Below are positions 1 through 46,143 of a stretch of 46,143 bases of DNA, piece after piece. Position 1 is the stretch's first letter; the number at the start of each line of letters is the position of its first letter. Source of the DNA: Methyloversatilis discipulorum (GTDB taxonomy: Bacteria > Pseudomonadota > Gammaproteobacteria > Burkholderiales > Rhodocyclaceae); assembly GCF_018780585.1 (NCBI RefSeq), contig NZ_JADMJL010000065.1, positions 1 to 46,143 of the forward strand, given 5' to 3'. A model generated the notes under the pieces. The model saw nothing but the letters and a program-made list of their open reading frames with translations, was not told where the DNA came from and did no database searches. The position numbers and the translations under genes are program-made.

Positions 1-86
1 TATGTCCCGAAACAGCACGAAAACGCTTGCGCCGGAACATAGAATCTCCCACGAATCCCGGCTTCCGCCGCCGATTGCGCGATCCC

Positions 87-174
87 TGTGGGAGCGGCCT
101 TGGCCGCGACGCAGCCGCTGCGGTCCGCAGGCTTCGGTGCAGGCTGCTGTCAGGGTCAGACGACCCCGCCCACA
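87..174. repeat. REP-type inverted pair (BIME-like unit)
   Basis: A REP-like hairpin (TGTGGGAGCGGCCTTGGCC, 87 onward) faces an inverted diverged copy at 149-174 with about 40 nt between. The same two repeat types recur at 1555-1771 and 32053-32383. The unit lies just downstream of the minus-strand aminotransferase. A 7-bp inverted repeat (GAACCCG at 175-181, CGGGTTC at 196-202) sits between the repeat and the stop codon and may help termination. Confidence 0.7.
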
Positions 175-202
175 GAACCCGACCTCGCCTGCGGCCGGGT
201 TC

Positions 203-1333
203 TCAGCCGGCGACCTTGTCCAGCGCCGCCTTGAAGCTCTGCACGGTGCGCTCGACGTTCTGCAGCTTGTCCAGACCGAACAGGCCGACGCGGAAGGTGC
301 GGAAGTCGGCCGGTTCGTCCACCTGCAGCGGGACGCCGGCGGCGATCTGCAGGCCTTGCGTCGTGAATTTCTTGCCCGACTGGATATCCGGATCGCTGGT
401 GTAGCTCACCACCACGCACGGCGCCTTGAAGCCTTCGGCGGCGACGCTGTCGAAGCCCTTGGCTTCCAGCAGCGCGCGGATCTGGCGGCCCAGTTCGATC
501 TGGTTGGCCTTCACCTTGTCGAAGCCGTAGCGCTCGGTTTCCAGCATCACGTCGCGCAGTTTCGTCAGCGCGTCGGTCGGCAGCGTCGCGTGATAGGCGT
601 GGCCGCCGTTCTCGTAGGCTTCCATGATCTGCAGCCACTTCTTAAGGTCGGCGGCGTAGCTGGTGCTGGTGGTGCCGTCGATGCGCGCACGGGCGCGTTC
701 GCCCAGCATGACCAGACCGGCGCAGGGCGAACCGCTCCAGCCTTTCTGCGGGGCCGACACGACGATGTCGATGCCGAGTGCGCCCATGTCCACCCACAGC
801 GTGCCGGCGGCGATGGCGTCGACCACGAACAGGCCATCGACCTCGCGCACCGCGGCAGCGACTTCACGCAGGTAGTCGTCCGGCAGCAGCATGCCGGCCG
901 AGGTTTCGACCTGCGGCGCGAACACCACGGCGGGCTTCTGTTCGAGGATGGCGGCGACCACTTCCTTGACCGGCGCCGGCGCGAACGCCTTCTGCGAACC
1001 CGGCTCCGGCTGGCGCGCCTTCAGCACGATCTGCTCCGACGGGATGCGGCCCATGTCGAAGATCTGCGTCCAGCGGAAGCTGAACCAGCCATTGCGGATC
1101 ACCATCACCTTCTGGTCGGTGGCGAACTGGCGCGCCACGGCTTCCATGCCGAAGGTGCCGCTACCCGGCACGACGACGGCCGACTTGGCGTTGTAGACCT
1201 GCTTCAGAACGCGCGAAATGTCCTTCATGACGCTCTGGAAGGCGGCGGACATGTGGTTCAGCGCACGGTCGGTATAGACGACCGAATATTCGAGCAGTCC
1301 CTCGGGATCGACATTGGGCAGAAGGCCGGACAC
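203..1333 (-). CDS. class V aminotransferase (alanine/serine-glyoxylate type)
   Basis: This 376-residue protein is a PLP-dependent fold-type I aminotransferase of class V, the family of alanine-glyoxylate and serine-glyoxylate aminotransferases. The PLP-binding lysine is K197 in SAPQKGWSGSPCAGLVML, and D172 in VVDAIAAG is the expected ring-nitrogen contact. PGSGTFGMEA near residue 56 matches the cofactor phosphate-binding loop. Length is normal for the family and the start MSGLLPNVDPEG is in a sensible place. Family-level assignment is safe, but the exact amino donor (serine, alanine or phosphoserine) cannot be read from sequence. In a methylotrophic or photorespiratory-like context such an enzyme would interconvert glyoxylate and glycine. 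It is transcribed away from the hydrogenase locus and shows no functional link to it. Confidence 0.85.
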   Translation of the reverse strand: MSGLLPNVDPEGLLEYSVVYTDRALNHMSAAFQSVMKDISRVLKQVYNAKSAVVVPGSGTFGMEAVARQFATDQKVMVIRNGWFSFRWTQIFDMGRIPSEQIVLKARQPEPGSQKAFAPAPVKEVVAAILEQKPAVVFAPQVETSAGMLLPDDYLREVAAAVREVDGLFVVDAIAAGTLWVDMGALGIDIVVSAPQKGWSGSPCAGLVMLGERARARIDGTTSTSYAADLKKWLQIMEAYENGGHAYHATLPTDALTKLRDVMLETERYGFDKVKANQIELGRQIRALLEAKGFDSVAAEGFKAPCVVVSYTSDPDIQSGKKFTTQGLQIAAGVPLQVDEPADFRTFRVGLFGLDKLQNVERTVQSFKAALDKVAG

Positions 1334-1554
1334 GGTGATCTCTCCGTTTCAGTGGGGTAGACGACAGATTTGCACCCCCGCTTGTGGCGGCGGCTGGACA
1401 GAACCTGCGGGTGTTCCGGGCGGACGGGTCCGTTCGGAGGGTCGGGATTCTAATCCACTGAGGCAGCTTGCCGGTATGTCGGGTTTCCGCTGTTGCCGCC
1501 CGGGCTGCCTTCGCCGATGGGGCGGCCGACCTGTCGGCGCCAGCGCCGGTTCTC

Positions 1555-1771
1555 TGTGGGAGGGGTCTTGACCCCGACGGCGGCGCATAACGAAGCCGGC
1601 GGACAGCGGAGGCCCTGTCGCGGCCAAGGCCGCTCCCACAGTGGAGGGCGCACGACTTTCGGCCGGAGCTCGGGCCAAGGTTCTGTGGGAGGGGTCTTCT
1701 GACCCCGACAGCGGCCTGAAGTGAAGCCGACGGACGGCAGCGGCCCCGTCGCGGCCAAGGCCGCTTCTACA
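1555..1771. repeat. REP array (two BIME-like units)
   Basis: Four REP-like hairpins alternate in orientation: TGTGGGAGGGGTCTTGACC at 1555-1580, an inverted copy with the GCGGCCAAGGCCGC core at 1617-1640, a forward copy at 1684-1711, and an inverted copy at 1748-1771. The spacers of the two units are themselves similar (both contain a GAAGCCG.CGGAC stretch), so the unit is a composite that has been duplicated. The array fills most of the 1334-1880 interval, in which I see no gene. Confidence 0.8.
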
Positions 1772-1883
1772 GTGGAGCGCCCGGTGGAAGCGTGCTTGCC
1801 AGACGCTGGCGGAAATCGGCAGATCTGCTTGCAACGCCGCCCGTCGACGCCCCGTCGCACCGTTCTCTCCGCGCATATCTTTT

Positions 1884-1915
1884 CCGATGCAGATCAATGC
1901 TTTGATCTGCATCAA
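1884..1915. promoter_or_regulatory. tandem FNR/Anr-type sites in a perfect palindrome upstream of hupS
   Basis: TTGATCTGCATCAA at 1902-1915 is an exact match to the FNR/Anr/FixK consensus TTGAT-N4-ATCAA. A second, weaker site, CCGATGCAGATCAA, lies at 1884-1897. The two are arranged so that 1886-1897 and 1902-1913 form 12-bp perfect inverted arms around a 4-nt loop. FNR-type control of hup operons is known in rhizobia. The distance to the hupS ATG is about 185 nt. That a low-oxygen regulator binds here is inference from the motif. Confidence 0.7.
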
Positions 1916-1944
1916 TATTTTTGCTGCGGCGCAGAAAATCCGGC

Positions 1945-1960
1945 TGGCCCGCAACTTGTT
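1945..1960 (+). promoter_or_regulatory. possible sigma-54 promoter (-24/-12) for hupS
   Basis: TGGCCCGCAACTTGTT resembles the sigma-54 consensus TGGCAC-N5-TTGC(A/T) with the GG at -24 intact, but the -12 GC reads GT. It is of interest because the window encodes HoxA, an NtrC-type activator that acts on sigma-54 promoters in related organisms. The match is imperfect, so confidence is low. Confidence 0.35.
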
Positions 1961-2100
1961 AGTAGCCACCACCCACCCGTGCGAATCGACGGTTCGTCCG
2001 AGGTGTTTCGAGGTCCGTGAGCACACGGCTCGCCGGAAACATGGCGTGCGGCGCAGGCGAGGGGCCCCAGACAACAAGAAGCACAGGAGAGAGACCAGGA

Positions 2101-3188
2101 TGGAAACCTTCTATGAGGTGATGCGCCGGCAGGGCATCTCGCGCCGCAGTTTCCTTAAGTACTGTTCGTTGACCGCCACCTCGCTCGGCCTCGGCCCGGC
2201 CTTCGTGCCGCAGATCGCCCACGCGATGGAAACCAAGCCGCGCACCCCGGTGCTGTGGCTGCACGGGCTGGAATGTACCTGCTGTTCCGAATCCTTCATC
2301 CGCTCGGCCCACCCGCTGGCGAAGGACGTGGTGCTGTCGATGATTTCGCTCGACTACGACGACACGCTGATGGCCGCCGCCGGGCACCAGGCCGAAGCGA
2401 TCCTCGAAGAGATCATGACGAAGTACAAGGGCAACTACATCCTGGCGGTCGAGGGCAACCCGCCGCTGAACCAGGATGGCATGAGCTGCATCATCGGCGG
2501 CAAGCCCTTCATCGACCAGCTCAAGCACGTCGCCAAGGACGCCAAGGCCATCATCTCCTGGGGTTCCTGTGCCAGCTGGGGCTGCGTGCAGGCGGCCAAG
2601 CCGAATCCGACGCAGGCCACGCCGGTGCACAAGGTCATCTTCGACAAGCCCATCATCAAGGTGCCGGGCTGCCCGCCGATCGCCGAGGTGATGACCGGCG
2701 TCATCACCTACATGCTCACCTTCGACCGCATCCCCGAGCTGGACCGCCAGGGCCGGCCGAAGATGTTCTACAGCCAGCGCATCCACGACAAGTGCTACCG
2801 CCGCCCGCACTTCGACGCCGGCCAGTTCGTCGAGGCCTGGGACGACGAGTCCGCGCGCAAGGGCTACTGCCTCTACAAGGTCGGCTGCAAGGGCCCGACC
2901 ACCTACAACGCCTGCTCCACGGTGATGTGGAACGAGGGCACCAGCTTCCCGATCAAGGCCGGCCACGGCTGCATCGGCTGCTCGGAAGACGGCTTCTGGG
3001 ACAAGGGCTCGTTCTACGACCGCCTGACCGACATCCACGCCTTCGGCATCGAAGCCAACGCCGATGAGATCGGTGGCACGGCGGCCGGTGTGGTGGGTGC
3101 CGCGGTCGCGGCGCACGCCGCCATCTCGGTGGCCAAGCGGGCACGCGACAAGGCCGTCGAGGCCAAAGCGGCGTCCACCAACAGCTGA
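2101..3188 (+). CDS. hupS: [NiFe]-hydrogenase small subunit, O2-tolerant uptake type
   Basis: Small, iron-sulfur subunit of a membrane-bound H2-uptake hydrogenase, passing electrons from the HupL active site to cytochrome b. The start at 2101 follows a GGAGA ribosome site and gives a Tat signal peptide (SRRSFLK at 14-20, cleavage after AHA at about residue 42). ORF extension upstream to 1887 is rejected. Counting from the cleavage site, cysteines fall at mature positions 17, 19, 20, 115, 120 and 149 (ECTCC, SCASWGC, PGCPP). These are exactly the six ligands of the 4Fe-3S proximal cluster of O2-tolerant group 1 enzymes such as HoxK and HyaA. The C-terminal part after residue 320 is alanine-rich and hydrophobic ([18 protein letters not shown]), the usual membrane anchor. 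It is followed by hupL after 24 nt. Confidence 0.96.
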
Positions 3189-3212
3189 TCCAGACACACG
3201 AGGAAGAACACC

Positions 3213-5069
3213 ATGGGTGCTTACGAAACACAGGGCTTCAAGATGGACAACACCGGCCGGCGCATCGTCGTCGACCCGGTCACGCGCATCGAGGGCCACA
3301 TGCGCTGCGAGGTCAACCTCGACAGCAACAACGTGATCCGCAACGCGGTCTCCACCGGCACCATGTGGCGTGGTCTGGAGGTGATCCTCAAGGGCCGCGA
3401 CCCGCGCGACGCCTGGGCCTTCGTCGAGCGCATCTGCGGCGTCTGCACCGGCTGCCACGCGCTGGCCTCGGTGCGCGCGGTGGAAGACGCGCTGGACATC
3501 CGCATCCCGCTCAACGCGCACCTGATCCGCGAGATGATGGCCAAGACGCTGCAGGTGCACGACCACGCGGTGCACTTCTACCACCTGCACGCGCTGGACT
3601 GGGTCGACGTCGTGTCCTGCCTGCAGGCCGACCCGAAGAAGACCAGCGACCTGCAGCAGATGGTGTCGCCCGCGCACCCCATGTCGTCGCCCGGTTATTT
3701 CCGCGACGTGCAGAACCGGCTGAAGAAGTTCGTCGAGAGCGGCCAGCTCGGCCCGTTCGCCAACGGCTACTGGGGCTCCAAGGCCTACGTGCTGCCGCCC
3801 GAGGCCAACCTGATGGCCGTGACCCACTACCTGGAGGCGCTGGACCTGCAGAAGGAATGGGTCAAGGTGCACACCATCTTCGGCGGCAAGAACCCGCACC
3901 CGAACTACCTGGTCGGCGGTGTGCCCTGCGCCATCAACATCGACGGCGACGGCGCCGTCGGCGCCCCGATCACGATGGAACGCCTGAACTTCGTCGAGGC
4001 GCGCATCAAGGAAATGATCGAGTTCAACAACAACGTCTACATCCCGGACGTGCTCGCCATCGGCACGATCTACAAGCAGGCCGGCTGGCTGTACGGCGGC
4101 GGTCTGGCGGCGACCAACGTGGCCGACTACGGCACCTACGAGAAGGTGCCGTACGACCACAGCACGCATCAGCTGCCGGGCGGCGTCATCCTCAACGGCA
4201 ACTGGGACGAGATCCACGAAATCGACCCGCGCGACCCGGAGCAGGTGCAGGAGTTCGTCAATCACAGCTGGTACAAGTACGCCGACGAATCCAAGGGCCT
4301 GCACCCGTGGGACGGCGTGACCGAACCGAACTACGAGCTCGGCGCCAAGACCAAGGGCACGCGCACCAACATCGAGGAGATCGACGAGAGCGCCAAGTAC
4401 TCGTGGATCAAGTCGCCGCGCTGGCGCGGCCACGCAGTCGAGGTCGGCCCGCTGTCGCGCTACATCCTCGGCTACGCGCACGCCGCCAAGGGCAACAAGT
4501 GGTGCCAGCGCGTGAAGCAGCAGATCGACGAGTCGGCGGTGGCGATCAACAGCGCCATCCCGAAGGCGCTCGGCCTGCCGGAGACGAACTTCAGCGCCAA
4601 GCAGCTGCTGCCCACCACCATCGGCCGCACGCTGGCGCGCGCACTGGAAAGCCAGTACGCCGCCGAAATGATGATGGACGACTACAAGCAGCTGATCGGC
4701 AACATCAAGGCGGGCGACACCAGCACCGCCAACGTCGAGAAGTGGGACCCGAAGACCTGGCCGAAGGAAGCCAAGGGCGTGGGCACCGTCGCCGCACCGC
4801 GCGGCATGCTGGGCCACTGGATCCGCATCAAGGACGGCCGCATCGAGAACTACCAGTGCGTCGTGCCGACCACCTGGAATGGCAGCCCGCGTGACACCAA
4901 GGGCCAGATCGGCGCCTTCGAGGCCAGCCTGATGAACACGCCGATGGTGAATCCGGAACAGCCGGTTGAAATCCTGCGCACGCTGCACTCGTTCGACCCC
5001 TGCCTCGCCTGCTCGACGCACGTGATGAGCGAGGACGGCCAGGAACTGACCACGGTGAAGGTGCGCTGA
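3213..5069 (+). CDS. hupL: [NiFe]-hydrogenase large subunit, uptake type
   Basis: Catalytic subunit that binds the Ni-Fe(CN)2CO site and splits H2 in the periplasm after co-export with HupS. It has 618 residues, normal for group 1. The N-terminal motif [11 protein letters not shown] supplies C75 and C78. The C-terminal motif DPCLACSTH supplies C597 and C600, followed by a 15-residue tail ending in TTVKVR that HupD would remove after H603. It has no signal peptide of its own, as expected for a partner carried by the Tat signal of HupS. The start is preceded by GAGGAAG. Neighbours are hupS upstream and hupE 35 nt downstream. Confidence 0.97.
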
Positions 5070-5104
5070 AGCGCGCCCACGACATAACGAAATCAGGAGG
5101 AAAC

Positions 5105-5695
5105 ATGAATACGTCCCTCGTTCGCCGCGCCTCCGTCGCGGCCGCCCTGGCGCTGGCAGCCGGTGTCGCCCAGGCGCATGAAGGTCACGGCGCACACGGC
5201 CTGGCCGCAGGCCTGGCGCATCCCTTCGCCGGCCTTGATCATCTGCTGGCGATGATCGCCGTCGGTCTCTGGTCGGCCGCCGTGCTGCCCGCCGCACAAC
5301 GCCTGGCCGGCCCGGCCTTCTTCCTGCTCGCGCTGCTGGCCGGTGCCTTCGTCGGCGTGCAGACGGGTGCCGGCGTCTTCATCGAAGCCGGTGTCGCGCT
5401 CAGCGTCGCACTGTTCGGCGTGCTGCTGCTGGCGCGCCGCCAGCTGCCCGCGGTGGCTGGCTTCGCGCTGATCGCCGCGGCCGGTGCGCTGCACGGCGTC
5501 GCGCACGGCGCCGAGTGGGCGGCGGGCTCGTCCTTCGCCGCATACGCGGCCGGCTTCGTGCTCGGCTCGGCGCTGCTGCACGCCGCCGGTCTGATCGCCG
5601 GCAGCTGGCTGGCGCGTGTGCCGGCCTGGGTCTGGCGCGTGCAGGCGGCAGGGGTCGGTGCCGCCGGCCTGTTCATGTTCGCGTCGCGCATCTGA
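5105..5695 (+). CDS. hupE: HupE/UreJ-family nickel permease
   Basis: A 196-residue integral membrane protein of the HupE/UreJ family, secondary nickel transporters that supply hydrogenase or urease. It has a signal-like N terminus (AAALALAAGVAQA, about residues 13-25) followed by the histidine-rich entry HEGHGAHG and the family signature HPFAGLDHLLAM. Six hydrophobic segments follow to the C terminus. The start lies behind a strong AGGAGG. In Rhizobium leguminosarum hupE lies after hupD, whereas here it is between hupL and hupC. It would import Ni2+ across the inner membrane for HypA/HypB. Confidence 0.92.
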   Translation: MNTSLVRRASVAAALALAAGVAQAHEGHGAHGLAAGLAHPFAGLDHLLAMIAVGLWSAAVLPAAQRLAGPAFFLLALLAGAFVGVQTGAGVFIEAGVALSVALFGVLLLARRQLPAVAGFALIAAAGALHGVAHGAEWAAGSSFAAYAAGFVLGSALLHAAGLIAGSWLARVPAWVWRVQAAGVGAAGLFMFASRI

Positions 5696-5720
5696 AGCAC
5701 CCAACCGCGGGAGACGACAG

Positions 5721-6449
5721 ATGTCCGCAACTACTGAAAAGCTTTCCCACGCCACCGGCATCGACGAGGGGGCGGTTGCTCACGGCCGCTCGATCAAGTC
5801 GGTCTACGTGTATGAAGCGCCGGTGCGCGTGTGGCACTGGATCAACGCGCTGGCGATCACGGTGCTCGCGCTGACCGGCTACTTCATCGGCTCGCCGCTG
5901 CCGACGCAGCCGGGCGAGGCCAGCGCCAACTTCCTGATGGGCTACATCCGTTTCGCCCACTTCGCCGCCGGCTACGTGCTGGCGGTCGGTCTGCTCGGCC
6001 GCACCTACTGGGCCATCGTCGGCAACCACCACGCACGCGAGCTGTACTGGGTGCCGCTGCTGACCAAGGCCTACTGGGTCGAGGTGCTCGGCATGCTGAA
6101 GTGGTATGCCTTCGTCAGCCCGCGGCCGGGCCGCTACGTCGGCCACAACCCGCTGGCGCGTTTCGCGATGTTCTTCGGCTACCTGCTGCTCACGCTGTTC
6201 ATGATCTGCACCGGCTTCGCGCTGTACGGCGAAGGCGCGCAGATGGGATCGTGGCAGGACCTGATGTTCGGCTGGGTCATTCCGCTGTTCGGCCAGTCGC
6301 AGGACGTGCATACCTGGCATCACCTCGGCATGTGGGGGCTCATCGTGTTCATCATCCTGCATGTCTATGCGGCCATCCGCGAAGACATCATGGGTCGCTC
6401 CAGCGTGGTGAGCACGATGATTTCCGGCCACCGCACCTTCAAGGACTGA
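5721..6449 (+). CDS. hupC: Ni/Fe-hydrogenase b-type cytochrome subunit
   Basis: A 242-residue di-haem cytochrome b of the HyaC/HupC/HoxZ family that anchors HupSL to the membrane and reduces quinone. The ATG at 5721 (MSATTEKLSH) is chosen over an upstream in-frame extension that runs back through hupE. Four membrane helices are visible, with haem-ligand histidines in VRVWHWINALA, GYIRFAHFAAGY and DVHTWHHLGMW. It ends 4 nt before the HigA-like gene, so translation of the operon is tight here. Confidence 0.95.
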   Translation: MSATTEKLSHATGIDEGAVAHGRSIKSVYVYEAPVRVWHWINALAITVLALTGYFIGSPLPTQPGEASANFLMGYIRFAHFAAGYVLAVGLLGRTYWAIVGNHHARELYWVPLLTKAYWVEVLGMLKWYAFVSPRPGRYVGHNPLARFAMFFGYLLLTLFMICTGFALYGEGAQMGSWQDLMFGWVIPLFGQSQDVHTWHHLGMWGLIVFIILHVYAAIREDIMGRSSVVSTMISGHRTFKD

Positions 6450-6453
6450 GGCC

Positions 6454-6879
6454 ATGTCCGCCGCCACCTCGCTTGCAGCCAGCACCGCAGCGGCGGACAC
6501 GCCCACCGCCTCCTCGCGCGAAAGAAGGCTCGTTGTGCACCCCTTGCGTCCCGGACGGTCACCCCTGCAACGCGTACCCGCCGGCATTCCGGTGCGTGCG
6601 CCGTGGCATCCGGGACGATTTCTTTCGCGCAATTTCCTCGAACCGCTCGGCATGTCGCAGAGCGAAGCCGCCCGCGCGCTCGGCATGTCGCGCCGCCGTC
6701 TGCACGAGATCGTGCACGGCCAGCGCGCGATGACGCCCGACACCGCCATCCGCTGCGCCCTGCTGTTCGGCACTGACGCCGCCTTCTGGCTGGCGCTGCA
6801 GTCCGCCTGGGACAGCTTCCACGCCTGGAAGGCGCTGCGCGCCACGCCTCACGCCACGCTTCCGCGCGGCACTCACTGA
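6454..6879 (+). CDS. HigA-like XRE-family DNA-binding protein inside the hup operon
   Basis: This 141-residue protein has a helix-turn-helix of the HigA addiction-module antitoxin type in its C-terminal half: HPGRFLSRNFLEPLGMSQ, then SEAARALGMSRRRLHEIVHG and the typical TPDTAIRCALLFGTDAAFW. The N-terminal 45 residues are low-complexity (alanine, threonine, serine, arginine) and look disordered. No HigB-type toxin gene is adjacent: hupC ends 4 nt before and hupD starts 24 nt after. A role as an operon-specific transcription regulator is therefore more likely than toxin neutralisation, but this is inference. It cannot be excluded that a toxin is encoded elsewhere. Confidence 0.8.
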   Translation: MSAATSLAASTAAADTPTASSRERRLVVHPLRPGRSPLQRVPAGIPVRAPWHPGRFLSRNFLEPLGMSQSEAARALGMSRRRLHEIVHGQRAMTPDTAIRCALLFGTDAAFWLALQSAWDSFHAWKALRATPHATLPRGTH

Positions 6880-6903
6880 TTTTTTCCGAAGGAAGGTCCG
6901 ACC

Positions 6904-7578
6904 ATGAACCCGAATCCGTCCGGATGCAGCTGTCACCCTCCCCGTGACAGCATCGTCGTGCTCGGCATCGGCAATGTGCTGTGGGCTGACGAAGGCTTCG
7001 GCGTGCGCTGCGTCGAAGCGCTGCAGCAGCGCGTCGAGTTCGACGAAGGCGCCGGCGACGCCCCGGAGGTGCAGCTGATCGACGGTGGCACGCAGGGGCT
7101 CTACCTCGTGCAGCACGTGCAGGCGGCCGACTGCCTGCTCATCTTCGACGCCATCGACTACGGCCTCGAGCCGGGCACGCTCAAGTGCATCGCCAACGAC
7201 GACGTGCCGCGCTTCATGGGCGCGAAGAAGATGAGCCTGCACCAGACCGGTTTCCAGGAGGTGCTGATGCTGGCACAGCTGACCGGCCAGTACCCGCGCG
7301 AAGTGCTGTTGATCGGTTGTCAGCCGGAAGAGCTGGAGGACTACGGCGGCAGCCTGCGGCCGTCGGTGCGCCGGGCGATGGACGACGCGCTGGCGCTCGG
7401 CCTGGACACGCTGCGCCGCTGGGGCGCGCGGCCGGTGCCGCGCACCACGCCGCTGACCGAGCGCGAGTGCATCACCTTCGCCGAACTCGAACTGACGCGC
7501 TACGAAGGCGAACGTCCGCCGGAAGAGCTCGCCTGCCGCAGCGGTGACGCCCGCTTCTTTCCTTCGCTGGAGGGCTGA
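6904..7578 (+). CDS. hupD: hydrogenase maturation protease for HupL
   Basis: Nickel-dependent endopeptidase of the HyaD/HybD/HupD family that trims the C-terminal tail of HupL after the last active-site histidine. The family signature GIGNVLWADEGFGVR is at about residues 22-36, and the metal-site residues are visible as E in ADEGFG, D in FDAIDYG and H in SLHQTGFQEV. At 224 residues it is somewhat longer than typical members because of a C-terminal extension after GARPVPRTTPLTE. The start is behind AAGGAAGG. The next gene begins 3 nt after the stop. Confidence 0.94.
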   Translation: MNPNPSGCSCHPPRDSIVVLGIGNVLWADEGFGVRCVEALQQRVEFDEGAGDAPEVQLIDGGTQGLYLVQHVQAADCLLIFDAIDYGLEPGTLKCIANDDVPRFMGAKKMSLHQTGFQEVLMLAQLTGQYPREVLLIGCQPEELEDYGGSLRPSVRRAMDDALALGLDTLRRWGARPVPRTTPLTERECITFAELELTRYEGERPPEELACRSGDARFFPSLEG

Positions 7579-7581
7579 GCC

Positions 7582-7923
7582 GTGTGTCTGGGCATACCGA
7601 TGCAGGTGATGGCCCTCGAACCGGGCCACGCGCGCTGCGTGGGCCGGCTCGGTCTGCGCCGCGTGCGCACTGCGCTGGTCGGCGATGTGGCGGTCGGTGA
7701 CTGGCTGCTGGTCTTCCTCGACAGCGCGCAGGAACGCATTACGGTCGAGCGGGCGCAGGAGATCGACGCCACGCTGGACCTGATCGAATCCGTCATGCAG
7801 GGCGAGGCCGGTGACGGCGCTGCCGCCTTCGCACTGCCGTCGGCAATGAGCAGCGAACAACTGCGGGCGCTGTCCGGCGCCCGTGCGGACACGCAGGACA
7901 ACACGCAGGGAGAAATCGCATGA
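7582..7923 (+). CDS. hupF: HypC/HupF-family hydrogenase assembly chaperone
   Basis: A 113-residue HypC paralogue beginning MCLGIPMQV. Cys2 is essential in the family because it contacts the Fe cofactor or the large subunit precursor. The start codon is GTG at 7582, fixed by the need to place Cys at position 2. The C-terminal part after about residue 80 is longer than in HypC, which is typical of HupF. HupF is thought to protect HupL during assembly under oxygen. A second family member, hypC, lies at 13784. Its stop overlaps the hupG start (ATGA). Confidence 0.92.
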   Translation: MCLGIPMQVMALEPGHARCVGRLGLRRVRTALVGDVAVGDWLLVFLDSAQERITVERAQEIDATLDLIESVMQGEAGDGAAAFALPSAMSSEQLRALSGARADTQDNTQGEIA

Positions 7924-8414
7924 GCATCGAAACCGCATCATCCGAAGCGGTCGTCACGTTGCCGGTCGCCGCGCCGGCCCTCGTGTCGCCGCTGATCGAC
8001 CGCCTGGTCAGCGCGCACGGCGCGATCTGGCTCACCGCCGATAATGTCGCCGACTGGGCGGCCGCCGGCGGCGACCGCGTCATCCTGCTGGCCGGCGACC
8101 CGGTGCGCTTCCCCGAAGCGCTCGACGTCGCGGTGGTGCTGCCCGAACTGCGCCAGCATTTCGCGCAGCGCTTCGCCGTCGGCGTCGCCACCCGCGAACA
8201 CGAGGACGCCATCGCCAAGCGCTACGGCTCGATCCGCTGGCCGGCGCTGGTGTTCGTGCGCGACGGCCAGTACGTCACCGTGCTGTCCGGCATGCTCGAC
8301 TGGGACGTCTATGTCGAGCGCGTCGCTGAGGCGCTGGCGATGCCCGCGTCGCGCGCACCCACCATAGGCATCCCGGTGCGCAATGGCAGCGCATCCGATT
8401 CTTCCTGTCACTGA
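7920..8414 (+). CDS. hupG: HupG/HyaE thioredoxin-like assembly chaperone
   Basis: A 164-residue protein of the HyaE/HupG family, a thioredoxin-fold chaperone for the Tat-exported small subunit. The fold is recognisable (DRVILLAGDPVRFPEALDVAVVLPEL and the later WPALVFVRDGQYVTVLSG), but there is no CxxC, as in other HupG proteins, so it is not a redox enzyme. It starts inside the hupF stop (ATGA overlap). Its likely partner is the HupS precursor before export. Confidence 0.9.
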   Translation: MSIETASSEAVVTLPVAAPALVSPLIDRLVSAHGAIWLTADNVADWAAAGGDRVILLAGDPVRFPEALDVAVVLPELRQHFAQRFAVGVATREHEDAIAKRYGSIRWPALVFVRDGQYVTVLSGMLDWDVYVERVAEALAMPASRAPTIGIPVRNGSASDSSCH

Positions 8415-8428
8415 GCGGAGTACGGCAC

Positions 8429-9304
8429 GTGAAAGAGTTTCCCGCATTTCCCATTCCGGTCGCCGTCATCGGCCCCGGCACCCAGGTCGAGGACGAAACG
8501 CTGCAGTACATCAACATGCCGCAGGGCATGGAAACCTTCCGCCCGCCCGTCCTGCCCGAGCCGGAAGAGCTGGTCGGCCACGAACAGGCGCATCTGGCGC
8601 TGCGTGACGTGCTGGCCTGCCTCGGCGCCACCCGCAGCGACGGCCGCAACCGCAGCATCGACCTGACCCGGCTGCCGGCCGAAGACCTGAAGCTGATCAA
8701 CCAGGTCATGGGCGAGGGCGAGGTCAGCGCACAGGTGCGCACCGAAGGCGATGCCGCCCACCACGTGGCGGTGCAGGAGTCGGTGTTCGCCGGCGTCTGG
8801 CGCGTCATCGTCAGCGACAACGGCAGCGTCCTGTCCGACACGATAGAGGTGGGCGCCATCCCGCAGGTGCTGCGCACTTCGGCCGCCGACGACCTGTGGT
8901 TTACCGTGCCGCGCTGGCAGGGCGCGCTGCCGCCCAATGTGCAGAACGCGCCGGCGCTGCTGGCCGAGATCGAGGACCAGTGGCGCGGCTGGAAGCCGGG
9001 CAAGCCGGCGCATGTGGTGAATCTGACGCTGCTGCCGATGTCGAACGAGGACATCGGTTTCATGGACCACCACCTCGGCACCGGGCGCGTGCTCATCCTG
9101 TCGCGCGGCTACGGCAACTGCCGCATCACCAACACGCGCGTGCCCAACACCTGGCGCGTCGTCTATTACAACTCGCAGGACGTGGTCATTCTGAACACGG
9201 TCGAGGTGACCGCGCTGCCGGAAGTCGCGATGGCGGCGAAGGAGGATCTCGAGGATTCATTCGAGCGTCTGACCGAAGTGCTGGCCTGGGTGGAAGGCGA
9301 CTGA
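8429..9304 (+). CDS. hupH: HupH/HyaF hydrogenase assembly protein
   Basis: A 291-residue HupH/HyaF-family protein, needed for maturation of the HupS/HyaA small subunit. The start is GTG at 8429, giving KEFPAFPIPVAVIGPGTQ after the initiator Met, the conserved beginning of the family. Two family blocks are clear: ETLQYINMPQGMETFRPP near the N terminus, and GYGNCRITNTRVPNTWRVVY near residue 230. Biochemical function is poorly known. It sits between hupG and the rubredoxin gene hupI, as in rhizobia. Confidence 0.92.
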   Translation: MKEFPAFPIPVAVIGPGTQVEDETLQYINMPQGMETFRPPVLPEPEELVGHEQAHLALRDVLACLGATRSDGRNRSIDLTRLPAEDLKLINQVMGEGEVSAQVRTEGDAAHHVAVQESVFAGVWRVIVSDNGSVLSDTIEVGAIPQVLRTSAADDLWFTVPRWQGALPPNVQNAPALLAEIEDQWRGWKPGKPAHVVNLTLLPMSNEDIGFMDHHLGTGRVLILSRGYGNCRITNTRVPNTWRVVYYNSQDVVILNTVEVTALPEVAMAAKEDLEDSFERLTEVLAWVEGD

Positions 9305-9306
9305 TC

Positions 9307-9528
9307 ATGTCGGCCAATGTGCGCTTCGAAGGCAGCTATCTCGGCGATGCCGGCAAGTTGCCGGACAATGCGAAACTCGAATGCAAGATCTGCTGGTGGG
9401 TGTATGACCCGCAGCAGGGCGACCCGGTGTGGCAGATCGCGCCGGGCACCGCATTCACCGACCTGCCGCCGCACTGGCGCTGCCCGCAGTGCGACGGTGA
9501 CGCCGACCAGTTCATGGTGATCGACTGA
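9307..9528 (+). CDS. hupI: HupI rubredoxin
   Basis: A 73-residue rubredoxin with the two iron-binding knuckles CKICWWVYDP and CPQCDGDADQF. The start ATG at 9307 is 2 nt after the hupH stop and gives about 20 extra N-terminal residues (MSANVRFEGSYLGDAGKLPD) before the rubredoxin domain, as in other HupI/HoxR proteins. In Cupriavidus HoxR is important for the integrity of the unusual proximal cluster under oxygen, which fits the six-cysteine HupS here. Confidence 0.94.
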   Translation: MSANVRFEGSYLGDAGKLPDNAKLECKICWWVYDPQQGDPVWQIAPGTAFTDLPPHWRCPQCDGDADQFMVID

Positions 9529-9561
9529 GGTTGATCGCCTCACCGCACCTGAGCGACCGAC

Positions 9562-10068
9562 ATGGCCACCGACCCGATGCTCGCCTACCGCATCAGCGCC
9601 CTCGAAGCGCTGTTCCGTCAGATCGCCGACACCCGCATGGCCGGGCTGCCGATCATGAACGCGGCGCTGCGCGTCGAGGTGGTGGGTTTCGAGCTGTGCC
9701 CGTCGGAGCCCGACCTGCCGGCGGCAGCCAGCGGCGTGCTGGTGACGCCATGGTTCATGAATCTGGTGCGCCTGCCGCTGGCCCGCGAGGACGATCTCGG
9801 GCGCGTCGGCGTCACGCGCCGGCTGGCGGTCGGGCGCGAGCGCTTCGACTTCATCGGCGCGCACGAAGCCGCCATCGGCACCTTCGACGCCTGCTCGCTG
9901 TTTTCGCCGATGTTCGATTTCGCGTCGCAGGACACCGCCGTCGCCACCGCGCAGGCGGTGCTGGTACGACTGCGCGAACCTTTGCCCGACGTGGTGAAGG
10001 ATGCGGCGGAACAGCCGGAACGCCCGGCCCGCCGCGGCTTCCTGTTCGGGCGGAGCCGCACGCCATGA
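9562..10068 (+). CDS. hupJ: HupJ/HybE-family hydrogenase assembly chaperone
   Basis: A 168-residue protein of the HybE/HupJ family, chaperones that hold hydrogenase precursors until both subunits are mature. Conserved blocks are MAGLPIMNAALRVEVVGFE, GVLVTPWFMNLVRLP and CSLFSPMFDFASQDTAVAT. It contains no cysteine-rich motif. The stop overlaps the hupK start in the sequence CCATGATG, so hupJ and hupK are translationally coupled. Confidence 0.92.
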   Translation: MATDPMLAYRISALEALFRQIADTRMAGLPIMNAALRVEVVGFELCPSEPDLPAAASGVLVTPWFMNLVRLPLAREDDLGRVGVTRRLAVGRERFDFIGAHEAAIGTFDACSLFSPMFDFASQDTAVATAQAVLVRLREPLPDVVKDAAEQPERPARRGFLFGRSRTP

Positions 10069-11156
10069 TGTCGCTCGACGCACTGGCCGGTGTGCTGCGC
10101 GTTCAGCCGGGTGCCCAGCGCCCGGCCGCGCTGAGCGGCCAGCGTCCGGACTGGGCGGCGCGGCTGGCTGTCGGTCGCCCGGCGCAATCGCTGCCCGACC
10201 TGCTCGGCGCCGTGTTCAGCCTGTGCAGCCACGCCCACCGGCTGTGCGCGCGGGCTGCGGTCGACGCCGCGCTCGGCGTCGATGCGCCGCTGCCGGACAC
10301 CTTGCGCGGCGAAACGCTGCGCGAACACCTGCGCCGCGTCCTGCTCGACTGGCCAGCACTGCTGACGGCCGGGCCGTCGGCCGACGCAGCGTGCGCGCTG
10401 GCCGCCTGCCCCGTGCTGCGCGCCGACGGCCGTGACGCCGCGTGTGCCGCCAGCATGCCGGACTGGATCGAACGCCATCTGCTCGGCGTCGCACCGGCCC
10501 GCTGGCTGGCCGCCTTCGAGCGCGCGCCGCAGCAGGCCTTTGCCGACTGGCGCGACGCGGGCCAGACCTGGCTCGCCCGCGGGCTGCGCGACAGCGCCGC
10601 GCTGGCCGATGCACCGGTCGCCGCGGCATCGGCGCTGCACGTGCATGCCAGTGAAGCGGCGCTGCGCACGCTGGCCGCCGCGATGACGCAGGACCCGGCC
10701 TTCACCCGTCGTCCGCGCATCGACGGTGCCTGTGCCGAAACCGGCTGCTGGACGCGTCTGGCCGACGCCGCGCTGCTCCGCTCGGCCTCCGATCGCTTTG
10801 CGGCGCGGCTGGCCGAACTGGTGCGCCTCGCGCTGCCGGGCGGCGAAGGCCGCCTGCGCAGCGGCCGTATCGAGCTGGCGCCGGGCGAGGGGCTGGCCTG
10901 GGCGGAGATGGCGCGCGGCCTGCTCGTCCACTACGTACGGCTGGATGGTCGCGGCGACGAGGCGCGCATCGACGCCTGTCACGTGCTGGCGCCGACCGAA
11001 TGGAATTTCGATGCCGACGGTGCGGTGGCTGCCGCACTCGAAAAGCTGGACCCGGCGGCGCCCGATTGCACGCGCCGTGTCGCGCTGCTGATGGCGGCGT
11101 ACGACCCCTGCGTGCGCTACGAGATGGCAGGCCGGCAGGAGGTGTCCCATGCATGA
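10065..11156 (+). CDS. hupK: HupK, hydrogenase expression/assembly protein
   Basis: A 363-residue HupK-family protein, distantly related to hydrogenase large subunits and proposed to act as a scaffold for cofactor insertion. Like other HupK proteins it keeps large-subunit echoes without a full metal site: SLCSHAHRLCARAAVDAALG near the N terminus and AAYDPCVRYEM near the C terminus, where the large subunit would have DPCxxC. The start is set at ATG 10065 (or 10068), overlapping hupJ. An in-frame extension to 9531 runs through hupJ and is rejected. The stop overlaps hypA by 8 nt. Confidence 0.9.
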   Translation: MMSLDALAGVLRVQPGAQRPAALSGQRPDWAARLAVGRPAQSLPDLLGAVFSLCSHAHRLCARAAVDAALGVDAPLPDTLRGETLREHLRRVLLDWPALLTAGPSADAACALAACPVLRADGRDAACAASMPDWIERHLLGVAPARWLAAFERAPQQAFADWRDAGQTWLARGLRDSAALADAPVAAASALHVHASEAALRTLAAAMTQDPAFTRRPRIDGACAETGCWTRLADAALLRSASDRFAARLAELVRLALPGGEGRLRSGRIELAPGEGLAWAEMARGLLVHYVRLDGRGDEARIDACHVLAPTEWNFDADGAVAAALEKLDPAAPDCTRRVALLMAAYDPCVRYEMAGRQEVSHA

Positions 11157-11493
11157 AGCCAGCCTGGCCGGCGGCATCCTGCAGCTGGTCGAGCGCACTG
11201 CCGAGCGCGAGCGCTTCGCCCGCGTCACGCATCTGCGGCTGGAGGCGGGCCAGCTGGCCGGCGTCGAGTCGCGCGCACTGCGCTTCGCGCTCGAAGCCAT
11301 CGCCCCCGGCACGCTGCTCGACGGCGCGCGCATCGATATCGACGAACCACCGGGCGAAGCCTGGTGCATGGACTGCAGCCTCACCGTGCAGATCGCGCAG
11401 CGCGGCGACGCTTGCGCGCACTGCGGCGGCTACCGGTTGCAGCCGACCGGCGGCACCGAACTGAAGGTGATCGACATGCAGGTAGAGGACTGA
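11149..11493 (+). CDS. hypA: HypA nickel metallochaperone
   Basis: A 114-residue HypA. The N-terminal MHE supplies the Ni2+-binding amine and His2, and the C-terminal half has the structural zinc site in two CxxC pairs (CMDC and CAHC). HypA works with HypB to insert nickel into the hydrogenase large subunits after the Fe(CN)2CO group is in place. It begins inside the end of hupK, so it is the last gene of the tight hup run. A repeat-filled gap of 189 nt follows before hypB. Confidence 0.96.
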   Translation: MHEASLAGGILQLVERTAERERFARVTHLRLEAGQLAGVESRALRFALEAIAPGTLLDGARIDIDEPPGEAWCMDCSLTVQIAQRGDACAHCGGYRLQPTGGTELKVIDMQVED

Positions 11494-11509
11494 GAGCTGG
11501 TCTGGATTC

Positions 11510-11602
11510 TGTAGGAGCGGTCTTCTGACCGCGACAGGGCGGTTGATCACGCGCCAACTGCCGATCCGTCGCCGCGGTCGCGGTCAGAAGACCGCTCCTA
11601 CA
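11510..11602. repeat. REP-like element with 26-bp perfect inverted arms between hypA and hypB
   Basis: The arm at 11510-11535 (TGTAGGAGCGGTCTTCTGAC and 6 more bases) is perfectly complementary to 11577-11602, with a 41-nt loop. It is a variant of the REP family seen elsewhere in the window. Placed in the 11494-11682 gap, it could act as an mRNA-stabilising or attenuating hairpin between the hup-hypA part and the hypB part of the operon. No other feature is seen in this gap apart from the GAGGAG ribosome site of hypB. Confidence 0.75.
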
Positions 11603-11682
11603 GGAGCGTTGGCGCGCAAGGCATCGCGCTTGGCAGGATTGCACGACCCGGCTCAGACCGGGCAAGGACTGAGGAGACCGAT

Positions 11683-12651
11683 ATGTGCGTAGTGTGTGGA
11701 TGTGCCGGTGACGGCAGCCAGGTGACGATGGAGGGGCACGGGCACGTCCATCCGCCCAGTCCTTATTCACCCGCGGCGCGGCGGGTGAAGTCCGGTGCGC
11801 CGGCGATCCGGCGGGCGGAACCGGCGCATGCGGGGGCCTCGCACGTCGCGGTGGACCCGGCCAGCGGCGACCTGCATTTCGGCGCCGGTGCGGCCAAGGT
11901 GTCGGTGCCCGGCATGAGCCAGGCACGCGCCATCCGGCTCGAAACCGACATCCTCGGCGAGAACGACCGCGTGGCGGCGCAGAACCGCGCGCACTTCGCG
12001 GCGCACGGCGTGACCGCGCTGAACTTCGTGTCCAGCCCCGGCTCCGGCAAGACCACGCTGCTGTGCGCCACCATCGAGGCGCTGAAGACACGCGCGCCCG
12101 GACTGCCGGTGGCGGTGATCGAGGGCGACCAGCAGACCTCCTTCGACGCCGACCGCATCCGTGCAACCGGCGCGCCGGCGCTGCAGGTGAACACCGGCAA
12201 GGGCTGTCACCTCGACGCGCCGATGGTGGCCGAGGCCTTCGCCCGCCTGCACCGCCACGATCACGGTGAGGAGCGCAGCCTGCTGTTCATCGAGAACGTC
12301 GGCAACCTCGTCTGCCCGGCCATGTGGGACCTGGGCGAGGCGGCGAAGGTGGCCATCCTGTCGGTCACCGAAGGCGAGGACAAGCCGCTCAAGTACCCGG
12401 ACATGTTCGCCGCCAGCACGCTGATGCTGGTGAACAAGATCGACCTGCTGCCCTACCTTAACTTCGACGTCGAGCGCTGCATAGCCTTCGCGCGCCGCGT
12501 CAATCCGGCCATCGAGGTGATCCGGGTGTCGGCCACCACCGGCGAAGGCATGGGCGACTGGCTGACCTGGATCGAATCGCGACTGAAGGCCGACGCCGTG
12601 GCGGGCCTGCAGGCCGGCATCGACGACATCGTGCGGAGCGTCGCGTCATGA
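11683..12651 (+). CDS. hypB: HypB nickel-inserting GTPase
   Basis: A 322-residue GTPase that supplies nickel with HypA. The N-terminal MCVVCGC is the high-affinity nickel motif (CxxCGC). A short histidine region (HGHGHVHPP, about residues 19-25) is much poorer than in nickel-storing HypB proteins. The P-loop is SSPGSGKTT at about 117-125, the metal/GTP switch region includes [12 protein letters not shown] and [11 protein letters not shown], and NKIDLLPYL gives guanine specificity. It starts behind GAGGAG, and its stop overlaps the hypF start (ATGA). Confidence 0.96.
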
Positions 12652-13793
12652 GCCCCCGGCTCCCCACCGTGCTGGCGGCCGGCGCCTGGCTAAAGAACGC
12701 CGCCTGCCTGTTCGAGGATGGCCGCGCCGTCTGGTCGCCGATGCACGGCGACCTCGGCGACCCGGCCGCCTGCGTCGCGCTCGAACAGTCGCTCGACCAT
12801 CTGCGCGCGCAGTCCTGTACGCCGATCGAGGCGATCGCGCACGACCTGCACCCCGACTTCTACAGTACCCAGCTGGCGGTCGCGCTGGCCGACCGGCTGG
12901 GCGTGCCGGCCGTCGGCGTGCAGCATCACCACGCGCACATCGCCGCCGTGATGGCAGAGCATGGACTGACCGAACCGGTGGTCGGGCTGGCGCTCGACGG
13001 CGTCGGCCTCGGCACCGACGGCGTGGCCTGGGGCGGCGAACTGCTGTGGGTCGCCCCCGGCGACTGGCGCCGGCTCGGCCACCTGTGGCCGCTGCGACTG
13101 GCCGGCGGCGACGTCGCCGCGCGCGAGCCCTGGCGGATGGCCGCAGCGGCGATGCAGACGCTGGGTCGCGGCGCCGACATCGAGGCACGCTACACCGCCG
13201 CGGTCGGCGCGCAGGCGGCGCGCACCGTCACGCGCATGCTGGACAGCGGCCTCAACAGTCCGCCGACCACCAGCACCGGCCGCTGGTTCGACGCCGCTGC
13301 CGGCGCGCTCGGTTTGAGCGTGCGCCAGTCGCACGAGGCCGAAGCCGCCATTGCGCTCGAATCGGCCGCCAAGCGCTGGTTTGCCGTGCACGGCGAACCG
13401 ACGCTGGACAGCGTCATCGAGGTCGCGGGCGACAGCATGCTCGATCTGCGTCCGCTGCTCGCCCGTCTGCTCGATTGGCCGGACGGCGAAAATCGATGCG
13501 ACGAAGCCGCCGCCTGGTTCCACGTGGCGCTGGCCGACGGCCTCGCGCAGTGGGCGATCGCCGCCGCGCAGCGCACTCAGGTCGATACCGTCTGCCTCGG
13601 CGGCGGCTGTTTCATGAATGCGCTGCTGACGCGTCGCGTCACGCTGCGGCTGCAGAGCCGCGGCCTGCGCGTGCTGCGGCCGCAGGCCACATCCTGCGGC
13701 GATGCCGGTCTGGCCCTGGGCCAGGCGTGGGCGGTCGCGCAGCAGATCCATCTCGCACCCGGCGTGCTCACGGAGTCCCTGTCATGTGTCTAG
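12648..13793 (+). CDS. hypF: short HypF: carbamoyltransferase (Kae1-like) domain only
   Basis: A 381-residue protein matching only the C-terminal Kae1-like half of HypF. Visible motifs are [36 protein letters not shown] and [12 protein letters not shown]. The N-terminal acylphosphatase, zinc-finger and YrdC-like domains of a full HypF (about 750 residues) are absent, and no in-frame coding lies upstream because hypB ends there. A similarly short HypF1 exists in Cupriavidus necator and is known to function. HypF makes the thiocarboxamide on HypE that becomes the CN ligand. It is translationally coupled to hypB and to hypC. Confidence 0.88.
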
Positions 13794-14026
13794 CCATCCC
13801 CGCCAAACTGGTCGAACTGCGCGAGGACGAACGCGCGGTGGTGAACCTCGGCGGCATCCGCAAGGAAGTGTCGATCGAACTGGTGCCCGAGGCGCAGGTC
13901 GGCGACTACGTCATCGTCCACGTCGGTCACGCCATCGGCATGATCGACCCGGAAGAGGCCGAGCGCACGCTGGCACTGTTCGGCGAAATGTCGGCAGCGA
14001 TGGCCGCGACGGAGTCCGCCGCATGA
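13784..14026 (+). CDS. hypC: HypC chaperone
   Basis: An 80-residue HypC beginning MCLAIPAKL, with the essential Cys2. It forms the complex with HypD on which the Fe(CN)2CO group is assembled and carries it to the large subunit. The start overlaps the last 10 nt of hypF and its stop overlaps the hypD start. It is shorter than its paralogue hupF and lacks that protein's C-terminal extension. Confidence 0.95.
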   Translation: MCLAIPAKLVELREDERAVVNLGGIRKEVSIELVPEAQVGDYVIVHVGHAIGMIDPEEAERTLALFGEMSAAMAATESAA

Positions 14027-15162
14027 AGTACATCGACGAATTCCGCGACGGCGACGTCGCCCGCAAGATCGCCGACCGTCTGGCCGTTGAAGCGCGCGGT
14101 GATCGCCCCTACAGCTTCATGGAGTTCTGCGGCGGCCACACGCACGCCATTTCGCGCTACGGCGTGAGCGAACTGCTGCCGGCCAATGTGCGCATGATCC
14201 ATGGCCCCGGCTGTCCGGTCTGCGTGCTGCCGATCGGCCGCGTGGACATGGCGATCAAGCTGGCGCTCGAACACGATGTCATCGTCTGTACCTACGGCGA
14301 CACGATGCGCGTGCCGGCCTCCGACAGCCTGTCGCTGACCAAGGCGAAGGCGCGTGGCGGCGACATCCGCATGGTGTATTCGGCGGCCGACGCGCTCACT
14401 GTCGCGCGCGACAACCCGGAGCGTCAGGTGGTGTTCTTCGCCATCGGCTTCGAAACGACGACGCCGCCGACCGCGCTCGCCATCCTGCGCGCGCAGCGCG
14501 AGGGGCTGAAGAACTTCAGCGTGCTGTGCTGCCACGTGCTGACCCCGTCCGCCATCACCCACATCCTGGAATCACCGGAAGTGCGCCAGTACGGCACGGT
14601 GCCGATCGACGGCTTCATCGGCCCGGCGCACGTGAGCATCGTCATCGGTGCCGCACCCTACGAGCACTTTGCCGAGGAATACCGCAAGCCGGTGGTGATT
14701 GCCGGCTTCGAGCCGCTGGACGTGATGCAGGCCATCCTGATGCTGGTGCGCCAGGTGAACGAGGGCCGCGCCCACGTCGAGAACGAATTCACCCGCGCGG
14801 TCGACCGCGACGGCAACCTCGCCGCGCAGCAGAAGGTGTCCGAAGTGTTCGAACTGCGACCCAGCTTCGAATGGCGCGGCCTGGGCGAAGTGCCGTACAG
14901 CGCGCTGAAGATACGGCCGGCCTTCGCCGAATTCGACGCCGAGCGCCGCTTCGACGTCGGCTACAAGCCGGTGGCTGACAACAAGGCCTGCGAGTGCGGC
15001 GCCATCCTGCGCGGCGTCAAGAAGCCGACCGACTGCAAGATTTTCGGCACCGTATGCACGCCGGAAAACCCGGTCGGTTCCTGCATGGTGTCGAGCGAGG
15101 GGGCGTGCGCGGCGCACTATGCGTACGGAAGATTCAAGGACATTCCGGTGGTGACCGCATGA
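14023..15162 (+). CDS. hypD: HypD iron-cofactor scaffold protein
   Basis: A 379-residue HypD, the 4Fe-4S protein that holds the iron atom while cyanide and CO are attached. Motifs visible are FMEFCGGHTHAI, HGPGCPVCVLP, GFETTTPPTA and a C-terminal cysteine set (CECG, DCKIFGTVCTP, GSCMVSSEGACAAHY) for the cluster. The start MKYIDEFRD at 14023 overlaps the hypC stop, and an upstream in-frame extension is rejected. The stop overlaps the hypE start. Confidence 0.96.
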   Translation: MKYIDEFRDGDVARKIADRLAVEARGDRPYSFMEFCGGHTHAISRYGVSELLPANVRMIHGPGCPVCVLPIGRVDMAIKLALEHDVIVCTYGDTMRVPASDSLSLTKAKARGGDIRMVYSAADALTVARDNPERQVVFFAIGFETTTPPTALAILRAQREGLKNFSVLCCHVLTPSAITHILESPEVRQYGTVPIDGFIGPAHVSIVIGAAPYEHFAEEYRKPVVIAGFEPLDVMQAILMLVRQVNEGRAHVENEFTRAVDRDGNLAAQQKVSEVFELRPSFEWRGLGEVPYSALKIRPAFAEFDAERRFDVGYKPVADNKACECGAILRGVKKPTDCKIFGTVCTPENPVGSCMVSSEGACAAHYAYGRFKDIPVVTA

Positions 15163-16235
15163 ACGCGAGAGACGACAGCAAGGGCGGCGCCGTGCGCGCC
15201 GGCTATGTCCGGCCGCTGGACATCCGCAACGGCCGCATCGACATGGGCCACGGTGCAGGCGGCCGCGCTGCCGCGCAGCTGATCGAGGAAATCTTCCTCG
15301 CCGCCTTCGACAATCCCTTCCTGCGCCAGGGCAACGACGGTGCGTCGCTGGCCATTCCGCAGGGCAGCCGTCTGGTGATGGCGACCGACGCGCACGTCAT
15401 TTCGCCGCTGTTCTTCCCCGGCGGCGACATCGGTGCGCTCAGCGTGCACGGCACGGTGAACGACGTGGCGATGATGGGCGCGACGCCGCTCTATCTGTCG
15501 GCCAGTTTCATCCTCGAAGAGGGTTTTCCGCTGGCCGATCTGAAGCGCATCGTGCAGTCGATGGCGGCGGCGGCGCGCGAAGCCGGCGTGGCGGTGGTCA
15601 CCGGCGACACCAAGGTGGTGGAGCAGGGCAAGGGCGACGGCGTGTTCATCAGCACCACCGGCGTCGGCGTGGTGCCGCACGGCATCGACGTGTCGGGCGC
15701 GAACGCGCGGCCGGGCGACGTCATCCTGCTGTCGGGCACCGTGGGCGATCATGGCGTGGCGGTGCTGTCGCAGCGCGAATCGCTGGAGTTCGAAACGACC
15801 ATCGTGTCGGACACCGCGGCACTGAACGGGCTGGTCGCCGACATGCTGGCGGTTTGTCCGGCGATCCGCACGCTGCGCGATCCGACGCGTGGCGGTGTCG
15901 CCACCACGCTGAACGAGATCGCCCGCCAGTCAGGCGTCGGCATGCTGCTCGACGAAGCAGCGATACCGGTCAAGCCGGAAGTCGACGCGGCCTGTGAACT
16001 GCTCGGGCTGGACCCGCTCTACGTTGCCAACGAGGGCAAGCTCATCGCCATCGTGCCGGCCGAACACGCCGACGCCGCGCTGGCGGCGATGCGCGCGCAT
16101 CCACGCGGCGCGGATGCCGCTCGCATCGGCGTCGTGCAGCAGGACGCGCACCACTTCGTGCAGATGAACACCCGCTTCGGTGGCCGGCGCGTGGTCGACT
16201 GGCTGAGCGGAGAGCAGCTGCCGCGCATCTGCTGA
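15159..16235 (+). CDS. hypE: HypE, cyanide-ligand forming dehydratase
   Basis: A 358-residue HypE of the AIR synthase/PurM superfamily. It dehydrates the carbamoyl group put on its C-terminal cysteine by HypF to a thiocyanate that becomes the CN ligand. The C terminus is PRIC, exactly the carrier cysteine expected. ATP-binding and family blocks include GHGAGGRAAAQLI, TVNDVAMMGATP, GDTKVVEQGKGDG and RDPTRGGVATTLNEIA. The start overlaps the hypD stop. Confidence 0.96.
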   Translation: MNARDDSKGGAVRAGYVRPLDIRNGRIDMGHGAGGRAAAQLIEEIFLAAFDNPFLRQGNDGASLAIPQGSRLVMATDAHVISPLFFPGGDIGALSVHGTVNDVAMMGATPLYLSASFILEEGFPLADLKRIVQSMAAAAREAGVAVVTGDTKVVEQGKGDGVFISTTGVGVVPHGIDVSGANARPGDVILLSGTVGDHGVAVLSQRESLEFETTIVSDTAALNGLVADMLAVCPAIRTLRDPTRGGVATTLNEIARQSGVGMLLDEAAIPVKPEVDAACELLGLDPLYVANEGKLIAIVPAEHADAALAAMRAHPRGADAARIGVVQQDAHHFVQMNTRFGGRRVVDWLSGEQLPRIC

Positions 16236-16241
16236 ACCGCG

Positions 16242-16703
16242 ATGAGCGCCGACCGCGTCTATGCCAAGACCGACAAGGGCCGCGCCGAACTGCTGTCGCG
16301 CACCGGCACGCTGCGCGGGCGACTGCGGGCCGCGCTCATCGTCGTCAATGGCCAGGCACCGCTGTCCGCGCTGCAGGAGGTGATCGGCGATGGCGCGGCC
16401 GGTCTGCTCGAAGAGCTGCGCAGCCTGGGCCATATCGAGGCGGTCAAGCCCGCTGCACTGCCGGCCGCCGGCGCAGGTGAAGCGCCGGCCGACACGCTGC
16501 TCGAAATGCGGCGCGCCGACGCGATGTCCCGGCTGGCACCGCACTTCGGTCCCGACGTGGCGCTGGTCGCTCGCCCGCTGCTGGCGGCCGACGACGCGAC
16601 CGCCTTCGACAGCGCGCTCGACGCGATCGAGCGCACGCTCGCGCTCTACATGGGCCGCCGCGACGCCGCGCGCACGCTGGCCGGACTGAGGTTCTCGCGA
16701 TGA
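16242..16703 (+). CDS. uncharacterised winged-helix-like protein between hypE and hypX
   Basis: This 153-residue protein was not recognised as a named hydrogenase gene. The N-terminal 65 residues (KTDKGRAELLSRTGTLRGRL, then LSALQEVIGDGAAGLLEELRSLGHIE) look like a winged-helix-type domain found at the start of various betaproteobacterial proteins. After an alanine/proline linker (about 68-84) a second helical domain runs to the end, containing RLAPHFGPDVALVARPLLAA. It has no cysteine and no membrane segment. It starts 6 nt after hypE and its stop overlaps hypX (ATGA), so it is clearly part of the operon. A regulatory or assembly role is guesswork. Confidence 0.8.
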   Translation: MSADRVYAKTDKGRAELLSRTGTLRGRLRAALIVVNGQAPLSALQEVIGDGAAGLLEELRSLGHIEAVKPAALPAAGAGEAPADTLLEMRRADAMSRLAPHFGPDVALVARPLLAADDATAFDSALDAIERTLALYMGRRDAARTLAGLRFSR

Positions 16704-18445
16704 CGGCGCCGCTGCGCATCCTGCTGCTATGCCACAGCTTCAACAGCCTGAGCCAGCGCCTGTACGCCGAACTGACGGCGCTCGGTCATGTGCTGTCGGT
16801 GGAGCTGGACATCGCCGACGCGGTGACCGAGGAGGCGGTCGCGCTGTTCCAGCCGGACCTCGTGCTGGCCCCTTTCCTGAAGCGGCGCATCCCGGCGTCG
16901 GTGTGGCGCACCCTGCCCTGTTTCGTCGTGCATCCGGGGCCGCCGGGCGACCGCGGCCCGGCGGCGCTCGACTGGGCCATCGTCGAGGGGCAGCGCGAGT
17001 GGGGCGTCACCGTGCTGCAGGCGGACGGCGATTTCGACGCCGGCCCGGTATGGGGAGCCGCGACCCTCCCGCTGCGTGCGGCGTCCAAGGGCGCGATCTA
17101 CCGGCGCGAGGTGACCGAGGCGGCGGTCGCGGCGACCTTGCAGGCGCTCGCCCGCTTCACTGCCGGCGATGCGCCGCAGAAAAGTGTGCCCGCCGCCGAC
17201 GGCTGGCGCGGCGTGCTGCCGCAGTCGCGCCGCGCGATCGACTGGTCGCACGACGACAGCGCAACGGTGCTCGCGAAGATCCGCGCCTCCGACGGCCAGC
17301 CGGGCGTGGTCGACGCGCTGTTCGGCCAGCCCTGCCGGCTGTTCGACGCGCACCCGGCGACGCAGCAAGCGCTGGCCGGTCTTGGCGGTGCGCCGGGCGA
17401 TGTGCTGGCGCAGCGCGACGGCGCGCTGCTGCTGCGGACCGTCGATGGTGGCGTCTGGATAGGCCGCGTGTCGATCGCCCTTGGCGACGCCGCATCGCCG
17501 ATCAAGCTGCCGGCAACGCAGGCCTTTGCCGCGGCGGCCGCGACGCTGCCCGAACGTGCGGTGCCGCTCACGCGGGCGGCCGACGAATGGGGCGAGTTGC
17601 GCTACACCGAGCACGGCGAGCGCGGGGCCCGCGTCGGCGTGCTCAGTTTCGACTTCTGCAATGGCGCGATGTCCACCGCGCAATGCCAGCGCCTGCGCGA
17701 CGCGCTGGTCGAGGTGAAGCGGCGCGACACGCAGCTGCTGCTGATCGCTGGCGGCGACGGCTTCTTCAGCAATGGCATCGACCTCAACTGCATCGAGGCG
17801 GCGGCGCACCGCGACGGCGACAGTGCGGCCGACGAATCGTGGCGCAACATCAACGCGATGAACGACGTCGCGCTGGAAATCATCACCTGCACCGACCGCC
17901 TCACCGTGTCGCTGCTGCGCGGCAACGCCGGTGCCGGCGGCGCCTTCCTCGCGCTGGCGGCGGACGAGGTGTGGGCGCAGCGCGGCGTCATGCTGAACCC
18001 GCACTACAAGAACATGGGCAATCTGTACGGCTCGGAGTACTGGACCTACCTCGCGCCGCGCCGGCTCGGCGCCGACGGCGCGCGCGCGCTGATGCAGAGC
18101 CGGCTGCCGCTGTCCGCACCCGAGGCGCTGCGCATCGGCTTCGTCGACCGTTGCCTCGACGTGCCGGCCGGTGAGGTACTCGATGCGGCGGTGCAGGAAG
18201 CCCGGCTGCTGGCCGCGTCGTACAATCTGCGCGATCGCGTCATGCGCAAGCAGACCGAGCGCGCGGCCCACGAAGCCGAACGTCCGCTCGCCGATTACCG
18301 CAAGGAAGAACTGTCCCGCATGCACCGCAATTTCTACGGCTTCGACCCCAGCTACCACGTCGCGCGCCACCACTTCGTGCACAAGCTTCCGCATGCCTGG
18401 ACGCCGCGTCATCTGGCCGTGCACCGCGAGGTGGCTGCGCGATGA
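16700..18445 (+). CDS. hypX: HypX/HoxX, CO-ligand synthesis enzyme for aerobic hydrogenase maturation
   Basis: A 581-residue two-domain HypX. The N-terminal domain resembles formyltetrahydrofolate transferases (ILLLCHSFNSLSQRLYAEL, then HPGPPGDRGPAALDWAIVEG). The C-terminal domain is crotonase-like (GGDGFFSNGIDLNCIE and GNAGAGGAFLALAADEVW). Work on homologues shows that formyl is transferred to CoA and decarbonylated to CO, which becomes the active-site CO ligand under aerobic conditions. Its presence fits an organism that makes hydrogenase in air. It overlaps the preceding orphan gene and the following hoxA by ATGA junctions. Confidence 0.95.
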   Translation: MTAPLRILLLCHSFNSLSQRLYAELTALGHVLSVELDIADAVTEEAVALFQPDLVLAPFLKRRIPASVWRTLPCFVVHPGPPGDRGPAALDWAIVEGQREWGVTVLQADGDFDAGPVWGAATLPLRAASKGAIYRREVTEAAVAATLQALARFTAGDAPQKSVPAADGWRGVLPQSRRAIDWSHDDSATVLAKIRASDGQPGVVDALFGQPCRLFDAHPATQQALAGLGGAPGDVLAQRDGALLLRTVDGGVWIGRVSIALGDAASPIKLPATQAFAAAAATLPERAVPLTRAADEWGELRYTEHGERGARVGVLSFDFCNGAMSTAQCQRLRDALVEVKRRDTQLLLIAGGDGFFSNGIDLNCIEAAAHRDGDSAADESWRNINAMNDVALEIITCTDRLTVSLLRGNAGAGGAFLALAADEVWAQRGVMLNPHYKNMGNLYGSEYWTYLAPRRLGADGARALMQSRLPLSAPEALRIGFVDRCLDVPAGEVLDAAVQEARLLAASYNLRDRVMRKQTERAAHEAERPLADYRKEELSRMHRNFYGFDPSYHVARHHFVHKLPHAWTPRHLAVHREVAAR

Positions 18446-19890
18446 ACGCCAGCCTGCGCGTGCCCACCGTGCTGGTGGTCGATGACGAGGTCCGCTCGCA
18501 GGACGCGATGCGCCGCACGCTGGAAGAGGACTTCACCGTACTCACCGCCAGCGGCGCCGACGACGCGCGCCAGCAGCTGGAGCGGCACGAGGTGAACGTC
18601 ATCCTGTGCGACCAGCGCATGCCGGGCCTGACCGGCGTGCTGTTCCTGAAGGAGGTGCGCGAGCGCTGGCCCGACGTCGTGCGCATCGTCATTTCCGGCT
18701 ACACCGATTCGGAAGACATCATCGCCGGCATCAACGACGCCGGCATCTATCAGTACATCCTGAAGCCCTGGGTGCCCGATCACCTGCTGGCCACCGTGCG
18801 CAACGCCGCCGAGGCGCAGACGCTGCAGCAGGAAACCGCCCGCCTCGACCTCGAACTGCGCACCGCGACGCCGGTGCTGCGCCAGCGCGCGGCGCACAAG
18901 CTGGAGCGCGCGCGCCGCACCTTCGGCTTCGACCGCATCGAGCGCTCCACCGGCAGTCCGCTCGATTCGGTGTGCGAAATGGCGGCGCGTGTCGCCCGCT
19001 ACGACCTGTCGGTGCTGGTGCTCGGCGAATCCGGCACCGGCAAGGAACTGCTGGCGCGCGCCATCCACTACGCCAGCCCGCGTGCCAATGGCGCCTTCGT
19101 CGTCGAGAACTGCGCGGCGATACCGGAAACCCTGCTCGAATCCGAACTGTTCGGCCACAAGCGCGGTGCCTTCACCGGCGCCTACGAAGACCACATCGGC
19201 CTCTTTCAGCGCGCCGACGGCGGCACCGTGTTCCTCGATGAAATCGGCGAAACCTCGCCCGCCTTCCAGGTGCGCCTGCTGCGCGTGCTGCAGGAAGGCG
19301 AGGTGCGCCCGGTCGGCGGCACCCGTGCGGTGCCGGTGGACGTGCGCGTGATCGCCGCCACCCACCGCGACCTTGAGCAGCGGGTGCGCGACGGCCTGTT
19401 CCGCGAGGATCTGTACTACCGCATCGCCGGCGCCACCTTCACCGTGCCGCCACTGCGCGAGCGGGTGGGCGACATCGAGCCGATCGCCCGCCGCGTGGTC
19501 GACGAAGTGGGCATCGAACTGGGCCGCCCCGGCGCCTCGCTGACCGACGAGGCGATGGCCTGTCTGATGGGCTATCCGTGGCCTGGCAACATCCGCGAAC
19601 TGCGCAACGAACTGGCGCGCGCGCTGGCGCTGAGCGACAGCGAACGCATCGAGGCGCAGTCGCTGTCGCTGCGCGTGCTGCACGGCCAGGCCGGCCTGAC
19701 CGCCACCGCCAGCGCGACGCCCTTGCCGGCCAGCGGCACGCTGGCCGAGCGGCTGGACGCGATCGAAGCCATGGTGTTGCGCGAAACCCTGCTCCGTCAT
19801 CGCTGGAACAAGACGCGCGCCGCCAAGGAACTGGGTCTGTCCCGCGTCGGTCTGCGCGGAAAGATGGTGCGCTTCGGTCTGGAGGGCTGA
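18442..19890 (+). CDS. hoxA: HoxA/HupR NtrC-type response regulator
   Basis: A 482-residue sigma-54-dependent activator of hydrogenase operons. The receiver domain has its phosphorylatable D57 in VILCDQRMPGLTG. The AAA+ domain has Walker A GESGTGKELLARAI, the sigma-54 contact loop GAFTGA and Walker B GGTVFLDEIGE. The C-terminal Fis-type HTH is NKTRAAKELGLSRVGLRGK. In Cupriavidus HoxA activates in the unphosphorylated state and is switched off by the kinase HoxJ when no H2 is sensed. No hoxJ-like gene is in this window. It sits between hypX and hoxF with start-stop overlaps on both sides. Confidence 0.94.
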   Translation: MNASLRVPTVLVVDDEVRSQDAMRRTLEEDFTVLTASGADDARQQLERHEVNVILCDQRMPGLTGVLFLKEVRERWPDVVRIVISGYTDSEDIIAGINDAGIYQYILKPWVPDHLLATVRNAAEAQTLQQETARLDLELRTATPVLRQRAAHKLERARRTFGFDRIERSTGSPLDSVCEMAARVARYDLSVLVLGESGTGKELLARAIHYASPRANGAFVVENCAAIPETLLESELFGHKRGAFTGAYEDHIGLFQRADGGTVFLDEIGETSPAFQVRLLRVLQEGEVRPVGGTRAVPVDVRVIAATHRDLEQRVRDGLFREDLYYRIAGATFTVPPLRERVGDIEPIARRVVDEVGIELGRPGASLTDEAMACLMGYPWPGNIRELRNELARALALSDSERIEAQSLSLRVLHGQAGLTATASATPLPASGTLAERLDAIEAMVLRETLLRHRWNKTRAAKELGLSRVGLRGKMVRFGLEG

Positions 19891-21722
19891 TGGGCGACGC
19901 TGCGGACATCATGAGCGAGGCGGCGCGGGCGGCCGCCGACGCGGTGCTCGACCGCTGGCAGCGCGATCCGCACGCGCTGGTGCAGGTGCTGCGCGAAACG
20001 CAGGCGATCATGCACTGGCTGTCGCGCCCGCTGCTCGCCCATATCGCCGCCGCGCTCGGCCTCACGCGGGCTCAGGTCGAAGGCGTGGCCGGCTTCTACC
20101 GCTTCTTCCACACCCGCCCGGTCGGCCGCACGCGGCTGCTGTTTTCCGACAACATCACCGACCGCATGCTGGGCAGCGAAGCGCTGCTGGCGCAGCTGTG
20201 CGCCCGCCTCGGCGTTGCACCGGGCGAAGTCGATGCGCAGGGGCGCTTCAGCGTCGACCGCTGTTCCTGTACCGGACTGTGCGACCAGGGGCCGGCATTG
20301 CTGGTGAATCACCATCAGGTCATTACGCGACTGGACGCGACACGCGTCGACGCGCTCGCCAATCTGCTGCTCGCCGACACGCCGGTCGAGCAGTGGCCGG
20401 CTGCGTGGTTCACCGTGGTCGATGGCGTGCAGCGCGCTGACGTGCTGCTGAGCGGTCTGGCCGCCGACGCGCCGACGCTGCCGGCGGTGCTCGCGCAGTC
20501 GCCGCAGGCCCTGCTCGACGAAGTGGCGCAGTCCGGCCTGCGCGGCCGCGGCGGTGCCGGTTTCCCGACTGCGCGCAAATGGCAGGCCTGTCGCGACGCC
20601 GCTGGCGACTTGCGCGTCGTCGTCTGCAATGCCGACGAGGGCGAGCCCGGCACCTTCAAGGACCGCGTGCTGCTGGCCTTTCACGCCGACGCCGTGTTCG
20701 ACGGCATGACGGTGGCGGCGCGTGCGGTCGGTGCGCAGCAGGGCTTTCTCTACCTGCGCGGCGAATACCGCTACCTGTTGCCGCAGCTCGAAGGCGTGCT
20801 CGCGCGCCGCCGCGCGCAGGGCTTGCTCGGCCGTGATGCGTGCGGCGTCGCCGGCTTCGGTTTCGATATCGCCATCCACCTGGGCGCCGGCGCCTATGTC
20901 TGCGGCGAAGAATCGGCGCTGATCGAATCGCTCGAAGGCAAGCGCGGCACGCCGCGCATCCGCCCGCCCTTCCCGGTGCAGGCCGGCTATCTCGGCCGGC
21001 CGACCGTGGTGAACAACGTCGAAACCTTCTGCGCGGTGGCCCATATCGCGCGCCGCGGCGGTGCCTGGTGGGCCGGCATCGGCACCGCCCAATCGACCGG
21101 CACCAAGATCCATTCGGTGTCCGGCGACTGCGCGCGACCCGGCCTGTACGAATACCCGCTGGGCACGCCCATCGCGCAGATCCTCGACGACTGCGGTGCC
21201 CGCGACGTGCAGGCGGTACAGGTCGGCGGGCCGTCCGGCACCTGCGTGCCGGCGGCGGATTTCGGGCACACCATCGCCTTCGAGGACGTGCCGAGCGCCG
21301 GCGCCTTCATGGTGTTCGACCGCACGCGCGACCTGTTCGAAGTGGCGCGCCACTTCGCCCGCTTCTTCGCGCATGAAAGCTGCGGCCTCTGTACGCCCTG
21401 CCGCGTCGGCACCGAACTGGTGGTGCGGCGTCTGGACAAGCTGGCGCACGCGCGCGGCGCCGGCAGCGCGTCCGCTTTCGATATCGAGCGCCTGCACGAT
21501 CTCGATACGGTGCTGCACAGCGGCACCCACTGCGGTCTCGGCGCCTCGGCCTGCAACCCGCTGCGCGACACGATGCGGCATTTCGGCGCCGCCTACGCGC
21601 AGCGCGCGACCGCGCCACAGTTCCAGCCGGACGTCGACCTCGACGCCGAACTGTCGGCGGCGCGCCGCGTGACCGGACGGACCGACGCCGGCGCGCATCT
21701 GCACACGGACACACCGGCATGA
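19890..21722 (+). CDS. hoxF: HoxF, diaphorase alpha subunit of NAD-linked hydrogenase
   Basis: A 610-residue HoxF, a fusion of NuoE-like and NuoF-like parts that binds FMN and NAD(H). The NuoE-like N terminus ends with a 2Fe-2S region at CSCTGLC. The NuoF-like part has the FMN/NADH-binding glycine loop RGRGGAGFPTARKW (about 216), the acidic NADEGEPGTFKDR block and GAGAYVCGEESALIES. A 4Fe-4S set (CGLCTPC and a later HCGLGASACNP) lies near 495-550. The start MGDAADIMSE at 19890 overlaps the hoxA stop, and upstream extension into hoxA is rejected. Confidence 0.95.
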   Translation: MGDAADIMSEAARAAADAVLDRWQRDPHALVQVLRETQAIMHWLSRPLLAHIAAALGLTRAQVEGVAGFYRFFHTRPVGRTRLLFSDNITDRMLGSEALLAQLCARLGVAPGEVDAQGRFSVDRCSCTGLCDQGPALLVNHHQVITRLDATRVDALANLLLADTPVEQWPAAWFTVVDGVQRADVLLSGLAADAPTLPAVLAQSPQALLDEVAQSGLRGRGGAGFPTARKWQACRDAAGDLRVVVCNADEGEPGTFKDRVLLAFHADAVFDGMTVAARAVGAQQGFLYLRGEYRYLLPQLEGVLARRRAQGLLGRDACGVAGFGFDIAIHLGAGAYVCGEESALIESLEGKRGTPRIRPPFPVQAGYLGRPTVVNNVETFCAVAHIARRGGAWWAGIGTAQSTGTKIHSVSGDCARPGLYEYPLGTPIAQILDDCGARDVQAVQVGGPSGTCVPAADFGHTIAFEDVPSAGAFMVFDRTRDLFEVARHFARFFAHESCGLCTPCRVGTELVVRRLDKLAHARGAGSASAFDIERLHDLDTVLHSGTHCGLGASACNPLRDTMRHFGAAYAQRATAPQFQPDVDLDAELSAARRVTGRTDAGAHLHTDTPA

Positions 21723-22411
21723 GCGGCGTCGATCCGACCTTCGACCTTGACGGCCAGCCGGTCGCGCTGCAGCCGGGCGACACGATATTGACGGCGGCAG
21801 CGCGCGCCGGGCTCGACATTCCGCACCTGTGCTGGAGCGAAGAGGTATCGGGCAGCGCGTCGTGCCGGCTGTGCACGGTGCTGGCCGACGGCCGCCCGGT
21901 GGCCGCCTGCGTGACGCCGGCGGTGGCCGGCCAGAAGGTCGACTGCCGTACCGCCTCGCTGGCCACGCAGCGCCTGCGCCTGCTGCAGATGCTGTTCGTC
22001 GAGGGCAATCACTTCTGCCCCGGCTGCGAAAAGAGCGGCAACTGCGTGCTGCAGGTACAGGCCGAACGCGCCGGCATGACCGACCTGAACTTCGAGGTGC
22101 TGAACCCGGAGCGGCCGGTCGATGCCAGCCACCCCGACGTGCTGTTCGAACCGAACCGCTGCATCCTGTGCCAGCTGTGCGTGCGTGCCAGCGACGAGAT
22201 CGACGGCAAGCGCGTGTTCGCCATCGGCGGCCACGGCATCGCCACCCGGCTGCTGATCGACAGCCCGAGCGGCCGGCTCGGCGACAGCGCGCTGTCGGTG
22301 GATGATCGCTCCGCCCACATCTGCCCGGTCGGCGCGCTGCTGCCCAAGCGGGTCGGCTTCGCGGTGCCGATCGGCCAGCGCCGCTTCGATACCGAGGACA
22401 CGCGCGGATGA
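21719..22411 (+). CDS. hoxU: HoxU, diaphorase gamma subunit
   Basis: A 230-residue NuoG-N-terminal-like iron-sulfur protein that wires HoxF to the hydrogenase module HoxYH. The 2Fe-2S ferredoxin domain has C-residues in LCWSEEVSGSASCRLCTV. A His/Cys 4Fe-4S site is seen in EGNHFCPGCEKSGNCVLQ, and a further cluster in CILCQLCVRASDEIDG. It overlaps hoxF and hoxY at ATGA junctions. Confidence 0.95.
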   Translation: MSGVDPTFDLDGQPVALQPGDTILTAAARAGLDIPHLCWSEEVSGSASCRLCTVLADGRPVAACVTPAVAGQKVDCRTASLATQRLRLLQMLFVEGNHFCPGCEKSGNCVLQVQAERAGMTDLNFEVLNPERPVDASHPDVLFEPNRCILCQLCVRASDEIDGKRVFAIGGHGIATRLLIDSPSGRLGDSALSVDDRSAHICPVGALLPKRVGFAVPIGQRRFDTEDTRG

Positions 22412-22956
22412 ATGCGCCGCCCGCATCGACGCCGCCGCGCAAGCTGCGCGTCGCCACCGTGTCGCTGGCCGGCTGTTTCGGCTGCCACATGTCGCTGCTC
22501 GACATCGACGAGCGGCTGTTCGATCTGGTCGAGCGGATCGAATTCGACCGCTCGCCGCTGACCGATATCAAGACCGTCGGTGAGGTCGAGCAATGCGACA
22601 TCGGTCTGGTCGAAGGCGGCCTGTGCAATGCCGAGAACGTCGAGGTGCTGCGCGCCTTCCGTGCTCGCTGCACCGTGCTGGTGGCGGTCGGTGCCTGCGC
22701 CATCACCGGCGGCCTGCCCGCGCTGCGCAATCATCTGGACGTCGGCGACATCCTGCAGTCGGTGTATGGTCGGGTGCCGGACGACCCGGAACTGCCGCTG
22801 CCGCTGAACCGCGTGCTGCCGATACACGAGGTGGTGCATATCGACCACGCGCTGCCCGGCTGCCCGCCGCCAGCCGACGCCTTCTGGCAACTGCTGCAGG
22901 ACCTGATGGCTGGCCGCACGCCGGTGCCGGCACCCGGCCTCATCCGCTACGACTGA
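22408..22956 (+). CDS. hoxY: HoxY, small subunit of bidirectional hydrogenase
   Basis: A 182-residue small subunit of a group 3d [NiFe]-hydrogenase carrying only the proximal 4Fe-4S cluster. Ligand regions are SLAGCFGCHMSLLD, VGACAITGGLPALRN and LPGCPPPADAFW. There is no signal peptide or C-terminal anchor, consistent with a soluble cytoplasmic enzyme. It follows hoxU with an ATGA overlap, and hoxH begins 4 nt after its stop. Confidence 0.95.
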   Translation: MNAPPASTPPRKLRVATVSLAGCFGCHMSLLDIDERLFDLVERIEFDRSPLTDIKTVGEVEQCDIGLVEGGLCNAENVEVLRAFRARCTVLVAVGACAITGGLPALRNHLDVGDILQSVYGRVPDDPELPLPLNRVLPIHEVVHIDHALPGCPPPADAFWQLLQDLMAGRTPVPAPGLIRYD

Positions 22957-22960
22957 AGCC

Positions 22961-24481
22961 ATGGATACGCGCCCGCTCGAAACCGCCGACAACCCTGCAG
23001 GCCTGCGCCGCATCGCGATCGATCCGCTGTCGCGCGTCGAAGGCCATGGCAAGGTGACGCTGCTGCTCGACGACGACAACCGCGTGCGGCAGGCGCGGCT
23101 GCACATCGTCGAATTCCGCGGCTTCGAGAAGTTCATCGAAGGCCGGCCCTACTGGGAAGTGCCGGTCATGGTGCAGCGGCTGTGCGGCATCTGCCCGGTG
23201 TCGCATCATCTCGCCGCGTCGAAGGCGCTCGACCGCGTGGCGGGCGGCTGGCCGGTGCCGCCGGCGGCCGACCGCATCCGCCGGCTCATGCATTACGGCC
23301 AGATCGTGCAGAGCCACGCGCTGCACTTCTTCCACCTCGCCTCGCCCGACCTGCTGTTCGGCTTCGACGCCGGGGTCGACCAGCGCAACATCGTCGGCGT
23401 GGCCGCCGCCTTTCCGGACGCTGCGCGTCAGGGCGTCATGCTGCGCAAGTTCGGCCAGGAGGTGATCCGCATCACGTCGGGCAAGCGCATTCATGGCACC
23501 GGCTCGATACCCGGCGGCATGAACCGTGCGGTCGACCCGGCCGAGCGCGACGCGCTGCGCGCCGAATTGCCGCAGGTGCTGGCCTGGGCGCAGGACGCGG
23601 TGTCGCTGGCCCGCCGGCTGCACGAGAGCCTGCCGGCGCGCTACGCCGACTTTGCCGACATCCCGGCCGCCATGATGTCGCTGGTCGGCCGCGACGGCGC
23701 GATGGAGCTGTACGACGGCGTGCTGCGGCTGCGCGAGTCCGACGGGCGCATCGCGGTCGACGGTTTCGACGACCAGCGCTACCGCGAACTGATCGCTGAA
23801 GCGGTCAAGCCCTGGACGTATATGAAGTTCCCCTACCGCCGCGACCTCGGTGTCGACGACGGCTGGTACCGCGTCGGCCCGCTGGCGCGCGTGCAGAACT
23901 GCGATTTCATCCCGACCCCGCGCGCCGAAGAGGCGCGCCAGACCTTTGTCGCCGCGCACGGCGGCCGGCCGGTGCACGCGGTGCTGGCCACTCACTGGGC
24001 GCGCATGATCGAACTGCTGCACGGCGTCGAGACGGTCGCCGCGCTGCTCGACGACGCGCTGATCACCGGCGGCCCGCTGAAGGCCGAGGGGCCGCGCCAG
24101 CGCTCCGGCATCGGCATCATCGAAGCGCCGCGCGGCACGTTGATCCACGAATACGAGGTCGGCGACGACGATCTGGTCACGCGCTGCAATCTGATCGTAT
24201 CGACCACGCACAACAACCAGGCGATGAACGAGGCGGTGCGCGCGGTGGCGCTGCGCTATCTCGACGGCGAAACGATTACCGAAGGCCTGCTCAACCACAT
24301 CGAGGTGGCGGTGCGCGCCTACGACCCCTGCCTGTCCTGCGCTACGCACGCGCTCGGCCAGATGCCGCTGGCGGTGAGCGTGCGCGCAGCCGACGGCCGC
24401 GTGCTCGACCACGTGCTGCGCAACTCGACCGGCGAACTGCTGCGCGACGGCCCGGCGCACGACGCCGAGGCGGCGCAATGA
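22961..24481 (+). CDS. hoxH: HoxH, large subunit of bidirectional hydrogenase
   Basis: A 506-residue catalytic subunit of the soluble NAD+-reducing hydrogenase. The N-terminal nickel motif is RLCGICPVSHH and the C-terminal motif is DPCLSCATH. It is followed by a tail of about 40 residues to be removed by HoxW, longer than the HupL tail. IDPLSRVEGHGKVTLLL at the N terminus is the usual family block. The start ATG at 22961 lies 4 nt after hoxY, and the stop overlaps hoxW. Confidence 0.96.
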   Translation: MDTRPLETADNPAGLRRIAIDPLSRVEGHGKVTLLLDDDNRVRQARLHIVEFRGFEKFIEGRPYWEVPVMVQRLCGICPVSHHLAASKALDRVAGGWPVPPAADRIRRLMHYGQIVQSHALHFFHLASPDLLFGFDAGVDQRNIVGVAAAFPDAARQGVMLRKFGQEVIRITSGKRIHGTGSIPGGMNRAVDPAERDALRAELPQVLAWAQDAVSLARRLHESLPARYADFADIPAAMMSLVGRDGAMELYDGVLRLRESDGRIAVDGFDDQRYRELIAEAVKPWTYMKFPYRRDLGVDDGWYRVGPLARVQNCDFIPTPRAEEARQTFVAAHGGRPVHAVLATHWARMIELLHGVETVAALLDDALITGGPLKAEGPRQRSGIGIIEAPRGTLIHEYEVGDDDLVTRCNLIVSTTHNNQAMNEAVRAVALRYLDGETITEGLLNHIEVAVRAYDPCLSCATHALGQMPLAVSVRAADGRVLDHVLRNSTGELLRDGPAHDAEAAQ

Positions 24482-24972
24482 CGGCGCCGCTGCTGGTGCT
24501 GGGCTGGGGCAACCCGAGCCGCGGCGACGACGCGCTCGGCCCGATGCTGGTCGATGCGCTGGCGGCGTATGCCGGACGCGCGCTGCCCGCGGGCAGCGTG
24601 GACTGCCTCAGCGACTACCAGCTGCAGATCGAACACGCGCTCGACCTGGTCGGGCGCGAACGCGTGCTCTTCGTCGATGCCGCGCGCGGGCTGGATGCCG
24701 CCTGTCAGATGCGCAGGGTCGAGCCGCAGCGCGAGCGCCAGATCACCAGCCACGCGCTGTCGCCGGAAGCACTGCTGCAGGTATTCGTCGATCTGCAGCG
24801 CCGCCCACCGCCGGTGTGTGATGTACTGGCCATCCGCGGCCGCCACTGGGAACTGGGCGAGCAGCCGGATGCGCAGGCCGTGGCCGATCTCGAACAGGCG
24901 CTCGCCCGGGCGCGCGGCTGGCTGCACGACGCCGTCGCTCGCGGCGCGCACACCGAAGGAGTGAATGCATGA
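24478..24972 (+). CDS. hoxW: HoxW, maturation protease for HoxH
   Basis: A 164-residue hydrogenase-specific endopeptidase. The signature LVLGWGNPSRGDDALGP at the N terminus replaces the HupD form, and the metal-site residues D in GRGDDALG-type and D in LFVDAARG positions are visible. Its position directly after hoxH (ATGA overlap) indicates HoxH as the substrate. It overlaps hoxB in the same way. Confidence 0.92.
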   Translation: MTAPLLVLGWGNPSRGDDALGPMLVDALAAYAGRALPAGSVDCLSDYQLQIEHALDLVGRERVLFVDAARGLDAACQMRRVEPQRERQITSHALSPEALLQVFVDLQRRPPPVCDVLAIRGRHWELGEQPDAQAVADLEQALARARGWLHDAVARGAHTEGVNA

Positions 24973-25964
24973 ACGTGCTCTGGTTGCAGTCCGGCGGCTG
25001 CGGCGGCTGCAGCATGTCGCTGCTGTGCGCCGACACCGACGATTTCCACGGCCAGCTGCGCGATGCCGGCATCGATCTGCTGTGGCATCCGTCGCTATCG
25101 CTGGACAGCGGCAGTGAAGTGACCGCGCTGCTCGGCCGCATCCTCGACGGCGATCTTCCGCTGGACGCGCTGTGCGTCGAAGGCTCGCTGCTGCGCGGGC
25201 CGAATGGCACCGGCCGTTTCCACGTCATGGCCGGCACCGGCCTGCCGATGATCGAATGGGTGCGCAAGCTCGCCGCAAAGGCGCGTCACGTGATCGCCAT
25301 CGGCAGCTGCGCTGCCTGGGGCGGCGTCACCGCCGGCGGTGACAACCCGACCGACGCCTGCGGCCTGCAGTACGAGGACGACGTGCGCGGCGGCCTGCTG
25401 GGCAGCGATTTCCGCGCCGCGGGCGGCCTGCCGGTGATCAATATCGCCGGCTGTCCGACCCACCCGAGCTGGGTGCTGGACACGCTGATGGCGCTGGCCG
25501 CCGACGGCTTCACCGAAACCGACCTCGATACGCTGGGCCGGCCGCGCTTCTACGCCGACCAGCTGGTGCACCACGGCTGCACGCGCAACGAGTACTACGA
25601 GTTCAAGGCCAGCGCCGAGAAGCCCTCGGACCTCGGCTGCATGATGGAAAACATGGGCTGCAAGGGCACGCAGGCACACGCCGACTGCAACACGCGGCCG
25701 TGGAACGGCGAAGGCTCCTGCACCCGCGGCGGCTACGCCTGCATCAGCTGCACCGAACCTGGCTTCCAGGAACCGGGCCACCCCTTCCACGCCACCCCCA
25801 AGCTGGCCGGCATCCCGATCGGCCTGCCGACCGACATGCCCAAGGCCTGGTTCGTCGCGCTGGCGTCACTGTCGAAGTCGGCGACGCCGAAGCGGGTCAA
25901 GGTGAATGCGGTGTCGGACCACGTCGTGGTGCCGCCGGTGGCGCGAAGGACAAGATTGAAGTGA
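24969..25964 (+). CDS. hoxB: HoxB/HupU, small subunit of regulatory (H2-sensing) hydrogenase
   Basis: A 331-residue small subunit of a group 2b sensor hydrogenase. It starts directly with MNVLWLQSGGCGGCSMSLLC and has no Tat signal, so it stays in the cytoplasm. Cluster ligands are visible in CGGCS, GSCAAWGGV, AGCPTHPSW, HHGCTRNEYYEF, MGCKGTQAHADC and GYACISCTEPGF. Only the standard proximal cysteines are present, without the two extra ones of HupS. The C-terminal extension (about 40 residues, basic, ending RRTRLK) would be where the complex contacts partners in homologues. The stop overlaps the next small gene rather than hoxC, which is unusual. Confidence 0.94.
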   Translation: MNVLWLQSGGCGGCSMSLLCADTDDFHGQLRDAGIDLLWHPSLSLDSGSEVTALLGRILDGDLPLDALCVEGSLLRGPNGTGRFHVMAGTGLPMIEWVRKLAAKARHVIAIGSCAAWGGVTAGGDNPTDACGLQYEDDVRGGLLGSDFRAAGGLPVINIAGCPTHPSWVLDTLMALAADGFTETDLDTLGRPRFYADQLVHHGCTRNEYYEFKASAEKPSDLGCMMENMGCKGTQAHADCNTRPWNGEGSCTRGGYACISCTEPGFQEPGHPFHATPKLAGIPIGLPTDMPKAWFVALASLSKSATPKRVKVNAVSDHVVVPPVARRTRLK

Positions 25965-26224
25965 CAGTGTTTCTGACCGCCACCTCGCCGTTCCGGGCCA
26001 AGGCGGATCTCATCGGCGAGCCGGTGGGCCTTCTGTTCGAGTTCATTGCGCGTTTCCTGTTCAGGATCATGTCCACCCTTTTCGGCCCGGAGGGCCAGGA
26101 CGGTTATGGTCTGTCTGACTGGATACTGTTGATTGCGTTGTTGACCGGGGTGGCGATCGGGATCGCGTGGGCGGCGATGACGTTGATCCGCGTAACGCAC
26201 AAGAAGGGAAAGGAAAGACGTTGA
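25961..26224 (+). CDS. small single-pass membrane protein between hoxB and hoxC
   Basis: An 87-residue protein of unknown function inserted between the two subunit genes of the H2 sensor. The GTG start at 25961 overlaps the hoxB stop (GTGA), and a second GTG lies at 25967. Residues about 18-42 (PVGLLFEFIARFLFRIMSTL) look like an amphipathic or membrane-associated helix. After a short acidic loop a clear membrane span follows (DWILLIALLTGVAIGIAWAA) with a basic tail (THKKGKERR). Base composition and codon use (TTG leucines, lower GC) differ from the flanking hox genes, suggesting later acquisition. An anchor or partner for the regulatory hydrogenase is a possible role but not shown. The alternative is a chance ORF. 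Confidence 0.7.
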   Translation: MTVFLTATSPFRAKADLIGEPVGLLFEFIARFLFRIMSTLFGPEGQDGYGLSDWILLIALLTGVAIGIAWAAMTLIRVTHKKGKERR

Positions 26225-26255
26225 GGGTTACTGATAGCAAGAGGGCACTCTCCGC

Positions 26256-27719
26256 ATGACCCGCCTCCTCGTCGGTCCCTTCAACCGCGTCGAGGGCGAT
26301 CTCGAAGTGACGCTGGACGTCGCCGACGGCCGCGTCGCGTCGGCGCACGTCAATGCGCCGATGTACCGCGGCTTCGAGCAGATCCTGCGCGGGCGCGAGC
26401 CGCATGACGCGCTGGTGTATGTGCCGCGCATCTGCGGCATCTGTTCGGTGTCGCAGTCGGTGGCGGCCGCGCGTGCGCTGGCCGATCTCGGCGGCATCAC
26501 GATGCCGGCCAACGGTCAGCACGTGACCAATGTGATCCTCGCCACCGAAAACCTGGCCGATCACCTGACTCACTTCTATCTGTTCTTCATGCCGGATTTC
26601 GTGCGGCCGGTGTATGCCAGCCGGCCCTGGCATGCCGAGGCGGTGCGCCGCTTCACGCCGCAGACCGGCGAACAGGTGCGCGCCGCGATCGCCGCGCGCC
26701 AGCGCTGGTTCACGCTGCTCGGCACATTGGCCGGCAAGTGGCCGCACACGCAGAGCATCGACCCCGGCGGCTCGACGCGCGCCATCGACGCCGCCGAACG
26801 GGTGCGCCTGCTGGCCCGCGTGCGCGAATTCCGACGCTTCCTCGAAACCCACACCTATGCGGCGCCGCTGGAACAGGTGGCCGCGCTCGATTCGGAAGCC
26901 GCGCTCGACGCCTGGCATCACTCGGCACCACTCGCCGACCCGCTGAACGGCGACCTGCGCTTCTTCCTGACCGTCGCGCGCGATGCGGCGCTGGCCACGC
27001 TTGGCGCCGGCCCCGGCCGCTTCCTCAGCTACGGCGCCTACCCGCAGCCCGAGGGCGGCACGGCGCTGGGCGCAGGCGTCTGGCACGCCGGCGCGCTGTC
27101 ACCGCTCGACCCGGCCGCCATCCGCGAAGACGCCACGCACGCCTGGCTGAGCGATGCCGGCGGCCCGCAGCATCCGCGCAGCGGCGTCACGCTGCCGGAA
27201 CCGGACAAGCCCGGCGCCTACACCTGGAACAAGGCGCCGCGGCTGGCCGGCGCAGTGGTCGAAACCGGCGCCATCGCGCGCCAGCTGGCGAGCGGCCATC
27301 CGCTCATCACCGATCTGGTCGGCCGTTACGGTGGCACCGTCTACACGCGGGTCGTCGCCCGCCTGCTCGAACTGGCGCGCGTGGTGCTCATGATGGAAGA
27401 CTGGCTGCGCGCCGTGCGGCCGGGCGAACCCTTCTGCACCCCCGGCCGGCTGCCCGACGAAGGCAGCGGCGCCGGCCTCGGCGAAGCGGCGCGCGGCAGC
27501 CTGGGCCACTGGATTTCGGTGCGCGACGGCCGCATCGCCAACTACCAGATCGTTGCGCCCACCACCTGGAACTTCTCGCCGCGCGACGCCGCCGGCCGGC
27601 CCGGCGCGCTGGAGTCGGCGCTCGAAGGCGCGCCGGTGCGCGACGGCGAAACCACGCCGGTGGCGGTGCAGCACATCGTGCGGTCCTTCGATCCGTGCAT
27701 GGTGTGCACGGTGCACTGA
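26256..27719 (+). CDS. hoxC: HoxC/HupV, large subunit of regulatory hydrogenase
   Basis: A 487-residue catalytic subunit of the group 2b sensor hydrogenase. Metal-binding motifs are RICGICSVSQS near the N terminus and DPCMVCTVH at the extreme C terminus. The protein ends exactly at the final histidine, so no protease is needed, a hallmark of regulatory hydrogenases. The start ATG is 31 nt after the small membrane-protein gene. A terminator-like hairpin begins 27 nt after the stop, so this is probably the end of the operon. Confidence 0.95.
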   Translation: MTRLLVGPFNRVEGDLEVTLDVADGRVASAHVNAPMYRGFEQILRGREPHDALVYVPRICGICSVSQSVAAARALADLGGITMPANGQHVTNVILATENLADHLTHFYLFFMPDFVRPVYASRPWHAEAVRRFTPQTGEQVRAAIAARQRWFTLLGTLAGKWPHTQSIDPGGSTRAIDAAERVRLLARVREFRRFLETHTYAAPLEQVAALDSEAALDAWHHSAPLADPLNGDLRFFLTVARDAALATLGAGPGRFLSYGAYPQPEGGTALGAGVWHAGALSPLDPAAIREDATHAWLSDAGGPQHPRSGVTLPEPDKPGAYTWNKAPRLAGAVVETGAIARQLASGHPLITDLVGRYGGTVYTRVVARLLELARVVLMMEDWLRAVRPGEPFCTPGRLPDEGSGAGLGEAARGSLGHWISVRDGRIANYQIVAPTTWNFSPRDAAGRPGALESALEGAPVRDGETTPVAVQHIVRSFDPCMVCTVH

Positions 27720-27745
27720 GTGGGTGGCAGGAGAAGCGGCGTATC

Positions 27746-27784
27746 GAATCGCGCCATATCCCGGTTGGCGCGATTCCCTTTTTT
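27746..27784 (+). terminator. rho-independent terminator after hoxC
   Basis: An 11-bp perfect inverted repeat (GAATCGCGCCA at 27746-27756 and TGGCGCGATTC at 27766-27776, 9-nt loop) is followed by CC and six T residues at 27779-27784. It closes the long hup-hyp-hox run. The same bases form the first pair of the operator-like half-sites described for the fic promoter. Confidence 0.75.
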
Positions 27785-27822
27785 GTGCCAATATAGTGGC
27801 GCGATAATAGGATTGCGCCACT
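27746..27822. promoter_or_regulatory. operator-like cluster of ATYGCGCCA half-sites and promoter of the fic gene
   Basis: The half-site ATCGCGCCA or its complement occurs at 27748-27756, 27766-27774 and 27797-27805 exactly, at 27812-27820 with one mismatch (ATTGCGCCA), and at 27782-27790 in a degenerate form (TTTGTGCCA). The 3' pair forms an 8-bp inverted repeat (27795-27802 and 27815-27822). Two -10-like hexamers, TATAGT (27792) and GATAAT (27803), lie among them, and the ATG follows at 27826 with no ribosome site, so the transcript may be leaderless. Autoregulation by the HTH of the downstream protein is inferred. Confidence 0.6.
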
Positions 27823-27825
27823 TAA

Positions 27826-29238
27826 ATGACCCGGCCTCGATCGTCCATTGATCCGCATACGCTCGCCGCACTGATCGCCCGTCACGAAGAGGGCGTCGGT
27901 GTGGACGGTCTGCTGCGCGTGCTCGGCGACGGCGTTGCACGCCGTACGCTGCAGCGCCGACTGGCCGAACTGGTTGCGCAGGGCCGCGTGCTGACGCGCG
28001 GCGAGGCGCGGGCGCTGAAGTATTTCCCGGCGCCGGCGGGTTCTGCATTGACGGAGATGGAGCCCCTGCCGTCCGCCGCGCCGGCGCCTTATGTGACGGT
28101 GTCGGCCGAGGGCGCCGAGCTGCGCGACCTGGTGCGCCGGCCGCTGCATCTGCGCCGCCCGGTCGGCTACGACATCGGCTTCGTCGAGCGCTATCGCGCC
28201 AATGACACCTTCTATCTGCCCGAGCCGCTGCGCGCGCAACTGCACGCGCTCGGCCGCTCACCGGTCGGCGAAGCGGCGGCGGGTACCTTCGCCGGCGACA
28301 TCCTGAACCGGCTGCTGATCGATCTGTCCTGGGCCTCGTCGCGGCTGGAGGGCAATACCTATTCGCGGCTCGATACCGAACGTCTGATCGAACTGGGCGA
28401 GATCGCCGAGGGCAAGGACGCGCTCGAAACGCAGATGATCCTGAACCACAAGGCGGCCATCGAGTATCTGGTGCATGGCGCCGGCCGCATCGGCGTCGAT
28501 CGCGAAACGCTGCTGTCGCTGCACGCGCTGCTGTCCGACGGCCTGCTGCACGATCCCCAGGCCGGCGGCCGGGTGCGCAGCCGCGCGGTCGAGATCAGCG
28601 GCTGCGTGTATCGGCCGCTGGCGCTGCCGCAGCAGCTCGACGAACTGTTCGGCATCGTCACCGACATCGCTGCCGACATCGAAGACCCCTTCGAGCAGGC
28701 CTTTTTCCTGATGGTGCATCTGCCCTATCTGCAGCCCTTCGAGGACGTGAACAAGCGGGTGTCGCGGCTGGCCGCCAACATTCCGCTGATCCGCACCAAT
28801 CTGTGCCCGCTGTCCTTCATCGACGTGCCGCAGCAGGCCTATGTCGATGCGATGATTGCGGTCTACGAGCTGAACCGCATCGAGCTGCTGCGCGACGTAT
28901 TCGTCCAGGCCTACGCGCGCTCCTGTCAGCAGTATGTCGCCGTCAAGCAGCAGCTGGTGCCGCCCGACACCTTCCGCCTGCGCCACCGCAAGGCGCTGAC
29001 CGACGCGGTGCGCGCCATCGTGCTAGGCGCGCGGCCGGCGAGTGCGGCGGCCGCGCGCGAGGCGACGCCGGCCGCTGTGGCGGCGGACGACCGGGCGCGC
29101 TTCGTCGAACTGGTGCTGCAGGAGTTCCGCTCGCTGCACGAGGGCAATGCGGTCCGCTTCGGCCTGCGTCCGCTGGAATTTGCCGACTGGCTGGCCACAC
29201 ACGGCGGGTCGATCAACACGAGCTCATCGGAGTCATGA
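27826..29238 (+). CDS. Fic-domain protein with N-terminal HTH and degenerate active-site motif
   Basis: A 470-residue Fic-family protein. Residues about 12-66 form a winged-helix-like HTH (LIARHEEGVGVDGLLRVLG, then TLQRRLAELVAQGRVL). The central Fic fold carries an inhibitory-helix motif SSRLEG (171-176, matching S/T-x3-E-G). The Fic loop reads QPFEDVNKRVSR (303-314). The canonical form is HPFxxGNGRxxR, so the catalytic histidine is glutamine and both glycines are lost, while N309, R311 and R314 remain. AMP transfer by the standard mechanism is therefore doubtful. The gene ends 1 nt before nikR and so is cotranscribed with it, and a regulatory DNA-binding function is likely. The start is uncertain because no ribosome site is seen. 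Confidence 0.85.
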   Translation: MTRPRSSIDPHTLAALIARHEEGVGVDGLLRVLGDGVARRTLQRRLAELVAQGRVLTRGEARALKYFPAPAGSALTEMEPLPSAAPAPYVTVSAEGAELRDLVRRPLHLRRPVGYDIGFVERYRANDTFYLPEPLRAQLHALGRSPVGEAAAGTFAGDILNRLLIDLSWASSRLEGNTYSRLDTERLIELGEIAEGKDALETQMILNHKAAIEYLVHGAGRIGVDRETLLSLHALLSDGLLHDPQAGGRVRSRAVEISGCVYRPLALPQQLDELFGIVTDIAADIEDPFEQAFFLMVHLPYLQPFEDVNKRVSRLAANIPLIRTNLCPLSFIDVPQQAYVDAMIAVYELNRIELLRDVFVQAYARSCQQYVAVKQQLVPPDTFRLRHRKALTDAVRAIVLGARPASAAAAREATPAAVAADDRARFVELVLQEFRSLHEGNAVRFGLRPLEFADWLATHGGSINTSSSES

Positions 29239-29239
29239 C

Positions 29240-29740
29240 ATGCAGCGCTTCACCATTTCCCTCGACGACCAGCTGGCCGCGCAGTTCGACGACTGGATCG
29301 CGCAGCGCGGCTACGGCAATCGTTCGGAGGCGGTGCGCGACCTGTTCCGTGCCGAACTCGACCGCACGGCGCAACAGACCGGCAGCGCGACGCACTGCGT
29401 GGCCTGCCTGTCCTATGTGTTCAACCACCACGAACGGGACCTGGCCGAGCGCATCATCAGCCTGCAGCACGCGCACCACGACCTCACGGTGTCGTCGATG
29501 CACGCCCACCTCGACCACGACTACTGCCTCGAAACCGTCATCCTGAAAGGCGAGATCACCGCAGTGCGGCAGTTCGCCGACGCGGTGTGCGCCGAGCGCG
29601 GCGTGCACCACGGCAAGATCAATGTGATCAGTGTCGAGCTGGACGCCGGCCACCACCACGCGGGCCCGGGCGGGCATCGCTACACACGGCGGCACGAGCG
29701 TGGCGGACACGGCCACGTGCACATCAAGCCCAGCACCTGA
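29240..29740 (+). CDS. nikR: NikR nickel-responsive transcription regulator
   Basis: A 166-residue NikR. The ribbon-helix-helix DNA-binding domain is QRFTISLDDQLAAQFDDWI to about residue 45. The ACT-like nickel domain has all four high-affinity ligands, H77, H88, H90 and C96 (SLQHAHH and SMHAHLDHDYC), matching H76/H87/H89/C95 of E. coli. A histidine-rich C-terminal tail (GHHHAGPGGHRYTRRHERGG) of about 30 residues is extra and may be a low-affinity nickel site. The ATG at 29240 is preceded by GGAG inside the end of the fic gene. A perfect NikR operator lies 115 nt downstream, before the receptor gene. Confidence 0.95.
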   Translation: MQRFTISLDDQLAAQFDDWIAQRGYGNRSEAVRDLFRAELDRTAQQTGSATHCVACLSYVFNHHERDLAERIISLQHAHHDLTVSSMHAHLDHDYCLETVILKGEITAVRQFADAVCAERGVHHGKINVISVELDAGHHHAGPGGHRYTRRHERGGHGHVHIKPST

Positions 29741-29855
29741 CGCCAGCGCCGCTGCCGCAGCATCGATCGGAATGGCAGCGCGCTGACCACCGCACGACCG
29801 ACCGTCGCGCCGAAACGCTTGCCCGGCGTGGTGCGGCGACTGGCACGCTTCTCGC

Positions 29856-29883
29856 GTATGAAGACTGTTCCAAATCTTCATAC
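29856..29883. promoter_or_regulatory. NikR operator GTATGA-N16-TCATAC
   Basis: GTATGA at 29856-29861 and TCATAC at 29878-29883 are separated by exactly 16 nt. This is the full consensus of the E. coli NikR operator, and the palindrome is even longer (9-bp arms, GTATGAAGA and TCTTCATAC). It lies 6 nt before the start codon of the TonB-dependent receptor, so NikR bound with nickel would block transcription or initiation of that gene. Confidence 0.9.
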
Positions 29884-29889
29884 AAAAAG

Positions 29890-32016
29890 ATGAACGCGAA
29901 AAAAGACTTGTCCGGGAAGGTGTTGCGGGCGCCATCGGCGTCCGTGCAGGGATTTCTGCCGCTGCTGTGCGTGCCCGTCATCGGGGCATGGGGCACCGCG
30001 CTGGCGCACGAAGCGGCGCCGTCGGCCCACCACCTCGACGCGGTGACCATCGAGGGCCATTACGACAACGCGATCGGCACGTCCGATGCCGCCAGCCAGG
30101 GCCGCGTCACCGCGCGGCTGATCGAAAACCGGCCGACGTTGCGTCCTGCCGAGGTGCTGGAATTCGTGCCCGGCGTCATCGTCACGCAGCACAGTGGCGG
30201 CGGCAAGGCGAACCAGTACTTCCTGCGCGGCTTCAACCTCGACCACGGCACCGACTTCGCCACCTATATCGACGGCATGCCGGCGAACATGCCGACGCAC
30301 GCGCACGGCCACGGCTATACCGACCTGAACTGGCTCATCCCGGAACTGGTCGGCCGCATCGACTACCGCAAGGGCCCGTACTACGCCGAAGAGGGCGATT
30401 TCGCGTCCGCCGGTTCGGCGCGGCTGCGACTGGTCGACCGCCTCGACTACGGCACCGCCGAAGTTACCCTCGGTCAGGATGGCCACCGGCGCGGCCTGCT
30501 GATGAATTCGCACGCGCTGGGCGCCGGCACGCTGCTGTACGCGCTCGAAACCTCGCGCAGCGACGGCCCTTGGGACAACCCGGAAGACTTCCGCCGCATC
30601 AACGGCGTGCTGCGCTACACGCTGGGCGAGGGTGCGGACCGCACCGCATTCACCGCGATGGCCTACACCGCGCGCTGGGACTCGACCGACCAGATCCCGC
30701 TGCGCGCCGTGCAGTCCGGCCTGATCGGCCGCTACGGCACGGTGGACCCGACCGACGGCGGCAAGACGCAGCGCTACAGCCTGTCGGTCGACCATCAGCG
30801 CGCCTACGACGACGGCGCCTTCCGCTTCAACGCCTACGCCATCCAGTCGGAGCTGGACCTGTGGTCCAACTTCACCTACTTCCTCGAAAACCCGGCCGAC
30901 GGCGACCAGTTCCGTCAGTCCGAACAGCGCACCGTGCTCGGCATGGCGATGAGCCGCAGCTGGGACGGCCAGTTCGCCGGCCGGCCGATGACCAACACGC
31001 TGGGCGTGCAGCTGCGGCACGACCGCCTGAGCCCGGTCGGGCTGTATTCGACGGTCGCGCGCAGCACCACCGGCGTGATCCAGCAGAGCCGCGTGCGTCA
31101 GACCAGCGTCGGTCTGTTCGGCGAGAACAGCGTGCAATGGACGCCCTGGCTGCGCAGCCTCGCCGGCCTGCGCATCGACCGCTACGACTTCGACGTCGCC
31201 AGCTCGATCGCCGCCAACAGCGGCGACGCCTCCGACCACATCGCCTCGCCCAAGCTGTCCTTCGTGTTCGGGCCGTGGGCGCGCACCGAGTACTTTGTGA
31301 ACTACGGCTACGGCTTCCACAGCAATGACGCCCGCGGCACCACGGCGCGCGTCACCGCCAAGGGCGGGCTGCCGGCGGACCCGGTCGACGCGCTGGTGCG
31401 CACCAAGGGTGGCGAAGTCGGCGTGCGCACCGAGTGGGTTCCCGGGCTGCAGAGCTCGCTTGCCGTGTGGACGCTAAAGCTGGATTCGGAACTGCTGTTC
31501 GTCGGCGACGCTGGCGAAACCGAGCCCAACCGCGCCAGCAAGCGCAGCGGCATCGAGTGGAACAACCGCTGGACGATGCGACCCTGGCTGCTGCTGGACC
31601 TCGACATCGCCGCCTCGCGCGCCCGCTTCACCGAGGACGACCCGGCCGGTAACCATGTGCCGGGCGCCGTCGACCGCGTCGTCGCCGCAGGCGTGAGCCT
31701 GACCGAAGACAACCCGCTGGCCAACGGCTGGTTCGGCCACCTGCAGCTCAGGCATGTCGGCCCGCGCCCGCTGGTCGAGGACAACGCGGTGCGTTCCGAC
31801 TCGACCACGCTGGCCTATCTGCGCGTCGGCCACCGCCTCACCCGCGACCTGCGGCTGATGCTGGACGTGTTCAACCTGTTCGACAGCGGCGACAACGACA
31901 TCGAGTACTTCTACACCTCGCGCCTGCGCGGCGAAGCGGCAGGCGGCGTCGATGACCGCCATTTCCATCCGGTCGAGCCACGCAGCGTACGGCTGACCCT
32001 GAATGCGCGGTTCTGA
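29890..32016 (+). CDS. TonB-dependent outer-membrane receptor, probable nickel receptor
   Basis: A 708-residue TonB-dependent receptor. A signal peptide occupies about residues 1-39 (hydrophobic GFLPLLCVPVIGAW, cleavage near ALA). A TonB-box-like stretch DAVTIEG follows at about 50. The plug domain includes EVLEFVPGVIVTQHSGG and FLRGFNLDHGTDFATYIDG. The beta-barrel ends in the typical C-terminal aromatic strand VRLTLNARF. The plug has a histidine-rich loop PTHAHGHGY. The NikR operator at the start and the nikR gene just upstream indicate nickel as the substrate, which is inference from context. The start is taken at the first ATG in frame, with only a weak AAAAAG ribosome site. A GTG at 29920 would also leave the signal peptide. 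Confidence 0.92.
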   Translation: MNAKKDLSGKVLRAPSASVQGFLPLLCVPVIGAWGTALAHEAAPSAHHLDAVTIEGHYDNAIGTSDAASQGRVTARLIENRPTLRPAEVLEFVPGVIVTQHSGGGKANQYFLRGFNLDHGTDFATYIDGMPANMPTHAHGHGYTDLNWLIPELVGRIDYRKGPYYAEEGDFASAGSARLRLVDRLDYGTAEVTLGQDGHRRGLLMNSHALGAGTLLYALETSRSDGPWDNPEDFRRINGVLRYTLGEGADRTAFTAMAYTARWDSTDQIPLRAVQSGLIGRYGTVDPTDGGKTQRYSLSVDHQRAYDDGAFRFNAYAIQSELDLWSNFTYFLENPADGDQFRQSEQRTVLGMAMSRSWDGQFAGRPMTNTLGVQLRHDRLSPVGLYSTVARSTTGVIQQSRVRQTSVGLFGENSVQWTPWLRSLAGLRIDRYDFDVASSIAANSGDASDHIASPKLSFVFGPWARTEYFVNYGYGFHSNDARGTTARVTAKGGLPADPVDALVRTKGGEVGVRTEWVPGLQSSLAVWTLKLDSELLFVGDAGETEPNRASKRSGIEWNNRWTMRPWLLLDLDIAASRARFTEDDPAGNHVPGAVDRVVAAGVSLTEDNPLANGWFGHLQLRHVGPRPLVEDNAVRSDSTTLAYLRVGHRLTRDLRLMLDVFNLFDSGDNDIEYFYTSRLRGEAAGGVDDRHFHPVEPRSVRLTLNARF

Positions 32017-32052
32017 GTGCTTGAACTGTGCGGGCGGCCGGAGCTCGGGTGG

Positions 32053-32383
32053 GTGTGGGAGGGGTCTTGACCCCGACAGCGGCCGGTATCGGAGTCTGAG
32101 GCCTGTCGCCGCTGCGTCGCGGCCAAGGCCGCTCCCACAAGGATCGCTCCCTGTTCGCCGCCGGAGCGGGGTTTTGTGGGAGCGAGCTTGCTCGCGATTG
32201 CGGCTCGAATCGAAGCCGCCGGCCCGCCAGCGCCGCATCGCGACCAAAGGTCGCTCCCACAGGGGCTGAGCCCGATCCGTCGCCGAAGCCTGGGCGCGGG
32301 TTCTGTGGGAGGTGTCTTGACCCCGACAGCGGCCTGAATCCAAGCCTGCAGACAGCAGCGGCTGTGTCGCGACCGAGGCCGCT
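32053..32383. repeat. REP array (three BIME-like units) between convergent genes
   Basis: Three forward REP hairpins (32053-32076 with GGGGTCTTGACCCC core, 32175-32198 with GCGAGCTTGCTCGC core, 32304-32327) are each followed by an inverted copy (32116-32139, 32237-32261, 32366-32383). The last inverted copy runs into the dbpA stop codon. The array fills the gap between the receptor and dbpA, which converge here. No gene is seen in it. Confidence 0.8.
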
Positions 32384-33789
32384 TACTCCTCCACCAGCTT
32401 CACCTTCACGTACCGCCCCTTCACCATGCCGCCATCCAGCCGCAGCACCGCCTCCTTCGCGATGCTGCGGTCGACGGCGACGAAGGTGAGGTAGTCGGTC
32501 ACGTCGATGCGGCCGATCTGTTCGCGGGTGAAGCCGGCGTAGGCGGTGAGCGCGCCGAGCACGTCGCCGGGGCGCATCTTTTCCTTGCGGCCGCCCAGTA
32601 TCTGCAGCGTGGCCATCGGCGGTACCAGCGGTGCGTCGCTGGACGCTTCGAGTTCGGCCAGCACTCCCCACTCCAGCGGACGACCCTGCGCTTCCTCGAT
32701 GCGCTGCGCGCGCACTTTCTCGAACGGGGCGACCAGCGCCCAGGCCGCGCCTTCGGCGTCACCGCGGCCGGTGCGGCCGATGCGGTGCACGTGTACTTCG
32801 GGGTCGGGCGTCAGTTCGACGCTGATCACCGCGTCCAGCGCGTCGATGTCCAGCCCGCGCGCAGCGACGTCGGTCGCCACCAGCACCGACACGCTGCGCT
32901 GGGCGAAGCGCAGCAGCGCGCGGTCGCGGTCGCGCTGTTCGAGGTCGCCCGACAGTTCGATCGCCTCGATGCCGGCTTCGCGCAACGCCGCCACCACCTC
33001 GCGGCAGCGCCGCTTGGTGTTGCAGAAGGCGATGGTGCTGACCGGCCGGTAATGGCGCAGCAGGCGCAGCACCGCTTCCGGTCGCTGTGCCTCGTCGACC
33101 TCGAAGAAGCGCTGGCGGATCTTGTGTTCGGCGTGCTGCATCTCGACGGTGATGCGTTCCGGTGCGCGCAGGAACTGCGCCGCAAGGCGTTCGATGCCGT
33201 CCGGAAAGGTGGCCGAGAACAGCAGCGTCTGCCGCTCGCGCGGGCACTGGCGCGCGACGTGCGTGATGTCGTCGACGAAGCCCATGTCCAGCATGCGGTC
33301 GGCCTCGTCGAGCACCAGCGTATTCACGCCGCGCAGGTCGAGCGTGGCGCGTTCGAGGTGGTCGATGATGCGACCCGGCGTGCCGACGATGACGTGCGCG
33401 CCGTGCGACAGGCTGTCGACCTGCGGGCCGATCTTGCTGCCGCCGCACAGCGTGAGCACCTTGATGTTGTCGTTACCGCGCGCCAGGCGGCGGATTTCCT
33501 TCGCCACCTGGTCGGCCAGTTCGCGCGTCGGGCACAGCACCAGCGCCTGCGGCGAGAACCAGCGCGGGTTCAGCCGGGCCAGCAGCGGCAGCGCGAAGGC
33601 GGCGGTCTTGCCGCTGCCGGTCTTCGCCTGCGCGATCAGGTCGCGCCCGGCCAGCGCGACCGGCAGCGCGGCGGCCTGCACCGGCGTCATCGCGTCGAAA
33701 CCGAGCGTGCGCAGGTTGGCGAGGGTGTCGGGCGACAGCGGCAGGCTGTCGAAGGCGGTGTCGGGGGAGGGGGAAGCAGCAGAGGTCAT
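32383..33789 (-). CDS. dbpA: DbpA-type DEAD-box RNA helicase
   Basis: A 468-residue ATP-dependent RNA helicase. DEAD-box motifs in order are QAAALPVALAGRDLIAQAKT (Q-motif region and AxxGxGKT), PTRELADQVAKEI, GTPGRIIDHL, VLDEADRML (DEAD), FSATFP, then the second helicase domain ending in HRIGRTGRGDAEG. The C-terminal 75 residues (RKEKMRPGDVLGALTAYAGF onward) form the DbpA RNA-binding domain that recognises 23S rRNA hairpin 92, so a role in large-subunit ribosome assembly is expected. It ends in the REP array. It is a housekeeping gene unrelated to hydrogen metabolism. Confidence 0.94.
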   Translation of the reverse strand: MTSAASPSPDTAFDSLPLSPDTLANLRTLGFDAMTPVQAAALPVALAGRDLIAQAKTGSGKTAAFALPLLARLNPRWFSPQALVLCPTRELADQVAKEIRRLARGNDNIKVLTLCGGSKIGPQVDSLSHGAHVIVGTPGRIIDHLERATLDLRGVNTLVLDEADRMLDMGFVDDITHVARQCPRERQTLLFSATFPDGIERLAAQFLRAPERITVEMQHAEHKIRQRFFEVDEAQRPEAVLRLLRHYRPVSTIAFCNTKRRCREVVAALREAGIEAIELSGDLEQRDRDRALLRFAQRSVSVLVATDVAARGLDIDALDAVISVELTPDPEVHVHRIGRTGRGDAEGAAWALVAPFEKVRAQRIEEAQGRPLEWGVLAELEASSDAPLVPPMATLQILGGRKEKMRPGDVLGALTAYAGFTREQIGRIDVTDYLTFVAVDRSIAKEAVLRLDGGMVKGRYVKVKLVEE

Positions 33790-33835
33790 GCCGGATTATC
33801 CGCGATCCGGCGTCGCGGCGCCCCTGGTCAACTGT

Positions 33836-33865
33836 CGCAGCCCTGCCGCATGCAGCGGGGCTGCG
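33836..33865. terminator. possible hairpin terminator after sodC
   Basis: An 8-bp inverted repeat (CGCAGCCC at 33836-33843 and GGGCTGCG at 33858-33865) lies 22 nt past the sodC stop on the minus strand. No T-run follows, so the call is weak. Confidence 0.3.
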
Positions 33866-33887
33866 ACCGAGTGAGCGGCAATGCCGC

Positions 33888-34400
33888 TCAGCGGATGACG
33901 CCGCAGGCCACGCGGGCGCCGCCGCCACCGAGCGGGGCCGGGTGGTCGGCGTGGTTGTCTCCGCCGGCGTGCACCATCAGCGAACGGCCGGCCACGTCGG
34001 CCGCTTTCAGCCGCGGTGCGAGCACCGGGTTGGTCGCGTTGCCGGCCGCGTCGACATAGAGCGGCGGCAGATCACCCAGGTGACCGTCGCCCCAGGGCGT
34101 ACCGTGCTTACCGCTGGCGGCTGGATCGTAATGGCCGCCGGCCGCCAGCGCCGGCACCTTCTTGCCATCCTTGTCCATCGGCTCGCAGCTCGGGTTCTGG
34201 TGCACATGAAAGCCGTGCAGTCCCGGCGGCAGGCCCTGCAGTGCCGGCGTGAACACCAGACCGTAACGCGTTTCCGAAATCGTCACATTGCCAACCGGCG
34301 TGCCGACGCCCTTTTCGTCCACCACGCTGACCGGAACCACGACATCGGCGCTGGCCGCGCCGCTCGCGGCCATCATCAACGCAAGAATCATCTTTTTCAT
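33888..34400 (-). CDS. sodC: Cu,Zn superoxide dismutase, periplasmic
   Basis: A 170-residue Cu,Zn superoxide dismutase. The start at 34400 ([18 protein letters not shown], a signal peptide) is preceded by AGGAGG and is preferred to the upstream in-frame start at 34499. Metal ligands are in [22 protein letters not shown] and [18 protein letters not shown], and the C terminus GARVACGVI contains the disulfide cysteine and active-site arginine region. It removes superoxide in the periplasm. Confidence 0.94.
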
Positions 34401-34503
34401 CTGACATCCTCCTTGAGCTCGTCCTTCGGATGCGACGCCATCGAACCGCGCGCGTCGTGCGACAAGCATATCGTCATCAAGCCGCAAGGCGGACGACAAT
34501 CTT

Positions 34504-34980
34504 TCAGGCGCGACCGGCGACGATGTCGGCTAAGCCCGCTGCCGTGAGCGAGTACGCCTGCGCGAAGCCGCCGACGAAGCGGGCCGACAGCACCGTGATC
34601 ATGAACAGCGAGAAGTCGCCGAAGGAAAACAGCTCCTCGCTCTCCGGCAATCGGGCGAGATAGGCAGCGCGCGCCGCTGCGTAGCCGGGCGCTCCGGGCG
34701 GACAGGGTTCCGCCCGCCCGCGTACGCTCAGCCGCGGCAGCGCCAGCGGTGAATCGCCGTGCGCAAGCGGCGCCGTCACCAGCAGCGATACTTCGGGATG
34801 CGCCCGCATGTCGGCGGTGTGTGCGGCCAGCCCGCTTACGTGGATGACGAAGCGGGCGTCCTCGCTCACGGCCCAGGGCACCATGGACACCGCCGGTTCG
34901 CCGTCGTGCAGGGTGGCCAGTGCGGCCACCGGCTGCACGGCCAGCAACTGCCGCAGCGCGTCGGCCTGTTCGGTGTTCAT
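34504..34980 (-). CDS. pyridoxamine 5'-phosphate oxidase-like protein (HugZ-like)
   Basis: A 158-residue single-domain protein of the PNPOx-like flavin-binding split-barrel superfamily, nearest in look to HugZ/haem-utilisation proteins: [24 protein letters not shown], then [25 protein letters not shown]. The substrate is not clear from sequence, and the C-terminal histidine-rich haem site of HugZ is not obvious. It starts 4 nt after the cupin gene stop, so the two form an operon. Confidence 0.75.
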
Positions 34981-34984
34981 GACC

Positions 34985-35353
34985 TCAGGCGCGCCAGGGC
35001 AGGTCCATCACCGTGCCGTCAGGCAGCGACACGGCGCCGCCGAGCGGCATGGCCGACACGAACTCGCTGTGCGTTTCGGCGAAGATCTGGTGCACGGCGT
35101 GTGCCGGCAGGATGAGCGTATCGCCCGCCGCGTAGCGCACCTCCTCTCCGTCCACCGTGGCCCGTCCGCTGCCGCTCAGGAAGAGCACGACTTCCTCGCC
35201 ATCGTGGCGGTGCGGCGGCGTGGCCGAGCCGGCGTCCATGCTGCCGCGCCACAGCTCGACCTGCTGCGCGCCGCTACCCGGCGTGGCGACGCCGGCGATA
35301 TGGTTGCCGCCCATCGAGTGGGTGCGATTCCGTGCATGCGGAAAGACGATCAT
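34985..35353 (-). CDS. cupin-domain protein
   Basis: A 122-residue single-cupin protein. The metal-binding cupin motifs are SATPPHRHDGEEVVLFLSG (HxH...E) and AAGDTLILPAHAVHQIF (the later His). Possible roles are a small-molecule dioxygenase, isomerase or sensor. The ATG at 35353 is behind GGAGA. It is cotranscribed with the PNPOx-like gene. No function can be assigned beyond the fold. Confidence 0.8.
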   Translation of the reverse strand: MIVFPHARNRTHSMGGNHIAGVATPGSGAQQVELWRGSMDAGSATPPHRHDGEEVVLFLSGSGRATVDGEEVRYAAGDTLILPAHAVHQIFAETHSEFVSAMPLGGAVSLPDGTVMDLPWRA

Positions 35354-35452
35354 GAGAGGTCTCCGTAAGGGGGCTCAGAACCGGCGCCAGTGTGCCCGGC
35401 GCGGACGCTCGATGCCGTGAAACGCGCCACGGCCGGCGGGTGCGACCTTCTT

Positions 35453-35857
35453 TCAGGGGGATACGCCCGGCCAGGGCGCCACCTTGTCCTGTTCGGCCGG
35501 GTCGTTGCGGGCGACCACCGCGCGTGCCGGCCGGGTCGGACTGAGATTCACCGCCTCGTGCGGCACCCCGGGCGGTACGAACAGGAATTCCCCGGCGCGG
35601 CTGATCACCTCATGTTCGAGCGCCTCGCCCCAGCGAGTGAGCACCTCGCCTTCCAGCACATAGATGCCCGTCTCGTAGCCGAGGTGCACGTGCGGCGTCG
35701 AGCGCGCGCCCGGCGGAATCACCACCAGATGCATCGACAGGCCAGTGGCGCCGACGGACTGCCCGGAAATGCCGACGAAATAGGGCAGGCGCTGCGCGGT
35801 GGCGACTTCGACCGTCGGCACGACGGTCTGCACGCGGGGTGAATCGGCGGTGTGCAT
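35453..35857 (-). CDS. cupin-domain protein
   Basis: A 134-residue single-cupin protein with motif 1 as STPHVHLGYETGIYVLEG and motif 2 as AGEFLFVPPGVPHEAVNLS. The start MHTADSPRVQ at 35857 is chosen over a longer in-frame extension to 35920, which is arginine-rich and unlike coding for this fold. It is separated by about 100 nt from the next cupin gene, so it may have its own promoter. No pathway context is visible. Confidence 0.8.
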   Translation of the reverse strand: MHTADSPRVQTVVPTVEVATAQRLPYFVGISGQSVGATGLSMHLVVIPPGARSTPHVHLGYETGIYVLEGEVLTRWGEALEHEVISRAGEFLFVPPGVPHEAVNLSPTRPARAVVARNDPAEQDKVAPWPGVSP

Positions 35858-35944
35858 GGCATGCTCCCTGAGGGCTCGGTGACGCGCCGCCGTCCGCGCT
35901 CGGCGGAGAGGACGCAGCACGCCCGACCGCGGGCGTGCCCGTCG

Positions 35945-36430
35945 CTAGCGGTAGCGGGCGGCCGTGATGAACTGGTTGAAGGTTTCGCACCACACGATCA
36001 CCGTCGAATAGGCGGACGGATCGACCGAGGCAGGCAGCGGCACGACGAAGTTGCGGAAGGTACGGACATCGCCGACCCGCACCATGCGCGCCTTCAGGCG
36101 CTGGAAGTCGGCTTCGGTCTCGACGAATTCCGGCGACAGATAGAGCTTGTAATCCGGGCCGGGCGCCAGCTCGCCCTCGAACACGATGGCCTCCGCGCCG
36201 ATCGACACCTTGCCCTCGCCCCAGTGCAGTGCATCGCTGTCTTTCAGATCGCGACGGAACTGCGCTTCGTACCGGGCCGAGGTCGCCTGCGCGGCCACCT
36301 CTTCGGCCGATGGCGCAGGCGGCGCGATCAGGATGGGCAGCGCGTAGATGCCGAGCGCGAAGCCGGCCGCGGCCGACAGGGCGTGCGTCAGGGCGAGGAG
36401 CAGCGATTTCTTCATGGCGTGTCCGGTCAT
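35945..36430 (-). CDS. DM13-domain protein with N-terminal membrane segment
   Basis: A 161-residue protein with one N-terminal membrane segment (LLLALTHALSAAAGFALGIY) followed by a DM13 domain: GEGKVSIGAEAIVFEGELAP, DYKLYLSPEFVETEADF, then FRNFVVPLPASVDPSAYSTV and the conserved VIVWCETFNQFITAARYR. DM13 domains are proposed to take part in electron transfer, with the single cysteine of VWCE as the candidate residue. The start may be 36430 or MKKSLL at 36415; neither has a strong ribosome site. Confidence 0.82.
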   Translation of the reverse strand: MTGHAMKKSLLLALTHALSAAAGFALGIYALPILIAPPAPSAEEVAAQATSARYEAQFRRDLKDSDALHWGEGKVSIGAEAIVFEGELAPGPDYKLYLSPEFVETEADFQRLKARMVRVGDVRTFRNFVVPLPASVDPSAYSTVIVWCETFNQFITAARYR

Positions 36431-36463
36431 CAGGGCGGCGGCATCACGGAGCCGCCATCGGCG

Positions 36464-36892
36464 TCAGCGCCCGCAGCCGCATGGCGTGCGGCCGCGGCCG
36501 TTACAGAAAGTGCAGGGCACGTACCGGCCGAGCACCAGGCCGGCGCTGCCCGGTCCCTCGCCCGAACCATGGCAGATGCCGCAGAGCACAGAGCCGCTGT
36601 TGCCGCAGCGCTTGCAGTCCGGGGTGCCCGCTGACATGCTGCGCCCGCGGCGGCCCGTCCGCGGGCGCTCGCCGATGCGCAGGCCGAGCTTCTCGGCAAT
36701 CAGGCCCGATACCGCCAGCAGTGCGACGGTGAGTACGCCCTTGAGCCAGACGGGCGGCATGTCGGCTGACCAGATCAGTCCCAGGCCGCCGAAGACTGCA
36801 CAGACGACCAGCAGCTCGAGCAGGGTGCGCCAGAACAGCAGGATCAGGCACGCGCCGGCAAGGGTGAGGGCGACGAGGGCTTCGGGCGTCAT
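36464..36892 (-). CDS. membrane protein with DnaJ-like zinc-finger tail
   Basis: A 142-residue protein of unknown function. Two or three hydrophobic segments occupy residues 1-70 (LVALTLAGACLILLFWRTLL, then LLVVCAVFGGLGLIWSA and VWLKGVLTVALLAVSGL). The C-terminal 50 residues carry repeated CxxCxGxG motifs (CKRCGNSG, CGICHGSG, CTFCNGRG, CGCG), as in the DnaJ cysteine-rich zinc domain. The start is preceded by GGAGG. It may help a metal or redox protein fold, but this is a guess. Confidence 0.75.
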   Translation of the reverse strand: MTPEALVALTLAGACLILLFWRTLLELLVVCAVFGGLGLIWSADMPPVWLKGVLTVALLAVSGLIAEKLGLRIGERPRTGRRGRSMSAGTPDCKRCGNSGSVLCGICHGSGEGPGSAGLVLGRYVPCTFCNGRGRTPCGCGR

Positions 36893-36936
36893 GATGACCT
36901 CCGTCAGGGCACGGGTCGCGTGGCGGGCCAGCCGCG

Positions 36937-37215
36937 CTATTCGTCCTTCTTCGGCTCCAGCACGAACACCATGCCCAGCGCGCCGACCGAGATCGTGCGT
37001 TCATTTACCGTCGTGTAGGACGCGATGCCGAAGGGATGATACGTCGACGTGAAGGCCGTCAGTGCCCCGATGCCGAGCACGCCGGCCAGCGGGCTGCGTT
37101 CGGCGATGACCTCCTTGATCTTCGTGCGGTGCTGCTCGGGCGAAGGATTGAGCAGAAACGCGGCGGCGGTCACTGCCGTCGCGACCACTGCGGAAATGAC
37201 TGCGGTCTTGGCCAT
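36937..37215 (-). CDS. small uncharacterised membrane-anchored protein
   Basis: A 92-residue protein with an N-terminal hydrophobic segment (TAVISAVVATAVTAAAFLL) followed by NPSPEQHRTKIKEVIAERS and a hydrophobic C-terminal part ending in ISVGALGMVFVLEPKKDE. The ATG at 37215 (MAKTAV) is preferred to a TTG at 37251. I do not recognise its function. It precedes the zinc-finger membrane-protein gene by 44 nt, on the same strand. Confidence 0.65.
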   Translation of the reverse strand: MAKTAVISAVVATAVTAAAFLLNPSPEQHRTKIKEVIAERSPLAGVLGIGALTAFTSTYHPFGIASYTTVNERTISVGALGMVFVLEPKKDE

Positions 37216-37251
37216 GGCGAAGTGGGCGGAGCGATTGAGAGTAAGGGGCAA

Positions 37252-37550
37252 GGCAGTGCATCGACCGATAAGCGTGCGCGGGGTCGGAAACAGCGCGGAA
37301 GGCGCCAGCGAGCGCCCGTGCCCCCCTTCGGTGCCTGGGTCAGCGGCACTGCATGGCGGTGAACCTTACCGCGCAGTTGATCCGGTGTCTCCCCTGACAT
37401 CGTCCGCCGATATGGACGGCTCGACGCGTGGCGCCCGCGTGGGCGCGGCGCTGCAATCGGACACTACCGCCGGAAAGAAAGCCGAAAAGCCGCTGGCGCC
37501 GTTACCCGCGCGCGATCTTCTTGGGACTCGACGCTACCGTTCACCCGCGG
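37252..37550. other. intergenic stretch, no gene seen
   Basis: About 300 nt between the small membrane-protein gene and the methyltransferase. I see no convincing ORF, RNA gene or repeat in it. Confidence 0.5.
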
Positions 37551-37583
37551 TCCGGTTGCCGCGAACTGGCGAGGGCAACCGGA
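37551..37583. terminator. hairpin downstream of the methyltransferase gene
   Basis: A 10-bp perfect inverted repeat (TCCGGTTGCC at 37551-37560 and GGCAACCGGA at 37574-37583) with a 13-nt loop lies 26 nt past the stop of the minus-strand methyltransferase. It has no T-run, so termination is possible but not certain. Confidence 0.35.
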
Positions 37584-37608
37584 CTGGAAACGACCGTCTC
37601 ACGGTATT

Positions 37609-38307
37609 TCACGTCGAGCGCCTTGCGCACCACGCATGGACGAAACCTGCCTGGTAGAACTGGACAGGACGGCTGAAGCCACCGCGTCCGATAATGGCCT
37701 CGATCTCTGCCGGCGGGAGGATGGCCACATCCTTCTCCCATGCCTTGTGTGTTCTCTCGATCGCGTCCGCGGGTACGTTGGCTGCGTGAAGCATGCTCAC
37801 CCAGGCTTTCAGCAAGGCCTTGTATGCCGGTGAGCCGACTGTCGACGACAGATCTGCGCTGGCCAGAATGCCCTCAGGGCGCAGCCTGGCAGCGATGGAC
37901 TGGAAAAAGCGGGCACGCTCGTCCTTAGCAAGAAAGAACTGCGAAACCATGAAGCAAGTCGCTGCGTCGTGGGGTTCAATCGCGGGAAGCGATTCCAGAT
38001 AGCCTTCGTGAAACGTGCAGCGCGAGGCGAACGACTCCTTCTCCGCTCTCTGTCGACAGACATCGAGCATCGCTCCGGAAGGCTCCACTGCCGTGAAGCG
38101 CCAATGCGGGAATTTTCTGGCCAGATAGGAAAGCTCCGCACCGGCTCCCAGGCCGACGCAGAGTATCCGAGCGTTCTCAGGCAGCTCGGAAAATATCCAT
38201 TCGAGCTGGAAATGAAGGCCTTCGTGAACGGGCGCAAGTTTCTGCTGCTGCTGTTCATAGCCGGAAGCCTGCTGATCAAACACGGCTCTCAGTTCGTCTT
38301 GGTTCAT
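37609..38307 (-). CDS. class I SAM-dependent methyltransferase
   Basis: A 232-residue methyltransferase. Motif I is ILCVGLGAGAELSYLA (about 49-64), the acidic SAM-ribose residue is E in FTAVEPSGAMLDVC, and post-motif regions DAATCFMVSQFFLA and LRPEGILASADLSS follow. The N terminus VFDQQASGYEQQQQKLAPVH matches small-molecule methyltransferases of the UbiE/tellurite type. The substrate is unknown. The ATG at 38307 is preceded by GAGG. It has lower GC than the hydrogenase block and may be the distal end of the integron-associated region, but no attC was recognised next to it. Confidence 0.82.
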   Translation of the reverse strand: MNQDELRAVFDQQASGYEQQQQKLAPVHEGLHFQLEWIFSELPENARILCVGLGAGAELSYLARKFPHWRFTAVEPSGAMLDVCRQRAEKESFASRCTFHEGYLESLPAIEPHDAATCFMVSQFFLAKDERARFFQSIAARLRPEGILASADLSSTVGSPAYKALLKAWVSMLHAANVPADAIERTHKAWEKDVAILPPAEIEAIIGRGGFSRPVQFYQAGFVHAWCARRST

Positions 38308-38572
38308 ATCGCCTCGTCTTTGTCATATCGAACAAACCAGCTACGAATCACTTACTGCGAGGTGACGCCGCGAACGGACTTTCGCAGCGTGTGCGCCGTC
38401 GCGGCGCCTACGGCAAGTCGTGCGTACAGCGCAGTCATCTCTTCAGTGCATGGCGACCCCGGCGCACTTGGAGGCCCAACCTTGTCGGCACAGGGCGGCG
38501 TGCGCTCGGCGCAAGACGTCTCTCGAGGCAGGGGCAACGGTGCGCTCCGACCGGAGCGCACTCGCGCGAGGC
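38308..38572. other. intergenic stretch near the distal end of the cassette array
   Basis: About 265 nt with no convincing gene. It contains an isolated GCCCAAC (38474-38480) that looks like an attC R core, but no matching partner was found at a suitable distance. It may hold remnants of decayed cassettes. Confidence 0.4.
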
Positions 38573-38647
38573 GCTGAACCGGTACTGCGTTTACGACTTG
38601 CTATCTCGCACCTGCTTCAGCTTCGCAGCGCCAAAATTCTGTTGGAA
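38573..38647. other. degenerate attC-like site
   Basis: GCTGAAC (38573-38579) and GTTGGAA (38641-38647) resemble the outer cores RYYYAAC and GTTRRRY, each with one mismatch, at a 75-nt distance. The site is where the attC of the DUF695 cassette should be, but is weak on its own. Confidence 0.35.
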
Positions 38648-38700
38648 GCGTTTGTCTGCGACCGCGGCTCGTCCGCTCCAGCGAGGCGTCAGGCCTGCCG

Positions 38701-39177
38701 CTAATGCCGCAGTCGATCCAGGAACGCCTGATAGTTCGACCACTTTGGGTCATCTGCGATGTGGATTTCGATTGGAAACGGCGGCTGCGCCCCAAGCGCC
38801 TGATTCAGTCGAGCGAAGAACACTTCCTCGGACTTTGCGTAGTAGATCCACTCACGCAAATCCTCGCCTGTGGATACCAACGCGAGCGTCGCGAATCCGT
38901 CCACTTCCACGACGGGCCCAAGAAGATCTTCCATCGCGTCCATACGCTCTCGTTCGCGCGGCACAGGCATTCCATTTGCACCCTTGTACTTCCACAGGAT
39001 AATGGCTCGAACCGGCTGACTGGCACGATTGAAGCCGGGCTCAAAGTCGCTGACATATCGAAAGATGATGACGCGTCCAGTCTCGTTGTTCTTCGAGGTT
39101 GCTGTGCCCCACGTCTCGGCCATCACCATCCCGCTGAAAGTCAGTGCGACGGCCATCGGGATCAGAAGACGTTTCAC
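38701..39177 (-). CDS. exported DUF695-domain protein (integron cassette)
   Basis: A 158-residue protein with a signal peptide (LLIPMAVALTFSGMVMA, cleaved near residue 20). The C-terminal half matches the DUF695 pattern: LREWIYYAKSEEVFFARLNQ, then PPFPIEIHIADDPKWSNYQA. Function of the family is unknown. The start is GTG at 39177, 6 nt inside the cassette boundary marked by the attC core GCCCAAC (39183), the usual position for a cassette gene. GC is clearly lower than in the hydrogenase region. Confidence 0.75.
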   Translation of the reverse strand: MKRLLIPMAVALTFSGMVMAETWGTATSKNNETGRVIIFRYVSDFEPGFNRASQPVRAIILWKYKGANGMPVPRERERMDAMEDLLGPVVEVDGFATLALVSTGEDLREWIYYAKSEEVFFARLNQALGAQPPFPIEIHIADDPKWSNYQAFLDRLRH

Positions 39178-39182
39178 GGCAG

Positions 39183-39234
39183 GCCCAACGCCTTCTTGAG
39201 CAGCGAGGCAGTCCGCTGGAACACATCGTTGGGC
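39183..39234 (-). other. integron attC site (52 bp)
   Basis: GCCCAAC at 39183-39189 and GTTGGGC at 39228-39234 are perfect outer cores (RYYYAAC and GTTRRRY) and are mutually complementary. The interior is imperfectly self-complementary. It ends the cassette of the secreted protein at 39236-39793, whose stop lies at the site edge, and starts the next cassette. Confidence 0.85.
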
Positions 39235-39235
39235 G

Positions 39236-39793
39236 TCACCATTCGTAGCTGTCCAGCTTCACCGTATTGCCAGTCTGGCGGACGACGCGGAGCTTCGAAT
39301 TCTTCACATCCAAGTGCCAGTCGGCGTTGCTTGGGACGACAGCGACCTGTTTCAGATTGGCCCCCGTTTTGTCAGCGACATAGAGGATCGTGCTCTTGTT
39401 GTCCTTGTCACGCACCGCCGCGAGTAGCTTGGCCTTCGGTTCTCGTTTCGAGATGCCATGGTTGTTCTTGATGTAAGGCGCGTGCTCTCCGCCAGAAAAC
39501 ACCATGGCGCCGTCCTTGAAGCCCGCTTCGAAGACGACGACTTGGACCGCGCCAGGAGCCCGCTCCTTGAAGAGCAAAGAGACCGCTCCGTTGCTCGGGT
39601 CAAAAACGGCGATGTTCACGGCTTGGGAGCCACCCTTGCTGTCCAACGTAAAGCCGCGGTCGCCCTCCGTCACAACGGCTCTGTAGTAAAGCCCTGTCAC
39701 AGGGTCGTATGTGTCGATCCGATCGAAGCCGTAATAGTCAGCACCGGCGGGGACGACGACGAGCAGGAGGCTTAGTGCGAGGATGCGGATCAT
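39236..39793 (-). CDS. secreted protein of unknown function (integron cassette)
   Basis: A 185-residue protein with a signal peptide (ILALSLLLVVVPAGA, cleaved near residue 18). The mature part starts DYYGFDRIDTYDPVTGLYYR and is rich in beta-strand-like patterns (GAVSLLFKERAPGAVQVVV, STILYVADKTGANLKQVAVV). I do not recognise a family. The ATG at 39793 lies 17 nt from the attC core at 39810. The gene is flanked by two attC sites, so it is a single-gene cassette. Confidence 0.75.
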   Translation of the reverse strand: MIRILALSLLLVVVPAGADYYGFDRIDTYDPVTGLYYRAVVTEGDRGFTLDSKGGSQAVNIAVFDPSNGAVSLLFKERAPGAVQVVVFEAGFKDGAMVFSGGEHAPYIKNNHGISKREPKAKLLAAVRDKDNKSTILYVADKTGANLKQVAVVPSNADWHLDVKNSKLRVVRQTGNTVKLDSYEW

Positions 39794-39809
39794 GGCTTTT
39801 ACCTGTGAC

Positions 39810-39868
39810 GCCGAACGTCGCAGTTGTGCGGACGCCGGAGCGCGGTCCGCTCGAACGCAGTGTTGGAC
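39810..39868 (-). other. integron attC site (59 bp)
   Basis: GCCGAAC (39810-39816, one mismatch to RYYYAAC) and GTTGGAC (39862-39868, exact GTTRRRY) bound a 59-nt imperfect palindrome containing CGGAGCGCGGTCCGC. The length equals that of the classic 59-base element. Confidence 0.75.
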
Positions 39869-40136
39869 GGCACCGCGACCGTCAGCGAAGGCACGTTGTG
39901 CATGGCGAAGCCCTTGCCCCTACAATTGATCTGAACTGAAACGGGCCAGCAGCGCTTGCGACGCCTCGCCGCCCTGAATGCCCCGAAACACTAGCACAAG
40001 GGCATGGCGTAACAAGGGGCGAACGCACTTCTGCACGGAGTGCGGCGCTTGCCAATCGCACATAGGGTTGCGGGCGCCTGCTCGGGCATGAGACGCCGAC
40101 TTGGACCGCCCGCCAGAAACACCAAGAACCGGTGAC
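39869..40136 (-). other. cassette without a recognisable gene
   Basis: About 268 nt between two attC sites. The only ORF, starting at a TTG at the cassette edge, has an amino-acid composition (many C, R, P, S) unlike a real protein. GGCGTAAC at about 40010 might be a further degenerate attC core that would split this region into two gene-less cassettes. A non-coding RNA or promoter cassette is possible. Confidence 0.5.
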
Positions 40137-40194
40137 GTTCAACGCCTGCGCTCAGCGGCGGGCGAAGCCCGTTCGCTGGAGCGCTTTGTTAGGC
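40137..40194 (-). other. integron attC site (58 bp)
   Basis: GTTCAAC (40137-40143) and GTTAGGC (40188-40194) are exact outer cores. The interior has the inverted GCGGCGGGCG / CGAAGCCCG and CAGCG / CGCTG blocks typical of a folded attC. The GTTAGGC core is complementary to the GCCTAAC that opens the same cassette at 41555, the expected relation within one cassette. Confidence 0.9.
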
Positions 40195-40219
40195 GGCGTG
40201 AGGTGAGAGTCAAGCATTG

Positions 40220-41536
40220 TCAGTCCCGATCCAACGATGCAGCGCGCTCAGCCTCTGACGAGGCATCTGCCTCTGTGAGCTGCGCCGCGTCCCGAACGGC
40301 CGCCACGTCCTCCGCCAGTTTCAGCGCCATTTGCGCTCGCTTCAGCGCGAGCTGCGCGTGGTACTGGGCGGCCTCTCGCATTTCCGCATGGCCGACCGAT
40401 GCAAGAGAGCGCAGCGCCTTTTGCAGCCGCACTGATACCTCGACCACCCCAGCGCCGTCACGGGCAATCGCCGTGAAAGCGTCATCGAACATATCCCGCA
40501 CCGAGACTTCGGGTACTTCTACGCGGTCGTATTTAGGCGCATCTTCACCGTCATCCGTCGCGGGCTCCCCCAAAAGAGAGAACAGACGCACCAGTGTTCC
40601 GACGATATCGATCGCCGTGCCGGGATCATTGACGGCGGGCGACAGGGCACGACCGGCGATCTCCGACAGGACCACCAGACCAAATCGTGGGTCGTCGTCG
40701 AAACGACGATCACTTCCGATCAGGAATGACTCGACGACACCCTTGCAATCAATCCGGTTCCGATCTCCTGGGCGGGTACTGACGTACGCCAGTGCTCGGC
40801 CAGAGGCGGCGAATGTGCCCGGCAAGGCGGCTACTGCCACCCGCACCTCGTTCTCCTCCGCCCACGTCTGAAGCGCGGCGATGTCGATGTGCTGCACGTA
40901 ACCCACGCTCGTCGCGAAAACTGCTTGGCCGCGCACCTGCGACCTCGCAGGCGCCCCGTGAAGGGTTGGCGCATCCCGTCGCCGCTTCAGTGCGGCCGCA
41001 GTCGCCTTTTCAACCTTGTCGATCGTCGACCCCATTCGCCCGAGGCGGGCGATGCTGTCAACCCAGCGCACAAACGTAAGGATGACGATGCTGAATACGA
41101 TCACTGTCAGCATGAACAGGATAAACAGACCTGCCGTCCCGAAGTACTCGTTCTTAGCCGCCGTGAGAGCCACGATGCTGAAAATGAATGCACCGACAAA
41201 GGTCGAAAGGGCGTTCTGGGATGTGTCGTCGGCAACGATCAACGTGAATGATCTCGGAGTCGCCGTGCTACTTGCTGAGGCATACGCCGATACCATCGAC
41301 GCCACCGAGAAGGTGGCAATCACCAGCATGCTGGAGGCCATGATGGACAGCAGGGTCTCGATGGAGTCCGCTTCGATCTCAGGCACGACCCGCGCCAGCG
41401 TAGTGCCATCAGCAAGCTTCGCGGCGAATACCGTCGCGATCGATAGCAGGCAGACTGCCAAAGGCCTCACCCAAAGTCGTTCGCGAACCCGATTAAGGAG
41501 AACCCTGACGCGGTCCGCCGAAACTATGGAAGCCAT
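40220..41536 (-). CDS. DUF2254 membrane protein (integron cassette)
   Basis: A 438-residue predicted inner-membrane protein of family DUF2254. Four hydrophobic segments lie in the first 160 residues (WVRPLAVCLLSIATVFAAKL, LLSIMASSMLVIATFSVASM, ALSTFVGAFIFSIVAL, FILFMLTVIVFSIVILTFV). The cytoplasmic part contains the family signature GRALSPAVNDPGTAIDIVG. The C-terminal 70 residues are helical and charged. Function is unknown, though the family is widespread in the chromosomes of proteobacteria. It is large for a cassette gene. The ATG at 41536 is 19 nt from the attC core that opens the cassette. Confidence 0.85.
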   Translation of the reverse strand: MASIVSADRVRVLLNRVRERLWVRPLAVCLLSIATVFAAKLADGTTLARVVPEIEADSIETLLSIMASSMLVIATFSVASMVSAYASASSTATPRSFTLIVADDTSQNALSTFVGAFIFSIVALTAAKNEYFGTAGLFILFMLTVIVFSIVILTFVRWVDSIARLGRMGSTIDKVEKATAAALKRRRDAPTLHGAPARSQVRGQAVFATSVGYVQHIDIAALQTWAEENEVRVAVAALPGTFAASGRALAYVSTRPGDRNRIDCKGVVESFLIGSDRRFDDDPRFGLVVLSEIAGRALSPAVNDPGTAIDIVGTLVRLFSLLGEPATDDGEDAPKYDRVEVPEVSVRDMFDDAFTAIARDGAGVVEVSVRLQKALRSLASVGHAEMREAAQYHAQLALKRAQMALKLAEDVAAVRDAAQLTEADASSEAERAASLDRD

Positions 41537-41554
41537 CTCAATCTCCCCTGCGCC

Positions 41555-41620
41555 GCCTAACGTGGAAGCGAGCGGCGCGCGCGGCTTTTCGCGGCGGTCC
41601 GATCGACGGCAGTGTTATGT
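41555..41620 (-). other. integron attC site (66 bp)
   Basis: GCCTAAC (41555-41561) and GTTATGT (41614-41620) bound a 66-nt imperfect palindrome. It aligns closely with the site at 42413-42478 (shared TAACGTGGAAG, GCGCGG, GGTCCG, TCGACGG). Such homogeneous attC sites are typical of chromosomal integrons. The stop codon of the adjacent gene is inside the core. Confidence 0.9.
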
Positions 41621-41941
41621 GTTTTTGCCAAACATTGCATTGAGAATTCCGTACACCATTTCATGTGTTGTCGAGTTACCGCCGAAATGAATCAACTCGT
41701 CATCTTTCGAGAGGAAAGCCAAGTACGGATGCGCCTCAACTCCATCGAACTCGACACCGGATACATCGTCAATCATGCAGGCAATCTCAAAGGCGAGCTT
41801 TCCGGTTAACTCTTTAAGTTGGTCACCCATGACGCCCGCATCCTCAAGGTGATCTGCGATACGGGCGATCATTTCACCGGTGAAGACTTCCTGCTGCTTC
41901 AGATAGGCTTCTGGATCAGTGTTCAGCTTCATATTGCTCAC
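41615..41941 (-). CDS. uncharacterised small protein (integron cassette)
   Basis: A 108-residue soluble, acidic protein with no recognised family. It begins MSNMKLNTDPEAYLKQQEVF and contains LKELTGKLAFEIACMIDDVS and YLAFLSKDDELIHFGGNSTT. The start is GTG at 41941 (or the ATG three codons on), immediately after GCATAAC at 41943-41949, a degenerate core that marks the cassette start. The stop TAA is part of the attC core GTTATGT. Its cassette 5' end GTTATGC is complementary to that core, so the boundaries are consistent. Confidence 0.7.
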   Translation of the reverse strand: MSNMKLNTDPEAYLKQQEVFTGEMIARIADHLEDAGVMGDQLKELTGKLAFEIACMIDDVSGVEFDGVEAHPYLAFLSKDDELIHFGGNSTTHEMVYGILNAMFGKNT

Positions 41942-41951
41942 GCATAACGTG

Positions 41952-42404
41952 CTAGCTCACGGGCGCCGCCGGCTTTCCGGAAGGCATCCCTTGGAGCGGC
42001 GGGGTAGCCGCCGATGCCTGCCATATGAGCAGCTTGGCGGCGAGGAAGGACGAGACAAATGAGAGCAAGGCGAGAACGAGAAGTCGAAAGTCTTGCTCTA
42101 CGCCAAGCTGCCCCAGATAACCAGCAAGATAAGTGAGTCCGCCAAAAACCAAGGTATAGGCGGAACTGAGGAAGAATGGCTTCCACCATGGCAAGGAAGC
42201 TGAGAGTTGCTTAGCGCCCAGAGAAAAGCCAACCGCAACAACGAAGGCAGCGACGGTGATGATCCAGAGGACAACCTGATATGACGGCCCTCGACCCAAT
42301 GCACGTTCGTACTGGTCGAACCCGTAGACGGAAACAGCCATTGCCCCGGCGGCCCAGCCTACGAAGCCGAAAGTGAAGGTGGCGATTGTCTTGAGGCGGC
42401 TCAT
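41952..42404 (-). CDS. small integral membrane protein (integron cassette)
   Basis: A 150-residue protein with four predicted membrane helices (FGFVGWAAGAMAVSVYGF, VVLWIITVAAFVVAVGFSL, FFLSSAYTLVFGGLTYLAG, LLVLALLSFVSSFLAAKLLI) and a short proline-rich tail. No family is recognised. The ATG at 42404 is 9 nt from the attC core at 42413. The attC that should follow its 3' end was not found in normal form (only GCATAAC at 41943), so it may have lost its site. Confidence 0.75.
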   Translation of the reverse strand: MSRLKTIATFTFGFVGWAAGAMAVSVYGFDQYERALGRGPSYQVVLWIITVAAFVVAVGFSLGAKQLSASLPWWKPFFLSSAYTLVFGGLTYLAGYLGQLGVEQDFRLLVLALLSFVSSFLAAKLLIWQASAATPPLQGMPSGKPAAPVS

Positions 42405-42412
42405 ACGTAGGC

Positions 42413-42478
42413 GGCTAACGTGGAAGTGATCGGCCTGCGCGGTTTTGCGCGTAGGTCCGGTCGACGGAAGGGTTAGGC
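42413..42478 (-). other. integron attC site (66 bp)
   Basis: GGCTAAC (42413-42419) and GTTAGGC (42472-42478) are exact cores with a self-complementary centre (CTGCGCGG-TTTT-GCGCG). The GTTAGGC core pairs with GCCTAAC at 42858, the start of the same cassette. Confidence 0.9.
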
Positions 42479-42561
42479 GTCGCTTGTGCCCAGCTGATGC
42501 GATTGCCTTCTGCTTCGGAATTCATGTTGAGTTCCCACTTCGAGCGTGGCCAGATTGCCGG

Positions 42562-42849
42562 CTACCAGCCAATGGCTGAATCGCCTGGTTCAACTCCGTC
42601 TAGCACCAGAGGTAGTTCTTGGATGCTTGTTCGCTCGTACATCGGATCAGACGGTAGGTGAATCTCTGACCAGAGAAATCTGTCTTCGTCGCCCCTTGAG
42701 GCACGCTTCTTTGCTAGGTGATCACCCCATGATCTCGCCCTCTCAGCTGATTCAGCAGCGATTGAGAGGACAGCGACCCATTCGTAGTCCTGATCGTCCG
42801 GCTCGGCCAGGAGATTGCGAAACCAACCGACGTACACCCAGCGGTTCAT
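42562..42849 (-). CDS. uncharacterised small protein (integron cassette)
   Basis: A 95-residue protein, MNRWVYVGWFRNLLAEPDDQ onward, containing ESAERARSWGDHLAKKRA and DRFLWSEIHLPSDP. No family is recognised and no membrane segment is present. The ATG at 42849 is 9 nt from the cassette-opening core GCCTAAC (42858-42864). A longer in-frame ORF to 42885 would begin inside the inserted IS end and is rejected. Confidence 0.7.
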   Translation of the reverse strand: MNRWVYVGWFRNLLAEPDDQDYEWVAVLSIAAESAERARSWGDHLAKKRASRGDEDRFLWSEIHLPSDPMYERTSIQELPLVLDGVEPGDSAIGW

Positions 42850-42857
42850 TTTGCGAC

Positions 42858-42864
42858 GCCTAAC
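42858..42864 (-). other. attC outer core interrupted by IS insertion
   Basis: GCCTAAC is the outer core of an attC whose other half continues at 44662 after the inserted element. The AAC (42862-42864) is repeated at 44662-44664, apparently a 3-bp target duplication. Confidence 0.75.
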
Positions 42865-44661
42865 GACGCTGTAGAAAAACCCCATTCGGGGGCAAGCGGC
42901 TGCTGCCGGCCTTGGCCGGATTGAAGTCGTTCATCCTCATTTCAGCCTTCCGATCTTCGCTTCATCGTCGTCCCCTGACGTCAGCCCCGGCCGCTGCCCG
43001 GCGCGCTCGAAATGGCGTCGGCTTCTCCCGCCAGCTTACCTAATTCGCGTATCCATGGTGCCCGAGCTTTTCGATGTTGTGCACCATGCAGTACAGCTTC
43101 CACTGCCCATCCACCTTTGTGCGCCCGCGCAGCGTGAATCGGGCGAGCCGTTTGTTGTGCCGAAGGTTGCCGAACACCGGTTCGACGGTGGCGAAGCGCG
43201 CGGCGATCATCCGTTTGCCCTCAATTGAATCGATACGCCGCTTCATCCGCTCGGTGTGTGACTCAGTTGAGTCGCGCTTGCCGCGGAAGAAGGCGACCTG
43301 TCGCACCTTCGTCGTCTCCGGCGTGCGCAGGCAGCGGCTGCGCTGATCGCACGGCACGCAGTCGCGGGCCGCACCGGTGTACTTGGTGGCGGCGTATCCG
43401 TTGATCGTGCATTCGCCGCCGTCGCGATACAGCCGTTTGCCCGCAGGGCAGATGCAGTGGCTGCGGTCCTGCGCTTCGGTGAAGTCGATGTTGGCGTAGG
43501 GCCGGGTCTTGCCTGCAGCGCGTGCCCGTTTCGCCTTCTCGCTCTTGTCCCACAGCGCATCGGGCTTGGCCTTGTGCCGGGCCTGATCGGCGTACCGTGG
43601 GTCGCGTTGCCGGTAGCCGTTGTCGCACACCCAGGCGGGGATGTTCCGGCTATCCAGTCCAGCGAGGTTCTTCTCGGAGTGGTAGCCCGCGTCGGCGCAG
43701 ATCGCCGTGTGCTGTTCTCGCTGAGTGAGGATTGCGTCGACCACGGGCAACAGCAGTTCCTGTTCCGACCCGGTGCCGTGCGCCTGGGCATCGACCACGA
43801 TCTGGTGCGCGGCATCGACGGCGGCCACGCCCGTGTAGCCCTGGATCACGCCCTTGGCGGTGGCCATCTTGGCCGAGTCATTGTCGGTGCGGTTGCTCAG
43901 GCGCACGGCGCCTTTGGCGCCGCGCCGCTCGTCCGGATTGCGCGCGAGCCAGTCGCGGATCTTTGCTGCTTCGTGGCTCAAGCGTTCGCGGGTGCGCTGC
44001 GCGCGGGCGGCCTCGTCGTCGCAGCTGGCGGCATCGCGCGCCTTCTGCTCACCGATCATGCGCTGCACGGCCGCTTCCATCTTCACCGCCTCGCGCTCGA
44101 AGTCGGCACGTGTGCCGCTCTTCACTTTCGATGCGTTCGACGGCAGCTTCACGCCGTCGATGGCGAAGAGCTCGCGCCCGATCAGCCCCTGGCGGTCGCA
44201 CACCAGCAGGACCTCGGTGAAGAGCATCTGCGCTTCATCGCCCAGACTGCTGACGAAGTGCGCGACGGTGGTGAAGTGCGGAGCGCTGTCACCGGACACG
44301 GCCATGAACAGCACGTTGTGGCGGCACGCGCTGGCGATAGCGCGCGAACTGATCAGCCCGCGCGAGTAACCGAGCAGCACGATCTTGAGCAGCACCGCAG
44401 GATCGAAGGCCGGGGCACCGCCCGCGTCATTGGCGTAACGGGCGCGCAAGGCCGACAGATTGAGCTCGGTGTCGACCAGGTGGCAGAGCGCGAACTCGAA
44501 GGTGCCGGGCAGCACCTGCTGCGCGAAGTCGACGGGGATGAGCTTTAGGCCGTAGTCGGCTGTCTTGAATCGCGGCATCGCAGGGCTCCGCAGAGGCGAT
44601 GACCGATCATAACAACGGCATGTGAACGGCGGCGGGGTGTGAGGGGTTTTTCTACAGCCTC
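42865..44661 (-). mobile_element. IS1182-like insertion sequence inserted in an attC core
   Basis: A complete element of about 1797 bp. Its terminal inverted repeats match at 18 of 19 positions (GACGCTGTAGAAAAACCCC at the left, GAGGCTGTAGAAAAACCCC as the complement of the right end). It contains one transposase gene on the minus strand and about 175 nt of non-coding left end. The flanking AAC on both sides suggests a 3-bp duplication. The same left end starts again at 46094 in an equivalent attC position, so at least two copies exist in this array. Confidence 0.85.
43040..44578 (-). CDS. IS1182-family transposase
   Basis: A 512-residue DDE transposase. The N-terminal domain (PGTFEFALCHLVDTELNLSA, FDPAVLLKIVLLGYSRGLIS) is the DUF772-type helical domain. 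Catalytic residues can be placed at D in LFAIDGVKLPSNAS, D in AICADAGYHSEKN and E in EPVFGNLRHNKRLARFTLRG. A cysteine-rich insert lies between the last two (HCICPAGKRLY, CVPCDQRSRCL), as in other IS1182 transposases. The reading frame is intact, so the element may still be mobile. The ATG at 44578 leaves about 80 nt to the right terminal repeat. Confidence 0.92.
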   Translation of the reverse strand: MPRFKTADYGLKLIPVDFAQQVLPGTFEFALCHLVDTELNLSALRARYANDAGGAPAFDPAVLLKIVLLGYSRGLISSRAIASACRHNVLFMAVSGDSAPHFTTVAHFVSSLGDEAQMLFTEVLLVCDRQGLIGRELFAIDGVKLPSNASKVKSGTRADFEREAVKMEAAVQRMIGEQKARDAASCDDEAARAQRTRERLSHEAAKIRDWLARNPDERRGAKGAVRLSNRTDNDSAKMATAKGVIQGYTGVAAVDAAHQIVVDAQAHGTGSEQELLLPVVDAILTQREQHTAICADAGYHSEKNLAGLDSRNIPAWVCDNGYRQRDPRYADQARHKAKPDALWDKSEKAKRARAAGKTRPYANIDFTEAQDRSHCICPAGKRLYRDGGECTINGYAATKYTGAARDCVPCDQRSRCLRTPETTKVRQVAFFRGKRDSTESHTERMKRRIDSIEGKRMIAARFATVEPVFGNLRHNKRLARFTLRGRTKVDGQWKLYCMVHNIEKLGHHGYAN

Positions 44662-44729
44662 AACGTTTGACATGAGGGGGGCATGAAGGTCGTAGGCCGG
44701 AGTGCGTCCCCTCGATGGAAGAGTTGGGC
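44662..44729 (-). other. remainder of the attC split by the IS element
   Basis: Beginning with the duplicated AAC at 44662, this stretch continues GTTTGACATGAGGGGGGC and ends in the exact core GTTGGGC (44723-44729). Joined to GCCTAAC at 42858-42864 it makes an attC of about 72 nt. GTTGGGC pairs with the ATTGGGC start (complement of 45746-45752) of the cassette gene at 44734-45711. Confidence 0.75.
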
Positions 44730-44733
44730 GTCA

Positions 44734-45711
44734 TCATGCGAGCTGTGCGCCAGAGAGGGCTTGAGATTCACGGTCATGCAGATCGACTACCGACTTGAGG
44801 GATTCATGGACGACACCAGAACCCATTGACTCAATGTAGCGACAAGCGGCAAAGGCCGCGGCCTTTGCCTCGTAGCCGGCAATCCACTGATTGCGAACTG
44901 CGACTGACTCAGATCGGACTGGCCAAACTCCAGGGCGCGGCCGCATGTGTGCGGAGATACCGATGCGCCATGGTTTAGCAGTGAGCCTTGCACGAAAGCA
45001 GTTTTGATTTGTACACATGCGGGCGTAGACGGGGTCGACAGACACCTTGGTGAAGAAGCGTTGAACTTCTTCGGCTGTGGCTTCAAACGTTCGATGCGTT
45101 GCCAGCACGCGATACCCTGCTGGAGTTCGGTATAGACGTAAGTTCCAGGTGGGATTCTCTGCAATGAAGCTGGCGATCCGTTCGCGTGCAATGCGCTCCG
45201 ATCCTCCGCCCGCCAGTACAGCCAAGCGGGCGAACAGATTTGCTATCGGTGCGGCGGCGACGAGAGAGGCAAACAACAGACCAAAAGTTGTGCCCCAGCT
45301 TCGCAGAGAAATTCCAATTGTCACTGATGCGACAGATAAGGCAACAAAGGTGAAAAGCGCTGGCTTGGCGCTCCGTTCGGGCGTGAAGTCTATGTCCGCG
45401 AACAGAGCACTCGGAGAGTTGAGGCAATGCGCTCCGTAAGCGTTGCGAGTGATGACGACTTCTCCATGACGGGCCAGGACCTCTTCTCGGATTGGGATGC
45501 CTGCCGCGCCGTTGTATGCAACTTTGCGCTCTCTCCGCTCTAGCTGTTCTCCTGCGACGATGCGTTGGAGAGCTTCGTCAGCACGTGCCTCAGCGATGAG
45601 TCGTGCGTCAGCTTGACTGGACATGGACCAGCCGTACCTGCGAACGGTGACTTGCTTGGCGGAGGTTTTGTACTGCCTTCGGGCTTCGGCCCAATACTCG
45701 GGAACGATCAT
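44734..45711 (-). CDS. uncharacterised membrane protein (integron cassette)
   Basis: A 325-residue protein of unknown family with two adjacent hydrophobic segments in the middle (ALFTFVALSVASVTIGISL and TFGLLFASLVAAAPIANLFA, about residues 115-160), flanked by soluble parts. The N-terminal 100 residues include ADARLIAEARADEALQRIVA. The C-terminal part has RLYRTPAGYRVLATHRTFEA and a two-cysteine stretch ARMCTNQNCFRARLTAKPWR. It may be a sensor or transport accessory protein, but nothing is certain. The ATG at 45711 lies 35 nt from the cassette edge. Confidence 0.72.
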   Translation of the reverse strand: MIVPEYWAEARRQYKTSAKQVTVRRYGWSMSSQADARLIAEARADEALQRIVAGEQLERRERKVAYNGAAGIPIREEVLARHGEVVITRNAYGAHCLNSPSALFADIDFTPERSAKPALFTFVALSVASVTIGISLRSWGTTFGLLFASLVAAAPIANLFARLAVLAGGGSERIARERIASFIAENPTWNLRLYRTPAGYRVLATHRTFEATAEEVQRFFTKVSVDPVYARMCTNQNCFRARLTAKPWRIGISAHMRPRPGVWPVRSESVAVRNQWIAGYEAKAAAFAACRYIESMGSGVVHESLKSVVDLHDRESQALSGAQLA

Positions 45712-45745
45712 CTTTTTATATGCCGGAGGAGGTGCAGATTATGAC

Positions 45746-45833
45746 GCCCAATGTGAAGGTGAGGGGCGACGGGCCGCCCCCCCCCGGCACGGCCTCCCAG
45801 CGGCGAAGCCGCGCCTCGACCGGCAGGTTAGAG
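45746..45833 (-). other. integron attC site, diverged (88 bp)
   Basis: GCCCAAT (45746-45752) and GTTAGAG (45827-45833) each differ by one base from the outer-core consensus. The interior is GC-rich and foldable and includes a run of nine C residues (45777-45785). GTTAGAGG is complementary to CCTCTAAC at 46086-46093, the opening core of the same cassette. Confidence 0.7.
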
Positions 45834-45834
45834 G

Positions 45835-46080
45835 TCATTGGCAGCACTCCGGGTTAAACACAACAAAGTGCGGTGAGCCCTCGAACGAATGGTCACTGTC
45901 CGAAAGATGTTCGTGCTCCCAAGCCTTGCGACGGGTCTCCATTCCGTTCGCACAAGACACAAGAAACTTGGCAATACGACGCAGTTCGTCGGAAGTTGCG
46001 ACGAGGGTGATTTCTGCGAGCTCGGCGGGAACAATGTCCTCACTGGCGCGACCTTCGTCAGCGTAACCGTGGATTTTCAC
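45835..46080 (-). CDS. small protein resembling Imm32-type immunity proteins (integron cassette)
   Basis: An 81-residue protein beginning MKIHGYADEGRASEDIVPAE. The pattern ELAEITLVATSDELRRIAKF followed by WEHEHLSDSD and PHFVVFNP is like proteins annotated as immunity protein 32. I hold this at moderate confidence because it is from memory of the pattern only. The start is GTG at 46080 with AGAGG upstream, lying 10 nt inside the cassette. No partner toxin is present in the window, but immunity-only cassettes are plausible in integrons. Confidence 0.7.
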   Translation of the reverse strand: MKIHGYADEGRASEDIVPAELAEITLVATSDELRRIAKFLVSCANGMETRRKAWEHEHLSDSDHSFEGSPHFVVFNPECCQ

Positions 46081-46093
46081 CGTGACCTCTAAC

Positions 46094-46143
46094 GACGCTG
46101 TAGAAAAACCCCATTCCGGGGCAAGCGGTTGCTGCCGGCCTTT
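46094..46143 (-). mobile_element. left end of a second copy of the IS1182-like element (cut by window end)
   Basis: From 46094 the sequence repeats the left end at 42865 (GACGCTGTAGAAAAACCCC, then a nearly identical stretch ending TGCTGCCGGCC) with only a few substitutions. It follows CCTCTAAC (46086-46093), the outer core of the next attC, at exactly the same point and in the same orientation as the first copy. Only 50 nt are visible. The orientation is given by analogy with the complete copy. Confidence 0.85.

Follow-up and report, generated by a model that had tools for sequence, protein, structure and literature searches.

An insertion sequence (IS) with a DDE transposase of the IS1182 kind very probably inserts at the GTT triplet in the R' core of integron attC sites, where it would duplicate this triplet, recognize a short core together with features of the attC body 5' of it, take up one orientation and rebuild a near-consensus R'. 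The element was found in a stretch of Methyloversatilis discipulorum DNA (GCF_018780585.1, contig NZ_JADMJL010000065.1, positions 1-46,143 of the forward strand; 46,143 nt, hereafter the window), whose preliminary description had proposed site-specific insertion of an IS1182-type element into attC. To our knowledge, the elements known so far to seek attC are just an RNA-guided IS group and one group of introns, and a literature search, with ISfinder outside its scope, returned no report of attC targeting by a DDE or IS1182-type element. If true, a DDE element with this preference would represent a third, chemically different way to target attC. It would also offer a way into the question of how transposases read DNA sites that are folded or asymmetric, and would bear on the gain of repeats in integron arrays, on the movement of these arrays and on whether attC sites that seem interrupted stay active. 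The features of the window are given below, R1 and R2 being the covariance models for attC described later.

39810-39868, 40137-40194, 41555-41620, 41942-42009 and 42413-42478, minus strand: IS-free attC sites of the array, called by R1 and with R2 evidence as well
42858-42864, minus strand: original R' core GTTAGGC of the interrupted attC, now beyond the IS, where it heads the next cassette
42862-42864: left target duplication AAC (GTT on the cassette strand)
42865-44661, minus strand: complete IS of 1,797 bp, its transposase gene in the same reading direction as the cassette genes
42868-42883: left terminal inverted repeat, with outer bases GAC at 42865-42867
42879-42893, minus strand: terminator-like hairpin formed with the left inverted repeat
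43040-44578, minus strand: transposase of 512 aa with DUF772 and DDE_Tnp_1_6
44643-44658: right terminal inverted repeat, with outer bases CTC at 44659-44661
44658-44729, minus strand: IS-joined attC with R'' GCCCAAC at 44723-44729 and R' GTTGAGG, the last four bases of which belong to the IS; called by R1 and R2
44662-44664: right target duplication AAC (GTT on the cassette strand)
46087-46093, minus strand: R' core GTTAGAG adjoining the second copy
46094-46143, minus strand: second IS copy, left end only, directly after CTCTAAC and cut by the contig end

The ends of the complete window copy (L139) read GAC-GCTGTAGAAAAACCCC on the left and GGGGTTTTTCTACAGC-CTC on the right, and its terminal inverted repeats match at 16/16 positions. 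The transposase contains DUF772 (56.9 bits) and DDE_Tnp_1_6 (78 bits), both above the Pfam cut-offs, and residues D141, D296 and E466, invariant across 15 aligned transposases, form the putative DDE triad in our reading of the alignment. Against NCBIfam model NF033551 (IS1182 family) the window protein scored 238.4 bits, below the 270-bit cut-off, which is exceeded by clade members in G084 (301.3 bits) and G048 (288.9 bits). AlphaFold2 predictions for 15 sequences had a mean pLDDT of 58.5, too low for fold comparison, and terminator-like sites such as the one at the left inverted repeat are not enriched here over shuffled sequences.

On the cassette strand the layout is attC body-GTT, then the IS, then GTTRRRY, which amounts to a 3-bp duplication. 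Both left ends that had been described as following TAAC were confirmed (42865 and 46094), as was AAC on either side of the complete copy (42862-42864 and 44662-44664). The second copy shares 47/50 bases with the first, and in each the first base comes right behind the YTAAC of an attC R' core. Origin of the second copy by duplication of a larger segment was ruled out, the 60-bp flanks agreeing at just 22/60 positions. The IS-joined attC scored 48.3 bits with R1 (E 3.6e-9) and 45.1 bits with R2 (E 1.2e-7), and its predicted single-strand fold was only slightly better than that of shuffles (z -1.03); a weak R1 match (E 0.03) lies at 39183-39234 on the minus strand. In this genome, a 15-base end motif allowing at most one mismatch had 8 matches including three in the window, the others being left ends after TAAC (C37 and C19) and right ends before AACG (C26, C30 and C32). 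Contigs C66, C37, C30 and C32 each break within copies of the IS. Apart from these, a decayed copy at C27 (75% identity, missed by the motif) has its end after CTAGC, not CTAAC.

Of 52 end pairings, 50 are flanked on either side by an identical triplet (GTT/GTT in 47, AAC/AAC in 3); two of the 52, both at L113, share one left end and lack a readable transposase gene. The AAC/AAC cases are L148, with its transposase gene on the other strand, L125, a 762-bp element with no readable transposase gene, and L029, which is truly reversed; L118 and L021 are without a matching duplication. Nearly every copy is oriented according to the strand that carries GTT. One orientation is used almost always, with the end at the transposase gene start toward the attC body, so that the transposase gene reads with the cassette genes.

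To place the junctions of other copies, regular-expression attC finders proved too strict or too weak (none or few sites found), and a stem score reached the 99% null level in 21/64 genus rows (31 of the 64 being GTT right ends) and 15/63 rows of relatives. We therefore adopted covariance models with IS-free attC sites as sole input, R1 being built from 19 of them, one of which is the window site at 40137-40194. To the genus set, 10/13 Methyloversatilis genomes contributed 31 distinct junctions at right ends with the core GTT, after omission of rows with less than 120 nt of flank, with ends too decayed for the pattern or with repeated 40-nt flanks. R2 placed 28/31 of these at an attC R' (E<0.01) and R1 27/31; among the remaining three by R2, one is weak and two are not attC. 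All 28 model-supported junctions lie at the GTT of R' and 0/28 at R'', which narrows the target originally proposed, and this concentration at one attC position places the IS in the functional class of attC-targeting mobile elements. The two genus copies at GTT outside any recognizable attC are L114 and L121. L114 is one of three identical copies, and as the other two lie in attC sites, attC is preferred rather than required.

A transposase reading just a short sequence such as CGTTAG could give a similar distribution if attC sites are rich in the motif and other insertions are lost by selection. Outside arrays GTTAG is indeed rare, with a single occurrence in 38 kb of the window when both strands are counted, the non-attC copies likewise sit at GTT, and occupied sites favour GTTAG, R' at genus left ends being GTTAG in 26/29 (the 32 genus left ends minus L114, L118 and L121) vs 27/57 IS-free attC sites (Fisher p 1.3e-4). 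However, CTAACG occurs 112 times in this genome, and among the 100 occurrences listed, compared with the 17 of its 22 attC sites listed, at least 7 are R' of IS-free attC sites and at least 4 are IS left ends, i.e. at least 11 are attC R' or IS-occupied, vs 28/31 of the genus junctions. With a share of 23% (22 attC sites and 4 IS sites all carrying the hexamer) 28/31 gives P ~3e-15, and with an assumed share of one half, the 22 attC sites being a lower bound, P is still ~2e-6, both binomial values treating junctions as independent and applying the share of this genome to the whole genus. Moreover, a heptamer of this kind is also available at R'' on the opposite strand, and it is used at none of the 28 junctions. 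We consider recognition of the short sequence by itself unlikely. The attC bias could be increased further if insertions in genes are selected against. In the reading we prefer, the target would consist of a short core, CGTT (CGTTAG by preference in the genus), and of features of the attC body lying 5' to this core, which would allow the transposase to distinguish R' from R'' and would raise the use of attC far above that of other GTTAG sites. Near-identical attC bodies exist with and without the IS, and the body at L029 aligns over 79 bp with 100% identity to that of an IS-free attC in L106, which ends GTTGAAC.

The integron integrase (IntI) cuts attC at G^TT, and an excised IS circle with a junction GTT, recombined by IntI at this point, would likewise leave GTT on both sides and a single orientation. 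The strand-bound orientation described above agrees with such a route, and intI is present in most genus genomes (9/13 above cut-off, 11/13 at E<=1e-40). Against it, genome G002, a single contig with no intI match at E<=1e-8, has three attC sites each occupied by a copy of the IS, with no differences among these copies over 1797 bp, which makes the transposase, rather than IntI, the most likely agent of attC insertion; the absence of intI in G002 may post-date the insertions. G007 also has one attC copy and no intI match. Besides, copies lie at GTT without recognizable attC (L026, L114, L121, L158 and L161), L029 is reversed relative to GTT, and the IS ends contain no attC model match save the site common to the upstream attC. 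We consider placement by IntI very unlikely, and under the preferred explanation the transposase alone would suffice.

The IS1111-attC group (ISKpn4, ISPst6, ISPa25 and ISPa21) also targets attC (PMC11616780) and is reported to do so with a DEDD transposase and a seekRNA, adding no target bases (PMC11187229). The present IS has neither feature by which that group is defined, DEDD transposase or absence of duplication, but encodes a DUF772/DDE_Tnp_1_6 protein, makes a 3-bp duplication and gives no support for a guide RNA. An RNA transcribed from the stretch after the transposase gene, with a guiding role like that of the seekRNA, would have room in 26 copies with 123-193 nt there (the 27th, L029, is reversed and was measured on the wrong strand). 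However, this stretch diverges widely while the target is constant, 0/27 sequences match ACGTTAGGC or its complement at >7/9 positions, and 3/27 stretches fold with z below -3 while the others do not, so we regard guidance by RNA as highly improbable.

Target choice tied to hairpin-forming DNA is described for IS1272 and TnSha1 of the IS1182 family (PMC5678879, PMC4923244), and the present IS resembles them in transposase family and in such a target. IS1272 is reported to replace or partly delete a stem-loop, with no duplication and no primary sequence consensus, whereas here the attC body is kept and GTT duplicated, the 50 matching pairings being at odds with stem-loop replacement. The transposase may read the attC body as a folded strand. 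Among six non-attC sites (L121 not among them), five did not fold better than random GTT sites do on average, L026 was 0.9 sd below that mean, and this weak folding disfavours a hairpin requirement. Group IIC-attC introns likewise insert at or beside attC of integrons and CALINs (PMC7923331, PMC8876359); they are reported to use a TTGT/T consensus and to read against the cassettes, whereas the present transposase gene reads with them.

The relatives' rows comprised 16/38 loci of one search together with L140-L162, the rest being genus copies or fragments without a usable right end. Of their 33 junctions, 13 were called as attC by one or other model (R1 or R2, E<0.01), 7 are weak attC (E 0.05-1.2), 7 are attC by our reading of R'' and stem, and 6 are not attC, 14/27 of the attC calls outside the genus being based on weak scores or reading by eye. 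L026, L032, L158, L159 and L161 lie at GTT outside any recognizable attC, and the second end of L142, the sixth case, adjoins another copy in a tandem IS-GTT-IS. The expectation that copies elsewhere would occupy attC too was borne out for most, with exceptions in 2/31 genus and 6/33 relatives' junctions, one abutting an IS copy. Judged from these flanks, relatives down to ~40% transposase identity seem mostly to insert at attC as well, and the clade extends over several genera of beta- and gammaproteobacteria. A 100/99 branch separates the 30 GTT-type proteins, without exception, from four IS1182 proteins, and three of these four have CTAG flanks or an inverted-repeat target (L143, whose upstream flank is off the contig, bears an unsupported attC label in the tree). 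L164 and L166 (CTAG at the ends; outer bases GAGGCTGT and GAGCCTGT, respectively) and L163 (inverted repeat at the target) are, by eye, other IS1182 elements of the same transposase family, 20-25% identical, with other targets and on a branch separate from the present clade.

The preliminary description expected the insertion to block or alter cassette exchange. The first IS bases, GAGG, follow the retained GTT and give R' GTTGAGG, so that the interrupted attC still has R'' and both L arms together with an R' close to the consensus, and because the IS end rebuilds most of R', such a site may remain usable for exchange. The IS is no gene cassette with its own attC at its end, as the attC lies upstream and, save four bases, outside it. 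A bolder and rather doubtful reading is that the transposase reads the folded attC strand like IntI and inserts at IntI's cutting triplet, that the GAGG end keeps the attC recombinogenic, and that the IS, which then makes up the 5' portion of the following cassette, can be mobilized both by its own transposase and by IntI. This would fit, since the attC models score IS-joined sites over their full length, the L142 tandem exists, and one and the same IS-headed cassette stands behind two different attC sites of one genome (L119 and L120, one of them a 4-kb contig, possibly misassembled). If so, the transposon would have adapted to life as a cassette passenger. Among phages there was no match to the element; in the plasmid collection three records matched, each at <60% identity, and L169, from plasmid records, is bordered by GTT on either side, with a flank that by eye resembles attC.

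The preliminary description had an IS1182-like element inserted at two places, each time immediately behind the TAAC of an attC core and in the same orientation, and had the complete copy bordered by AAC at either end; the sequence bore out both statements. The features concerned were:

42865-44661, complete IS copy, with its transposase gene (tnp) on the minus strand
43040-44578, minus strand, transposase gene of the IS
46094 onwards, left end of the second IS copy

The attCs of the window array lie on the minus strand according to the covariance model R1, and read in that order the complete copy follows the attC body (R'' GCCCAAC, arms, CAAAC) and a GTT, has its tnp-start end leading, and is succeeded by GTTAGGC ahead of the next gene, which places the IS inside the outer core R' with the GTT doubled. 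From the arrangement of these junctions and those of other genomes, it is very probable that the IS1182-like DDE transposase inserts the element at the GTT of attC R' and duplicates this GTT. The transposase scored 238 bits against the NCBIfam IS1182 model, below its cut-off of 270, while two members of its clade passed this cut-off, and the element is therefore named IS1182-like. Further ends found by the end motif in the same genome agreed (left ends in contigs C37 and C19, right ends in C26, C30 and C32), and a decayed copy with an altered core (C27:38477-38876, 75% identity) had its nearby attC (38069-38126) some 350 bp away.

The best named matches belonged to Methyloversatilis, and the right end of the IS was present in 10 of the 13 genomes of this genus searched. 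These gave 32 left ends with AAC and 31 distinct right ends with core GTT, leaving out locus L118, whose right-type end was TCC. With models trained on IS-free attCs (R1, n=19; R2, n=29), an attC was located exactly at the junction in 28 of the 31 right ends by R2 (E<0.01) and in 27 by R1; L138 was weak with both models, and neither detected an attC at L114 and L121. R' adjoined the IS in all 28 R2-supported junctions. Genome-wide, with 150 candidates scored per genome, R1 identified at least 189 attCs across the 13 genomes (E<=0.001).

We also considered whether a short motif alone could account for these positions. CTAACG occurs 112 times in the window's own genome, where it is scarce compared with the hexamer read backwards (2,060). 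Among the 100 of these places listed, 7 were R' of the 17 own attCs listed (IS-free or IS-joined) and 4 were IS left ends. The binomial probability of 28/31 junctions at attC, treating genus junctions as independent, was ~3e-15 with an attC share of CTAACG of 23%, which is generous yet no strict upper bound because the own attC count is itself a lower bound, and hence the value for a share of one half (2e-6) is also given. The same kind of heptamer is carried by R'' on the opposite strand and was used in 0/28 attC junctions. GTTAG was R' beside 26 of 29 left ends (the 32 minus those of L114, L118 and L121) vs 27 of 57 IS-free attCs, which points to a sequence preference as well.

Identical 3 bp flanked the IS in 50 of 52 end pairings, two of them from L113 with a common left end; the exceptions were L118 and L021. 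In 47 pairings, including the two L113 rows without readable tnp, GTT had the direction assigned to tnp, and AAC/AAC was seen in three, of which only L029 was a true reversal. Non-attC copies with readable tnp had the same orientation relative to GTT as attC copies, so selection for tnp expression is not the sole cause. The outer bases of the two ends were GAGG vs GACG in the genus and GAGG at both in most of the distant members. Among the loci compared, none was an empty allele of an entire orthologous locus. Near-identical attC bodies without the IS did occur: the body beside L029 matched an IS-free attC of L106 (100% identity over 79 bp), and that beside L022 matched an IS-free attC that shares its downstream bases (97.6% identity over 84 bp).

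The integron integrase IntI might itself have placed the copies. The window's own genome encodes an intI without stops (C32:5802-6746, 477 bits), and the IS end at C32:1-56 belongs to the array adjoining it; in genome G001 intI is split into two pieces. In G002, a single contig with 43 attCs, three IS copies identical over 1797 bp occupied three different attCs, and G007 carried one copy and 3 attCs; intI had no match at E<=1e-8 in either. Both genomes hold arrays without an integrase match. These copies, together with GTT insertions outside attC, favour the transposase over IntI as the agent of insertion, though intI may also have been lost later.

Relatives at E<=1e-60 were detected in 18 of 369 genomes of the class, own genome counted, and 38 loci were obtained from named genomes. 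The core at their 33 junctions was GTT in 31, ATT in one and CGT in one, and the junctions were assigned as follows:

attC by R1 or R2 at E<0.01 (13): L021, L022, L023, L025, L027, L029, L038, L040, L044, L045, L140, L149, L157
weak attC scores (7): L033, L043, L142, L144, L146, L148, L153
attC by eye only, R'' and stem in the sequence (7): L034, L035, L145, L147, L152, L156, L162
not attC (6): L026, L032, second end in L142, L158, L159, L161

Hosts of attC cases include Zoogloea, Aromatoleum, Nitrotoga and Gallionella, with Halomonas and Pseudomonas cuatrocienegasensis counted only by weak score or by eye. In a tree of 34 proteins a 100/99 branch set all 30 GTT-type transposases apart from the four remaining IS1182 proteins, the deeper order being unsure because of long branches. 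Of the other IS1182 elements inspected by eye, L164 and L166 had CTAG ends, L163 had an inverted repeat at its target and L168 had neither. IS1272 of the IS1182 family is described as entering stem-loops and removing them wholly or partly (PMC5678879, PMC4923244), group IIC-attC introns as inserting at attC in the orientation opposite to the cassettes (PMC7923331, PMC8876359), and IS/transposases as often observed within cassettes and at attC in a 2025 survey of Xanthomonas integrons, whose source for IS at attC is the IS1111 work (PMC12444791). No description of an IS1182-type element in attC was found in the literature searched; subscription papers or ISfinder may hold an earlier notice.

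As the tnp-start end begins with GAGG, the cut R' reads GTTGAGG, near the consensus GTTRRRY, and IS-joined sites were still scored over their full length by R1 and R2. The cassette downstream now begins with the IS, which would travel with it if IntI still uses the rebuilt site. Hints of such travel came from G012, where L119 and L120 carry the same IS-headed cassette behind different attCs, a hint weakened by L119 being a 4,065-bp contig that starts within IS sequence and has a shortened copy inside, and from G254, where a single GTT joins two head-to-tail IS copies (L142 around 3171, minus strand). A 99-bp element in an attC (L137, 1642-1740), flanked by GTT on either side and bearing both inverted ends (GAG...CTC), is a MITE-like non-autonomous form. 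In the stretch 3' of tnp (42865-43039 in the window), the genus copies and some others have a short frame that reaches the IS edge with ...GVFLQRR and takes its TAG stop from a target GTTAG; the frame could be a small gene or arise by chance from the inverted repeat.
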